Below, piece after piece: positions 1 to 64,000 of a stretch of 64,000 bases of DNA. The position numbers and the translations under genes were made by a program. This DNA is from Pyropia haitanensis (taxonomy: Eukaryota > Rhodophyta > Bangiophyceae > Bangiales > Bangiaceae). Positions within the stretch are counted from its first letter, which is position 1. Each line of letters starts with the position of its first letter. The notes under the pieces are model-generated. The model was not told the origin of the DNA. It did no database searches and saw only the letters and a program-made list of their open reading frames with translations. Where the stretch lies: assembly GCA_008729055.1 (NCBI GenBank), contig SDUX01000008.1, positions 5,295,756 through 5,359,755 of the forward strand, given 5' to 3'.

Positions 1-1050
1 AGCAGCGCACCCCGTTGGCCCCAGCGCGCTGCCCTAGCCTGCCCGCCCCCCCCACGATGTGGCACGCGCCACATGGCGTAATGGGGTCGCTCGCCCGCCG
101 CTCCCGCCCATGCTCTACCCGCCCCCACCACCCTCCCCCCAGCGCCCCATTGGCTGCACTCACTCTCAGAGGCGTGGCAAGCCGCACCCTCCGCCGGCGG
201 GTCTTGGGCTCGTAACCGCCTCCTCAGCGGGGTGGTCTGGGGCAGGCGGACGGGCGCGGAGCGAGCGGCCGGCGGGCGCGCAGATCCCAGGGGCGCCCGG
301 ACGACGGGCGTCTCCGTCGTGCCCCGGCGACCGGCGCCCGGTGGGAATCCCAAGCAACCGTCCCCGTGGCGGTGGCTGCGGTCGACTGGGCGCACACTTT
401 CCTCCGCCCTACGACCCCACACCACCCCGTCGTCGACGAGCTCTGTGGGGCGGGCGCGCCAGGAGCCGCGGCCCTCTTGACGCGCCCTGGAGAGAGCCGT
501 ACTCGCAGGCGGCACGGGTGTTGGGAACGGCGGGGGCTCGCAGGCTCTGGCCGAGGCGTCAGCCGGCCGCTTTCTCTTGACCACTGGTGGTGACGTGTGT
601 GGTTTCAAGGGTGGTGCCGGTTGGGGCACGCGCCAGCCCCCGCCCCCGCCCCCGGGAAACGCTACCTCTCCCCTACCGCCTCGCTCATCTGTGCATACAA
701 CCCTGTCGCCCCCCTTCCCGTTTCGCCGAAGAGCGCGCGTGCGGTGAGACAGCGCGCGCGCGTGCGCGCGCGCGTGGCCCGCGGGACACGACACGCCGTT
801 GCCACGGTGGAGGGTCGGCGGTGGGGTCGACACCCTGGGTTTGCCTCGGGCCACCACGGCCGCGGTACCACGGTCGGGCGCGAGCGAGACGGGCTGCCCG
901 TTGGGTGTCGTCTGGTGCGCGCACGCTTCCTCTCTGCTGCAAGGGACGCGGTGGCGGTGGCGGTGGTGGCGGCGGTGGCGGTGGCGGTGGCGGCGGCGGT
1001 GGCGGTGGGTCTTTCAGGGGAGAAGAGACGTGGCGGGGGCGGTCGGCATT
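1..1050. other. GC-rich upstream region of the CCT gene
   Basis: No gene could be supported here. The long open frames on both strands are compositional. The stretch directly precedes the first ATG of the CCT-domain gene, so it probably holds that gene's promoter and 5' leader. It contains a (CG)n alternating purine-pyrimidine run near 752-776 and a (GGT/GGC)n run from about 948 that would be read as poly-Gly or poly-Trp/Arg depending on frame. Confidence 0.5.
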
Positions 1051-1246
1051 ATGAAGCGGCCGCCACCACCCGGTTGGGGCGGCCAGGGGCGGTCCACCCC
1101 CGACCCGACCGCGAGCATGGCCCTCGTCTACCCCGGTGCGGGCGGAGATGGCGCGGGCGGCACTGTCGGGGTGGCGATGGGAGGGGGTGGCGCGGGCGGC
1201 TACGCAGACGGCGCCGCCACCGGAGGACCGCTCTTCCCTGACCCTT

Positions 1247-1277
<31 letters not shown>

Positions 1278-1938
1278 ACCCTTCCTTTCCGCCAAGTCGT
1301 GGCCCAATGGCGGGGTTGGCGGCGCCGGCGGCTACGACCTGCCCGGCATGAGCCCGGGCGGGGAACCACTTGGGGGGATGAGCTACGGCAGCGCCCCACC
1401 GCCGCCGCCGCCGCCGCCACCACCACCGCCGCCGGTGGACGTCACCGCGGGCGGTGGCGGCGGGGGGGGTGAGTACCCTCCGGGCGTCGGTGGCGGTGGT
1501 TACGCCGGCTCCTATCTGTACTCCCAGCAGCTGCCGCCGCCGCCACCGCCACCGCCGTCACCACCGCCGCCACCGCTCATGTACGATCCTGTGCAGCCGC
1601 CGCCGCCGCCTCAGCAGCTGCCACAGCCGCCGCTGCCACAGCGGTCGCCGCCGCCGCCGCCGCCTTTGCAGAAGCAGCAACACCAGCAGCCGTTTTCCAC
1701 CTATGCCGGCGGCCCATACGAAGCCGGCGGCGGCGGCGGCAGCGGCGGCGGCGGTGGAGACGGCCGTGGCGTCCCGGGCGCCGGCGGTGACGGCGGCGGG
1801 GGCGACCACGGCGTGGCGTCACGGGGCGGCGGCCAAGTCAGCGGCGAAGCGCCGCCACCTCCGCCGCTCGGCTACGCCGCCGCCTCGGCGGCAACGACGC
1901 TCGCGGACCTTCACCGGTTAGTAAATGACGGTGGCGGC

Positions 1939-1990
<52 letters not shown>

Positions 1991-3417
1991 GTGGCGTCGG
2001 CGGCGGCGGCGTGGACCAATCTTTTGGCGTGGAGGGGCGGGCCACGGCCGGTAGCCGGCCACCTCCGCCACTGGCAGCGACGGCGGCGGCGGCGGCGCCC
2101 TATCTGGGCCGGCCGCCACCTAGGGCGGGCGTCGGCTCCAGCGCGGTGGGCGGCTACGGTGCCACCCCGGCGGCGCCGTCTGGCGCGATGCCTTACTACC
2201 CCTACCAGGCGGCGCCCATGTCACCGGCGGAGGTGGCGGCAGCAGGCGGAGGAGCCCAAGCAGGGGCGGATGGCGGCGGCGACAGCGGCGGCGGTGGCGG
2301 CGGCGGCGGCGGTGGCGGCCGCCCCGACCTTGGCGTAGGCCCACCCGGGGTGGCGGCCGCGGCCGCGGCGACGCCAGGGCGGGGGGGCGGCGGCGGGTAC
2401 CTTCCGCCACGGGCGGGGTGGGACCCCCCACCGGCGGCGGCGCCCGCCGCCCACCGGTACCCCGCGGCCACCGCCGGGGCGCACCGCCCAAACGACGGGG
2501 GCCACCCGCCGCCGGCCTTCCCCCCTGGTGCGGGGGCGACGGCGCTCCCCCCACCCCCGCCGCTGCCGCCCCGTCACGCGGTGGCGGCGGCGGCACCGCC
2601 GCCGCCGCCAGCCGCCCCGCCCCCCCGACCGGTGCTGTCGTTCCTGCCCAACCCGGCGGTCTCGCCGCCCCCCCACACTGGTGGTGGTGGCGGCAGCGGC
2701 GGCAGCGGTGGCGCCGGCGGTGGGGGCAGTGGCGGCGCAGGCGCTGGCACCGGGGGTAGTGGCGGCGGCGGCGGCGGCCGTGGTGGCGGCGGCACCCCCC
2801 CCATGGATACGGCGTACCGCATCGGGCGGTACACGCTCGCGGAGCGGCAGGTGCGGCTGGACCGGTACCGGGATAAGCGGCAGCGGCGGAGCTACACCCG
2901 CCGTGTGACGTACAGCTGCCGCAAGGAGATTGCAGAGAAGCGGACGCGCGTGCACGGGCGGTTTGTTAAGCGGGAGGAGGGGGGGGCGAGCGGCGGCGGC
3001 GGTGGCGGCGGCGGGGGGGGGGGTGGCAGTGGCGCCGCAGAGGAGGCAGAGGAGGAGGAGGAAGAGGAGGAGGAGGAGGAGGAGGAGGCGAAGGCGGGAG
3101 TCGGGGAAGGGGGGGGGGCGGATCAGAAGGGCGCGGGTGCCGCCAGGGGCGTGGGGGGTACCCCGCCCGCGCCCCGAGGCAACGGCAGCGGCGGCGGGAG
3201 CGGCCGCCGGCGCGACGGTGGCGGCGACGGCGGCGGCGGCGACCGCGGACGGGCGGCTGCGGGCCGCGCGGATGCCGAGGGCGCCTCGGCGGGCGGCGGC
3301 GCGCTCCCCCCCACGGCGGCCGCACCCAACGGCCACGGCGTTGGTGGGGTGGGCGCGGGCGCCCTGCTGGGCCACCCCGCCGGTGGGGGGGGCGGCCAGG
3401 GGGGGATGCTCCCGTAG
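1051..3417 (+). CDS. CCT-domain transcriptional regulator, Gly/Pro-rich
   Basis: The start is the first ATG of the frame (MKRPPPPGW); the frame runs further upstream but without an ATG. The product is about 788 residues. Most of it is low complexity: long Gly, Pro and Ala tracts from triplet repeats. Around residues 596-640 there is a conserved CCT (CONSTANS, CO-like, TOC1) motif, with RQVRLDRYRDKRQRRSYTRR followed by VTYSCRKEIAEKRTRVHGRF. The CCT motif in plants and algae acts in nuclear localisation and in contacts with NF-Y-type subunits or DNA. No B-box zinc finger or response-regulator domain is visible, so it is not a CONSTANS or TOC1 orthologue by architecture. A run of about 17 acidic residues (mostly Glu) and a Gly/Arg-rich tail follow the CCT motif. 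A nuclear regulator is likely; its targets cannot be deduced. Confidence 0.85.
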
Positions 3418-4339
3418 CCGCCGGCGCCGGCGCCCGCCTGCCGCCCTCCCCGCCGCCTCTCGTGGCGACCGACCTCTGCTACACGTGGGGAGGGTGGGGC
3501 TGACGGGGGGAGTGGGGGAGCGGCGCTATTCGGGAGTAGGGGGCTTCGGCGGGGGGGGGGGGGGGGGCGCAGGGAAGGGACAGGCGGCTGCGACACAACC
3601 ATATTGCAACCAAAGGGGGATCACCCCGTCGCCCGCGTGCGCGTGTACCATAGGCCCACCACACCCGTGCCCACCCCACCGCCGCCTCGCAGCGGCGGCC
3701 TTGCGGCCGCGGGTGGTGTGTGACGGCGCTTGCCGAGGGCGGCGGACCACCGGGCCCCTCGGTGGTCTTGGCACGAGGCAGGGACGAATTGTTGCAGATT
3801 TCAAGATCCACTTGGGCTTATCGTGCAGACATGCTAAACAAGATCATATACTTAAGGGGCACACTTGATCCGTTCGCGGGCGTCCTGAAATTGTTGTGGA
3901 CGACTTCGAAGCGAGTTGACATGCTGGGTGAATTGAGGAGGATCACGGGATAACAACACCCCCCGTTGGCATCAAACCCCCCTCACGACCTCTGGGGGGC
4001 GTTTGATCACATGTGATCCGACCCCCCCCATAGGTGCTGTTCGGGGGGTGTGATCACTCCCCCTTGTTAGCACACCCCCTCCCCCGACCCCCCACCCCCC
4101 GCCCTTCCCCCCCGCCCCCCCCCGCTCCCCCCCCCTCCCATGCCCCACCCCCCGCCGTCCCCCGTCCAAACCCCTCCCCCGTTCTCCCTCCCCCGACGCT
4201 GGTGCCACTCGCCGCCATCCGCCGCGCCGTTGCGTCGGGCGCACCCCGCGTGGCGGGGGGGGAGGGGGGGGGGGGGGGGGACCGCGCCGACGGCGGCCGC
4301 TACCCTGACCGCACCAGCGGCGGCGACGGGCGGGGGCGG

Positions 4340-4370
<31 letters not shown>

Positions 4371-5805
4371 GTCGGCGGCGGCGGCGGTGGCGGCGGCGGC
4401 AGTGTGTAGCCGTGCGTGGTGGCCGTGACGGCCGCAACGGGTTGCCGCTGTGGCCCCGTCATTGGCCATGACGGAAGGCCGGCGGCGGTCACGGGCGGTC
4501 ACTGCCCTGGTGCCACCGGCGGGAGTCCCCCCTATGGAGAGGAATGCATGGGGTTCTCTGCCACCACCGCCGCCACCGCCGCCGCCACCGCCGCCGCGGC
4601 CGCTGCGCGGCCCGCGTCGCGGGACCGCCGCCGCCTGCGGCGGCCGTGGTGCGGCGCGGCGTGGGCCGTCGCTGCCACGGTGGCTGCGCTCCCCCCGTCT
4701 CCGTCGCTCGCGTGGCTGGGGCAATGGTCGTTACCTGTAGCCGCGGCGCTGCTTTCCTCGGTGACGGCGGCCACGCCCCCAGAATCCCCGCGCGTTCTCA
4801 TCCCAGACCGTATCACTGCCCGCCGCTGTTGCTCCCGCGCCGCGGTGCATCTACGATCCGCTCTCATCAGCATCCCTCTGCCACCGCTGCTCGCCGCCAG
4901 CACCGCGAGGCCTAGCAGACGAGGCCCTCCCCCTTCACCGCCCCCCCCCTGTCCCTCCTCAACCCCGCTCATCATCACCCTTTCGTCCTCGTCCAGCGGG
5001 AGTCGGGGCCCCCGCCCTCGACCGCGACGACGGAGGACCGCGCAGCACGCCACCCCGCCACCGCCGGCGCCTAAATTTGCAAGGCGTACAGGTTTGTGTC
5101 GCACCGCCCACCTTTTGCGGTGAGTTGCACGCACGCACACGTCCCATCAAGTAGATGTACTTGGGAGTGCAGAGCGGCCGCCGGTGGCCAGGCCAGCGCG
5201 CGCTGGAGCAGCGTGCCGCGGCGGCCTCTGGAGGACGCCCCGCCTCCCCCGCCGGCCAGCGGCGCGTGGCCGTAGCGGAGGCCCCGCCGCCGGGCCGCGG
5301 CCGGCGCCCGCTGCTGGCGAGCCGACGCCGCTCCCCCGCCCAGCCCACCGGCCGCCCCTCCCACCGCCTTCCCGCCATCCCCGTCCTCCCCCCTCCCCCC
5401 CCCCCCCCGCGTTCCCCTCGCCCCTGGCGGCGGGTGCGGTCGTCACCCGTGCGTGTCCCCCTCTCCCCCGCCCCCTCCCCCAGCGGCTCGCTGGTCGCCC
5501 TCCCCCGGCTCGCCCGTCGCCTTCCCCGCGGGCGTCGCGGCTGCGCCCCCGCCCCCGCCCCCGCCGGGACGCTCCCCGTGTGACCGTGGCGGCGGCGCGG
5601 CGCCGGGCGCTCTCCCCCCTGACCGCCGCGGCGCCGCCCCCGCCCACCTGCTGCCGGTTTCCCCCCCCTCCCGCGTCGGGCGTACCCCCCCGTGAGCCCG
5701 TCGGTGGTGGCGGGGGGGGGGGGCCCACCACCCTCCGCATCCAGCCTCCCCTTCCCCTCCCTTCCCACCTACCCCGCCCCCGCCCCGCTCCTTCCCCTCG
5801 TCACG
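3418..5805. other. Intergenic, GC-rich with a palindrome cluster
   Basis: No gene could be supported. Open frames on both strands (for example around 4416-5123 + and 4532-5140 -) are Ala/Arg/Pro-rich and show no domain. The stretch holds the compound palindrome described separately at 3969-4057, long C and G runs (for example 4258-4280), and the probable upstream region of the next gene. Confidence 0.4.
3969..4057. repeat. Compound inverted repeat
   Basis: Two C/G-rich hairpins flank a perfect 14-nt palindrome. Hairpin 1 pairs 3969-3984 (ATCAAACCCCCC) with 3992-4008 (GGGGGGCGTTTGATC). The palindrome GATCACATGTGATC lies at 4005-4018. Hairpin 2 pairs 4013-4029 (GTGATCCGACCCCCCC) with 4040-4057 (TCGGGGGGTGTGATCAC). 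All three share the word GATCAC/GTGATC. The sequence supports the structure; a regulatory, terminator or transposon-end role is unknown. Confidence 0.7.
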
Positions 5806-7266
5806 ATGTGGTCGTCGGACGTGATTGGAAACGCCGCCAACGCGACCACCGCCGTTGGCGCGGAGCTGGCCAGCCTCCGCGAGTCGCACGCGCCGGCGCT
5901 GCTCGGGTGGCTGCTCCTCGGCGGCGTCGTCATTGCCTTTACGGGCCACTCGCTGCTGACGCCGCTGGTCTTCCTCGTCGGCGCCTCCCCCGCCGTTGCC
6001 TTTGCCTTTTACGTGGCGGGCGCGCTGGAGCTGGACAGCCTCGCTGACGGGCAGGCGGCGCTGCTGTTTGTCGCGACGGTCATTGGGATTGCGTCGGGGC
6101 TGCTCGCGTGCCGCCTCCTTCTCCCCGTCGCGGCGTTTGCGCTCGCCGCCGCGCTCGGCGGCGTTGCCGCGGCGGTCCTCCAGTCAGTCCTCCTCTACCG
6201 CCTCCTCCCGTCGCGGCCCGAGCTCCTCTTCTCCGTCGGCGCCGCGTTCCTCGCGCTCGCATTTGGGGCGCTCAGCTTGCGCGTGCCCGACGCGATGGTC
6301 ATGGCGTCGACGGCGGGGATTGGGAGCTACGTGTCCGTGTCGGCGGTGGGGGTGCTGGCGGGGGACTGGCCCGCCGAGCTGTCCCCGCTGTCGCACAGCG
6401 CCGCCGCGCGGGCGCTGCCGGCGGTCGTGCGCCTCGGCTACGCTGCCGCCACGCTCGCGCTCACCGTCCTCGGCACATACACGCAGGCGCGGGTGCGGCG
6501 GGCGTGGGTGGCCCACCACGGCGGGGAGGGGGGGGGGGCGCGCGGGGGGGGGGGGGGGGGGGGCGCCCACGACGACGACCACGATCTGGAGCGCGGCGGC
6601 CGCGGCGGCCGCGGCGGCGATCGGGATGACCGCGGCGACCGTGGCGACCGCGGCGGCGGCGGCGGGGGGGGGGGTGCGGGTGGCGGCGGCGGCGGCGGCA
6701 GCTATGGCGGCGGCTACAGCCGGCGGCTGCTGCCGTCTCCGCCGTCGCGCTCCCGCGACGGCGTCGACGGGTATGACGATGACGAGTGGGACGCGCCCGC
6801 GCGGTCGTCGCGGGGGACGTCGCGCAAGCCCCCACGGCGGCACCGGGGCGACCGGCGGGACAGCGTCGCGGGTGCGGGCGGCGGCGGCGGCGGTGGGGGT
6901 GGTGGGGGTGGCGGCGGCGGCGGCGGCGGCGGCGACGGGAGCGTCGTTGGCTCGCGCCCCCACCGGGGCGCCCCCTTCCCCAGCCGTGGCTATGGCAGCA
7001 CCGGCAGCGGCGGGTCGGACGACGACGAGACGCGCTCCCTGGTCGACGCCGCCGGCAACCGCTATGGCGGCCGCCGCGGCCGCCGCGGCGGCGGCGGCGC
7101 CGACGATAGTGACATGGAGTCGGGGCGGGCGCCGTCGGTGGACGGCCGCCGGCCCGTGGGGGGTGGGGGGGACGACGCGTACGACACGTTTGCCAAGGCC
7201 GCCCACGGCCTCGCCGCGGCGCCGCTCAAGCCGTTTGATGGCACGGGGGAGGACGCGGGCAAGTGA
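5806..7266 (+). CDS. TMEM198/DUF4203-like seven-segment membrane protein
   Basis: About 486 residues; the first ATG of the frame is used (MWSSDVIGNA). The first ~230 residues contain about seven hydrophobic segments, including LLGWLLLGGVVIAFTGHSLL, PLVFLVGASPAVAFAFYVAG, QAALLFVATVIGIASGLLAC and a last one ending LALTVLGTYTQ. Gly and small residues inside the helices and the overall order fit the TMEM198/DUF4203 family of integral membrane proteins, whose biochemical role is poorly known. The C-terminal half is a soluble tail rich in Gly, Arg and Asp, with DDRGDRGDRGG-type repeats and a (Gly)n run near the middle. This tail is likely cytosolic and disordered. The frame stays open through several G runs. 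Family assignment is moderate; the membrane topology is well supported. Confidence 0.7.
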   Translation: MWSSDVIGNAANATTAVGAELASLRESHAPALLGWLLLGGVVIAFTGHSLLTPLVFLVGASPAVAFAFYVAGALELDSLADGQAALLFVATVIGIASGLLACRLLLPVAAFALAAALGGVAAAVLQSVLLYRLLPSRPELLFSVGAAFLALAFGALSLRVPDAMVMASTAGIGSYVSVSAVGVLAGDWPAELSPLSHSAAARALPAVVRLGYAAATLALTVLGTYTQARVRRAWVAHHGGEGGGARGGGGGGGAHDDDHDLERGGRGGRGGDRDDRGDRGDRGGGGGGGGAGGGGGGGSYGGGYSRRLLPSPPSRSRDGVDGYDDDEWDAPARSSRGTSRKPPRRHRGDRRDSVAGAGGGGGGGGGGGGGGGGGGGDGSVVGSRPHRGAPFPSRGYGSTGSGGSDDDETRSLVDAAGNRYGGRRGRRGGGGADDSDMESGRAPSVDGRRPVGGGGDDAYDTFAKAAHGLAAAPLKPFDGTGEDAGK

Positions 7267-8005
7267 GGGGCGCGGTGGGGGGGGGGCGCGAGAGAGGGGG
7301 GTGGGGAGGGATGAGAGGGGCGGGGCGGGGAGGGGCGGGATGGGGGGGTTTGGGGGGTGGGGGGCGTTGGACGGTCAGGGGGGGCGGAGACAGGGCGGGG
7401 GGATGGAGCTGCGCGACTGAAGCAGAGGTCGGGGCGGGTCGTGCGGTGGTAGGTGGGGAGACGTGCGCGGGGGGCGCTGCGGGCCACGCGTCGGCTGCCT
7501 GTGGCAGCCTCCACGTGGGCGGGGGCGGGGCCGCCGTTTGTTCCCCCCCCCGTGTAAACTATAACACGCAACAGCTCGACGCTCCCGGGGGGTGCTGGCT
7601 GCGGCGGGCAAACGGGGACGCCCCTGCTGGCGTCCCCCGCTGTGCATGCCAACGCTGCGGCCGACGCTGCCGCCGACGCGGCCGCGGACGACGACACGGC
7701 GGCGGCGAGCAGCAGCGCGACGGCCGCGGTGGTGGCGGCCGCCAGCAGCAGCACCGCCGCGGCCACCGCCCCAGGCGGCGCGGAGCCGTGGCACGCCGCT
7801 GCGGCGCGCGTCCGGCGGCGTCACCGGCGTGGCGGCCGCGGCGACACGACGCCCAGACCACGACGGCGGAGACGCACACGTTCCACAAGAAACGGACGCG
7901 AATGGGGAAGAGCAGGTACGGGCGAGGTAGAGAAAAAATAAAAGACGAGACAAAAGGGGTACCCCTCGCGCCGCCCACCCGCCTCCCCGCCCACCCGCCC
8001 GCGGC
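7267..8005. other. Intergenic region between convergent genes
   Basis: This is the 3' side of two convergent genes, the membrane protein (+) and the SNF2 ATPase (-). No coding gene could be supported. G-rich stretches fill 7270-7400. An AATAAA word lies near 7936 on the + strand and could serve the upstream + gene. Ala/Asp-rich triplet repeats at 7640-7790 open a frame but it lacks an ATG. Confidence 0.4.
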
Positions 8006-11000
8006 TCACGCAATCCCCAGCAGCGTCCGCCACTCATCCACCCGCGTGACCGAGTCTTGCACGGGCTCCTCGCGGTCATCGTCGACCGACGTGTCGCTGT
8101 CCGTCTCGTCATCGTCCGAGTCGTCCGAGTCGCTCGGCTCCTTGTCGTTGGGCTCCTCCTCGTCGTCCCCACTGGAAGGGCCCGCCGTCACGCCGCGCAT
8201 GCGGCGCCACGACGCGTGCACCCGCCGGTCTATCGCGCGCATGGCGGCCTGGTTGGCGCGCGCGACGGCACGGTTCTCCTTGCGCTGCTCCCGCCGCTGG
8301 GTGCGGCGGAGCGCCCGGCGCTCCTCGAGCACCTCCTCGGCCGACTTGACGTCCCCGCCCGACGTGAGGGCCTCCCCCTTGAGCCGCCGAAGGTCCACGC
8401 ACCGCTCGTCCACCGTCGATGACGTCACGTACGTGATGGTACTCACCTGCCTGGTCTGTCCGAGACGATGGACCCGGCCGACGGCCTGGTCCTCGGTTGC
8501 CCGGTTCAGCCCAGGCTCGAGCAAAAACACGAAGTTGGCCGACGTCAGCGTCAGGCCGACGGCGCCAGTCCGACGCGCCAGGACTAGGCCCAGCACCTCG
8601 GGGTCAGTGTTGAAGCGGTCAATCACCTTGCCGCGGGCGGGGCCAGTCATGTGGCCCGCCAGGGAGACGGCCGCGAGACCAGCCTTGCTCAGCGTGTCCG
8701 TGATCAACGGCACGAGTGACCCAAACTCGGTGAAAACAACCCACTTGGCAACGGGATCGTCGTCGCGGATGCGCTTCATGTCGTCCATCATGCGCTCCAG
8801 CTTGGCCGACGGCTTGGTGTTGATGCGCTTGAAAGCAGCCCGCAGGCGCGCCGCTTCGGCACTGGAGACCGTGCCCCTGTCCGAGGAGCCCGACTTCTTC
8901 CTCTTCTTCGTGTCCTTGGTGTCCGGATCCCGCCAGCTGTTGTCCTCAGGTCCACCGTTGAGCACAACCGTCAGGTGCTCTTCTGAGGCAGCGCCACCCG
9001 CCGCCAGTCGCAGCGGCAACAAATTCTGGGTCAGCTGAAAGATGTGGCGGCGACACACCTTGTCAGTGACGGTCAGCGACTCGGAGGCGCTGCGGTAGTG
9101 CTTCTCCAGAGCGTTGTAAACGAGCCTTTCATCCGACGTGAGGGTCACAGGTGCAATCTTGCTGTGCCGGGCGGGGAGGGCCACAAGCGGCTGCCCATCC
9201 AGCTTCTGCTCCTTGACGTGACGCATCACAAGAGCCTTGAGGAGCATCGACAGAGATGGCAGGATGTAGTGCGGCAGCGTCGCGCCACTGCTCACTTGTC
9301 GCCCGTTCGACCTCGCCATGTAACCCGCAGTCAGGGACTGACCACCCAGGTACGGGCGAGCAAAGAGCCCCTCCCACACCGCTGGCTTGCCAAACGGTGC
9401 CACGCGGAGGAACTCGAGTTGAGGCTGCAGGTCTGCCAGCCGCTGGTTCATCGGCGTTCCAGATATGCTCCAACGCCGAGTAGACGGAACAGCCATGAGG
9501 AAGCGGAACGTCGCGGAGGAGCGGCCGCCGCGAATGTACTGGGCCTCGTCCAGCACAAGCCTGAACCAATTCACGGCAATCAGCGCCGAGGATGACGAGC
9601 CCTCTTTGGACGAAGCCACAATGCCGTACGTCGTCAGCACAATGTCATACTCGGCCAGGCGCTTGGGATCCCGCACCCGCCCCGGTCCGTACCACCGCAG
9701 AACCTTCAGCGGCGCCACTCCCGGTCGCATGGTCGTGCGTCGATCCAGTTCCACCTCCCATTGACGAAGGAGCGACACTGGGCACACGATCAGGGTCCCG
9801 CGGGCGGACACTGGGCTCGCCACCGTCCCCGCACCGGCAATGGGTAGCGCTCGCGACACGGGCAGCGAGTTGGTCACAAGCGCCATCAGCTCCACCGTCT
9901 TGCCGAGGCCCATCTCCTCAGCCAAAATGCCTCCAACCGTTGCCGGCGGCTGTTCGCTGCTGACAACCCCAGTCCAAGGGCAGTAGTAGAAGGGCACAAC
10001 CGGGCCAGCAGCCGCTGGTCCGGCGACCGCTGACCCGCCACCAGACGGCTTGACCATGTGAAGTTGCACCCAAAACGGGTCCGATATCGACCGCTGCGAC
10101 TCCCGCGACTCCATCCACGACAGCGTCTGCAGCTGGTACGACCGCAGGGAGACATTGACGTCGGGTGGCTGCGCCGCCGCCGGCCGCCCAGTGTCCACAC
10201 AAAACAGGGGCGACCTCAGGAGATTGGGTACCCGCATCAGGCTGCGCTCCCCCCAGTTGACGTCAAACTCTTGGCGAAACCGCTCACTGTCCACCGAAGC
10301 CCGCGACGGCTGGTCCAACCGCCGGCAGGTTGACCACGGGGCGACGCCGCCGTGCATGGAGACCGCCTCGGAGCGGCTGTACACGCGCATACCAGCTGGC
10401 AAGCCATCCATGCTGGCCATCTCAGCTGCCTCCTCATCAAGCACACGCTGGACACGTGCAGCTGCGGACGCCTCGCGAGCAGCCCTGGCCGAGGCCAGCG
10501 ACGCCGCCAACTCCTCGCGCTTCTTTTTTTGCTTCTCGCGCAGCGCCTCGCGATGCTTGAACTGCGTCAGCCGTCCGCGTGCCAACGCCTTGGCGTAGCG
10601 CGCCTCCCGGCGGGCCGCCGAGGCCGCCGCCTTCTCCTCCGCTCGCTTGCGCGCGGCGGGGGTCAGGGACGGCGCCGCTGTGCCATTGCCGAGCGCAGTG
10701 CTCCCTTCGGAGGCCCCCGCGCCCGACTCCGACGGCACAAGACCAGACGCTGCGCCGCCCGCGGCAGCCGAAGGTGCCGGCGCCGGCGTCGGGTCGTACA
10801 GGGTGAGCGCATTGAGCAGGTCAGCCATCTGCAGCGCCGTTCGCACTGGCATGGTCGCTGCGTCAGACTCCGCCTCCTCCGCATCGTCCGCCGTTGACAG
10901 CGAAGCGTCGTTGCCTAGCGCGGCGGGCAACAAGAACACCTTGGCCCGCAGGCGGCAGCAATTCTCCTTGGTCAGCCGCTTCTTGTTGCGGAAATACGCA

Positions 11001-11964
11001 TTGCACGCCTCCCGCCACTTGTTCAACCGCGCATCCACGTAAGTTGATACCACATGGTCACAGGGGAGGCGAGACACGTCGAGCAGCCGGCGCGGGTTGG
11101 GCGGCGCGCCCGGCGCGTGGGTTGGCCCCTCCCATTCAACAGACACCAGCCCCTTGCCGACCAGCGAGGAGAGGGCCGCCCAGGGTTCGCATATCCGGGT
11201 GTTCTTGTCTGACGACCAGATGGTGCTTTCCATGACGTTGAAGAGCACTAGCCGCTCCATGGAAGGCAGGACGGTATTGGAGGCGGTCTTGACCAACGAC
11301 ATCGTGCTCGGCACAACGTTTCGACCGAGCGAAACACTAAAGTGACCACAGAATGGCATGTAGACGTCCAGGTGGCCAATTAGGCCACGTTGAGGGTTGG
11401 CCGCAGAGAGGGCAAAGTTGCGGCCGAGGCAGAAGGAGAACGAGCGGCCGGCAGGGGGCAACAGCTTGTCTACCATCTTGACCAGCTGCTTTTTCGTCAT
11501 GGAACCACCCAAGGATAAACCGTAGGGCGGCAGGCTGTCCTCTTCGCAGTCGGTTGGACCATAAAGCGACAACAGCGCGGTCCGCGCCTTGGTGGCCCCC
11601 GACGGGCCGCCCCCCGCAGGACCCGCAGGACCCCCAGAGGAGGACGGCGGCATGTACATGCTCGGCACAATCTGCAGGGCCATCCCCCGCTTCTTGCGCG
11701 ACCGCACGCCCCGCCAGTCTGGGTTGTCATACGCCATGCAGTGGACCGACCACGCCGTGCACGCAGACGCCTCGGTGTCGCACGCAAAGCAAAAACACTT
11801 TGCGCACACCTGCTGGTTCGACACCACCGACTCGGCCGTGACGGCCTTGACAAACGGGTTGGACGGGCAGTCCCCGCGCGCGTGGGGGTACAGGTGCACG
11901 GTGGAGGCCACCATCGCCATGCCGTCGCCAATGTCCGTGCCCGCGTCGGCATCGGCGCCGCCAC

Positions 11965-12012
<48 letters not shown>

Positions 12013-12261
12013 TGCCGTTGCCATTCGCAACGGCACCAGCACCAGCAGCCGCCGACGCCCCCCCCCGCCCGGCGCAGCCTTTGCTGCCGGCGACGGCGCC
12101 ACCACCGAAATCTCATCCTCGTCATCGTCCAGGATCACGACGACGCCGGCGCCCCCCCCCGGCGCCCCTGCGGCGCCTGCCGTGGCCGACGGCGGCGGCG
12201 GCTGGCGCAGCGCGGGCTTGATGTCCACCATGGACCGCCAACCAACGGGCGGAGGGGCCAT
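8006..12261 (-). CDS. SNF2-family DNA-dependent ATPase, RAD5/SHPRH-like, no RING
   Basis: The conserved part is an uninterrupted 1304-codon frame from an ATG at 11920. A Cys/His-rich module sits at its start (HARGDCPSNPF, VCAKCFCFACD, HCMAYDNPDWR), of a kind known from plant SNF2-type and RIN13-like proteins. A Lys/Arg coiled segment lies near 425-500. The SNF2 motor follows: motif I GLGKT at ~671-675, Ia LIVCPVSLLRQW, II DEAQ ~791, III SGTP ~820, V/VI VGRVHRLGQ ~1147. The tail is acidic. The RING finger that HLTF/RAD5/SHPRH carry between the two motor lobes is absent. Upstream, another frame holds an ATG at 12261 (MAPPPVGWRS) or 12231 and a SUMO-interacting-type motif VVVILDDDEDEI. It joins the main frame only if one base is gained or lost in the C run at 12058-12066. 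Role: chromatin remodelling or DNA-damage tolerance in the nucleus (inferred). Confidence 0.85.
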
Positions 12262-13564
12262 CCCGTGGCCGCCACCGCACGCGGGACCCGCCCCCTCCCC
12301 GGCTAGACCCAACCGCGGGCCCACGACCGCTCGGCAGGGCGGCAGCGCACAGCGGCAGCGGCGGCACCCGTGCCGCAGGGCGGCGCGGGCGGGGGACGCC
12401 GCAAGTCGTACACGGCGAACGCGGGGGGAGGTGCAGTGAAGCGTCGCGAAACGGGCGCGCCGAATCCACGATGGAGAGGGGAGGGGGGGGGGGCGGGGGG
12501 GGGGGAAGGATGCGCCAGCGGCTCTGGGACAGCACGCGGCCGCAAGGGTGGCGCGCAACCGCGGGGGCAGATCCGGCCCCCGCGACACACACCCCGCGGT
12601 CGCGGCGTGGCGGGCGACGCGGCCACGGACCCATCCGGCGGCGGCGTCCTGGATGCGCAACAACGGGGTGCATCCCCAGCACAGCGCCAAAGTGGCGCCG
12701 TTTTTTTCCGATGCCCTCTGAGCCAAAACAGCGTGCGGCCGCACACAAACGACACACGCCTCACGTGTCCCGACCAGAGTCCCCTTCCGTGGAATGGTTC
12801 AGCCCTGGGAACCGACAGAGTTATCCTCAAAGTTTTGCAGTCCTTCCAATTTTGTCCGATGTGATCAAAGTCATGACTGGGTCTCGTCAGCTTCCTATTG
12901 GTCGATCGGTTTTGTCTGGCTGTATGGATGGCTGAGACGCAGTTGACCAGCTCTGGACCCGGCTCTTGACTTTGACCAGATCGGACAAAATTGAGAAGAC
13001 AGCAATAGCTGCTGTGGTCGACTTTCATTGCCACGTGTACCACGAAAAAAGGTTGACCAAACAAACGTGGCGATCACGTCTGATCGCATCTTCCCGCGTT
13101 TTCCCGCGTGTTGGCCGCACGACTCGGCACGCGATCTGCAGCTTTGCACGCTGCGGGTGTCTGCTCTGACAACGCGGCGTCGCCGACTACGAGCACCATC
13201 CGGCGCGGACCCGGCACGACCAGTCACCAGCCCGGCACCACCAGGCGCCCCCCAGCTACGCACCACCCGTCGCCCCGTTGCCGCGTTGGTGCCCCTGCGA
13301 CATCAAAAGGACACCCGCGGACGCCCGCCCGCCCAAGGCTGTCCTGTCCGTCTCGGGCGATCCCCGCATGCGTTTGCGGCAAAGAAACGGGACGCGCCGT
13401 GCCAAAGGGCGTGTGCAGCGCGAAAAAAAAAAAAGGGGCACGGGCGCTGCCCCCCCTGCCCCCCCCCGCTGCCCACCGCCGGCCTTGCCCCCCCCCCCCT
13501 ATGAGCCCCCCCTCCTGGTGCTCGTCCCTGCCCGCTCCCCCCCCCCCCCCGCCGCCCCCCCTCT
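12262..13564. other. Intergenic with an imperfect hairpin
   Basis: Upstream region of the SNF2 gene. No gene could be supported. It becomes less GC-rich from about 12700 to 13150 and contains the inverted repeat listed separately at 12847-12993. An A run (13423-13434) and long C runs lie at 13440-13560. Confidence 0.4.
12847..12993. repeat. Imperfect inverted repeat (hairpin, MITE-like)
   Basis: The left arm (12847-12883, beginning CCAATTTTGTCCGATGTGAT) matches the reverse complement of the right arm (12956-12993) over about 37 nt with several mismatches. The loop is about 72 nt. Local base composition is lower in GC than the surroundings. It could be a foldback or MITE remnant, or a promoter-proximal structure about 590 bp upstream of the SNF2 start. 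Confidence 0.65.
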
Positions 13565-14385
13565 TCATGCCGCCCCCCCATCGTCCCCCCCCAGCGACGC
13601 GGCGGACCCGCCGAGCGACGCGAGCGACCCGCCCGCGCCGAGCACCGCCATCGGGTCCCCCTCCCCCGCCGCCGCCGCCCGCCGCAGCCGCCGCCCCTGC
13701 GACCGCGACGCGGCCTCCCCCGCCCCCATGATGTAATCAAACGTCAGCGCGTCGCCCGCCGACGACCGCGTCGCGGGCCCGAGGTCCACCCCGCCGCCGG
13801 CGCTCACCCGCGGGAACCGCTCGTTATCGTCATCGTCCACGTCAGCGTCGCCGCCGCCGCCGCCGCCGCCCACCGCCCACTCCCCGGCGGCCGCGTCACT
13901 GTCCGCGTCCGACGCCGCCGCCGCGTCGTCGGCGGCCATCCGCGCGGCGGTTGCCGCCGCGGCGGTCGCCGCCGCCGCCGCCACCGCCGCCGCGTCGGCG
14001 GCCGAGACGGGCGGGATGGGCGCCGCCGACGGCGGTGGCAGGTCGCCGCCGCCGCCGCCGCCCGCCGCCGCCGTGCCGCCGCCGTCCCCAGCCCGCCCGT
14101 CCGCGTCGGCAAGGACGCCGCCCGCGGCGGGCGGCCCGCCGCCGCCACCGCCGCCGCCGCCGCCAACAGCGCCGCGGCTCAGCGGCATGGGCGGCGCCGA
14201 CCACTCACCGCTGCTGCCGCTGCCACCCGCCGGGCGGTCCACGGCACCGGCCGCCTCCCCTCCCCCCCCCACCCCCCCCCCCCCCGCCGCCGTCCGGCGG
14301 CGGCCGCTGAGCAGCACCGCCCCCGCGAGCGCACCCACCAGCGCCACCCCCCCAATGGAGCCACCCACAATCGCGCCGAGCGGCA

Positions 14386-14420
<35 letters not shown>

Positions 14421-14585
14421 TCGCCGCCGCCGCCGCCCGACGACGACGTTGGCGGCGGCGGCGGCAGCGGCGCGTCGGCGGCGCCAGCGGGCGGCGTCGC
14501 CGCGGCGGGCGTGCCGCGTGCGGGCGCCGCGGGCGGGGGGGCGGGCGCATCGACTGGACCGCCGCCGCCGCCACCGCCGCCACCG

Positions 14586-14625
<40 letters not shown>

Positions 14626-14933
14626 CGTTGGTGGGCGACGGCGCCGCGGTCGGCGTTGGGGACGCGCCGGGCGTGGCGGCGGGGGCCGAGTGGCGGGGAG
14701 ACGCCGCCGGCCGCCGCGTCGGCGGCGGCCGCGGCGGCCGTGGCGGCGTTGCTGGCGGCGGCGGTGCGGGCGACGCGCTCCGCCGCGGCGGCGGGGACCC
14801 CGTCCTGGCCGGCGCCGCCGTCGGCCGGGCGGTCCGCGCGGGGCGCGCCGTCGGCGTCGGCGTCGGCGTCGGCCGCGCGGACGGCGCCGCCGTCGGCTTG
14901 CGCGTCACGACTGGCGGCGGCGACCGCGACGGC

Positions 14934-14972
<39 letters not shown>

Positions 14973-15190
14973 CGCCCAGACGGGGCGGCCGGCGGCGGCG
15001 GCGGCGGCGCGCACGGCGGCGGCGGGCGGTCATCGTCGCGGCCGTGGCGGTCGCGCGTCTCGGCCGTGCCGTTGCACGCGCGGCTGCCGTTGGGCGGCCG
15101 CACCTCAATGCTGATCACAATCGGCTGGGCCGCCGCGCGGCGGCCCGCCGCCGCGGTCCCCGCCGCGGCGGCCGCCGCTGGCGCCGCCGC

Positions 15191-15223
<33 letters not shown>

Positions 15224-15670
15224 TGGCGCCGCCACCGCCGCCGCCGCCGCCGCGGTCACCGCCGCCGCCACCGCCGCGGCCGACCGGGGGAGTGCCGCCG
15301 ACGGGACGGCACCGACACGGGTGGCGGCGGCGGCGGCGGCGGCCACGACGCCCACCGCGGCGGCGAGCGCCACCCCGACCACCGACGGCCAGGCGCGCCG
15401 GCGGCGGCGGCGCCTGCCGCCGCCACCGCCGCCACCGCCGCCGCCACCGCCGCCACCGCTGCCGCCACCGCCGCCACCGCTGCCGCCACCGCCGCCGACG
15501 CGGGCGCGGGCGCGGCCGGCCGGGGCGGCTCTGCCAGCGGCCGCCGCCGACGGCGGCGGCGACGAGCCCATCCGCGGCGGCGGGGACCGCGTCGACGGCC
15601 GCGGCGGCGGTGGTGGCCGCCGCCACCCCGACCGGCGGCACGCCAGGCCGGGAAGGTCAGGCGGCGGCAT
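13565..15670 (-). CDS. Hypothetical Pro/Gly-rich membrane protein
   Basis: About 701 residues from the first ATG (MPPPDLPGLAC); MGSSPPPSAA at 15571 is an alternative start. An Arg cluster precedes a first hydrophobic stretch (WPSVVGVALAAAVGVVAAAA), which could be a signal anchor. Next come Ala-rich and Pro-rich regions with two N-glycosylation sequons (PNGS, CNGT). A clear transmembrane segment follows (GAIVGGSIGGVALVGALAG) and is stopped by RRR. The last part is a Gly/Ala-rich tail ending in ordered-looking sequence (LTFDYIMGAGEAASRSQGRR). No known domain was recognised. The architecture suggests a cell-surface or wall-linked protein with a disordered extracellular stalk and cytosolic tail. 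Much of the length is triplet-repeat encoded, so its exact length is uncertain. Confidence 0.55.
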
Positions 15671-18600
15671 GGTGCGCCGCGTTGCGGCTGCAGCAAAGAG
15701 GAAGCGAGGCGGGTGGAGGGGTAGAGGGCGCACGCCGTACAGGGCAGGCCAGCGTGGCGGACAGGGGTGGGGGAGCGCGAGCCCTACCGAGGAGGGACCG
15801 AGGGACACACCCGCGGCGGCCGCCGTGGACCGACGGTGGCTGGGTTGGGGGGTGGTGTGTCAGCGCCGCGTCGGCAGCCGCGCACACCAAACGGGCGGGC
15901 GGCTCCCCCTGGCCGTTTGGGGCGCGTGCGGGTGGGCGGACGACCCGCGGGGGCCAAACGGCGCGCGGCGTCGACGATCGGTGGGGGCGGGCGGGGGCGC
16001 GGCGGAGACGACAGCCGCGGCGGCGCCCGCGGCGGCGCCGACTGTGTGAGACGCGGGGATGGCGCGTGGGGAGCGCGCGGCGGGGACGGCCGTCCACGCG
16101 GAGCCGGCGGGCGGCGTCGCCGCGCCGCCGCGGTGCGGGTGGGTGCAGCCGCCGGCGGCGGCCGGGGGGGAGACGGCGGCTGCCGCCGCGGCCGGCCGGC
16201 CGGCGCGGCCCGCCGTGGGCCGCGACGCCCACGCGGCGGGCCAGCCGTGGCGCCGGGGCGGGGGGGGCGCCACCGCCCCAATGTTGACAGTTCCCCCCCC
16301 CGCTCTTCATGGGGTGGCGGAGGGGGGCTGGTGAGGGGGGGGGGGGGGGGAGGGGCGGGGGGGGGAGGGTGCCGCCTCGTGGGGGAGGCGCGCGGTTGGG
16401 GTTGGAAAGGCGGCGCCGGGGGGGAGGGGGGGGGTGGGCGGCAGGCGGGACGGCGGGTGGCCTTGTCCACGCGGCCGGCGCGCCGGTCTTGCCCGGGGGG
16501 AGGAGCGAGGGGAGCGCGGCGAGACCGCTGGCCGGCACCACCCGTCGCGGACCGCAGCGTGACTGGGGGGGGACGGGTGGCACGGGAGGGGGATACCGCT
16601 GGAGGCGGGGGGAGGGGGGGAGAGGGGGGGGGACGCGGGTGTCGCGCCCGCCGCGGCGCGGCGCCGCGGCCGTGTACTGTACGGGTGGTGGCGACGGCGG
16701 CCAGCGGCGGGGATGACGTAGGCCGCCCGCCGCGGCGGCAGCGCCCCGACGCGCACCCGACCGGCGGGTGCGGCAGGGCGGGGCGGGGGGCGGCAGCCCG
16801 GCGGGGCGGCGACCGCGGCGTGACGCGCGCACGCCCCCACCGGCGCACCCCCCGCTCAGTCGCAGCACCCCCTGGCGGCGCCATCGGCTGTCGTCAATGC
16901 GGACGGCGACGCCGCGCCGACCAGAACCCCCCCCCACCATGGGCGCGCCCCCGCAGCGGGCAAAGACACGCGTGGGGAACCAACCGTCCGGGTGGACCAC
17001 CCAGCGGGCCAGACGCAGCGGCCGGCCAGAGGGGCGGGACACCCCCCCCCCCACCGGCGCCAACCCCCCACGGGGAGGCCAGCAACAAAGGGGACGCGCG
17101 CCATCCCCCAAGCGCGCGCGCCGCCATCTCCACCGCCCGGGCGGTGGGGGTCACCACGGTGGGGGGGGGGGGCGGGAGGGGCGCGCGCCGCGTCCCCAGG
17201 CGGTGCGCGGGGTCGCCGCGCGGGCGGCGCGTCGGCGGTGGCCACCGTTGAAATAGGACCCGCCGGTCGGGTAGTGAAATACCGTACAGCATGGACGGTT
17301 GGTTGTCGATCCGTGGGTGGAGGGGGAGGGCGGCGGGGGGGGGGCGGGCGTCCCGCCCCGCCCGCCCAGGCGGCACGCGTGGATAGGTGTGGGCGGCGGC
17401 GGGCGGCGGCGGCCGACCCGCCCAGCGGGCGACGCCCGCCGCCCGCGGCGGGCGCCGCGGCGCCACCGCTGCCACCGCGTCGTTTCCAAGCATCTCCACC
17501 CAACGGCAAACCGTTTACAGTTTGGCGTGCGGCGTGGCGTCTGGGAGGCCGCCGCCGGCAGCGACGGTCGGGATCCGTCGGTCGTTGGCATCGTCAACAA
17601 GTTTGTTTTCGCCATCGAATGCTGCAAACCGTGTCGGCTTCGATGGCGCATCAGCGTTGGGTCTCGGGCTAGTGTCGATACGGCGTTTCGATGCGCCATC
17701 CGCCGACGGGGCTTCGATAGGCGTCAAGTCGCGAGACCGAGAACTACAGCACACGTGACCGTGGGATTTCCGTGTCTCGTGTGCGCCTGCGTTGCAGTAG
17801 AATCGTATCGGCTGCCCATCTCCTCCGCATCGCTCTATAAGGTGCCGATGCGAGTGGCGGGCGACACTGCGCTCCGCCCTGCTCGCTGTTTTTCGTCAGC
17901 GCACCACCCAGGACGCGACGGGGCACCCTCCCAATGTGCCCGCCACGTCCGTCGCCACCACCACGTCGCCGCCACCACCACGCTGCCCCCACCAGCCCAC
18001 CACCACCACCACCCCGCCAGCCACCACCCCGCCAGCCACCACCTCACCATCACCACCCCGCCAGCCACCACCCCGCCATCCTCAACGCCGGCCACGCACA
18101 CGGCCGGGGAGCACCCCAGCTATCCCGCCACCACAAACCTGCCGCCGACACAACCCCCGCCGCCCCCGCCGCTGACGTGTACTTGCCGCCGCCCTTGCCG
18201 CTGCCGCCGCCGCCGCCGCCATCTTGCACTTGTCGACGCCCTTGCCGCCGTCGCCGCCATCGCCGCCGCCCTTGCCGCTGCCGCCGCCGCCGCCGCCGCC
18301 GTCTTGTTCTTGTCGCCGCCCGCTGCCGTCGTCGCCTCTGTCACCGCCGCCCTTGCCGCCGCCGCCGCCGCCGCCGCCGTCTTGCACTTGCCGCAGCCGC
18401 CACCAACGCCGCCGCCGTCGATCTTGCCGCCGCCGCCAACACCGTCGACCTTGCCGCCGTCTCCGCCACCGCCGCCGCCACCATCACGCCCCTCCCCTCA
18501 GCCGCCCCTCCACTCTCGCCCTCCACCGCCGCCCCCCCCCCTCCGCTCAGCTCCCCACACCCCTCGCGCCCACCTCCCAAAAAGAAAAAAAACAACAGCT

Positions 18601-19418
18601 AAAAAAAAAAGAAAAAGGCAGTGGCACAAGTGGCAGCTGCGGGAGAAGCGATGGCCGAGTCAGCAATGACAGAAGCTGGCGGTGGCGGCAGAGGCGGCGG
18701 CGTGTCGGCGTGCCCCCCCCCCCCCCCCCAACCCCCACCACCCAGGAAGCGACGGAGCACCGTCCCAAAGTGCCCCGCCACGTCCGTCGCCACCACCACG
18801 TCGCCGCCACCACCACGCCGCCCCCACCACCCCACCACCACCACCGCCCGACAACCACCACCCCGCGAGCGACCACCCCACCACCATAACCCCGCAACCT
18901 CCACCCCGCCATCCTCAACGCCGGCCACGCACACGGCCGAGGAGCCCCCCAGCTACCCCGCCACGTCCGTGACCGTCGCCAACACCACCCGCCAAAGTCG
19001 CCACCACCACCACGCCGTCGGCACCACACCACCATCACACAAAAAAATAACCACCAAAAAAATCACCACCTAAACACCACCACCCAAGCACAGCCACGTC
19101 CCCATCCCACGACAACCGAAACCTCCACCCGTCACCCACCACAGCCGCCACCCCGCTCCCACCCTCCCAGAACGCGACAGGGCATCCCCCCGAAGTGCTC
19201 CGCCACGTCTGTTGCCGCCCCCACCCCACCGCCACCACCCCACCGTCACCACACGCCGCCACCACCAGCCCACCACCGCCACGCCACCACCACCCCGCCC
19301 ACCAGCACACCACCCCTCAATCACCCTCCCGCCACACCACCCCCCCCAACAAACTTACAACGCCAGCAATGGGGGCAGGCGAAGCACCCCCGCGGCTGCC
19401 CCACCCGCCCCGCCCTTG
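15671..19418. other. GC-rich low-complexity and repeated DNA
   Basis: No gene could be supported. Open frames of several hundred codons exist in nearly all frames of 15700-17300 but are Arg/Gly/Pro-rich and mutually overlapping. From 17500 to 17900 the composition is more balanced. From 17930 to 19320 the + strand is a C/A-rich tract of CCA and GCC triplets with duplicated blocks. Confidence 0.4.
17920..19240. repeat. Three diverged copies of a CCA-rich block
   Basis: A block around CCCGCCACGTCCGTCGCCAC recurs. Copy 1 starts near 17920 and copy 2 near 18757; they share almost identical text including a CCACCACCACGTCGCCGCCA core. A shorter, more diverged copy starts near 19180 (CTCCGCCACGTCTGTTGCCG). 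Copies 1 and 2 also share a downstream part with CCATCCTCAACGCCGGCCAC (near 18076 and 18910). This reflects local duplication of simple-sequence DNA, not a coding family. Confidence 0.6.
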
Positions 19419-20102
19419 TCAGCGCCACCGCCGTCGTCGCCGCCACCAACGCCGCCGCCGTCGTGCCGCTGCCGCCCTTGCCGCCGCCGCCGTCGCCGCT
19501 GCCGCCGCCGCGGCCGGCCGCGGCGGCCCGCGGGCGGCGGCGCCTCGGCGGCCGCCGCGGCTGACCGCCGCGGAGCCGCCGCCACGCGCAGCGGCGACCA
19601 AATCGACCGCCGCGGCGGCCGTGCCCGCAAGTGACGGTAGCGGCGGCCGCGGCAACGACAGCGGCGGCAGCGGCGGCAGCGGCAGCCGCGACGGCACGGC
19701 GGCGGGGACGCCGCCGCCGCGGCGGCGCCCTCCCTGACGCGGCCCGCATCGCGTTCTCCACCACCCCCGCCCAGCGCGCGACGCGGCGGCGCCGACGCCC
19801 GAAGCGAGCAGCAGCGCCTTTAGCGCCTCGTGCACGCCCAGCTGCACCGCCCGCGTCGGCAGGTGCCCGCGAGCAGCCAGCAACAAGCTCCCCACCGCGT
19901 CACCGATGCACGCGGCGAGCACCAGACGCCGGCACCGTGACAGGTCCCGCGCCCTCTCCGCGAGAACCTTCTCAGCCACCGCGTGCAAGCCCTGCGTGCG
20001 CGCCCCGGACGGCTGCGCGCCGACCAACGTCCTCGCCAGCCCCGCGTCAAGTCTGCGCGCGGTTATCCGTGGCCATGTGGCCAAGATGTAGCCCATGCCC
20101 AT
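19419..20102 (-). CDS. Hypothetical protein, weak candidate
   Basis: The frame opens at an ATG (MGMGYILATWPRITARRLD), and its first ~110 residues look more protein-like than the surrounding frames. An amphipathic segment runs through LHAVAEKVLAERARDLSRCR, followed by a small-residue helix-like stretch (LVLAACIGDAVGSLLLAARG) and HEALKALLLASG. After that the frame decays into Arg/Pro/Ala triplet repeats, so the real 3' end or a splice site may lie near 19780. No family was recognised. It sits at a sharp composition change: GC-rich to the left, more balanced to the right. Confidence 0.25.
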   Translation of the reverse strand: MGMGYILATWPRITARRLDAGLARTLVGAQPSGARTQGLHAVAEKVLAERARDLSRCRRLVLAACIGDAVGSLLLAARGHLPTRAVQLGVHEALKALLLASGVGAAASRAGRGWWRTRCGPRQGGRRRGGGVPAAVPSRLPLPPLPPLSLPRPPLPSLAGTAAAAVDLVAAARGGGSAAVSRGGRRGAAARGPPRPAAAAAAATAAAARAAAARRRRRWWRRRRRWR

Positions 20103-21344
20103 TTGTACTTTTGCTGGTGACTTATGAGTCCGTCGACTGAATGTTTGAGAGACCTTAGAATCTGATTATTAAGTGCTAGTAAAAACGTATTGATGTCCAG
20201 CAAGTCCAACGCGGGGACAGGCGTGTGAGGCTGTGCTATGGTTCGCTCGACCTTGACCCCGCGCCACCGCGTGCGGACACGGGTCAACCGCACGGAGACT
20301 GGCAGTAGTACTAGGCCTAGCCGCTGCTGATTTGAGTCCTTAGGTACCGCCAGAGCATCTGCGCTTCTCAAACAGAACTTTCCTGTTCGTCGTCAAGCGT
20401 CGTCTTCCTCACTCGCCAAATCCATGTCCACCATCTCGTCAATGGCCTGGGAGTCGTCCTCAGCCGCCAGCCAGCACCGGGCAACCTGCTCTTTCTGCTC
20501 CCGCCCGACTCCCTCGACATGGCCAGACGTGATGGCTTCACTACCAGACCAGCAGGCGGCTCGGCCGGGACGACTGAACGGCGGGCACACGTCATTGCTC
20601 ATCACTCTTTGTACTTGAAACGATTATCAGCGTCGTACGGTTCTAAGTGCGCAACCAGGAATTTAGATGTCAGCCGGGCATGGAGACAGTACGCTGTAGA
20701 GGAGTTGATCTCGGGATATCTGGCTTGGTTATGTGCGGACCACACAGAACCAAGCCACACTTAACCGGATACAGACTGTACCTGTTGCCCGCCGCGGCGA
20801 GCGCCTGGTGCGCGGGGCTCCGAGGTCGACGAAACAGAGGCCAAGTCCCACGCGAGCCAGCAGGCACGGGTAGGGTCAGTTCAGTGTCGGCTGAGTCGCG
20901 TGATCCGCTCGGCTGGCCAATCAATGCGCTTCCGCACTGTCGCTCTCGAGATAACTAAACGCCTGCCTGTAAAGGACCTCATCGACGGCGCGAGGTTACA
21001 GCCCATCCCAGGATGGGCTCGATACGCAAACCGTCGCGTATCGGACGGCGCGTCGAAACCCCGTTTCGATGGTTGACACTGCATCAAAAAAGTCGATACG
21101 GGTGTCGATGCGCAAAACGAAAGAGCTGACGATGGACCGCGACCGGCGTGACCCCCGCCCGTGCCGCCGGTGGCGCCGCCACCGCCGCGCCACGCGCCGG
21201 CGCGCCGCGCCCGCCACGCCGACGCGCCCCGCCCACCCGCGTCGGGCTCTGCCCGGCCGCCGGCCCGCACGCAGTGCGCACCGCCCCCGCCGCCGCCCCG
21301 CGCTGGCCGCCCCCCCCCCCCCCCCCACCCCCGCCCCCGCCGCG

Positions 21345-21376
<32 letters not shown>

Positions 21377-21494
21377 CCGCCGCGGGGCGGCGGCACCCAC
21401 GCCAGCCGGCGGCCGGCCCGGCCGTCACCCCCGCCGCCGCCGTCGCTGCCGCCCCCGCCCTGGCCGGCTGGCTGCCGTCCCGGCTGCCGCCGCC

Positions 21495-21526
<32 letters not shown>

Positions 21527-23760
21527 CCGCCGCCCGCAAGCTGCCGCCGCCCGCGGGCTGCCGCCGCCCGCCGGCTGTCTAGCCGGCGGCCGGCCGGCTG
21601 CCGCGTGCGTGGCTGGGTCGCTCCCGTCGTCGAGCCGTTCATCGCCCTTCCTTCCCCCCCCACCATCGTTGGTTGCCTCTGTTTTCCAACCCTCCGCCAT
21701 GAGGTGACGGAGGGGGGCGGCAACCTGCGGCGCCGGCGGCAGCCGGCCGCGGCAGCGTCCAGGGGGGAGGCCGCAGCGCGCGGCGGCGGCGGCCGGCCCC
21801 CCCCCCAACCAGCACCAGGGGCGGCGGCTGGGCGTGGCGCCGGCGGCAGCCGGCCGCGGTGGCGTCTGGTGGGAGACCGCCGTGCGCGGCGGCGACGCCA
21901 GGCCCCCCCCGACCGGCAGCGGCAGCGGCGGCGGAGGGCGGGAGCGGCCGCCGCCGGCGCCACCCCGATGGCCGCGGCGGCCGCGGCCGCGGGCGTAGCG
22001 GCGGCGGGCGGCGACGGCGGCTGCCGCCACGGGGGCAGCGGCGGGAGGGGGCGGGTGTGGAGAGGCAGCGGCTGGCGGCGGCGGCTGCGCACGGTGGCCG
22101 GGGCAGCGGGCGGCTGCGGCAGACGGCGGGGGAGACGGACGGTGGTGGCGGCGGCGGGGGACTGGACTGGCGACGGCGACCGCCAGCAGCGGGGGCTGCC
22201 GGCGGGGGCGGCAGCCCGCGGCCGGCGGCAGCGGGAGGTGGGGGCAGCCGACGGCGGCGGCGTCCCCCAGATGGGGGCGGCGACGGCTCGCGGCGGCGGC
22301 GGCCGGCGGCTGGGCAGCCGACGGCGGCAGCCGGCGGGCGAGCGCAGCGATAGTCATCGGTCGCGCCAGGCCGCGGCCGCGGCGGCTCTGGGCGACCGAG
22401 GGAATCGGCCAAGGGGAGGGGGAATGGGGTGGGGTACCGGCGAGCTTGGTGCCCCGGTTGAAGGGGGAGAGGGGGGGGCGGGGGCAAAGGGCGGGGGGGT
22501 TGCAGACGAGTGCACCGCCGCCTGGCATTGGGTGTCTGCCGTGGCGGAGCCAAGACCGCTGCGGCGGGCGGCGGGCCGCGCCGAACCCGGGATACAAACT
22601 GACGGGTAACCAGCTTGGGTGCACTCGCCCTTGTGGACCGACGCCATGATAATTGGAGGCATGTAAGTATACCAGACACGGAACCGCATTTGATGCACCC
22701 TCCGCGCACCCGCCCGCCAACCCCCGTCCGTCGCCGCCTCCGCTCAGCCACGTGGCGCTCGCACAGCACCCTCATGCCAAACAGACTTTATTTTGCTGTA
22801 GGGTTGATATTCTGAAATATTGCCTCCCGCTAGCCGAGAGCGGCGCTACGCACCGCTTGCCACCACTCCCCCCCGCGCCCTGCACCGCGTCCACCACGCA
22901 GCCGCGGCGGCAAATCCCGCGCAGCCCCGCTGTCGGGGAGCCACTCTAATTGCGCGTTCGGGCAATCTTGGTGGGGGCACCCGGAACTTCAACGGGACCA
23001 GCAAGACCTTAACCCAAAGCAGGCCCCCCACAGGCGGACGACGACAGACGCAGAGGCGAAAGCCGACTCTCCCGCGCCCTGCGTGGACCCGTTCACCTTC
23101 CCTTGTGCGCGGCGCTCCTCCGCACCCCATCATGCGTGCGCCCGCAGCCCACCATGATGACGGGGTGTGAGCGCACGCACACAGTGTCAGAGGACGGGTA
23201 GATCAAGACGCGGTCGGGGCCCACACAGTCGGAGGCACCCGCAGAGCGCGACCAGCCACCGCCGCCGTCTCCGCCGCCCAGCCAGGTCCACCCATCCGGC
23301 GGCACCCCGTGGACAACGGCAAACATACGGCGCGCGGTGATGGGTGAGCGGGGGGGGGGGGGGCAGAGAAGCGAAGCGGGGAAAGAACATCGGGCAGGGC
23401 GGGGGAGGAGGGACGAATAAAAGAAAAAGAAAAAAAAAAGAGAGACAACCTGAACGAAGGGCTACGCCAAACGACGCGCGCTAGCCCGAGTGCCTCTCCC
23501 CCTCCATCACCAGTCGCGCCGGTGCTCGACGCACGCGATGAAAGGGGATGCGGCGGTAATCCCGCGCATCCCCGGTGCCCCACGACGCGAACGGGGTGTG
23601 TGCAGCAAGCACAATACGGACAGGAGCTACCCGCCCACCGCCGCTCATGCCCTACCACGCATGAACATGTGCTCCCGTCACTCCATCCTCTCTCCTCCTG
23701 CCCGTGCCCCCGCCCCCGTGCCCACCCACCTGCCCCCCCCCTCGCGCTCCAAATCTCACC
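20103..23760. other. Intergenic: composition-mixed, repeat-containing
   Basis: 20103-21125 is relatively AT-balanced and may contain decayed sequence. A short minus-strand frame at 20396-20602 (start MSNDVCPPFSRPGR, acidic end LASEEDDA) is protein-like but unassigned. 21130-22330 is GC-rich repeat DNA (see the dispersed repeats). 22640-23760 is mixed; a minus-strand 77-codon frame at 23093-23326 (MFAVVHGVPPDGWTWLGG) has an ordinary amino-acid mix but no recognised family. A TTTATT word near 22788 could be a minus-strand polyadenylation signal. Confidence 0.35.
21755..21925. repeat. Two copies of a dispersed ~60-bp GC-rich repeat
   Basis: A unit reading roughly GCCGCGG..GCGTC, GGGGGAGACCGC.GTGCGCGG and then a CGGCG run plus a C7-10 run occurs at about 21758-21830 and 21860-21925. 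A third copy lies at about 46172-46235. Copies share the core GGGAGACCGC(A/C)GTGCGCGGCG with few differences. Confidence 0.55.
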
Positions 23761-24815
23761 TCAGTCACGACGGTCTTCCAGCTTTGGCCGCAACACCCCG
23801 TACAAGAGGACGCCCACCGCTCCCCCCGCCACCACCCCCGCCGCGAGCACATTGTCGGCAAACGAGCTCGCCTCGTACAGCCCCCGTCTCCGCATGTCCT
23901 CGCACAGGGGACCCCACAGCGCCACCCACAGGTACACCACGTCCACCGCCGCCGCCCACGTCCACGGGTCCTCCATCAACAGCGTGCGCGCGCCGGCCAG
24001 GCCAAACCCCCCCAGCACGCCCATCACGCCTACCGTCGCGACCGCGGCGAGGCCCAAAAAGAGCGCGGAAAAGGGGCGGCCCTCGGTCACACGCGCCATC
24101 GCGCCCACCTCGGAGCGCCCCACCGCCGGCCGGTACCGGCGGAGCGCCAAGTAGGGCCCGAGCACGTACCCGCCGCCACCCGCCAGGGCGGCGCCCAAAA
24201 ACGCCCACGTCGGCAGCCGCTGGTCCCGGCTGCCCGGCGTCAGCAGCGTCGCCGCGGCGGCGACGAGGCACGAGCGGAGCCCCCACAGCGCCGCGCCCAG
24301 CGGGTGCGCGCCGAGGGCGGGGCCGTGCGACAGGACGGGCGCGAGCGCGAGGCCCGGCGGCGCGAGCGCGCTCACCGACAGCAGCAGCGCGGCCCAGGCG
24401 GTAGCGACCACCGCCGCCCGCGCCGACGTGTTGCGGAGGCGGGAGCTGGGGCTCGCGGCGAGCTCGTCCGCGGGCACCCCGTCAACAATCTCATCCGTCG
24501 ACGGGGGGGGGACCCCAAACAGCATGTCCCCCGGCGTGGGCGACGCGCGCACCCAGGGGGCGACGGGCGGCGCGGTGGGCGTCGCGCCGGAAGGGGGGGG
24601 GGGGGGGTGTCGGGCGACTCGGGGTTGGGCGGCCGCGACACCGCCATCGGCGGCGGCGGGAGGGCGCGCCGCCGCCGCTGGGAAGGGGCGGCCAGCCATG
24701 TGGAAGGCCGCCCGCAGCCGCGACGGAGCGGGGCCGCCGCAGCGGCGGCGGCGGCGGAGGCGCCACCGGTGGCGCCGGCGGGCAGAGGCGTGAGGAAGGC
24801 AGCGACGGCGGCCAT
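23761..24815 (-). CDS. Plastid-type multi-pass membrane protein (frame broken at a G run)
   Basis: The C-terminal frame carries about five hydrophobic segments (AAVVATAWAALLLSVSALAP; PTWAFLGAALAGGGGYVLGP; ALFLGLAAVATVGVMGVLGG; DVVYLWVALWGPLCEDMRRR; LAAGVVAGGAVGVLLYGVL). The segment order and the CEDMRRRG-type loop resemble a cyanobacterial/plastid family of small membrane proteins whose function is unknown (my recollection, unverified). The N-terminus lies in another frame: MAAVAAFLTPLPAGATGG followed by a Ser/Arg/Ala-rich stretch, typical of a plastid transit peptide. The two frames meet at the 14-G run at 24594-24607, so a homopolymer length error is the simplest explanation. Joined length would be about 350 residues. 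Likely location: plastid membrane (inferred from the transit-like N-terminus). Confidence 0.6.
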
Positions 24816-26091
24816 GGTGGACGACCGCGGTGGGGGCCACCACCACACACCGACACGGGGGCGCAGCTAGGGCAGCAGAGCGAGAGCACGGCGGGGGGGA
24901 GGGGAGGAAGGCGAGCGTGAGGACAGTGGAGCGACGGTGCAGGACAGCAACGGCGGCGATAGGAGTGGCTGCGGCCTCTCTCAGCAAGCGGTGGTGCCCC
25001 GGGCAAGCGTGCTTCTCCCGACAGCAACGTCGTGGCGGGGATGCAAAGAGAGAGCCCAGTGGCGGGCGCGGGAGGGGCCGCGGCGTGGGAGGCGTGGCCC
25101 CAGTCGCCGCCACAGGTGATTTGCAGGCGGCCGACGGTGCTTGGGCCCCCGCGCCAACACAAAAGCGGACACGTTGTCCGGAATGGACGAAAAAACCGGC
25201 CTGCTCCGAATTTCGAGCGGCGTCCACGAGGGCGCGCGCTCTCTGGGCACGTCGTCTCTGGCCAGAGCGCTGTTTGCAGCGCATCGACGGCCTTTGCCGC
25301 CAGTCCCACCGCGAGCCACCGCCGTCGCCGTCGCGGAGCGGGCAAGCGTCCTCGCGCTCTACGGGTCCCCACCGCCGTGGAAGCGGGCGCTGTCCTCTCG
25401 CCCGGGAGTGGTCGGCGCGGCCTGCCGCTGCAGCCGCCACGGCCGCGGGCGCCTACCGATGTTGCCCGCCGTCGCCGCGGCCGCCGCCGTTCCTTGGAAG
25501 CGTGGCGGTCGCGGCCGCCGCCACTGGCGCCGCCAACCTGCGGCTGCACGGCACTGGCGCGGCCGTCGACAGGGCACACGCTGTGCGGAGGCGGAGCATC
25601 CTAATGAAGCGACATAAAGATGCGGTTGTACCGAGGAAAGCCCCACGCGCGGTTTTCTAAGGTTGCTGTTCCCGTCCAGTCCTCCGCTCTATTCCCCGCT
25701 CCGTGCCTTACATGGCACGCCAGCCGCAGCCACGAACAATGCGTCCATCAGTCAGGCTAGATCGTGCGCCTTTCTTGCGCCCCCGCTTGTGGGAGCACCA
25801 GTTGAACGCGCAGTGGTTTGCTTGACCGGGCCTGACAGCGATGGCCCGACGGCGAGACGTCCTTGCCGCGAGCCACGCCAGCCCGCCCGGACCCCGCCGC
25901 CACGGCTGCTGTCACCGCCGCCGTGGTAGCAGCGGCAGCGGCAGCTGCGTCCGAGGCCGCGGCTGCCGAGTCAGCGGCTGCGACAGCTGCGTGTACGGTC
26001 GCCACGGCTTGCGCCGTTCGCCCTAGCCAGCCGCGGGAGCCCGTCCGTCCGACGTGGGGGTCGCTTCGTGCCCAAGCGGCGGCGGCTGCCT
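24816..26091. other. Intergenic region
   Basis: This lies between the plastid-type protein start and the NHE stop. A + strand frame at 25183-25617 opens with ATG (MDEKTGLLRISSGVHEGAR) and looks protein-like for ~60 residues before turning Arg-rich; no family was recognised, so it is not called. The rest is GC-rich without supported features. Confidence 0.35.
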
Positions 26092-29000
26092 CTACAAGCC
26101 GCCCTGGCCGCGGGACGGGGCACCCCCGCCCCGCCCTCCACGACGCGCCACAGACGCCGCGGGCGGCCACTGCGGCGGCTCAGCCCTTGGTGGAAGGGGG
26201 CGCGGCGCCACGGGCCGCGCGGGGGCCGCGCGCGCGCCGGGCGGGGGGGCGGCCGCGCCGCCCAGCTCAAACCCTTGCGCCCCCCCCCCCGCCGCCCTCC
26301 CTGCATCCTCTCCATGGACGGCCTCCCCATCCTCCAAAACCACAACGCTACCAAAGCTGCTGCGGCTGTCGCCCGCCGTGCCACGGACGTGGCCGGCGCC
26401 CGGGGGGGGCGGCGCGGCCCGCGGCTGCGCGGCCGCCCCTGCCTCTCGGTCGGGGAGGCGAACAAAGGGTGGACCTGCCGGCGGGGGTACCCCGCCCCCG
26501 AGCGCGCCGTGCCCGTCATGGTGCACAACGACGCTGCCATAACTGCTGCGGCTGTCGCCGGCCCAGCCGCCTGGCAGCGGCGAAGGCGCCGCCGCCACCA
26601 CAGGAGAGGACGGCGGGGTAGCCAGCTCCCCGCCGTCGGGCCACTGGTCGGGGCGGTGGCCACCAAAGGGGCCCCCACTGCCAACGGGCGCCGTCACAGA
26701 CCGGCGGAGAGGGTAGGGTGGCGGCTCGTCCGTGGGCGGCGGCGGTGGTGGGTCCTCCTCGTCGTACTCGGCCGCCTCATCAATGACCGTGCGCAAGAGC
26801 GGCGCGGCAGCGGCGAGACCGCGACTGCCGGTCGCGGCACCAGAGGCACGGCCATGGCCGGCGGCGGTGCCGCCATGACTGCCGCCGCCGTGGGACTGCC
26901 CCCGCCCCGGCACTCGCAACGGGAAGAGGCGGCCGACAGGTTCCTGGAGCTTTCGAAACAGGTCGCCCATGTTTGGCAGTGGCGCGAGCGGCTCCAGGTC
27001 GTCAAACGTCGACGACGACCAGCGGGTGTGGGTGGGCGGCGCGATGACACTGACCGTCCGCCGCACCTCGTCCATACCTGCTGACGAGTCCCCAGGCCCC
27101 GCAAAGCTGCGGCTCCGCGGCAGCCGCCGCGGGCCCGCGGACGAAGGCGACGGGCACGGGTCCGCTTCCAGGTCTTCCGTGGAGAAGAGGTCCTCGCTGG
27201 CCGCCATATCCGCGATCGAACGGAAGGGGGACGTCCCAGACGGACCGCTGGGGGACTTGGGACCGAGCCCCCCGGCAGCCGCCATGGCGCTGCCGCCGTT
27301 GCCCTCGGGGGTCGGGACGTCGGCTTCCACGTCGGCGAGCGCCTTGGCAAAGGAGTCTCCCGCGTCCTCAGCGCCCCACGCCCAGCTGTCCCCCGCGGAC
27401 ACGCCTGGCGAGCCATCGCTGTCTACGCCCTGACTCGCGTGGGAGGCGCCGTCAAAGTTGAGGCTCATGGAGCTCTTGAAGGTGCTCAGCCCACCGTGCG
27501 GCAGGTACACGTAGCTCAGGTCCTGGAAGAGGTTCACAAACGGCTCAAAGAGGAGGCCTTGGACACCGAGGGAGAAGAGCACAAGCGTGAAGGTCATCAA
27601 AAAGATGACCTGCCCGGGACTGAGGTGTCCCGGCAGCGCGTGTTGCACAAACGCGTCCGGCACGCCAAGCGCCAGCGCGATGCTAATGCCGCCGCGCATG
27701 CCACCCCAAGTGAGGACGCCAATCGTGCCGCCCCGGTATCGGACCGCTCGGTGGCGAAGGCGGAGCTTGGTCACAGTCTCAATCGCCACAATCGCCAGCA
27801 GTGGGGTGGCAACCGACACAGCGCGGGCAAACAGCGAGATGCACACCGTCCCCGCTACGATGGCCGTCGTCGGTACCATCCCAATGTCCTGCGGCCGCCA
27901 AAAGAGGTCCGCCGCGCCAATCAGCAGGAAGAGCACCGAGTTGAGGGTCTCGTCAAGAAAGGACCACAGTTGGTGGAATAGCGCGCTGCTTGCGTCCGTC
28001 ATCGCGTCCGCCACCCCGTAGTTGCCTATCAGCAGGCCAGCAACGACACTAGCCAGTGGGATAGAGGCGTGAAAGTAGCTGCACGCGAGGTTGATGTTCG
28101 ACACAAGGACAATGGTGATGGTTACCTCGAGCAGCGAGTCCTCCACCGTCAGCATCGCCGAGTAAGCCGCAAACGACAACACCCCTCCAATGACAATGCC
28201 CGTGGCGCACTCAAGGGCAAAACCCCGCGCAAAGATCCTCAACACCTCGAGGACGGGCATGTCTGGCTTCTCCACCGTCTCCACAAAACCCAGGTACAGA
28301 ACCACACCAACCGCGTCGTTGAAGAGAGATTCACCCAGTACAAAGTAGCGGGTGGACAGGGGGATGAGGTCGGGTTTGTCATTGAGAATGGCCACCACTG
28401 CCACCGGGTCAGTGGGGGAGACGATGGAGCCAAACAAGAGGCACCACATAAAGTCCATGGGTGCAATACGCAGCAGCAGCAGGTACGTAAGGCTCGCCAC
28501 GAGGAGTGTGGATATGGCCGTACTGAGCAAGTGCAAGGGCAGACGGGAAGCATCCAAAGCAGACAGTGACCACGAGACAAACCGCATCAAGCAATAACGC
28601 CGGCAATGTCAGCAACACCGAAAAAAGCGCAGCGCATGCCCCCATCACCCGCCCACACACCACTCACTCTCTGCCACAACACAGGCAGGGTAATCCCCCA
28701 GCAGCCGCACCCCCCCGCGCGAAACAAAACGTACCTAAACACCGACAGCGCAAAGACCGTGGTGCGGATGCGCGACAGCGCGCGGAGGTCCACCTCAATG
28801 GCGGCCGCAAAGAGCAAAAACCCAAGCATGTAGTTCAGCAAGAGGTCTGGGAAATCCATGAGGAAGTTCTTCAGCCCGTCCAGGGCGGCCGACACGCCCA
28901 CGCCCGGCGTGGGCGGTCGCACGTACGTGACCGCGAGCAGCACAGACGTGGACGCAACGGCCGCAATGGACATGAAAATGCTCGTCGGTACAGCGCGGAA

Positions 29001-29177
29001 CCAGTGGTGCTTGATCAGCCGAAACACGACCGTCAGCGTCAGCAGCAGCATCACCGTATCGCCGGTGCGGAGGTGGAAGGCGTGCTCCGCCGCGGCCTTG
29101 ACGCCCGCCGCGACGTCCGCCGCCTCGTCAGACGAGGCCACCTCGGCCAAGGTCGCCATCCCAACCGACGGCGCCAT
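26092..29177 (-). CDS. CPA1 Na+/H+ exchanger (NHE/NhaP-like), two exons
   Basis: Exon 1 is 29177-28735, starting MAPSVGMATL. The intron is 28734-28523 (212 nt), GTACGT at its 5' end and TTGCTCAG at its 3' end. Exon 2 is 28522-26092. Joining restores a continuous helix (TVFALSVF then STAISTLLVASL), which supports the splice. The ~957-residue protein has about 12 hydrophobic segments in its first ~500 residues. CPA1 hallmarks are FGSIVSPTDPVAVVAIL, GESLFNDAVGVVLYL (the ND pair of the ion site) and WGGMRGGISIALAL. It exchanges Na+ (or K+) for H+ across a membrane. The cytosolic tail of ~450 residues is Ser/Pro/Gly-rich and holds two copies of a GDSRSS(Y/F)GSVVV motif plus an RRLPRSRSF basic-Ser site that could be phosphorylated. 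Plasma or organelle membrane cannot be decided. Confidence 0.9.
28523..28734 (-). other. Spliceosomal intron of the NHE gene
   Basis: 212 nt on the minus strand, GT...AG, splitting a codon after its second base (AG|T, Ser). The 3' end is preceded by a short pyrimidine-rich stretch (CTTGCACTTGCTCAG). An alternative reading that continues through the intron runs into a stop, whereas the spliced product matches the family. Confidence 0.75.
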
Positions 29178-30507
29178 CGCGGCTGAGGGGCACTGGCTGT
29201 GAGGCCGAAGCGGGCGCCTCCCAGCCTCGGCCCCTGACGGCGGCGGGGCGGGCCAAGATGGCGGGGCGGCGGCGGCGGCGGCGGCAAAAAAAGCAGCAGC
29301 ACAGGCAGAGGTGGCCCGCGGTGGGCAGGGTCGTCACGGCCGGCGCACCTAGGGAATAAAACAGGTGCGCACGGGGCTCTTCCCCGCGCGCGTCGCGGCC
29401 GCGACCCAGCCGCCGGTCGAGGTGGCTCGCGGCCGCAGCCGCGCGGGCCAGGCAGGGGGAGTCCCCCAGGCCTGCCCACGGACGCCAGGCACAGCGTAGG
29501 CGGAAAGGACTCCGGTCTTCGACCGACGTCGTGCGAGAGAGTCCGGAAGGCACGCGCTCTGATGATCCGCATCCATTGGCAGCCTGGGGGCTCAAGAGTG
29601 CATGCAAGCCCGACAGAAAATTGGTGAAGGTCAACATTGAACTCCACTCTAAGTGTCTGGAAGGTGCTGTGATTGAACACGACCACGAAGATTTACTGTC
29701 CGAATGGCGAGATTCGATGGCCCAGGTCAACATATCAGATCAAGTATCCTATGCCGTGTGCCGGCCTAGCTGCAAAGTAACCAGACTCGGGCGAGGCGAC
29801 GCGGCTCGGTTGCAGCTGCAGCTGGTGTCTGGCCTTCTGGCCAGCCCCACGAGGAGGCACCGTCGTGTCTTCCTCGTTTGGCTGCCTGCCCGTGAACCTT
29901 TCCCAAGGCCACGCGTCCGGTTTTCCTTTTTTTTGTTTGGCGCTCCCGTTTGTGTTGGACACGCACCCGCGCCCGGATGCTCCCCAGGCCGAAAGGTCAG
30001 TCGATGTAGCTCCAGGGCCGCGCAAAGCGCCCCGTGCGCCACCCAATCCTGGCTGTCAAACCTCATTGTCTGAGCGTTCTGGGGGGTGAGCACCTTGTGG
30101 GTGGCCCTGCGGTTGGCTGCCCTGGCTGGCTGCGCGCTCCGGCCCACGAGCGCGCGCACCTGCGCGGTGGTGTACTCCTGCACCGAAATTGCGGTGTGGC
30201 CCCCCCACACGCCTTTGGAGGCCAGCCAGCGTCGCGCCGTGCGAAACGCCTGTTGCGGCCGTGTCGCCTCCAAGCGTCAAGTGACGGCTTTCCTTCCCTT
30301 GGGCTGTGGTCATCATACGTAATTCTGCCGCCAGCGCGTCGCAGCGCTCTTGTTCAGGGGCGCGCCCATGTTTGTTGGAGCAGAACAGCGCGCGCATGAC
30401 CTGACCGCCCTCCGTCCCGTCTTCCGCGCCTGAGGCGCACGCCACCTCCCCGCCCCCGTTTCCTGGACAGCGTCGCCACCGATACCTGTGTCGGCCTGCT
30501 GCTTCCT
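29178..30507. other. Intergenic region between divergent genes
   Basis: This is the shared upstream region of the NHE gene (-) and the BAR-like gene (+). No coding gene could be supported. 29520-29760 is less GC-rich. An AATAAA word near 29354 (+) is without an obvious gene. Confidence 0.4.
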
Positions 30508-31662
30508 ATGCACCGCATCAAGCGGGCGGCCTTCCGCCCCCTCTCCCGCAAGCATGTGGACGATGACGAGCACCATGCGCTGCGGGCGCAGGTGACCGAC
30601 CTCCGCCGTGACATGGAGGGGGCCCTCGAGCTCCTCACCGGCGCCCACCGGGCGTGGCGGTCCGTCTTTCGCAACGCCGCCGCGTTTGCCACCCACACGT
30701 CGGCCATCCACGGCGCCATGGTCGAGGACGGCGCGGGCGTCAAGGGGCTGGAGAGCCCCCTCATCGCGGCCGCCGAGGCGACCTCGGACGCAGACGCGGC
30801 GGTGGCGACGGCGACGTCCAAGGCGCGCGGCAGCGGCTACGATGAATCTGGGCGAGGGAGCGGCAGCGACAATGGGCGGCACGTGACGCCGCCGGGGAGC
30901 ACGGCGGTCGCCCTTACCCGCCGCGTGCGCGTGTGGGTGCAAGAGGTGCGGGGGATGAAGGTGGACATGGACGCGGCGGCGGTCGCTGAGAAAGAGGCAG
31001 CGCTGTACGCGCGCAAGGTGGCGGCCTTAGAAGCAAAGCTGCCCCCCCGGCGGGGGGATACGGAGTCCAAGCTCGAGGATCGGCTGTCGCGCAATATGGA
31101 CAAACTGGAAGACGCGGAAGCCGCCCGCGACGCGGCGGTGGACAAGGCAAACCGGCGGATGCGGGACGCCGTCGACGACGGGGGGGGGGTGCTCGAGGCG
31201 GTGGTGCTCGCGTACTGGAGCTTGTACGGCGACATGGTCGTACTGGCTGGGCAGGCGGGCGAGGCGGGGGCGGCGCTGGTGGACGACCGCGCGGAGCGGG
31301 TGCTGTCGCGGTCGTCGTCACTTCGGTCCCGGAAGGGCTCCTTTGGCAAACTGTTTAGCCGCTCACCGAGCGTTGAGGACCGCGCCGGCCACGCGTCGCC
31401 GGAGCGCGGGAGGTCCCCAGCGCGAGGGCACGCGCGGGTGTCGCCGCGGGAGCGGCGGCGTTCCCGGTCGGGAAGCGACCGCAACCGCTCCTCGCACGCC
31501 CGGTCGGGGGATCGGCGGCACCGCTCGGGGTCGGGGGACCGTCTTCGTCGCTCCGGGTTGGGGGACGGACGCCACCGCTCCCGGTCGGGGGAGCGGTACG
31601 AGTCGGGGGGTCGCCGCCAGTCATCGGGAGGATTTCTGCGGCGGCTTCGGGGTAGGGACTGA
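30508..31662 (+). CDS. BAR-domain-like protein with RS/RG-rich tail
   Basis: 384 residues from an ATG (MHRIKRAAFRPLSRK). Residues ~15-265 are predicted helical and follow a BAR/amphiphysin-like pattern. A first helix contains LRAQVTDLRRDMEGALELL. A central helix follows the pattern YARKVAALEAKLP, then KLEDRLSRNMDKLEDAEAAR. A last helix contains VVLAYWSLYGDMVVLAGQAG. BAR domains dimerise and bind or bend membranes in endocytosis and vesicle traffic. The tail (~285-384) is Arg/Ser/Gly-rich with ~9-residue repeats of the RSGSGDR type, reminiscent of phosphorylatable RS tails. No SH3 or PX domain is seen. Function at membranes is inferred from the fold pattern only. Confidence 0.65.
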   Translation: MHRIKRAAFRPLSRKHVDDDEHHALRAQVTDLRRDMEGALELLTGAHRAWRSVFRNAAAFATHTSAIHGAMVEDGAGVKGLESPLIAAAEATSDADAAVATATSKARGSGYDESGRGSGSDNGRHVTPPGSTAVALTRRVRVWVQEVRGMKVDMDAAAVAEKEAALYARKVAALEAKLPPRRGDTESKLEDRLSRNMDKLEDAEAARDAAVDKANRRMRDAVDDGGGVLEAVVLAYWSLYGDMVVLAGQAGEAGAALVDDRAERVLSRSSSLRSRKGSFGKLFSRSPSVEDRAGHASPERGRSPARGHARVSPRERRRSRSGSDRNRSSHARSGDRRHRSGSGDRLRRSGLGDGRHRSRSGERYESGGRRQSSGGFLRRLRGRD

Positions 31663-34455
31663 CCAGCCGCGTGCGATGCCGTTGGCGGCAACTCGTCCTA
31701 TCGAGGGGGGTTAGCCCGAGGGGAGCGGGGTTGGGGAGCGGACGGTCCGTTGCGTACTCGGGGGGGCGTGGCTGCGCTTTTGTACGCGTGTCCTTGGCGA
31801 TTGAGTGGTTGATTGGTGCCCCCACGACTCCTGCGGGGCACACGCAGTGTTGGGCCTCTTCTGTGCTGTACTTGCTCCCCTTTCCTGCTTTCGTTCTTGT
31901 CGTTTACGGCGTGCCCAGGCGGTGTGCCTCGCACAGGGGAAGTGGCAGCGCGATTCTTAACCATTGGGCTGACCATGGGGAACATCTGGACAGCATCATG
32001 GGCTTCACAGAAGAGGAAGATATCCTTGCATGCCTGGAGGGCAGCTCCCCGAGAGCACAAGCCGCGGACACAATTTTGAAATAGATGCCGAGCTGCCAAG
32101 AGGGAACGGTTCCGTGTCTTCCAGTGCCATCTCTGCTCCCCATGCGCTTCGCAGAACAGGGCCACACGGCACAGATGATGGGTGTCGTCAATGATCGTCG
32201 TAAGGGGTCGACTCTGTGTATGTGGACTGGCTCCCAAAGCCGAAAGCGCTACTTCGCCCACGGTGGGCGAGGCGACGTTGCGCGCGGTTTCACGCTCGTA
32301 CGGTCTCCTTAATTTTACCTGAGAAACCACCCAACAGTACGATTGAACACTCTCCCCTTCGTGGTCATATTTTCAGCTCCACAAACACTCCTGTTGACTA
32401 CTTGAAATGGACCTGGGTGGGCTTGCGTGGGCGTCACAGCGGGGCTCGGGCCAGCGGCTGACAACGTCCATCCCCCCCGAGCTGAGGACGGTTGCTGCTC
32501 GTCGACAGCGCCGCAGGCGCCACGAGAGTACCTCTAAGCGACTTTTTGGACTACCTGTCGCCGCGAAGGCCAAGGTGGTCACCGCAGTAAACAAGCCTCC
32601 TCAATCGTGCGCACTCCGGCACTTTCCGTGGGCGCGTTGGCTGCCACCGCCGCCCGTAGCGCGCTGGGGTGCCCAACCCGCGGTGGCAGGCGCGGACGAC
32701 CAAAACCGCGCTTTCGGGTCCACCGACGTGCCCGCAACGACGTACACGACCGCTCCGGCCTGCCGCTGGGGCGACGGACTGTTTGTTCCGGTGCGTACGG
32801 GTACGCGCGGGTGGGGCACTGGTGCCAGCCGCTGACAGCAGTGGCCGTCGCGGCGGGCGAGGACCCGCCGCCGCCTCATGCTGTGTCGCCATGGGGGCGG
32901 CCGTCGCGTGGGACCCGTTTGTGGCCAGGAGCGACGTTACCACCACCCCCCGCCAGCTGCCCAGCCGCGTGCGCGGCGCGAGAAGGACAAGCTGGGGGTG
33001 CCACGTCTTCCGCATCGAGCGGGGCGCGGTCGCGTTTGTTGGGCGCAACATACGGCTGCTAGACGCGCGCGCTGGGGGAAGTGGCTCGACAGGACGGTGG
33101 GTGGCGTGGCGGAGTGGGCGCCGGTAGCGACCACGGCCCCCTGTTGAGGTCGACTGACATCTTCCCCGGCTGTTGCGCGTGCCGCTGGGCCGCATCGACG
33201 CGCCAGCAAGGCATGCGCCTATCGATCTGCTGCGTCGGCTCATGCTCGCTTGTCAGCGGGGACGCTGTGGCGCATGGAAGGGCGGGGGAGGATGCCCAAG
33301 CCGTAGCCGCCGGCCACCCGCGGCGGGCACCATGTCTGCGAAGCAGTCGCCAATGGAGTGGGTGTCCAGCTCGTTGGGTGTCCGTCCTCGGGGCCGCTGT
33401 GTGGTCTTCGTTGCGCTTTGGTTTCCGTCGGCTCCGGCACCCCGTTTGCGCTCAAAGACCGCAGACCCCTGTTCGATGTCACCGGCTCGAGAGGCCTCAC
33501 CCCCAACCAGGCAGTCGAGACAAAGGGCCGCCGACATCACTGTGACCGCCCCGACGTTCGAGTGGGTGGCAGGGCGCTCGACGCCACGGGCAGCCGCGAC
33601 GGCCCAGGCGCCACAACCGTGTCGCCCAGCGGAGCTGGTTCACAGCCTCCACGGGCGGGCAGTTGCTGGAGCTGGCGAGCGGCGCAGCAGCTATCACACG
33701 TGAGGGCAAGTAGACTGCCGCCACAGGCAAGCGGCCAGGTGCCAGCAGCTACCCTTCACCTACACGTTTACGACCCGTCGAACCCGCCGTGCCACCTCCA
33801 CCGCACCATTGCCGTGCCTACCCCAGCACTGTCCTTTCCCCCCTCCATCCCCAGAGCCTACCCACACGGCTAAGCTCCGTCGGGTAGAAGATCATCGCCG
33901 TCCCACCCTCCTCATCCCCAACTCTCCCCCCTCTGTCAAACCTAACCACCACCTGCTGGCTCCCGCGCCGCGATCGCCAACGCGGAGCCCACCGTTGGGA
34001 GCAACAACAGCACCCAACCAGCCAGTCCCCATCCCACAGGCTGGTCCGCCAAGCGCCGCTGCGCCGCCCTCCCCCACCCCATTCTCGCCGCGCGCTGGCC
34101 GTGGCGGTCACCAGAGGTAGGCCGAACACGGCCGCGCAACCGCCGGCGCTCCATCCTCCCGCCCACCCCGTCCTGCTACTGTTGTTTTTTTTTTGGCGTG
34201 CGACCCCCTCCCCACGAACATGGCCTCCCGCCGCCGCGTGTGCGGCCGTCGCTATGAAATTCGCGGCAGCGACGCCCCACCCCCCTCCTCCAGGCGCCCT
34301 GTCGGAAGCAGGGCCACCTGGTGCAAGCGCAATGACGTTCACACGCTAGGCACTAGCCGTGTATCTCAGCGTGGCCCTCCAGCCGCGCCGTCCCCCCCCA
34401 CCCCCCCCCCCGCCTCTCGAGGCAATCCCACCAGCCGCGCATGCCAGGGCGCGGC
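31663..34455. other. Intergenic, mixed composition, probably decayed sequence
   Basis: No gene could be supported. The + frames at 32669-33127 (part reading WGCHVFRIERGAVAFVGRN) and 33173-33703 are locally protein-like but have no recognisable family and no consistent start. They may be remnants of a mobile element or of a lost gene. The 33800-34350 part is the 3' side of the sirtuin gene. Confidence 0.35.
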
Positions 34456-36209
34456 TCAGCGCCGTGCCTCCCCCGCCGCCGCCGCCGGCACTGCCTCCGC
34501 CTTCACCCCTGGTACCGGCACCGGCACCGCCGCCGCTGGCAGAGCCGCCGCCGGTGCCGCGGCCGCCGGTGCCGCGGCCGCCGCCGGCGCCCCCGCCCCC
34601 CACCCCAGCTCCCGCCGCAGCGCGCCCACAATCGCGTCACAGTCGCCGAGCGCGACAATGTCAAACGCCCCCCCCGGCGGCACGACGGGCGTGCGGTTGA
34701 AGAGCACCCGCGGCACGCCCGGTGGGAAGCGGGCGGGGAGGGTGGAGACGGGCGCCACCGCCAAGGAGGTGCCCATGACGAGCACCAGGTCCGCCGCGCC
34801 AGGCGCCACGTCCGCCGCGACGGCGGGTGCCACGGCCGCCGGGAGGGGCTCCCCAAAGAGCACAATGTCGGGCTTCATCACCCCAACCGCGGCCCCGTCC
34901 GAGCCGCCGCCGCGGCCGCCGCCGTCGTCGTCGTCGTCGTCGCTGTCGTCGCCGTCGCGGGGGCGCCGCCGACGGCGGCCGCGGCCGCGGCCACGGCCAC
35001 GGCCGCGACCGCGCCGCGGCGGTGGCCGCCGCGCCACCACGCGCGGCGGCGCCCCCCCCGCACACGCGGCGCACCGCGGCACCCGCCCCGCGCGCACCGC
35101 CGGCCCAATCGCCCCCCCCCCCACCGTCAACCCACAGCGGGTGCAGCTGGCGGTCGCGACGCTGCCGTGGACCGGCACGACGCGCGCCACGCCCGCCGCC
35201 GCCTCGAGGCCGTCAATGTTCTGCGTGTAGACCCGCCGCAGCACCCGCCGGTCGGACAGCTCGCGGAGGAACGCGTGCGTCGGCGTCGGCTGCACCGCCC
35301 CCGCGGCGGGCGCGACGAGGCGGGCGGCGGCGGCGAAGAAGGGCGCCGGGTCGTCGCGGAAGGCGTCAATGTGAAAGACCGCCGACGGGTCCGCGATGGT
35401 CGCGCCGAGCGCCGCGTACAGGCCGTTGGGGGAGCGGAAGTCGGGGAGGCCGGCAGACACGGAGATGCCCGCGCCCGCCACCACCACGATGCGGGTGGCC
35501 GACGCGACGAGACGCGCAATGGTGGTCAGGCTGGGGGGGGAGGGGTGGGGGGGGCGGGGGGGGGGGAGGCGCGCCCGTCGCGGGCCGCGACAACGCCCAC
35601 GGCGTCAGGGCAGTAGACGCGAATGTCAGAGGGGGCGCAGAGGGAGGGCACAACCGCTGTCGCCGCGAGCGCCTCCCCAGCGGCGGCCGCAGACGGCGGC
35701 AGCATCGGAGAGGCCACGCCGGTTGCGGCGGCTGTCTCCCCTCGCTCTTCCTCCCTCATGTCCGCCACCACTGCCGCCGCCACCGCCGCCGCCGCCGCCA
35801 CCCCCGCCAGCCCCACCCCGTGCCGTACGGACGGGAGATGACCTGCGTCCCCCGCTTTGGAGACCTCTCCCTTCCTTTGGTCCCTTGCCCGCGGCGGCCG
35901 CACCCCGCCTCCACCGGCGGCAGCGCAGCCGGCGGGCAACCGCACGGCGGCGGCGCGCGCCGACGGCTGGCGGCGCATCACCCCGACTGGCGGCGCCGCC
36001 GTGGTCGCCGCCGTCGCGTCCACCATCGGTGACGCGGGCGCCGCCGCCACGGCTGGTGTCGCTGCGCTCGACCGTCGACGGCGCTTGGCGGGTGGCGGTG
36101 GCGTTGGTGATGGTGGTGGCGCCGGCTCCGGGGCCGGCGTCAGAGGCGGTGGTGCGACGGTGGTGGTGTCCGCCGCCGCCAAGTCGGCGACGGTAGCGGT
36201 CGTCGTCAT
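34456..36209 (-). CDS. Sirtuin (SIR2-family NAD-dependent deacylase)
   Basis: The catalytic part is read from about 35530 to 34456. Family motifs in order: GAGISVSAGLPDFRSPNGLY (NAD-binding), YTQNIDGLE, VHGS (catalytic His), two Cys pairs for the zinc site (CTRC and CAAC), MKPDIVLFGEPLP, and MGTSLAVAP. Between the second Cys pair and MKPDIV there is an unusual insert of (RG)n followed by an Asp-rich run. The upstream part, in another frame, starts MTTTATVADLAAADTTT at 36209 and contains a basic nuclear-localisation-type cluster (AKRRRRS). The two frames meet in the C-rich stretch 35532-35566. Either a homopolymer length error or an intron ending CCCCAG at 35531 joins them; the phases of nearby GT sites do not fit an intron well. 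Likely nuclear protein deacetylase; the C-terminal tail is Ala/Pro-rich. Confidence 0.85.
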
Positions 36210-36567
36210 GAGGGGGCACGAGAGAGCAGAGTAGGTGGGAAGGAGAGGGGACGAGCACGAGTGACGCGCGGCACCGCTCACAGGTGTGGGTGCGCGCGCG
36301 AGGCCGCGGACGGAGAGGGACGGGAGCAGTGGCGACGGCGTGGCGGCCGCCCCGATTAGACGCGCGCCGGGCGGACGCCGCCGCCGGCGGAGAGGGGAGC
36401 AGCCCGGTGGCTTGGCAGTGGTGCGCACCCGATGCCAACAACTATGGGCGGATAGGAGCGACGACCCGGGACCTCTTCCACTGAGAGCGACCGTGGGAGC
36501 CGAGGTTGAGGCTGGGTGTCAGGCTTGAGGGACAATCTTCGCTCCAACTTTCGCACTTTCGGGGTGC
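36210..36567. other. Short intergenic region
   Basis: Upstream of the sirtuin start and downstream of the first tRNA gene. No coding feature was seen. Confidence 0.4.
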
Positions 36568-36571
36568 AAAA
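36568..36571 (-). terminator. Pol III terminator of tRNA-Ser copy 1
   Basis: TTTT on the minus strand five nucleotides after the discriminator base; the minimal RNA polymerase III terminator. Confidence 0.6.
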
Positions 36572-36576
36572 GCGGG

Positions 36577-36670
36577 CGCGTCCTGCAGGATTTTCCGTCC
36601 TTTTCGAACCTGCGCGGGATAAACCCAACAGATTTCGAGTCTGTCGCCTTAACCGCTCGGCCAAAGACGC
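36577..36670 (-). tRNA. tRNA-Ser(CGA) copy 1, with a 12-nt T-loop insertion
   Basis: 94 nt. Acceptor GCGTCTT/AGGACGC with discriminator G; D-arm GCC/GGC; anticodon stem ACAGA/TCTGT with loop CTCGAAA (anticodon CGA, reads UCG). The long serine-type variable arm is TGGGTTTATCCCGC and the T-stem is GCAGG/CCTGC. The T-loop should be TTCGAAT but reads TTCGAA, then 12 extra nt (AAGGACGGAAAA), then T. Every stem is intact and a Pol III A box (TGGCCGAGCGG) is present. The B box reads GGTTCGAA and is split before its last bases. Removal of the 12 nt gives a canonical tRNA-Ser, so the insertion is most simply a noncanonical (ectopic) intron between positions 59 and 60. Ectopic tRNA introns are known in the red alga Cyanidioschyzon. 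Confidence 0.9.
36591..36602 (-). other. Putative ectopic tRNA intron, copy 1 (position 59/60)
   Basis: Sequence AAGGACGGAAAA on the minus strand. The exon bases TTCG (54-57) can pair with intron CGGA (one G-U pair) next to the T-stem, giving a relaxed bulge-helix-bulge-like shape with the 3' junction in an AAAT bulge. The boundary could shift by up to two A residues without changing the mature product. Confidence 0.65.
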
Positions 36671-37262
36671 TGCGATGCCACGTTTCCATAATTAATCATT
36701 ATTGTTCCAATGGATCGTTACTTTGTAAGCCCTGCTCAGCGATTTCCTCCCAAGAGCTCTCGCGCTCACCGCTCTTGAGAATGAAAAAAGTCCATCACAG
36801 GTACGATGCCAGTGAAGGTGCTTAGCTTGGTGACAAAGCTTGGTTCACTTTGGTGGCTGCGCAGGCGCCTCTGGTGGTAGGTAGCACGAGCCCTAGCATA
36901 TGGACCGGGCTGCGGGTTCAAACGGAGAGCACGTCAAGGTAAGCGTCCCAAAGGAACGGCTGGCCAAAGTGAGACGCACGCTCACCACAGACAGAACGTT
37001 CCTCCAGCCAATTGAGAGGAAGGGGCCGGGGAACGGCTCGACGGCGCCCCCAATGGTGCCGACGACGTCCAGGGCTTCCTGCTGAGAAGAACGTTACCGG
37101 TGCCCCACCATCTGGGGCACAAAAGGTTGACGAAGCCGGCGTGACGAATGGTGTACACACTTTCCATCGTCACTGCCGCCGCCCCATCCGCCATGATCAC
37201 CCTCGACAACGAAGGTGATTGCATGGCTACCGCAGACGCAAGCATCTGTCTCTTTTCTGTGC
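36671..37262. other. Intergenic region upstream of tRNA copy 1
   Basis: Balanced base composition. No gene could be supported. It ends at the left terminal inverted repeat of the element described next. Confidence 0.4.
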
Positions 37263-37400
37263 ACACCGCGCAGTGCCTGCTAAACCGTCTCAAACATTTC
37301 TTGCTTTTCCGTTGCTTGGCCTGGCCCGCAAGCGGTTGTCGACGTCTGTCTTGACAGTGTGAGCCCTAATTTTTCTCGGGTTTTTTTGATTTTGGTTTAC

Positions 37401-37631
37401 ATGGGTGCCTCTCGTTTCATCGACGAAGTGCATCTCACAGGGAAAGAAGCGCCCAGAGCTGAGCTGTCTGGGCGTACAAAATCACCTATGACGACGGTCC
37501 GTGGGGGTCGCTGTGATGACGGCTTTTCCTTGGCGCTGCTGAGCGGCAGCCACTGCAGGCTGTTGCAACTGGAAACGGTGGCGCGGCGCGGGGACGGTGC
37601 CCGCCGTCAACTTTGCTTCTGCCGATACTAG
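37401..37631 (+). pseudogene. Possible DDE-transposase fragment
   Basis: 76 codons starting MGASRFIDEVHLTGKEAPRA and ending LCFCRY. The F-I-D-E-V pattern followed by a basic GR motif resembles the second catalytic block of IS630/Tc1-mariner type DDE transposases, but the rest is too short or diverged to confirm. It lies inside the inverted-repeat element. Confidence 0.3.
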
Positions 37632-37766
37632 CTCCCTCTTTCGCCTCCTTCTTCCCTCAGCTCGCCTCCGCTTCCCCCTCGCTCTCGACGGTAGGTCTCG
37701 CCATGGAAATAGCATCCACTGAGGCGTAAAAGCCGGACCCTGGCTGACTGCGGCAGGTGGTGGTAA

Positions 37767-37916
37767 TTTTTCCGCCTTGAGGTGTGCGGCTGCACTGAGG
37801 TGCTGGCGCAGGTAAACGAGCAGCTGCTGTCTCAGCGGAAGAGCGAGAACTCGGCGCTGGTCCGGGTAGCCAAGACGGCCGAAGGCTTTGAACACCTGTT
37901 CCGTCCCGGCCTCTGA
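37767..37916 (+). pseudogene. Open protein-like fragment inside the element
   Basis: Open from just after a TAA to a TGA. The ~49-residue product has an ordinary composition (LEVCGCTEVLAQVNEQLL, then QRKSENSALVRVAKTAEGFE, then HLFRPGL). There is no ATG at its start, so it is an exon or a broken gene piece. No family was recognised. Confidence 0.3.
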
Positions 37917-38252
37917 TTGGGTACACTTGGACTGTCGTTGACTGTCCCGGCTTGGGAGATTTTTCGCAAAAGGCCGCGAAAGAGTGACAAAGCAGACTCT
38001 GCGCAAAAATCTTGCTCGTCCAAGCAGACTGGTTTGCGTGAAAGCAAGATCCCACGCAAGCCCGCAAGGGGCCTCGCAACCACAAAAGCTAACTTTTGGT
38101 GAGACGGTTTAGCAGGCACTGCGCCGTGTCCTCTGGCTCCTTGACGCGAATAGTATTGAAGGTGGCCCGTGCTCGCGTTTTCTGAGTTGTCCGCGCAACT
38201 GTGCGCGTGCAACCTCTGCCGGCTCGATTCTGTTCAACTTCGTTGCTCTCGC

Positions 38253-38258
38253 AAAAAA
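38253..38258 (-). terminator. Pol III terminator of tRNA-Ser copy 2
   Basis: TTTTTT on the minus strand five nucleotides after the discriminator base. Confidence 0.65.
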
Positions 38259-38263
38259 TACTT

Positions 38264-38357
38264 CGCGTCCTGCAGGAATTTTGTCATATTTCGAACCTAC
38301 GCGGGATGAACCCAACAGATTTCGAGTCTGTCGCCTTAACCGCTCGGCCAAAGACGC
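38264..38357 (-). tRNA. tRNA-Ser(CGA) copy 2, with a 12-nt T-loop insertion
   Basis: 94 nt, same orientation as copy 1 and 1.6 kb upstream of it in the direction of transcription. Acceptor, D-arm and anticodon arm are identical to copy 1. The variable arm reads TGGGTTCATCCCGC. The T-stem is GTAGG/CCTGC (one G-U pair). The T-loop is TTCGAA, then 12 nt ATATGACAAAAT, then T. Only one junction (59/60) restores TTCGAAT. The two insertions have equal length and identical position but unrelated sequence, while the exons are nearly identical. That pattern fits introns under little sequence constraint rather than random damage. It could also be a pseudogene family, but intact stems and a T6 terminator argue against this. 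Confidence 0.9.
38278..38289 (-). other. Putative ectopic tRNA intron, copy 2 (position 59/60)
   Basis: Sequence ATATGACAAAAT on the minus strand, A/T-rich in contrast to copy 1. No convincing 4-bp exon-intron central helix was found here, so a bulge-helix-bulge is not demonstrated. Confidence 0.6.
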
Positions 38358-39474
38358 TTCGATGACGATCGTCTCTGTTTACGTTATTATATTCTTACAG
38401 ATAGTTGGGGGAGGTGACGCCGTTGAAGCCGCGACAGGTGTAGAGCAGTAGAGACCGTCCATCCTTCACGAGCGTTGCACCGTCGCCGCTGGTATGCACG
38501 GGTCGACACTTTGCCCGCTTCCAGCCCTGAGCAGCCGTCTTTCTCGCCAATGCCCATAGTCTGCGCAGAGTACCGGCAGTACGATGCCGTCAACATTGAC
38601 GTTGACGTAGCGTGGATGGCAAGGAGCGACAACATTTAAGGCCGCGACGACCGATTGCAACGCGATGTTCAGGCTTCCCGACGTGCTCGTGGCCTCGGTG
38701 ATGCCACCTTCTTGGTAGCTGCCGTGCATAGGTGCGTGTGTCCCATTCTATAGTTCTAGTTCATGGGTTTTTGTTTTCCTTTGTCCCTGTTGCTTCGCGC
38801 GGGACGCGGTGGCACAGTGAAGCGGTTGTCGGCATGCGGGAAGCGGCCGCGCGAGGGAGGCGGCCCGAGACACCAACGCCGCGGCCGCCTGCGGCTGGCC
38901 GCAGCGTCGGCGGCGGCGGTGGTGGGGGCGGCCGCGACGGCGGGCGGCGGGCGGTGGGCGGCACCGCGGGCGGGGTGGAAGGCGAGGTCGCGTGGGCGGG
39001 CCGGTGGGCCAGCGGGGTCGGCCGAGTGAAAGAAACAGACGCGCGCAAGGGTCAGCCGCCAGCCGGGCCCTGCCCTGACCCCGCCCCCATCCCGTCGGCC
39101 ACCGTCACCCGTCGAGCGCGGCGGCGGCCGGCCGCCGCGCCATCCCCCGCTCCGCCGCCCGCCGTGCGGCGGCGGCGGCCGATGCGGCGGCAAAGGCGGC
39201 CGCCACGGGCAGCGCGCCGGGGCGGGACGCCCCGCCGCCCGCGTCGGGGGTGGGCGGTGAGCCGCCGCCGCCGCCGCCGGCAGGGACGGGCGTAGTCGCC
39301 GTCGCCACGGGCGAGCCCACCCTTGCCCCCGCCGCCGCCGCGACCGCCGTGTCTCCCCACCCGGCAGCGGCGGGCGGCCGATCCCTCTCCCCCGCCGCCG
39401 GCGAGCCCCCTTGCCACGGCGTCGGCGGCGCGGCGCGCGCCTCCAGCACCGCCAGCTCCCGCTCCCGCTCCCGA

Positions 39475-39527
<53 letters not shown>

Positions 39528-41229
39528 ATCCGTTACGGTGCCCCCATCGACACCGGCACGACCACCGGTAGCAATCGTGGCGGCAGCGGGGGGACTTGAC
39601 AGCGGCGGGGGGGGGGATTGCCCGCCGCGGCCACGCCGCCACTGCCGCGGCGGCGGCCGCCGCTCCGCGCGCCGGCGCGCCACGATCGGCGGCGGACGGC
39701 GGCCGCGGCGGCCGCCTGTCCCCGCCGCCGCCGCTGCCGCCACCGCCACGGATGGCGACGCTGCCGGGGGCACCCGCCGCCAACGCAGGCCAGCGCCGAC
39801 GCCGCCGCCGCCGTGTCACCGCCGACGCGGCGGGGGCGGGCGAGTCGCCCCACCCGCGCGACCGCACCGGCCGCGGCACAAACGCGCCGCCGCCCGTGGC
39901 GCCACCGTCGCCGCCGCCACCGCCGTCACGACCGCGGTGTTGACACCAGCAGCGGCAACGGTGACGGTGCCGCCGGCAGTAGCAGCGGCAGTGGTGACGC
40001 CAGCCGCGGCGGCGGCGCCTCGGCCGCCGCAGGGGCGGGAAAAGACAGACCCCGCCGCCACCCCCTAGGCGGGCAGGGCGGCGCCCTCGTCGCAGGAGAC
40101 GGCCGCCGACCACTGCCGCCGCCCCCCCGCCTCCCCCCCCCCGCCTCCCCCCCGCCAGCACTCCCGCCCCCACTCCCCCTACCGCCACGAACGGGTGAAA
40201 GCGGGTTGCTCACGCAGCACCGCGGCGCCGCCGGCACAACCCGCCGGCGCTCGGCCGCGCGCCCGGTCGGCGGCGGCCGCGACGGGCGGGCGGTCCCAGG
40301 CGCACCCGCTGCTGCTGCGGGCGGCGGCGGCGGCGGCGGGCAACCCGCCGCGGCGGCCACGACGGCAGCGGCGTGCTGCCGTCACCGCCGCCGCCGCCGC
40401 TGCCGCCGGTATGGGTGCTGCCGACGCGGGCGCCACGGTCGGCACGCCCCCGCCCCCGCCCCCCCCCCCTCCGCGCCGCCGGGCGCGGCGTGTCGGGCCA
40501 GCCGGGCTTACCGCCCGGCCGGCACCCGCCCGCCGCGCCGCCCGCTGCCGCCGCCCGCCGTCGCCGCCGCCGGCCGCGTCGTCGTCGTCGGCGTCGTCGT
40601 CGTCGGCGTCGGCGTCGGCGTCGGCGCGGCGCGCTGTCGGGGCACCGCCGCCGCCGCCACCGCCGCAGGCCACGGCGGCGTCGTGGCCGCGCTGAGCGCA
40701 GCGCCCGCCTCGCCGACGCCGTCGTGGAGGGTGGCGGCGACGGCGGTGAAGCGCGGTGCGGAAGGTGGTTATGGGGGGGGGGGTAATGACAACCAAAGCA
40801 CAGACAAAAAAGAGGACGAGGACGGGGGGCGGGGGGGGGGGGGGGGGAAGGGCAGAGTGGGGGGGGGGAGTGCGCTGGCGGGAAGACGGGACACCGACGG
40901 CGGAGGGGGTGACGAGCAGAGGGGGCCGGGCGGAAGGGCCGCGAGCGCGGTAGCGGGTGGTGGCAAAGCTCCGCTTGGGTCCGCGACGAGCGGCGAACTT
41001 CCATGGTCAGTGGAGCCCGCTGCGTGCGCTTGTTGGACCCTTGGCGGGTCGGCCGCGTCGGCCGCGTCGGCCGCCGGCACGCGCACCGCAGAGAAGAGGC
41101 GCGCGGCGCGCACCCCCCCCCCCCCCCCCCCACAGCGGCGTTCAGGGGCGCCCGCGCGACGGCCCCGCCGTCGCCGCCGTCACTGCCGTCGCCGCCGCCA
41201 CCATCGCCGCCGCCACAACCGCCTACCCA
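38358..41229. other. Low-complexity GC-rich region
   Basis: 38400-38760 is balanced intergenic DNA. 38780-40760 is dense in GCC/GGC triplets. Open frames on both strands contain poly-Ala, poly-Gly and an Asp/Ala run but no domain, and overlapping frames compete, so no gene is called. G runs at 40770-40870 and a C run at 41107-41124 follow. Confidence 0.4.
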
Positions 41230-41971
41230 TCTGGTGGGGTGGGGCCCGCGCTTCCACAACGTCTCCATGAAGCCTTGCTCAGAGAAGGCGTCCTGCCCGC
41301 TTACAAGGACAAGGAGACTGCCCAAGCTGTCCACCGTCCTTCCCAAGAGGAGCGGAAGGTTCATCCGGGTGCGGATGATGGTGCGCTCTGTCCACGAGCC
41401 GGCAGCTGGATGCTGGTCTTTATCAGGCTTAGTCAGCTCGTTGTCACCCACGTGCAAGTAGTAAGAGCGCGACAGCCAATAGTCGTACTCATCCTGGCCG
41501 CCAAACAGCTCCACAAACGTGGAATCACCCTTCTGCTGCTTCCGCAGGATGGTCACCGGGTTGCTGTGAGGCAGGGTGGTGGCGCAACGCTTCTTGGCCT
41601 GGACCCAGACTGTGACAGGACCGTCTGGCCGCACGAGAAAGAACACGTCGTCAAGCTTGAAAGAAGTTGTTGGACAAAAGGAACACCGTCCTCGACACCT
41701 GCTTGGGAAAGCTCCGCGCACGCCGCAGAAAAATCATCACGGCTTCTGGCTGCCGGTTGTTGTTGCCCATTTCGTCAGCCAGCCGCCATACCTCCTTGTG
41801 CGCGACCGAGGCGTTCACGCGCACGTCCCGCAAAACTCGGTCATCGCCGACGTAGGCGGCACCAATGCCAAGCAGCTTCAGCAGGGTCACGGCAGAGTCG
41901 GCTGTCGGGAATCGGGCACGGCAAGTGCAGCTATGGCTGGGAGCCGACCTCGAGCAGGGCGCTGATTGGTT
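41230..41971 (-). pseudogene. Decayed PD-(D/E)XK nuclease-like protein fragment
   Basis: Two minus-strand frames join at one shift near 41655-41675. The upstream one reads RFPTADSAVTLLKLLGIGAA, then VWRLADEMGNNNRQPEAV. The downstream one reads LDDVFFLVRPDGPVTVWVQA followed by KKR, then FGGQDEYDYWLSRSYYLHVG, ending TLWKRGPHPTRWVG. The D-x(n)-V-x-V-Q-A-K spacing resembles the core of PD-(D/E)XK nucleases, as in Crinkler-type or transposon-linked nucleases. This is inference from pattern only. There is no ATG at the 5' end and low-complexity DNA at the 3' end, so it is called a broken fragment. Confidence 0.4.
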
Positions 41972-44488
41972 CAAAAGCAGTTCTGTTCTCTTTCAATCTC
42001 GCCAGTTTCCACTGGATCTCAGGCGATTTCTTGACCACCGAGCAGGCGAGCCAGCCGCAACTGGAGCCAGTCCTCCCATCGATCTGGTCTGAAACCCCCA
42101 GACAGTTGCAATGTTCTGTCTGCGCAACAATTGTGCGCGATACTGAGCAGCTATTGGTTTTCGTGAACGAGCTTTCATGTGCCTGTACATTTCAAGCAGG
42201 CTTTGTCGAGCACCGACAGAGCTCGTCAGGATGAGGCGGGATAATACCAGCCTTGGGATTCTGGACGTCAGAACCCCAAGGTCGCCTTGGGATTCTGGGA
42301 GGGGGTGGGAGGGGGTGGGGGGGGGGGAATGGGAGGGTAAGTTTACCAATTATACTTCATATAACTTTTCTTCTTCATTTGAAACCAGAATTCATTTCGT
42401 AGGCTCCTTTCACTCATATCTGTCGTCGATGCTTTTTCCGTTGGCCACAGCCGCGCGTCTGACAGCGTTCGCTTCGACAGTGGCCCGTCTCGTGCCGCGT
42501 CCTTCGTACTGCCTGATTCCGCGAGTATGCCCTCGACACGCTGGCCACGGCCTGGCCCCTCGAGCCGGCCTTTGACACACTGGCCGCCGCCGGATCCCTC
42601 GACCTGGCCCTCGACACTCTGACCTCCGCCGGGGCCATGCAGGCGTCACCCGTCTAGTCTGACAGTTTTCCACGTGCTGGCCGTTTGACAATGGAGAGGG
42701 GTCACCCGTCTTGGCTGACAGAGCGTGGAGAGCCGCGATTTCTCCAGGCGTCTCCTGAGCAGCTTTGGGCCACAGGGTGTCACCAGAGCATGTAGTACGT
42801 AGTACCTGGGGATCTCAACCAACACGCATGTTGGGTTCGCTGAGACGCTCTGAGAGCGCTCGAGACTCGCGCGTCGAGGCTCCACAGCCGCTGGGCGCCC
42901 CGAGGCCAGCGACGCCATCAGCACACACGTGTGGCTCCTCACCTACTTGCAGTTACGTACACCGACCTGTACTGGGCACCTCCATTACTCTACCCTGCGG
43001 CGGCGCGTCCCTGTTCCCGCCACCGACGTCCCGCCAGCGGCAGCAACCCCCCCCCCCCCCCCCCCCCCCGTCCCACCACCAGCACGCCGGCCGGCGCCGA
43101 GCGTGCGGCCGCCCCTGGCGGCCCCGCGCGCCCACACCGCCCGCCCCCGCCACGGGCAGCCACCCCGGCCCCCCATGCAGCGAGCTGCCCCCCCTGCTCC
43201 CCTGCCACGCGATGCGCCCCCCGCCACCCCGGCCCACACCCGCCGCCACCGCGGCCGCCGCGGCTGCCGCGGCAGGCGGCCTCGGCCGCGGCCGCCGCCA
43301 CCGCTGCCGCCGCCGCCCGCCGCCCCCGCTACCGCCGCCGCTGCCCACCGCCGCCGCCGCCGCCGCCCGCCGCCCGCCGCCGCCTGCGGCCCCCGCGCCC
43401 TCAAGGGTTGCCCACCGTTGCCGCCGCCGCCGACGCCGCCGCCGCCGCCTCTGCCCCTGCCGCTGCGGGCTGCTGCCGCCCCGGCTGCCGCTGCCGCCGC
43501 CGCCGTTGCTGCCGGCCGCCGGCCGCCTGCCTGGCCGGCCGCCGGCCGCCTGCCGCCCGGGCGGCCGCGGTGGCCGCCGCCCCTGCGTCCCCCGCCGCCG
43601 CATCCGCCGGTTGGCTGCCGTCGCGGCTGCGGCTGCCACCACCGCCGCCGCCACCGGTCGCCACCCTGGCCGGGGGCGGCCGCCCCCGCCGGCCGGCCGC
43701 CGGTCCGGCCCCCGGCCGCCGCCGCTGCCGCCGGCTACCGCCGCCGGCGTGCTGCCGCCGCTGGCGGGCTGCCGCCGCCGGCCGCCTGCCTGGCCGGCCG
43801 CCGGCCGCCTGCCGCCCGGGCTGCCGCCCCGGCCGCCGCCCCCGCCGCCGCCGCCCCCACCGGGTTGCTGCCGCCCTGCTGCCGCTGCCGCCGCCGCCTT
43901 TGCTGCCGGCCGCCGCCAGCAGGCTGCCGCCGCCTGCGTTTTGCCGCCAATCGCGGGCTACCTTTGTCGGCCAGCTGTCCGGCCGGCCGCTGGCCGGCTG
44001 CCGCCCCGGCCGCTCTCACCATCGCCGCCGCCCCTGCCGGTTGGCTACCGCTCCGGCTGCCGCTGCCGCCTCTGCTGTCGCTGCCGGCCGCCGCCGATCC
44101 GCTTGCCACGGCAGCGCCGGCAGTGCAAGAAAGTGCCTCCCGTCTGCTTCTTTGTCATCCGCTGTGCAGTATGGGCCTGGATATAGAGTGCATGAGAGAC
44201 CCACCGTGGGAAGAAATAGTCTTATCTGGGTAAAACGATCATGCTGAATCTATTGGTGCACACATCGGGCGTCGTGCACCCGTACGGCGGACAGGACAGT
44301 CGAGAGGCTGGGTGGAAGAAGCGCTTTAGGCGCCCGCTCCGAGCTTTTTTGAGCGTAATGGGTCAACTCTGTTTAGTTAACGCTGAGGGCAGAGGTATCC
44401 GTTGGCCATCGTCCCGTAAAAATGCAAAGAAAGCACTCTGCAGTTCACTCATTCGTGACTGACTGACTGCTGATACGGTGGTATGCAC
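41972..44488. other. Intergenic and repeat-rich region
   Basis: 41972-42960 is balanced DNA without a supported gene. 43020-44110 is GCC/CCG-rich with two related ~260-bp blocks (about 43420-43680 and 43690-43960), each centred on GCCTGGCCGGCCGCCGGCCG. The long frames over these blocks are compositional. Confidence 0.4.
42236..42296 (+). repeat. Dispersed motif copy A
   Basis: Contains GGATAATACCAGCCTTGGGA followed by TTCTGG and an inverted CCAAGG/CCTTGG pair, then a G-rich tract. The reverse complement of 47833-47900 carries the same GGATAATACCAGCCTTGGGA word, also beside G/C-rich runs. Confidence 0.5.
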
Positions 44489-45122
44489 TGTAGCGCAGCT
44501 GGATGAGCCCACAGCGCCGTTGAAAGTGCAAAAAGCTGCGGAGGTAGCTGAATACACTGTATAGATCTGATAGATGTAGTTTTTGAAGGATGAGAGCACT
44601 GTGGGGCGCTAGACGGCCTGTCGCGGCTACCTGTCCAGAATGGACTTTTGGGGGCCCATATGACCTGCTTCCCGATGTTTGCGACATTTTCTGAGCACAT
44701 ATTCGTGCTCAGCGTCATCGACTTAGTCTGGCGGGAACAGCTTGAGAAGATTTTGCTTCATTTTCTGAAACGCGTCGTAGCGGTGTGTGACGCCTTGCAC
44801 CGAAGTGTGCGCAGGGCACTTCACCACGTGCAACAAGAGTCAGGGACCACTTCACCAACTTTTCTGAAGCATGCTCAATCGACTAAATCGAGGTCGCTGA
44901 GCACGGTCATGTGCTCAGAAGGTTTCGCAAACGACGGGAAGTGGGTCATACAGACCCCCAAAAAGGCCATTCTGGACAGGTAGCCTCGACAGGCCGTCCA
45001 ACGCCCCACAGTACTCTCACGCACAAAAAGATACAATTATGAGATCCCAACAGTACAGCAGACATCCTCCGCAACCTTTTTTGTTCTCATCGGCGCTGTG
45101 GGCGCGTCCAGCAGTGCGACAT
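44489..45122. repeat. 634-bp foldback (long inverted repeat)
   Basis: The left arm and the reverse complement of the right arm align over roughly 250-300 nt. In the best block, 44600-44643 matches 44967-45010 inverted with about four mismatches in 44. Other matching pieces are CCCACAGCGCCG (44509 / 45092 region) and CTGAGCACAT (44692 / 44909 region). The centre (about 44740-44870) is less well paired. Composition is lower in GC than the neighbourhood. It could be a foldback transposon or a hairpin RNA locus. Confidence 0.8.
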
Positions 45123-46085
45123 GTCCCAAGGCGCCTCCTTCTGCACGGGTTCAGCAATGTGCGGACCCCGGCATGCCATCCAACCACTTTGAGCAATTGT
45201 ATGCCACCAGGTACTCATAAACTCATTGTCTGTGCAAAAAACGAGGACCATGGAGCACTGAACAGCTCTGAGAGGCGGGGAATTTATAGCGTGAAGCGCT
45301 TGCCACACCCGGTTACAGGCTTGTTCTGCCCCCTATGTTGGTGCAGAGCAATAAAAAGATACATCAATAGTCGCAGCGTCATCAGTTTACTCGGGAATGA
45401 CGGATCTATCCAGCTCCGCGGGACCTATGTACTCCACGTGCACGTACATACCGAGCAACAGGTCACACCATGACGGACAGGCGGCGCTTGTCAGCGCTAT
45501 TCACTATAAAAAAATACGCAGGCTGGTGGAGCGTGGACCATTGGGGACGCCAAAAGGTCACAACTGACGGCGTTTCACCGTCACTAGCGCGCCCGAGCGG
45601 CGGAACCAGTGGTGAGAGGGTGATGCACTTCGGCCCTCCATGAAACCGTTCTGGTCGCTGCCGTGACAGACGTGTGTGCGGGCGCGCTCTCAACACTGAT
45701 AGGAGTCGGAGACAAGGCATGCATATCCACCAAGTCTGCTCGGAGAGCGGATAACGGCGAAGCGGGCGACCGGGGCGGGGAGGAGGGGGGCGTCAGACGC
45801 CGGCGCTTCAGTCTTCGGCGTTGGCAGTCGCAAGTCGCTGACCAGGATGGGTTCAGAGTCAAATATGGTAATCCCACCTCCGGAAACAATTGATTCAGTA
45901 CTACAATCTTCATCTCGCCCAGTTCAGATTGTGCAACAGCCTATCAGGTTGGACGAATTGGACATCTGATTCGCCAGATAGGCCAGGAGATGTGAGTCAA
46001 GTCGGATGTGTATGTACTGTTGACCTCCGTGGAATAATCGCTTGGATTGTAAATACAATCAAATATCCCTGCCTGCCATGTGAGT
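45123..46085. other. Intergenic, balanced composition
   Basis: No gene, RNA or element was recognised. The + frame at 45039-45473 is open but not protein-like. Confidence 0.35.
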
Positions 46086-46171
46086 AGCTGGTCGCCACAG
46101 TCGTCTTGCTGCCCGGCCGCCTCAACCAGCGTCAGGGGAGGCGGCTCGCCGCGGCGCGGGCGCCAGCCTGC

Positions 46172-46235
46172 CGCGGTCGCGTCAGGGGGGAGACCGCAGT
46201 GCGCGGCGGCGGCGTCAGCCCCCCCACCGGCCGGG
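46172..46235. repeat. Third copy of the dispersed ~60-bp GC-rich repeat
   Basis: Same order of words as the pair near 21.8 kb: GCCGCGG, GCGTC, GGGGGGAGACCGCAGTGCGC, GGCGGCGG, then a C7 run. Confidence 0.5.
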
Positions 46236-46794
46236 GCAGTGGCGGTGGAGTGCCGCCGAGGCCACTTCCCCCCAAGCACCAGCCGCAGCCATTGCCGCCC
46301 CCGGCGGCCGCCGCTGCCGCGGCCGCCCCGCGGCCGCCGTGGCCGCCCCCACCCCGCCAGCCGCCGCGGCCGCCCCCCCCGCCAGCCGCCGTGGCCACCC
46401 TTTCTCGGCAGCCCCCGCGGACGCGGCCGCCCCCCGACGCCCCCCGACGCCCCCCGGCGCGGCCGTTTCCCCCGGCGGCTGCCACCCCCAGGGGGCTGCC
46501 TCCCCCCGGCGGCCGCCACCGCCCGCGGCAATCACGGTCGCCACCCCCCAGAGGCCACGCCAGCCGCCCCCCCCGGCGGCCACCACGGCCCCCCCTCCCC
46601 GCCGCCCCTCGACGGCCCCCGCAGTCCCCCGCCGCCCGTTGCCACGGACGCCGTCCCTACCCCGGCGGTCGCCACGCCCCCCGCCGGCACGCGACGCTGC
46701 GGCGGGTGCCGGACGACGGGGACTGGGCGCCGGGGGCCGGGGGCCGGATGCCGGGGCACAGGCGGCCGGGGCCGCGGGCCGGGCAGCGGCGGGG

Positions 46795-47360
46795 GCCGGA
46801 GGGCAGAAGCGGGGTGCCGAGCGGCGGCGGGCGGCGGGCGGCGGGCGGCGGGCGGCGGCGGGCGGCGGGCGGCGGTGGGCGCCGCGCGGCGGGTGCCGGG
46901 CGGCGGCGGGCGGCGGGCGGCGGCGGGCGGCGGGCGGCGGGGGCCGGGTGCCGGGCGGCGGCGGGCGCCGCGCGGCGGGGGCCGGGTGCCGGGCGGCGGC
47001 GGGCAGCGGGCGGCGGCGGGCGCCGCGCGGCGGGCGGCGGCGGGCGCCGCGCGGCGGGCGGCGGGCGGCGGGGGCCGGGTGCCGGGCGGCGGCGGGCGGC
47101 GGGCGGCGGGGGCCGGGTGCCGGGCGGCGGCGGGCGCCGCGCGGCGGGGGCCGGGTGCCGGGCGGCGGCGGGCAGCGGGCGGCGGCGGGCGCCGCGCGGC
47201 GGGCGCCGCGCGGCGGGCGCCGGGTGCCGGGCGGCGGCGGGCAGCGGGCGGCGGCGGGCGCCGCGCGGCGGGCGGCGGCGGGCGGCGGCGGGCGCCGCGC
47301 GGCGGGCGGCGGGCAGCGGGGGCCGGGTGCCGGGCGGCGGCGGGCGCCGCGCGGCCGGGG
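46795..47360. repeat. G-rich minisatellite
   Basis: About 560 bp built from variants of GGCGGCGGGC, GCCGGGTGCC and GCCGCGCGGC words arranged in higher-order blocks; GGGGGCCGGGTGCCGGGCGG recurs at least four times. The + strand has abundant GGG runs with short spacers (G-quadruplex potential). The open frames across it are purely compositional. Confidence 0.8.
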
Positions 47361-47997
47361 GGGCCCGGCGGCAGAAGCCGGGGGCCGGGCAGCGCAGACC
47401 GCAATGAGAGGGGGGGCAGCCAGCGCGGTGCCGCACACCCACGCTGGCACCGTGCGTGGGGGTAGGGCACGCGTCATGCGGCACGCGCACGCGGCAGGGC
47501 ACGCGCCATGGCACGTGCCTAGGGCAGCCGCTGTCAGACGTGATGCTGCACTGCTGACTGGCACGGGGCCGTTTTACAGTGACGTCGCGCGAGCGCGACG
47601 GTGGCCAGCGCGACGGGCGCAGCCGTGGTGCGCGAGTGCGGCTCGCAGCGGATTGCGCTACCGAAGTGTACGGAAAAGAGAGGCTCCAGAGTTCTGTGCA
47701 AAAAATAGTATGGGCTGCAATGAGGACGCTGCTGCCGCTGCCAGTCCATGGATTTGAAGTCCATGCCGGGAAGTCCACCAGGTCCCCCCAGGGGGGCTCA
47801 CGGGCCCCCCACACGCACCCCTTGAATGCAGCGCCTGGCGGGGGGTTGGGATTCTGGACCTTGGGAATCCCAAGGCTGGTATTATCCTTCTTGTCAGGAT
47901 AACCCACCGACACCCACCCCCCCGCTTCCCCACCGACCCCCTCCTCCCCCATCTTCCAAATCGCCACCGTCTCTGTCCCAGCAATGGGGCCTTCACG
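47361..47997. other. Intergenic region downstream of the surface protein
   Basis: No gene could be supported. It contains copy B of the dispersed GGATAATACCAGCCTTGGGA motif (reverse strand, 47833-47900) and a CATGGA/TCCATG hairpin at 47747-47765. Confidence 0.4.
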
Positions 47998-48823
47998 TCA
48001 GCCACTGGCAGGGCGGGCGGCTTGTGCCGCCCCTCCGTCACTCCCAACGTACGGCAGCGTCTCCCACAGGGCCAATGGCATTGGCGGTGGGGGGCCCAGG
48101 CTGCCGGCGCTGGGGGCGACCCTGTCCGCGGCCAGCGCCAGAGGCGGTGTCGTCGGCGATGGCAACCCCCACCGCTCCTGTCTGGCGTCAACGACAGAGG
48201 ACGTGCCGTCGCCGCTGCCGCTGCCGCTGCCGCTGCCACCACCGCCGCTGCTGGGGATGCCGCTGCCGCTGCCGCTGCCGCTGCCGCTGCCGCTGCCGCT
48301 GTAATCCCCGCCGCTGCCGCTGATGCCACCGCTGCAGCTCACGCCGCCGCCGCCGCTGATGCCGCCGCTGCCTCTCACACCGCCGCTGCCGCCGCCAAAG
48401 CTCCCCGTCTCAGTCGTGCTAACCCTGCTGGTGACAAACGGCAACGTCGGGCGTGGCGGCACAGGCACCCACAGCACCGGGATCCCGCCCCCCCCCCCCC
48501 CCCCGCTCGCCTCCCCACCATTGCCTGCGGGTAGACGGTGGGCAGCGCCCTCCCTCCCCCCACCTTCATACTCCTCTGACGGTGGGGGCGACGGGTATTC
48601 CCCACCGCCGCTGGCCACACCCGCCCCCCCCCTGCCGCCGCGGCTGCGCCACAGGCGGGTGGCGAAGAGGGCGGTCGCCGCCCCCGCAGCGGCGGCGGCC
48701 AGCGCGCCCGCCACCACCCCCACCGTGGCGCCGGCAGACATGCCGCCGCCGCCGCTGCCACCGCCGCCACCATCCCCGCCGCCGCCGCCGGTACTAACGT
48801 CCCTCTCACCGGGCTCACCCGCA

Positions 48824-48856
<33 letters not shown>

Positions 48857-48955
48857 TCGCTGCTGCCGCCGCCACGGCGGTCGGGCGGCGGGCTCGCGGT
48901 GGGCTCACTGGCGCGTGGTGGGACGCTCCGCGTCGGCGTCGGTGGCGGTGTCGGT

Positions 48956-48990
<35 letters not shown>

Positions 48991-49827
48991 TGTCGGCGTC
49001 GGCGACGGCGGGGGCGGGGTGGCGCCGCCGCCCGGCCGCGGCGTAGCGGTCGCCGCCGCTGGCGCGGTGAGCGCGCACAGCAGGGCGGTGTCGTTAAATA
49101 CAATGACGCTGCGGCGGCCGGCCAGGAGGCGCGGCGCGCCGCCTCCCGCCGGCAGGCGCAGGCCCGCGTCCCCAAACGCCGCCCACGTGCGTCGGCCCCA
49201 CCGGGGTCGGTCGCCGCAGACCAGCGTGTCGAGCCCCACGCCCAGGACGGTGCCCCAGGCGGCTGCCGCCCGCCGAGTCGCCGACGAAAGAATCAGCTGC
49301 GTGATCTTGGGCGGCGACGGCAGCCCCGCCACCGCTGCGGGGTCGCCATAGCCCGCAGGGGAGACGCCGAGCAGGCACCCCGGCGGAGCGCCATCGCAGG
49401 CGCTGCCTCCGAGTACGATGCAGTCCCCATCCCAGCGGAGCGCCACCGTCGGGGACACCCCGGCGACCGCGGCTGACTCCTTCATCTGCCACGTGGGCGG
49501 GCACGTCTCGCCGGCACGGCCCCACACGAGGGTGTAGGACGTCCCTTCCAGGTCGGAGAGGCTCATCAGCCTGGACGTGGTGGCCATGCGCGTGTATGGG
49601 GGGGGGGCGCCTCCGGCGGGCTCTGCACGGGAACCGTCGGTGCCGGCTCCACCTGCTGCCGCATCTGCAGGGACGACGACGTGGGCGGTGGCGACGGTGG
49701 CGGCGGCGGAGGTGGTGGTGACGACGGCGGCGGCGGCGGCGGCAGCGGCGACTGCGGTCGCTGCCGCCGCTGCCGCTGTTCCCACCGCCACCGTCCATCG
49801 GAGACACCAGCGGGGAGAGGCGCCCAT
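47998..49827 (-). CDS. Single-pass surface-type protein with Thr-Pro stalk
   Basis: 609 residues from the first ATG (MGASPRWCLRWTVAVG). A hydrophobic Ala-rich N-terminus acts as a signal peptide or anchor. An ectodomain of ~250 residues follows with six or more Cys (ETCPP, DCIVLGGSACDGAPPGC, LVCGD) and a sequon (FNDT), then a (Thr-Pro)n stalk. A single transmembrane segment is flanked by GAT and TRLWRSR ([20 protein letters not shown]). The cytosolic tail of ~200 residues is Gly/Ser-rich, with a (Gly-Ser)n run and a segment VLWVPVPPRPTLPFVTSR. No known domain was recognised. The paired Cys, sequon and TP stalk suggest a glycosylated cell-surface receptor or wall-binding protein (inference). 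Confidence 0.65.
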
Positions 49828-52800
49828 GCCCCGCGCGCCGCGGTCGCCCTTGTCCGACACCGCGACGGGCGGCACACGCGAATGTGGATTGGAGAGCACG
49901 TTGCACTACAGCGGGGAGGGGGCCCTGCGAGCTTCGACGCGAACACAGGTAGCTGGAGTGGTTGCCGGGCTTGCGGGTGATCTGCGCGGGTGGATCCCTC
50001 TCACGCGTGGTGGCCGGCCTCGCCGACGGTTTGGCGTGCGCGGGGGTAGAGGGGAGAGCAAAGAGCGTTCCGACAGCTCCGCGGTGGCGCGCTCGACGTC
50101 GGCACCCCCTCTATCGCCGTGTCGCGGGCCCCTCTAGCCGTGTGTGCGAGCGGCGGCCCCGGCGCGTGCGCGCCAGCGCCGGAAACGGGAGATGGACACG
50201 TGCGCCGCCGCGCAGGAGATGGGGCGCGTGCGGCACCCAGCAGAGCCGAGTTGTGCACACAAACCTCTGCCGTCGTGTCCCGCCATAGCACTTGCTGACT
50301 CAGTTCCAGCCTTTTTTTTTTTCTGGAATCGAGTTGTAGCCGCCCTTCGGCAATCCTCCCCAGCGCTGCGCGTCCGGCCCTCAAGTGGCGGCCAGCTGGC
50401 CCCCACACCGATTGGCGGCTCTCGGGGTGCGGTGGCTTCCCACCCGCGGCCGCCACCCAGAAACCCCGGGAGGGGGTCCATCGGCTCCCCCCATCGGCGA
50501 GCCGGGGGGGTCCCTGTCCAAGGCGGTCGCAACGCCCGCCGTGGTCTGCCGTGCGCGGTGCCGCGTGCGTGCCAGCCACGGGGGCAGCGGAAGATCCACG
50601 GCAGCCGACGTCAGGAGGGGGGGCGGGGGGGGGGCGGTGGGCGCGTGTTGCGGCGACGGGCTCTGCGGTTCGTCTCCTTGGACTGCAGCCTCATCGTAGT
50701 CTTCCATCGAAGCTCCAAGATGAGGATCGACCAACGAGGCGATGGGAAGATGAGGGTCATCGGCGCCCCAATCGTCACCACCGACTCGATAGGTGCACGA
50801 TCAAGATCTATTTTTGAGTCCGGCTGTGAAGGTCATACATCAGACCACATACGTGATAATCTATTGGTTGAGCTGCTGTCAGCCCGTGCCGCACGGACAG
50901 CGACGGACTTCGCGCAGGTGTGGCGTTGCTCCTCCTACGCCCTCGCTGTCTCCCGAAGTGGAGTGCACAGGAGGGTCATGACCTGCATTGGCACCCGCGA
51001 GGCGCTTTACCGTGACGCCCTCTGCTGGTGCTCCTTTCCAGCTATGCTCCGCGTCCGCCTCTGCTGTAGCTGTGCGCGGCGTCTGTTCAGTGGCGCGGCT
51101 ACCGTCGCCGGTACTGGGCCAGAGCCAGCCTCTTCCCGGGAATGCTCGCAGTGGGGGTGCGGCGCGCGACAAGCCAGCCGGCCGCCCTGTCGCTGTCGCC
51201 CGCCGACCCGCCGCCGTCGTTGCCTGGAACAATCGGTAGCTGAACGCGGGCAAATGGCGCTCGCAGGCACGGCTACAGTTAATGTTTGGACAGAGTCCTG
51301 GCACGCTTGAGGACTCAGCGACCACCAGAGCGTCATGGGGACGGGCGGGCGGGCGGGCGGGCGGGCAGGCAGGTGGGTGGGGGCGCGTGCCGGGTGGCCG
51401 GCAGTCCGGGCGGCTGGGCTGCCCGTGCAGCCGCCCGGCTCAGAATCGTCACTATTGACCAAATCCGATACGCAAGGCCTACACAGCCTACACACATACA
51501 CACCTCCCCAGGAAACCCTATCCAAGTGGGGGGGGTTCAAGTCTTCATAACGCCGTTATTGATATCCCCCTTTGATAGAATTTTCGGGCGGGGCCCGCAA
51601 TGGCCCGCTCGGAGAGTCTTACTGTGCTTCCGCTAACAAGTGGATGTTGCTCGGATGTGCAGGTAAGAAGTAATTGGTCCAGACGGCGATTTCATGCACC
51701 TTCACGTACCGTCAACATCCACTTATTAACGGATGCACTCTAAGTGCTCCGCGCTGGAGCTGCCAAACCGGCCTCCGATTGGCTGCATCGCACGTAAAAG
51801 TTAACAGGCCCTTGAAGAGCACAACTCAGGCACAAATCCGAGAGACTCAACTTCCTTACAGCTCGGCTGTGGCCCCTCTCCACACCCCGAGCCTCATGGG
51901 GCCTGTGCGGGGGGCCCCGTGCGCCTCGCTGTCCACTCGCGAACAGCTTGTCGCCACGTGGTGCGCCTGTGACCGGGCGACGCCGGGAGCTCCCCGCACT
52001 TCGACGATCACGCGGCGGCGCGTGACGCGCCGTGAGGTCGCCGAGTGACAATCTCGGAGTCAGCCAATTCCCGGGGGGGGATGCAGCGTCAGCACTCTTC
52101 ATGGAACACTTGGATGCTCCCTAAGTAAAGGGCGTCGTGCTTATCAACCAATAGGCAGGTCGCAGACGTGACAAATTAGAGCATGGGTTAGACTTGCCGT
52201 CCACGGCTTTGGAGTTGAACACCAAACTCTTCTTCTAGAAGGTCCGATCCCGAAGGCTGAGAATCGAGACGCCGCGCGTCCTGGAGCGGGCCGTGCTGCG
52301 GACTGGTTTCCAACCGCCACTCGCCGTCTCGCACCAAGTCGGCACGGTGCCCCACGTTGAAGCGCGCCTGCACGCACACCCCTCGCCTCTTCCCCCGCAA
52401 GGTACTCGACACCCTTCCAATGGATCAAGTCACTTCCCTGTTTGGCGGCACGGCTGCAGATGCGCACGTTTACCTTCGTCGAACCGTGCGCTACGCGTTC
52501 ATGAGAGATTTGTGATCCAGCGCATCTTCTTGATGACTCGCCGGAGTCTGAGCAGCTGGAGGGAGCTTGTTCTGGTTCTGGGAGTGCGCGGATCTCTTTC
52601 CGTGTCTATATCACGTGCTATATGTGTGGCCGCGATGTGTCTGACTGTATGCTTCGGCCTCGTATCTTGCTATGTGGATTATTCTTGCGTGTGGACCTGT
52701 TTTGCATGGATCGGTGAAGAAGACAAGGCATGAACGGGGGCGCTGGTGAAGCTGCGCGGCTGGAGTTGGCTGACGCATCCAGGGGCAAGAAGGGGAGGGA

Positions 52801-55335
52801 TTAGGAGAGAGCGAAGAGCGGTGAGCATGGAAGGCGGCTTCAAGGAGGGGAGAGACAGGTTCATCAGGGGGGTGTGTTGATGTGGGTGAGGAGGATGGGG
52901 TGCGGGGAGGTTGGTGGAGAGGCGATGGTCTTGTACGCGCGGGGTGAAGATGTGAGGGAATGCGAGAGGCGAGTAGGTCTCTCCCCCTCGCCACCGTCAG
53001 CGGGCTAGGCGCCGCTACCGTGGCGTGGTGTGGGGGGGCGGCCTACGGGGGCGGCCATTTCCGCTGTTTGCACCTACAGGTACAACGAATAAAACGTGGA
53101 CGTGGCGCCATGTTGAAGCCCACGTGGCGAGGTTCAGAGCGACGTGGCGACCGTGGGCCGTCAGAACACCTCGCTGTGACGCCCTCGGGGGGTGCTGTCA
53201 GCCTTCTGCAGGTACTGTGGTTGGCCCATGAGTGAACGAAACTCAGTCTCTGATTGGGTGGTTCGTCGAAACAGTCCGCGGAATGGCCCCGTGAGGCATT
53301 AGTTCTGACGGCCCCAACTTATCACAAGAATAACGCAAACCCGGTTGCGTAGCAGATTCTGCCAATAGTGAGGATGCCACCGGGCCACGGCTGCCCAGAT
53401 CCGGCGGCAGTGGCGGTCTGCGCACGTTCCGTTTCTGGGGATCTCGCTGTAATGCAGCCCTAGAGGTCTCTATCAATCGACCATCGAAGGAGACCAACGA
53501 CGTCCAACGCGCCCCCGCTATGATGGACTCATCGAGCCACATCGATTTTCCATCGTCAAACCCCCTAAGATGGAGAATCATTGCAAGGAGACGTTGCAAC
53601 AGGGGGCGCCGGCGGTTGCCCCTGCTCACGGAAAGAGAGATCCCCAGTGGCAGGCATGGGCATGCAATGGGAGTGGGGAAAACGCTGCGGGGTTTGGCAG
53701 GGGTCACCACCCCGTCGGCGCCAGCGTTGGCGCCAGGCCCCCACCAGAAAACCTCCCTTCCATCGGGGGGGGGCGTCCGAACGAGGGGACACGGGGCTTG
53801 GCGGCGGCGGCGCGATCCCAGCGGGGATGCGCGCGGCTCGCAGCAGGGATTGGCTCGAAGGCCGCGGCACAAGACCCCCCGTTCCACTCGCACTTGCTTT
53901 CCCGGCCCACGCTATGTAGGCTGGGCCCCTCGGCAATGATCCCCGAGGAGCGCGCCCGCCCGCTCCCTTGGCGGCGTGACAACCGCGGAAGGTACTGTGC
54001 GTTGGCAGGGACGAAAGGTGCGCTATGGCGAGACGCGAGACCGAGTGGGTGGAGGTGGTGGCGTGCCGGAGCCGTCGAGACCAAGCGCGGCGAGGGGAGG
54101 CGGATCGTCCCAAAAGAATCCCGACCTTGTCAGGGGCGTGCGGTTTGACAGTGCAGCGCGATCGCCGCATTGGGCATGGACCCTTACAGCTCCTCGCCTT
54201 GACTGTTGCTGTCAGCCGCTCTGTCTCGTGGCCGGCACGCTTCTCTCCAACCGCCTCGAGATGCGGCCGACTGCATGGGTGGCCACAGTAGCCGGGCTGC
54301 AGCCAGCCCCACGGAGCCCCGCCATGTGCATCCGCCCGCAGCACCCTCCCTCGCCGCGATCAGGGCTGGGTAGCCACTACCCGTCCGAGCCACGTGCAGT
54401 CGCGGCCGTCCCTTCCACCACCGCCAGCGCCGCGTCGGTGGTAGCGGGGGGCGTTCCAGCTCGAGGCGGGTCAGTCACGGTGGCATCGCCCGCAGACACC
54501 CACCTCCCCCAGTAACAGCGCCGCCACGAGCAGACCAGCCCGGGACGCGCAGAGTGACAAGAGAACACCAGCCACATGAGAAAGAGCCAGTACCGCAGAG
54601 GAAGCTACCATGTGGGAATAAAGGTCTGTATCTTTCTGCCGACCCACCGCGGCGCCGACCGCGCCGCGGCGGGCCCAGCTATGTAGGTCACCCAGCACCG
54701 CATCCCCACTCATCGACCGCTCCCCCTCCCGCGCGGCCACCACTGTCTCGCCCAGACAGAGCCGTGTGGAAGGTGCCGATGGTCTTGTTGCGCGCCCAGC
54801 GACCAACAGCACGCCGGCCGTATTTGCGCTGTGATCACGTAAGTCCCATGGAGACTTGCCGTCCATCACCAGACCAGCTCACAAGTCACGGTGGCATCAA
54901 CGCCGTGCGATGCGGTTGCCGCCCGCCTGCCGTGGTCGCCAGCCGATGATAGTCCGCACCAAGGGACCAGGGCGGAGCCGAGTCGGGGCGGGCAGGGGGA
55001 GGCACTGGCGCTGTGGCCCCCTCTGCTTCTGTTCTGGCATGCTGGGTCAACGCCTCGCGCTGGGGAGCCGAGGAGACGGTGACGGAGGCGGTGGCGGTGG
55101 CGGTGGCAGGAGCAGTGCCCTTGGCAGTGACTGTTGTAGCGGCGGCAGCGGTGGCGGCGGCGGCAGCAACCGCTGCGGCCACCCGCACCGCGGCGGCGGC
55201 AGAGTGCGTGCACTGGGCAGCCTTTCGCAGGACTTCAAGATCGCGGCGGTCAGCACTGCACCCCCGCGGCGCGCCACAGCTGCTGGGCAAGGCGCGCGGA
55301 TGAGGCGCGGGGGGGGAGGGGGGGGAGCGACAGAG
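49828..55335. other. Intergenic, mixed composition, no supported gene
   Basis: Many short frames but none with a recognisable domain. 50650-52700 has balanced composition and contains a short inverted repeat (51638-51724), a (GGGC)n microsatellite (about 51341-51373) and AATAAA words near 53086 and 54616. The first ~300 bp is the upstream region of the surface protein. 54860-55300 is GC-rich; a minus frame there (QREALTQHARTEAEGATAPV) is weakly protein-like and might belong to the 3' end of the next gene. Confidence 0.35.
51638..51724. repeat. Short inverted repeat
   Basis: AAGTGGATGTTG at 51638-51649 is exactly inverted at 51713-51724. Similarity extends outward (GCTAAC against GTTAAT) and the loop is 63 nt. 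Confidence 0.6.
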
Positions 55336-56718
55336 TTAGGCTGCCGCCACCGCCGGAGAGAAGCAGGCGACTGCGCGGCCACCGCTTGGGCGCGGATGTA
55401 CTCGGACGAGGAGCGGGTGTCTGTCGGCGAGGTCGCCGACGTTGCCACCGACGGGGGCCCGACAGACGAGTATGGGCCGCCACCAGCCCAGTGCGCACCC
55501 GACGGCGGGCTGACGGCGCCCGCCGCCGGCGTGGCGCCGACGCCCGCACCACCGCCGCCGCCCGCACCGCCCTGCCCCTCGCTGTCCGCCGGGACTACCG
55601 GCTGGCCGGCCGCAGCACCGGCCGGCGGGCCCCCATGCCCAACCCCCTGCCGCCGGCGCCACCGCCGTCGCCGCCGCGCCCCCCCCCCTCACCGGCGGCG
55701 GCCTTGGCCGGCCACCCATCCTCCGACTCGTCCTCCGCGCGCGCCCGGCGCCGCCGCCGCACGCTGAGCGCCCACACCACCCCCCAATGAGGGCGCCCGC
55801 CACCCCCACCGCGACGACGCCAATGCCCGCCGCGGCGCCCGTCGACAGTGACGAGCCGCCGTCGGCCGCGGCGGCCACCGCCGAGGAGCACGCGCCGCCC
55901 GCGGGGGTGGGCGGCGAGCGGAACGCGACCCAGTACTTGGCGTTGGGGTCCGCCTCGGGCTCCGCCGCCGCCACGTGCAGCGCGCCCGGGGGGGCGAACC
56001 GCTTGGACTCGGCCGACACGGCGCCGCTCACGTTGATGGCGCGCTCCCACGACGCGGGCGCCGCGTCGACGGCAAACGTGGTCGTAAACGCCTCGGACAC
56101 GCGCGCCACCTCCCAGTCGGAGGACGATAGCAGCGGCGCGCCGGGGGGGGTGCCCGCGGGGTCCCCCGCCCAGTTGACCCGCACCGCCAGCGCGTGCGTG
56201 TCGGGGGCGGTGTCCCGCCAGCCGGTAAAGCCGATGCGCGTGCCCGCGGGGATGACGACCGACGGGCGGGCGTGCGTGACGTTGGTGTTGTTGACGGGCA
56301 GTTCCCAGAGCAGGGTGCTCCCCTGAGCGGCGCGGTTGGCGGGAGGGGGCACACAAAAAGGGGGATGGGGGGGTCGGCGAAGCGGACGCGTCAACAGGGA
56401 GCACGGGAGGGCGGCTGGGCACGAGGCAACGTAACCCGAGCGTGAGTTCCTGGCTCCCCCGCGCAAGGCAGCCGTCCCCTAGGACGTCTGGCAGCGTTCA
56501 CCCCCCTCGGTCACCGACGCGTCCCCACCCCCTTCCCCCCCGTTGCCTTCCCCTCGGTCCCCCCCCCGCTCGGGCCACCCCTCCCCAGACAGCGGGCACC
56601 CACCAAGAACACCCGCAAGTTTCGATAGTAAAACTGGATTCCCATATCGGTCGCGGTGCACGGACGTCTGGCGGGCGCCTGCGCCGCCGCGGCGAGCACC
56701 ATCATCCCCAGCACCGCA

Positions 56719-56750
<32 letters not shown>

Positions 56751-56774
56751 CGCGGCCGAGGCCCTGACCGACAT
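55336..56774 (-). CDS. Single-pass surface-type protein, two exons, frame breaks
   Basis: Exon 1 starts at 56774 ([15 protein letters not shown]; an upstream ATG exists at 56831) and gives a signal peptide followed by [17 protein letters not shown] 290-nt GT-AG intron (56612-56323) follows in phase 0, and exon 2 continues [20 protein letters not shown]. The ectodomain has sequons (NNTNVT, NVS). The transmembrane stretch is [20 protein letters not shown]. Directly after it the open frame turns to nonsense. A neighbouring frame, reached by one base in the G6 run at 55791-55796, gives a proper stop-transfer and acidic tail ([32 protein letters not shown]). A second shift near 55681-55688 leads to [20 protein letters not shown]. 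So the tail is probably longer, and the stated end is only the end of one frame. No family was recognised. Confidence 0.55.
56323..56612 (-). other. Spliceosomal intron of the surface protein gene
   Basis: 290 nt on the minus strand, GTGTTC at the 5' end and CGCCGCTCAG at the 3' end, phase 0 on both sides. It joins the signal-peptide exon to the ectodomain. Confidence 0.55.
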
Positions 56775-56954
56775 CCGTGGCGCGGCGCGGCGCCGGGGCG
56801 GCCGCCGCCCCAACGACGGGCGCCGCGCCATGCCGGCAAGCCACGAGCGGGGGAGACGGCCGCGGCGCGGGGCGGATCGCGGGGGTGTGGTGCGGCGAGG
56901 GGGTAGCAACGAGTGAGGGGGGCGGGGGGGGGGTCGCGACGGGGGGAACAAAAC

Positions 56955-58166
56955 CATGTCAATCGCCGGCGTCATCGTCTCTGGGTGGAGGACGCGGGCG
57001 CCAAAGTAGGCCAGCTCCGCCGCCTCCTTGTACGTCAGCCGCGGAATCACGACCGCGTCACGGACGACGCGCGGGTCGGCCGAGTAGACGCCCGCCACGT
57101 CGGTCCAGATGGTCACCTCGGACGCGCACAGGAGCCGCGCAACAGAGCTCGCCGAGTAGTCGGACCCGCCCCGGCCGAGCGTCGTCGACACCCCGTCCGG
57201 GTCGGCACAGATGAAGCCCGTCGCGACAACGAGCACCGTCGGGTTGGAGCGGGTCCACTCGGACAGCTTGGCGCGCGACACGTCCCAGTCGACGACGCGG
57301 CGGACAGAGCGGCCGAGCGACGGGGACGCGACGAGCACGTCCCGCGCGTCCAGCCACGAGCACCGGCCGCTCTTGCCGCCCGCGACGGCGTCGCCAAAGG
57401 CGGCGGCGACGCTGTCGTCGCCGCCCTGCCGGAGCACCCCCCACAGCAGCTGCGCGGACCACAGCTCGCCGTGGCCAACGACGAGATCGCTGATGCGCGC
57501 CGACGCGGACCGCGCAATCCACGCCGCCCGCAGCAGGTCACGAATGTCACGGAGGCCCGACGAGATGCTCGCAAGAAACGACGCGCGGGCGCCCGGCTGG
57601 AGGAGCTCTCCCGCGAGGCGCTCGTGCTGCTCCCGCAGCGCGTCGAGGCCCTCTAGGTAGTGCGAGCCGCTGCTGCGGTCACGCGCGGCGACGACGAGCG
57701 CGTCGAGCGCGTCGGTGACGCCGCCGACCGCCGGCACAACGACAAACAGCTTGTGCGACGCGGCGGCCTTGGCCTCGGCGCGGAGGATGGCGGCGACGTT
57801 GCAAAAGGCGGCCGCGTGGGCGAGGAAGGAGCCCCCAAACTTGTGCACCCGCCACGACGAGCCGTTGGCGTCGGCGCCAAGGACGGCACAGGCGGCGGTT
57901 TCGCGCAGCGGCACTGTCGGCAGCGTGCCCGCCGTCATACACAGCGGCAGCGGGGCAGCGGCGGCGGCGGCGGCTGCTGCCGCGGCCGCCGCGGCCGCCG
58001 CGGCCGCTGCCAGCGCCCCATCGTGGCGGCGGCCGCCACGCGCCGCCACCGCCGCGGCGGTGGCCGTGAACGCCGACGTGGCCGCCGCGACGGCGCGGGC
58101 GGGAGGAGGGGGCGCGCCGCGCGGCAAGGGCGTGCCGAACGCGGCCACCGCCGCGGGGGGAGCCAT
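56955..58166 (-). CDS. Aspartokinase domain of AK-HSDH type, 3' part missing
   Basis: 404 codons from the first ATG ([16 protein letters not shown]). Residues 1-~100 are Ala-rich with a few Arg, a plastid transit-like leader. The kinase domain follows: VHKFGGSF (phosphate/nucleotide loop), [52 protein letters not shown] followed by [23 protein letters not shown], and [27 protein letters not shown] and [10 protein letters not shown] are features of bifunctional aspartokinase-homoserine dehydrogenases. The domain phosphorylates aspartate, the first step to Lys, Thr and Met. After TPAIDM the frame meets GTTTTG and no longer resembles the family, so a 5' splice site at 56954 is likely. The regulatory ACT repeats and the dehydrogenase domain were not found downstream, where another gene begins about 180 bp away. 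Confidence 0.8.
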
Positions 58167-58363
58167 CGCCGCGGCCGCCACCACCCACCGGGGAGCACGG
58201 GAGGGGAACACGGGCCGGCACAGCCACACGAGCGCAACGGCGACACCACACACGGTGCTTGCAGTGGGGTGGGGGAGGGGAGGGGGGGGGGAGGCGGGTG
58301 GGGCAGGGGGGGGCGGCGGCGGGGGGGGGTGGCGGGGGGGGGGGGGGGGGGGGGGGGTTGCCG

Positions 58364-59832
58364 CCGCCGCCGACGCGCGCCGCCACGGCCCACGCGGCCG
58401 ACGAATCGGCCGCCGGCCGGGCGCGGCGGCCGCGGCGCCGTCGGCGGGCGCGGGCGGGCCAATCTCCCCGCACCGTCGACGTGACGCGAAGTGCCTCGCT
58501 CATAAAGCTCACATAGTCGACGAGCCACTCGTCGGGCGAGGCCCCCGCGGGGGGGATCCCCACCGCGGGCGCCGCCACCGCCCGCGCCTCCCGCGCGACG
58601 GTTGAGATCGGCGGGGGCGGGGGGGGGGGGCGCCCGTCGTCGGTGGGCAGGCTCACCCCGCGCCGCGCCATCGCGTGCCGCAGCCGGCCGCCGGCAGACG
58701 CCGGCGGCGGCGGCTGCGGCAGTGCGGCCGCCGCCGCCGCCGCCGCCGAGAAGGACTTGACGTGCGGCAGCGGCGGCGGCAGCACCGCCGCCGCCGCCGC
58801 CGCCGCAGTCGCGACACGGCGGGCGACCCCCAAGACCGGTCCCGGCGATGATGGCACCGACGCGCCCGCCGAGGCCATCACCGACGACGAGCCATACGAC
58901 GCGGTCGGCGACGCGTCTGGGGGAGTCGTCGCCGGCGGCGGCGCGGGCGCCGCCGCCCACGCCTCTGCCGGCGCCCACGGCGTCAGCGACGACGGGGACG
59001 CCTCGAGGCCACCGCCGCCGCCACCGCCAGCCACCCCAGTGCTGGCTGCCACCGCCGGTGGCGACGCGTCCCCCGCCGCCCGCGACGCGTCGGCGCGGCA
59101 CCGCCGGAGGCGGGCGGCGGCGCCATCCACGGTGGCGGAACAGCCCTCGGCGCGGCGGCCAACGACGGTGACGCGGCGGCCAAACGCGGCTGGCGCGAGC
59201 AGCCCGTCGTAATCCGACGGCGTCCGCAGCGTACTCGACCGCCGCCGCGCATCGGCCGACGGCGCCGCCGCCGCGGCGGCCGGCGGCGTCGCGGGGGGGG
59301 AGCCCGCCGCCGGCGGGCCGGCCACCGCGCGGGGCGTGGCCGCGGCGGAGGCCGCGGCAGACGGCGTCGCCGGCGCAGACCGCCGCCGCGGCCGGCCGGC
59401 GGTGCCGCCGTCGGCGTCGACGGCGGCGGCTGGCGGCGGATGCGCGCGGGTAGGGGGCAAAGGTAGTCGTCGAGGAGGGCGAGAGGGGGGGAGCGGGGGG
59501 GAGGCCGATGGTATTCGGGACGGCCGGGGGGTTTGCTGCTGGCGCCGACGGTGGGAGGGGTGCGGGGCAAGAGGGGGGGTGGGGGGGGGGGGGGGACCCG
59601 CCGGCCAGCGCTGTTGGCGACGCGTGTGGGGAGGCCGCGACCGGAATTGGCCGGCGATGCCCACCAATTCGCGCGCGGCGCGGTCGTGTGCCGCGCCGGC
59701 CACGCCGCGACGCGACGGGAGCGGCGGCGTCGGCGGGTACCGCTTTGCCTCCCGCCCACCGCCCAGCCGTGCGGTTGCCGACCCACCGCCGCGGACACAC
59801 GCGGCGGCCACGCTGGGCGCGGCGGGTACCAC
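58364..59832 (-). CDS. Hypothetical protein, ends uncertain
   Basis: A minus-strand frame whose central part looks truly coding: [20 protein letters not shown], then [20 protein letters not shown], and later [20 protein letters not shown]. Ala, Gly and Pro tracts lie between. The frame has no ATG at its 5' end (first in-frame ATGs are internal: [16 protein letters not shown]), so an upstream exon or frame is missing. The 3' end is obscured by a C/G-run block at 58315-58358 just before the aspartokinase gene. The upstream side runs towards the rDNA junction at 60048. No family was recognised. Confidence 0.35.
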
Positions 59833-60048
59833 CGCCCACGCCGCGTCCGCCTCGTCCCCGTGCGTCTGGTCCCCCGGAAGGCGCCCGCGGGAGGTGTGGC
59901 CGCCGCGGCGGACCGGCCGGTTTGAGCTGGCGAGGAGGGGGGGGGGGGGGGGGGGGGTCCCGCGTTTGGACCGGCGCTGCGCCTCGCCGGCGTTGCTGCG
60001 CCCGTGACGGTCGCGGTGGGGAAACGGGGGGGGCGTTGGTGGTGGCGG
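59833..60048. other. GC-rich DNA abutting the 18S truncation
   Basis: A G/C-rich stretch with a 17-G-rich run at 59938-59957. No gene is supported. It abuts rDNA at 60048/60049 with no repeat or target duplication visible. Confidence 0.4.
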
Positions 60049-60495
60049 CTTCGATCCCCTAACTTTCGTTCTTGATCAATGAAAACATGCATGGCAGATG
60101 CTTTCGCAGTTGTACGTCTTCCATCAATCCAAGAATTTCACCTCTGACAATGAAATACGAATGCCCCCAACCATCCCTATTAATCATTACTTGGTCACTG
60201 GAAACCAACAAAATAGAGCCCAAGTCCTATTCTATTATTCCATGCTCACATATTCAAGGCATTGGCCTGCTTTGAACACTTTACTTTCTTCACAGTAAAC
60301 GGTCGGCCCGCAGGTATGAACGCGCGGAACCAGTCAAGGCCCCACACACCGCGTCCCGACAAAAGGAGACAAACTCCCACTGGCACAAGGGCAGAAGCCC
60401 GGCCCGTGAGGGCGCTCCGAGGTCCGACTACGAGCGTTTTAACTGCAACAACTTTAATATACGCTATTGGAGCTGGAATTACCGCGGCTGCTGGC
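60049..60495 (-). rRNA. 18S rRNA, second exon, truncated
   Basis: Begins GCCAGCAGCCGCGGTAATTC directly after the group I intron. It includes the conserved TATATTAAAGTTG, GGTGAAATTCTTGGATT and GAACGAAAGTTAGGGGATCG stretches and stops matching 18S after GGATCGAAG at 60049. The expected ACGATCAGATACC is replaced by GC-rich unrelated DNA. About the last 40-45% of an 18S gene is absent, together with ITS, 5.8S and 28S. Confidence 0.95.
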
Positions 60496-61121
60496 CATTC
60501 ATACCCGACAACGCTGCGCCCCATAAGACGCTTTGTCGCCTTCCACAGTCCTCCGGGGCGAGCAAAACCCCGTTACTCCTGTGGACCTGGTTTTTTCCCA
60601 GTGGATTGGACTCTCCCTTAAGCTTGCGCCCACTCCATTAGAGTCTCTGAAGGTTCGCCTTTGCATCTCGCCACGCGGCCACCAAAAGGAGGCCGCATGG
60701 AAAAAGCACTCGCGCTTCCCTGCGGATCAACCCTACCCTTGACGTTTTTACCATCCATGTACCACTACGTACACTGCTGCGTCCTGAACGATTGCTCGCT
60801 CTCACCTCTCGGCGGACCGCGGTAGTCAAAGGCCTGGCGGGCACTCCCCGACAATTTAGAAGTGTATGATGGGGGCTCATTGATTCTCCCAAAAGAAAAT
60901 AGGTTCCCATCTTTTGCCTGCTTCCACAAGTCAAACAGAATAGCACGGCGGGAAACGACAAGATCCTCCCAGAGTATGCTGGTCGCTCTCGTTGTGTGCC
61001 GGACCTGCTTCCGGAAAGAGACATCTGGCGCTGTTTTATTTTAACGAGGGCTTGACGCTTCACGCGGTGCGCCTGTGCATGCGATGAGAGCACGAGGCGA
61101 GCAACGAGTGGAACTAGGTTC
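60496..61121 (-). other. Group I intron in 18S at the E. coli-516 position
   Basis: 626 nt inserted after GGGCAAGTCTGGT and before GCCAGCAGCC. The last intron base is G, as expected for group I. Core segments are visible near the 3' end: an R-like TTCAGAGACTCTA and an S-like AAGGGAGAGTCC, which pair through GACTC/GAGTC to give P7, and a Q/P-like TGATCCGCAGGGAAG upstream. Bangiophyte red algae are known to carry group IC1 introns at this site, some with remnants of a His-Cys homing endonuclease gene on the opposite strand. A 60-codon open frame on the + strand (60862-61044) has no convincing His-Cys box, so no endonuclease is called. Confidence 0.9.
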
Positions 61122-61687
61122 ACCAGACTTGCCCTCCAATGGATCCTCGATAAGGGATTTAAATTGTTCTCATTCCAATTAGAAGGCCCAAAGGGCCCCC
61201 TATTGTTATTTTTTGTCACTACCTCCCCGAGTCGGGATTGGGTAATTTGCGCGCCTGCTGCCTTCCTTGGATGTGGTAGCCGTTTCTCAGGCTCCCTCTC
61301 CGGAATCGAACCCTAATTCCCCGTTACCCGTCGACACCATGGTAGACCAATACTCTACCATCGAAAGTCGATAGGGCAGAAATTTGAATGAGCAGTCGCC
61401 GGCACAAGGCCATGCGATCCGACAAGTTATTGTGAATCATCTCAAAGCGCTCTGGAAGGAGCACGATGGTTTTTTATCCAAAAAATACCACCCTTCATGA
61501 GTCGGGCGTTGCGGCATGTATTAGCTCTAGAATTACTACGGTTATCCAAGTAGTGTGGTTCTCAAAGGAACTATAACTGTTTTAATGAGCCATTCGCAGT
61601 TTCACGTGTATAAAAGTGTTTATACTTAGACATGCATGGCTTAATCTTTGAGACAAGCATATGACTACTGGCAGGATCAACCAGGTA
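61122..61687 (-). rRNA. 18S rRNA, first exon
   Basis: Starts TACCTGGTTGATCCTGCCAG at 61687 and runs through AATTAGGGTTCGATTCCGGA and GGGCAAGTCTGGT without visible breaks, 566 nt, the normal length for this part of a eukaryotic 18S. Confidence 0.97.
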
Positions 61688-64000
61688 AATAGGTACATGT
61701 ACTTTGAGGAAAAAAAAAAAAAGGGCGGGAGAGCCAGCCACGCGATGGGCGGAAAATGTCAAAAGGGCAATGCATCTCCCATCGCAGGCGGGGCGGCACT
61801 TCCTTTTTTTTTTTTTTTCTCTTGTACCAAGTCGCTGGCAAACGGCAGGGATGTGCCTATATTGCAAGGCAATCCACGTGCGCCGTCGCCCGCGGCACAT
61901 CTGCTCAAGCATTTTCTCCTTGTTGCAGGTGCGTCTTTTTTTTTCCGTACAAAAATGATGGATCGTGGGGTGGGCCAGCAGAGGCCGTTGTCTTGGAAAA
62001 TCCGCGCGTGACCCCACGACGGTTTCGTAACGGCGCACCTTTGCTCTCTGCTGGGTTTTTCTTGGCGGTTTTTTTGTTCTTCCCGCGCTTTTTTGCCCCT
62101 TTTTCCCCCCCCGCGCCATCCCAGCATAGTAATGCCAACCGACGAGCGGTCGACAGGTCACTTGTGTGAGGAATCTTCACACTTGTTCGTTATTTTCCTT
62201 CCTCTCCAGTCGAACCGGATGGTACTGCGCAGTCCCCCCAAGTACGAGAGACTGTGCCGACTACTTTGTGAGGACCCCCCCCCTGTACCCCCACCGCCCG
62301 TTCCCGCCACCAAAAAAAAGGTAACGGTCGGGTGTGTGTGTGGGGATGGCGGGAGACAAGCCACTCACTCAGAGACGTTTCTTGAGGAGGCCGCCCTTTT
62401 TTTCTTATAAAAAAAAAAGGGCACTTTCCCAAGGTATGTATGCGAGGTAAAGGCGCGCGAAGTGAGCGCCTAAACCTCTTCCATTGTTTTGTCATCAACT
62501 GGAAGGTGTACCCCCATGGCAAAACGTTTTTCCCCAAACAAGGTCGTAGCATGGATAGAGGAGCAAGCAAGGACTTTTTGTCCCCCCCTTGTCCTGTACC
62601 TACTCATGCACTCCGCGTATATATGTGCACCTCATATATACTCTTAGAGCCTCAGGCTGTTTTTTTTGAATCAAAAAAAACACGCCAGGCTTGATACCGT
62701 CGAAAAAAAAAAAGAGGCCGCGCGAGTCTCAGACAGATGATCTTCTCAAGCGTTATCGGCCAGAGCCCAAGCCTGGAAACACTAAATAAGAACAGACAGG
62801 AAAAAAAAGGCCCCAGCCGGCGTTCCTCCCAAGAGTGCAACGTACACAATACATCATGCGGCTTTCAGGCGAACACCCATGCGAGTGGCGAAGCTCACAC
62901 TCTGCATTCTTACGCAAGGGCCCCGCCTCAAGAAATCATACGCTCTAGCTAGGAACTTTTGTCCCTGCCTGCCTTCCTTATGCCAGACCCAGCTCTGGTC
63001 TTTTGCTTGGGAAAAAAGGGACTTCCCTCCCTGCTCCCTCTTTCGACATGGAGAAAAACTCCCGTTCGGTGCCCTGGGCTAAGGAGCACCTTGAACCAGG
63101 CCGTCCACCCGGGAAAAGAGATGGACGGCGCCTCAGAAACAAAAAAGAATGGACCCCTTTGCGCTACACGGAGATATGTCCATAGACGGGGCTGCGACGA
63201 TACGACGCCCTCCAAGGGAAACGTTAACGCTTCAATATGCGGATTGATACCACAGCCAAGGACTGTGATAGCGCGCCCGCTACAACAAATGATACCACGC
63301 CCCGGTAGGGGGTCGAGCAGAGCTCCAGAATATTCCCATAGACCGTCACGGGTAAAGATGCCGTCCACCACAGGAACGCACAACTTAAGGATTTCGGCAT
63401 GGCTAAGCAGCCTCCTCAGAGCGGCACTTGGGGAGGGGACGCCACCCATCAACCCGCCAGCTTCCCCGTTACAAAAAACGGCACAACGGTGGCACTCCTG
63501 TCCGCCGTATAACAATACCCCGGTTCCAATGGAAATGACCCCCTTTCTCATAACGGATAGGCTTATGGCGAATCTCCGCGTTACTAGTATACAGCCTTAG
63601 TATACGTTCAGGGGGCAAGCGCTTTTTTCGCAAACCATCAAGACCGGTTTGTGATATCATAAGGAGACCCGGTTTCCCCAATTCTTTCGTATCGTCCCAA
63701 CGGACCACCGTCAATGAGGCGAGAAAGGCAGACGGGTAACCAAACCCTTCCCCCGTTTCTCATTCACGACGGGTGCCCTACCACAGCTTGGGGCATTTCT
63801 ACAAGAGCCCCCTTTTTTTTTGCCCAACGGACCCTTCCCAAGCGCAAAAAAAGGGGGCGCACACGTGCAGTGGTCTGGTACCAGCGTTGCACTCGTATAG
63901 GAAGTCAATACGGAACGATATGGACGGGTCCACAAGGTCATGACGACGGCCTGCGGTATTTTTTTTTTTTCCCACAGCGCCTGGTGGGGAGGTGAGCGGA
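61688..64000 (-). other. External transcribed/intergenic spacer of the rDNA
   Basis: Sequence upstream of the 18S 5' end on its coding strand. It has many T and A runs (for example 61803-61817, 62396-62419, 63961-63970) and balanced composition unlike the rest of the window. No tandem repeats of the usual spacer type and no gene were recognised. The Pol I promoter could not be located. Confidence 0.6.

Follow-up and report, generated by a model that had tools for sequence, protein, structure and literature searches.

Serine tRNA genes with inserts in the T-loop

Eukaryotic tRNA genes are normally without interruption in the T-loop. In the stretch of Pyropia haitanensis DNA analysed here (64,000 nucleotides, hereafter the window), two tRNA-Ser(CGA) genes each carry 12 additional nucleotides in this loop. 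This raises the question of whether the additional nucleotides are introns that are removed, extensions that are kept in the tRNA, or signs that the genes are no longer functional. The two genes and their parts are listed below.

36577..36670, minus strand: tRNA-Ser(CGA) gene 1, including G73 at 36577 (Rfam RF00005, 50.3 bits, and sequence)
36591..36602, minus strand: 12-nt insert of gene 1, sense AAGGACGGAAAA, T-loop 59/60 (sequence)
36635..36637, minus strand: anticodon CGA of gene 1 (sequence)
36568..36571, minus strand: T4 run of gene 1, likely Pol III terminator, starting 6 nt past G73
38264..38357, minus strand: tRNA-Ser(CGA) gene 2, including G73 at 38264 (93% identity with gene 1 over 93 nt; partial Rfam match)
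38278..38289, minus strand: 12-nt insert of gene 2, sense ATATGACAAAAT, T-loop 59/60 (sequence)
38322..38324, minus strand: anticodon CGA of gene 2 (sequence)
38253..38258, minus strand: T6 run of gene 2, likely Pol III terminator, starting 6 nt past G73

The sequence confirms the initial annotation: both tRNA-Ser(CGA) genes are complete, with 12 surplus nucleotides between T-loop positions 59 and 60. The acceptor stem, T-stem, G73 and anticodon CGA are all intact in both genes, and each insert sits between TTCGAA (positions 54-59) and T60. For gene 2, 59/60 is the sole placement that gives back TTCGAAT; placement at 58/59 would give TTCGATT, which is likewise a normal T-loop. The insert of gene 1 can be slid by 1-2 nt because of A runs, and 58/59 is possible there. 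When gene 1 is aligned to the Rfam tRNA model, the surplus residues fall in the T-loop; gene 2 yields a partial match only, whose 25.6 bits fall short of the gathering score (29). ARAGORN with bacterial settings returned zero tRNAs from the window. As for folding, in the MFE structure of the gene 1 T-arm UUCG pairs with CGGA (4 bp) and 4 nt bulge out on the 3' side, and the gene 2 T-arm forms the T-stem and then no further helix.

Ser(CGA) genes across the genome

An uninterrupted Ser(CGA) gene set, which the initial annotation had set against an intron reading, was sought in the 136-contig assembly (53 Mb) with two BLAST queries, gene 1 and an 81-nt uninterrupted form. Four Ser(CGA) loci were found on three multi-megabase contigs; all four carry an insert of 12-13 nt at the same place, and neither query found an intact tRNA-Ser(CGA) gene. 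The four loci align with the 81-nt query at positions 1-68 only, and its sole additional match is Ser(AGA), with 79% identity. The two loci outside the window, on other contigs, have inserts of 12 and 13 nt. Because these two loci and five other tRNA species also bear T-loop inserts, a chance origin is excluded.

Mean pairwise identity among the four loci is 0.99 and 1.00 in the body, with two variable columns among 82 positions, and 0.34 and 0.23 in the flanks. The inserts have a mean pairwise identity of 0.35, as compared to 0.37 predicted by composition. The earlier statement that insert length is kept and insert sequence is not can be upheld for the sequence, which varies as composition predicts; the length is 12-13 nt rather than strictly 12. 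A T run of 4-6 begins within 28 nt downstream of all four genes. ARAGORN with introns allowed found none of the four and called one interrupted Lys gene Ser(cga), so tRNA genes may be undercounted in genomes of this kind.

Other interrupted tRNA genes

At least 42 interrupted tRNA genes were read in the genome, the four Ser(CGA) genes and at least 38 others, with inserts in one or two of the D-, anticodon and T-loops. This breadth supports the earlier proposal that a bangiophyte has noncanonical T-loop introns akin to the Cyanidioschyzon ones. Inserts are 10-23 nt long overall, and 11-15 nt for ten T-loop inserts. D-loop inserts occur in 25 genes and are placed at 20/21; anticodon-loop inserts are placed at 37/38. 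T-loop inserts, at 59/60, occur in 11 genes: Ser(CGA) (four), eMet (three), Ser(AGA), Trp, Ile(UAU) and Lys(UUU). Seven of these 11 bear a D- or anticodon-loop insert as well.

The census is a lower bound, and no disrupted fraction is given, since the Rfam genome scan scored the best 63 of 471 candidates and omitted the window genes. The pattern searches demanded TGGC or TAGC at position 8 together with GTTCRA, and the census covers tRNAs with these A and B boxes. As compared to reversed-pattern controls they gave 25 vs 14, 86 vs 61, 39 vs 29 and 49 vs 27 matches, and one further search gave at least 174 vs 174 among the matches listed. Many of these rows are thus chance matches, and tRNA genes were selected from the rows by eye. 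Loci with an unconvincing or unclear cloverleaf (L076, L077, L078, L079, L080, L087, L088) and partial Rfam matches (L046-L049) were left out of the counts. Shared introns were entered once (L071 has the intron of L070, and L089 that of L085).

Removal of the inserts gives mature sequences that can be compared with sister genes. All six Lys(CUU) genes compared are identical (two intact, one with an anticodon-loop insert and three with D-loop inserts), as are all five Val(CAC) genes, intact copies among them. The three Ser(AGA) genes are also identical, one being intact, one having a D-loop insert and one having both anticodon-loop and T-loop inserts. The three Trp genes agree with each other, without an intact sister. 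After removal, the interrupted Cys gene is 2 bases apart from intact Cys, and two interrupted Leu(CAG) genes are 1 and 4 bases apart from the intact form. For Ser(CGA), no intact sister was found for comparison.

Pairing at the predicted splice sites

Each splice point was placed manually so as to keep the exons continuous, not by best pairing. The geometry of the bulge-helix-bulge (BHB) splice motif was derived from the D-loop inserts and afterwards applied to the T-loop inserts. The central helix of the BHB was tested as exon -6..-3 against intron -6..-3, with a maximum of 4 pairs, 20,000 shuffles and 45 registers.

In the D-loop, 24 distinct inserts have a mean of 3.12 of 4 pairs, as compared to 1.80 when shuffled (0/20,000), and the register used is the top of 45. 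Swapping introns among genes lowers the mean to 2.18 pairs (0/20,000). Scores of 3-4 are found for 16 of the 24 inserts, five score 2, and the three from Trp have 1-2, which only a one-nucleotide shift would raise to 3-4. In the anticodon loop, the C32-G(-3) pair is present in 18/18 distinct introns; the four-pair helix is weak (2.10 vs 1.49; 474/20,000) in the ten introns used for that test, the other eight having been added later for the C32-G(-3) count alone.

T-loop inserts agree with the motif less closely than D-loop inserts do. The 10 distinct ones have a mean of 2.70 pairs, as compared to 1.75 when shuffled (11/20,000), in a register that is not uniquely best, two of the 45 being higher (2.9 and 2.8 vs 2.7) and one tied. 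Intron swapping is uninformative here because the exon side is nearly invariant. C56-G(-5) is found in nine of the ten, U55 is paired with position -4 in nine, and A(-4) is present in eight. For the six inserts other than Ser(CGA), the shuffle count is 44/20,000. The Ser(CGA) inserts alone form 11 of 16 pairs vs 8.4 expected (1698/20,000 shuffles), which is not significant; G(-5) is present in three of these four, and A(-4) in two.

Splicing machinery and a proposed route

Genes for a tRNA splicing endonuclease can be recognised in the assembly. PF01974 matches at C10:3831560 (66 bits, a Sen34-like catalytic domain) and at C9:5461457 (32 bits, a Sen2-like catalytic domain), and the Sen54 N-terminal domain PF12928 matches at C9:1446483 (52 bits). 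A weak Sen15 candidate lies at C4:3297966 (17.3 bits, E 0.156); together with its neighbours it passes the cut-off at 30.4 bits, whereas the piece by itself has 19.1 bits against a cut-off of 22. An RtcB gene is present.

Taken together, the gene sequences make it very probable that the Ser(CGA) inserts are ectopic tRNA introns in working genes, predicted to be cut by the Sen2/Sen34 endonuclease, with the halves probably joined by RtcB. Removal by a Sen-type endonuclease is likewise predicted as likely for the other D-, anticodon- and T-loop inserts of the genome. In the pre-tRNA, U54-G57 would pair with the 3' end of the intron in a short helix that lengthens the T-stem, and the 3'-side bulge would consist of intron positions -2 and -1 with nucleotide 60. 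Cleavage after 59 and before 60 would give back TTCGAAT, the standard loop needed for the elbow between D-loop and T-loop. The spliced tRNA-Ser(CGA) would read TTCGAATCC without interruption, and joining of the halves at 59/60 would give the insert-free TTCGAATCCTGC. The initial annotation held that a splicing activity recognising the T-loop is needed; a dedicated one is not required, because a single Sen-type machinery could take the inserts of all three loops as its substrates.

Since no intact gene was found, splicing is proposed to be obligatory for the UCG-reading tRNA. A stronger and less probable form of this idea is tentative. It holds that the UCG reader is made solely via excision of 12-13 nt from the T-loop, and that the endonuclease, acting without a true BHB, is guided by the UUCGA loop and by where this loop sits on the T-stem rather than by the D/T elbow gripped by human TSEN34, which would constitute a distinct loop-directed splicing mode.

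Alternative explanations

The inserts could instead be retained, giving tRNAs with an enlarged T-loop in which the extra nucleotides are looped out at 59/60. Positions 59-60 bulge out in the T-loop fold and form a structurally tolerant place, and a retained insert is thus structurally conceivable. It would also fit that the insert lies at this one place in each of the four Ser(CGA) genes found, that its sequence varies freely, and that Ser(CGA) alone lacks a significant splice motif. Several observations make retention improbable. Ser(AGA) and Trp have sisters without a T-loop insert and with an otherwise identical mature sequence, and the D- and anticodon-loop inserts of the same genome show splice-type pairing. 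Most T-loop-insert genes (7/11) carry a second insert in one of those loops, and the T-loop inserts as a group keep G(-5) and A(-4), even if Ser(CGA) does so only in part.

It is less probable still that the interrupted genes are pseudogenes and that UCG is served by a different serine tRNA or by an intact gene absent from the assembly. According to a review, eukaryotic tRNA genes with short D- or T-arm insertions usually have many synonymous counterparts and are regarded as pseudogenes (PMC4090602). The assembly of 136 contigs is also possibly incomplete, and only the best-ranked candidates were scored. Against this stand the interruption of every copy found, on three contigs, and the contrast between a nearly invariant body and inserts at composition-level identity, as decay should reach the body too. 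The stems, anticodon and G73 are intact, and T runs follow downstream.

Other origins were rejected. A group I catalytic core takes about 200 nt or more, and inserts of 10-23 nt are too short for self-splicing of this type. For the two window genes, an organelle or a bacterium as source conflicts with the eukaryotic SSU rRNA found in the same window and with the recurrence of this gene on three contigs of multi-megabase size. Recent tandem duplication as sole cause is contradicted by the dissimilar flanks and the two copies on other contigs, and a SINE-like origin by the intact body and four copies.

Comparison with known systems

According to reviews, ectopic nuclear tRNA introns are known mainly from Cyanidioschyzon, a hot-spring unicell, and from a cryptophyte relict nucleus (PMC3978253, PMC9602550, PMC4090602). 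Among the literature matches listed (titles and abstract starts, with most subscription journals outside coverage), none dealt with nuclear tRNA introns at non-canonical positions in multicellular red algae, Porphyra and Pyropia included. If the intron reading is true, ectopic introns would become a broader red-algal feature through the at least 42 interrupted genes of this GC-rich, Bangiales-like genome. Genes that give the same mature tRNA from intact and from D-, anticodon- or T-loop-interrupted forms would also be good natural controls.

In Cyanidioschyzon merolae, Ile(UAU) is interrupted in both the anticodon loop and the T arm as in the present genome, the junctions are of BHB type like those of the D-loop inserts here, Sen2, Sen34 and Sen54 are present as here, and Sen15 is reported as not apparent (PMC3978253, PMC9602550, PMC4090602). 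Unlike that 16.5 Mb genome, the 53-Mb assembly (70.7% GC in the window) has three tRNA species with intact and interrupted genes side by side giving one mature sequence. The permuted Gly(CCC) genes of C. merolae have a T-loop intron at 55/56 (PMC3978253, Table 1), as compared to 59/60 here.

The nucleomorph of Guillardia theta is also a red-algal-derived nucleus with non-canonical insertions of 3-24 nt, including the D and T arms. Many of these insertions are reported to be without a defined BHB, and their excision was confirmed by RT-PCR, 3-nt T-arm introns included (Kawach et al. 2005, as described in PMC4090602 and PMC3978253). It is a relict endosymbiont nucleus, whereas the present case is a full nuclear genome with intact sisters as controls, in which excision is predicted.

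Archaeal BHB introns occupy several non-canonical positions including the T-loop, and the endonuclease that cuts them at a strict or relaxed BHB belongs to the family of the enzyme predicted to act in the present genome (PMC6379350, PMC3978253, PMC4033280). In contrast to Archaea, eukaryotic Sen subunits, a eukaryotic tRNA set and inserts of 10-23 nt are found here.

tRNA-Ser(CGA) genes of the window and of the whole assembly

Two tRNA-Ser(CGA) genes are present in the window, at the coordinates and with the insert sequences recorded in the initial annotation, both of which proved correct when the sequence was checked:

36577-36670, minus strand: tRNA-Ser(CGA) gene 1, complete but for 12 nt between T-loop positions 59 and 60
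38264-38357, minus strand: tRNA-Ser(CGA) gene 2, complete but for 12 nt between T-loop positions 59 and 60

The annotation had also raised the question of whether intact genes exist elsewhere; in the genomic DNA, all four loci found are interrupted. With gene 1 as the BLAST query (E <= 10), these loci were both window genes, C7:3363542 and C11:6972525 (on two other contigs), with inserts of 12, 12, 12, and 13 nt at one common place. When the uninterrupted 81-nt form was used in a second search, the four loci matched positions 1-68 only, which is up to A59, and the one further match was a Ser(AGA) gene (79%). Neither search turned up an intact Ser(CGA) gene in the assembly. Among the four loci, mean pairwise identity is 0.99 in the 5' part of the body and 1.00 in the 3' part, 0.35 in the insert (versus 0.37 predicted from composition alone), and 0.34 and 0.23 in the upstream and downstream flanks. 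Therefore, the insert drifts like flanking DNA, with its place and approximate length kept.

All genome-wide counts are based on one assembly of 52.9 Mb in 136 contigs. The GC content of the window is 70.7%; values of 64-68% for Bangiales genomes and 37-57% for other red algae have been reported (PMC7423979, in excerpt). On this basis, the sequence is probably that of a Bangiales-type red alga. Between both tRNA genes, 30-nt inverted repeats (37263-38129, 97% complementary, 807 nt apart) look like a non-autonomous DNA transposon. A eukaryotic SSU rRNA lies at 60019-61684 on the minus strand, and its match ends at model position 1116 of 1831, with no further SSU or LSU match in window positions 54000-64000. 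It is interrupted by an insert of about 630 nt, likely a group I intron; within the insert, positions 60587-60906 match the group I intron model below threshold (25.8 bits, gathering threshold 50). A non-tRNA pattern match at about 63076-63166 recurs on the same contig at C10:5365700 and C10:5372576, with a spacing of 6.87 kb, and also on many other contigs; it could represent either a tandem rDNA unit or some dispersed repeat.

Distribution of inserts among tRNA genes

The census combined an Rfam scan (48 matches; 63 of 471 candidates scored) with five gapped patterns, for one of which the listed matches were used. The tRNA genes picked from these were each verified by reading the sequence, and splice points were placed by hand. 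All counts are lower bounds, since the patterns demand specific letters in the A-box and B-box and only part of the Rfam candidates received a score. In total, at least 42 tRNA genes carry short inserts, 13 of them in two loops.

Interrupted tRNA genes by insert position (number of genes after each name)
D-loop, 20/21: at least 25 genes, 24 distinct introns, 10-23 nt; Lys(CUU) 3, Tyr 3, Cys 1, Arg(ACG) 5, Arg(CCG) 5 (one intron common to two), Arg(UCG) 1, Trp 3, Leu(CAG) 2, other Leu 1, Ser(AGA) 1
Anticodon loop, 37/38: at least 19 genes, 18 distinct introns, 11-21 nt
T-loop, 59/60: at least 11 genes, 10 distinct introns, 11-15 nt; Ser(CGA) 4, eMet 3 (one intron common to two), Ser(AGA) 1, Ile(UAU) 1, Lys(UUU) 1, Trp 1

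Several other features were seen by eye. The D-arm of the Arg(ACG) and Trp loci L043-L045, L058, L062, L067, L072, L074, and L086 is GGCAAAATTGG, which leaves only about 2 D-stem pairs in the mature form of all 9 copies read and is unusual. Among the Arg(CCG) loci L063, L064, L065, and L070, a compensatory D-stem change at 13-22 (T-A to A-T) occurs in L070 and a mismatch at the same pair in L063. Additionally, the tRNA-like sequences L078, L079, and C7:3709910, with a common TGGCCTAGTGGC and TTTTGC stretch, look like a SINE or tRNA-derived repeat family.

Sister genes with and without inserts

Once the inserts are removed, one and the same sequence results from all six Lys(CUU) genes compared, of which two are intact, one has an anticodon-loop intron, and the other three have D-loop introns of 13, 17, and 23 nt. 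The same is true of all five Val(CAC) genes, two of them intact, and of the Ser(AGA) and Trp sets of three genes each, with one intact gene and none, respectively. In the Tyr, Cys, and Leu(CAG) groups, 1-4 mismatches remain, the Tyr figures including one flanking base. In the Ser(AGA) trio, L027 is intact, L073 has a D-loop insert, and L091 has inserts in both the anticodon loop and the T-loop, its T-loop insert being at exactly the same place as in Ser(CGA). At the sequence level, this trio is a direct control for the Ser(CGA) T-loop inserts.

Pairing at the putative splice motif

In the geometry of the bulge-helix-bulge (BHB) motif, which agrees with published reviews, exon positions -6 to -3 pair with intron positions -6 to -3, and the 3' bulge is formed by the first exon base together with intron positions -2 and -1. 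The case for such a motif is strong for the 24 D-loop introns. Their mean score is 3.12 of 4 pairs, versus 1.80 for shuffled introns (0/20,000) and 2.18 after introns are exchanged between genes (0/20,000), and the BHB register ranks top of 45 registers tried. The pairing tracks the exon, as in Tyr (GUUG/CAAC), Lys (GUCG/CGAU or CGGU), Arg (UUGG/CCAG), and Leu (CGGU/ACCG). Scores of 3 or 4 were obtained for 16 of the 24 and a score of 2 for five, namely those of Cys, one Leu, and three Arg(CCG) genes; for Trp, all three introns are at 1-2, or at 3-4 with a one-base shift. For anticodon-loop introns, the C32-G(-3) pair, known from eukaryotic introns as the anticodon-intron pair, is kept in all 18 distinct introns, and the full four-pair score is weak (2.10 versus 1.49 in ten introns, 474/20,000).

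For the T-loop inserts as a class, the case is fair. The ten introns average 2.70 pairs versus 1.75 (11/20,000), with two other registers higher (2.9, 2.8) and one tied; C56-G(-5) occurs in 9/10 and U55 is paired in 9/10. Intron swapping is uninformative here, as there is hardly any variation on the exon side. Taken alone, the Ser(CGA) inserts make a weak case, with 11/16 pairs versus 8.4 (1698/20,000, not significant); the other six introns have 16/24 pairs versus 9.2 (44/20,000). In minimum free energy folds of the ten T-arms, a clear helix forms in Ser(AGA), with six pairs and a 3-nt bulge, and in one eMet, with five pairs and a 4-nt bulge. The fold of window gene 1 has a helix of four pairs and a bulge of 4 nt, that of window gene 2 has no such helix, and the remaining six have short helices whose register varies.

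Splicing machinery and proposed mechanism

Two proteins with a tRNA-intron-endonuclease catalytic domain are encoded in the genome. The nearest solved chains are Sen34 for one (best E 4.6e-12), in which the Tyr, His, and Lys of the TSEN34 triad are kept by eye on the alignment, and Sen2 for the other (best E 4.7e-7). A Sen54 N-terminal domain was found (52 bits), together with a doubtful Sen15 candidate (one piece at 17-19 bits, 30.4 bits with its neighbours), and an RtcB ligase is encoded on contig C3 in two adjoining pieces. This Sen set resembles that of C. merolae, for which Sen2, Sen34, and Sen54 are reported and Sen15 is not apparent (PMC3978253, in excerpt).

The DNA shows inserts at fixed positions, conserved tRNA bodies, mature sequences that are identical, exon-following D-loop pairing, the invariant C32-G(-3), and genes for Sen and RtcB. 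Judging from the DNA, the Sen enzyme would cut all three insert classes, accepting those of the T-loop by way of a relaxed BHB, and RtcB would seal the halves. Within the human TSEN complex, TSEN34 senses the D- and T-loop, and the tRNA body is held by TSEN54 (PMC10539383, in excerpt). An insert in the D- or T-loop would disturb the D/T elbow; therefore, the enzyme of this alga is probably more dependent on the local motif, a view already put forward for C. merolae (PMC3978253, in excerpt). In C. merolae Ile(UAU), removal of the D- and T-introns is believed to precede that of the anticodon-loop intron, and in vitro U55 is unmodified by Pus4 while the T-intron is present (PMC9602550, in excerpt). 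By analogy, a similar removal order and Pus4 dependence would be expected here.

Comparison with known systems

No report of non-canonical nuclear tRNA introns in multicellular or Bangiales red algae was found among the listed titles and abstract starts from an open-licence library. Nuclear ectopic tRNA introns are already known in C. merolae (PMC3978253, in excerpt), and nucleomorph introns of Guillardia theta, 3-24 nt long, are spliced in vivo, many without a defined BHB (PMC4090602 and PMC3978253, both in excerpt). The interrupted tRNA genes of Pyropia haitanensis are a broad, copy-rich instance of this known kind in a new lineage, and the most striking part of the system is Ser(CGA), for which all copies found carry an insert.
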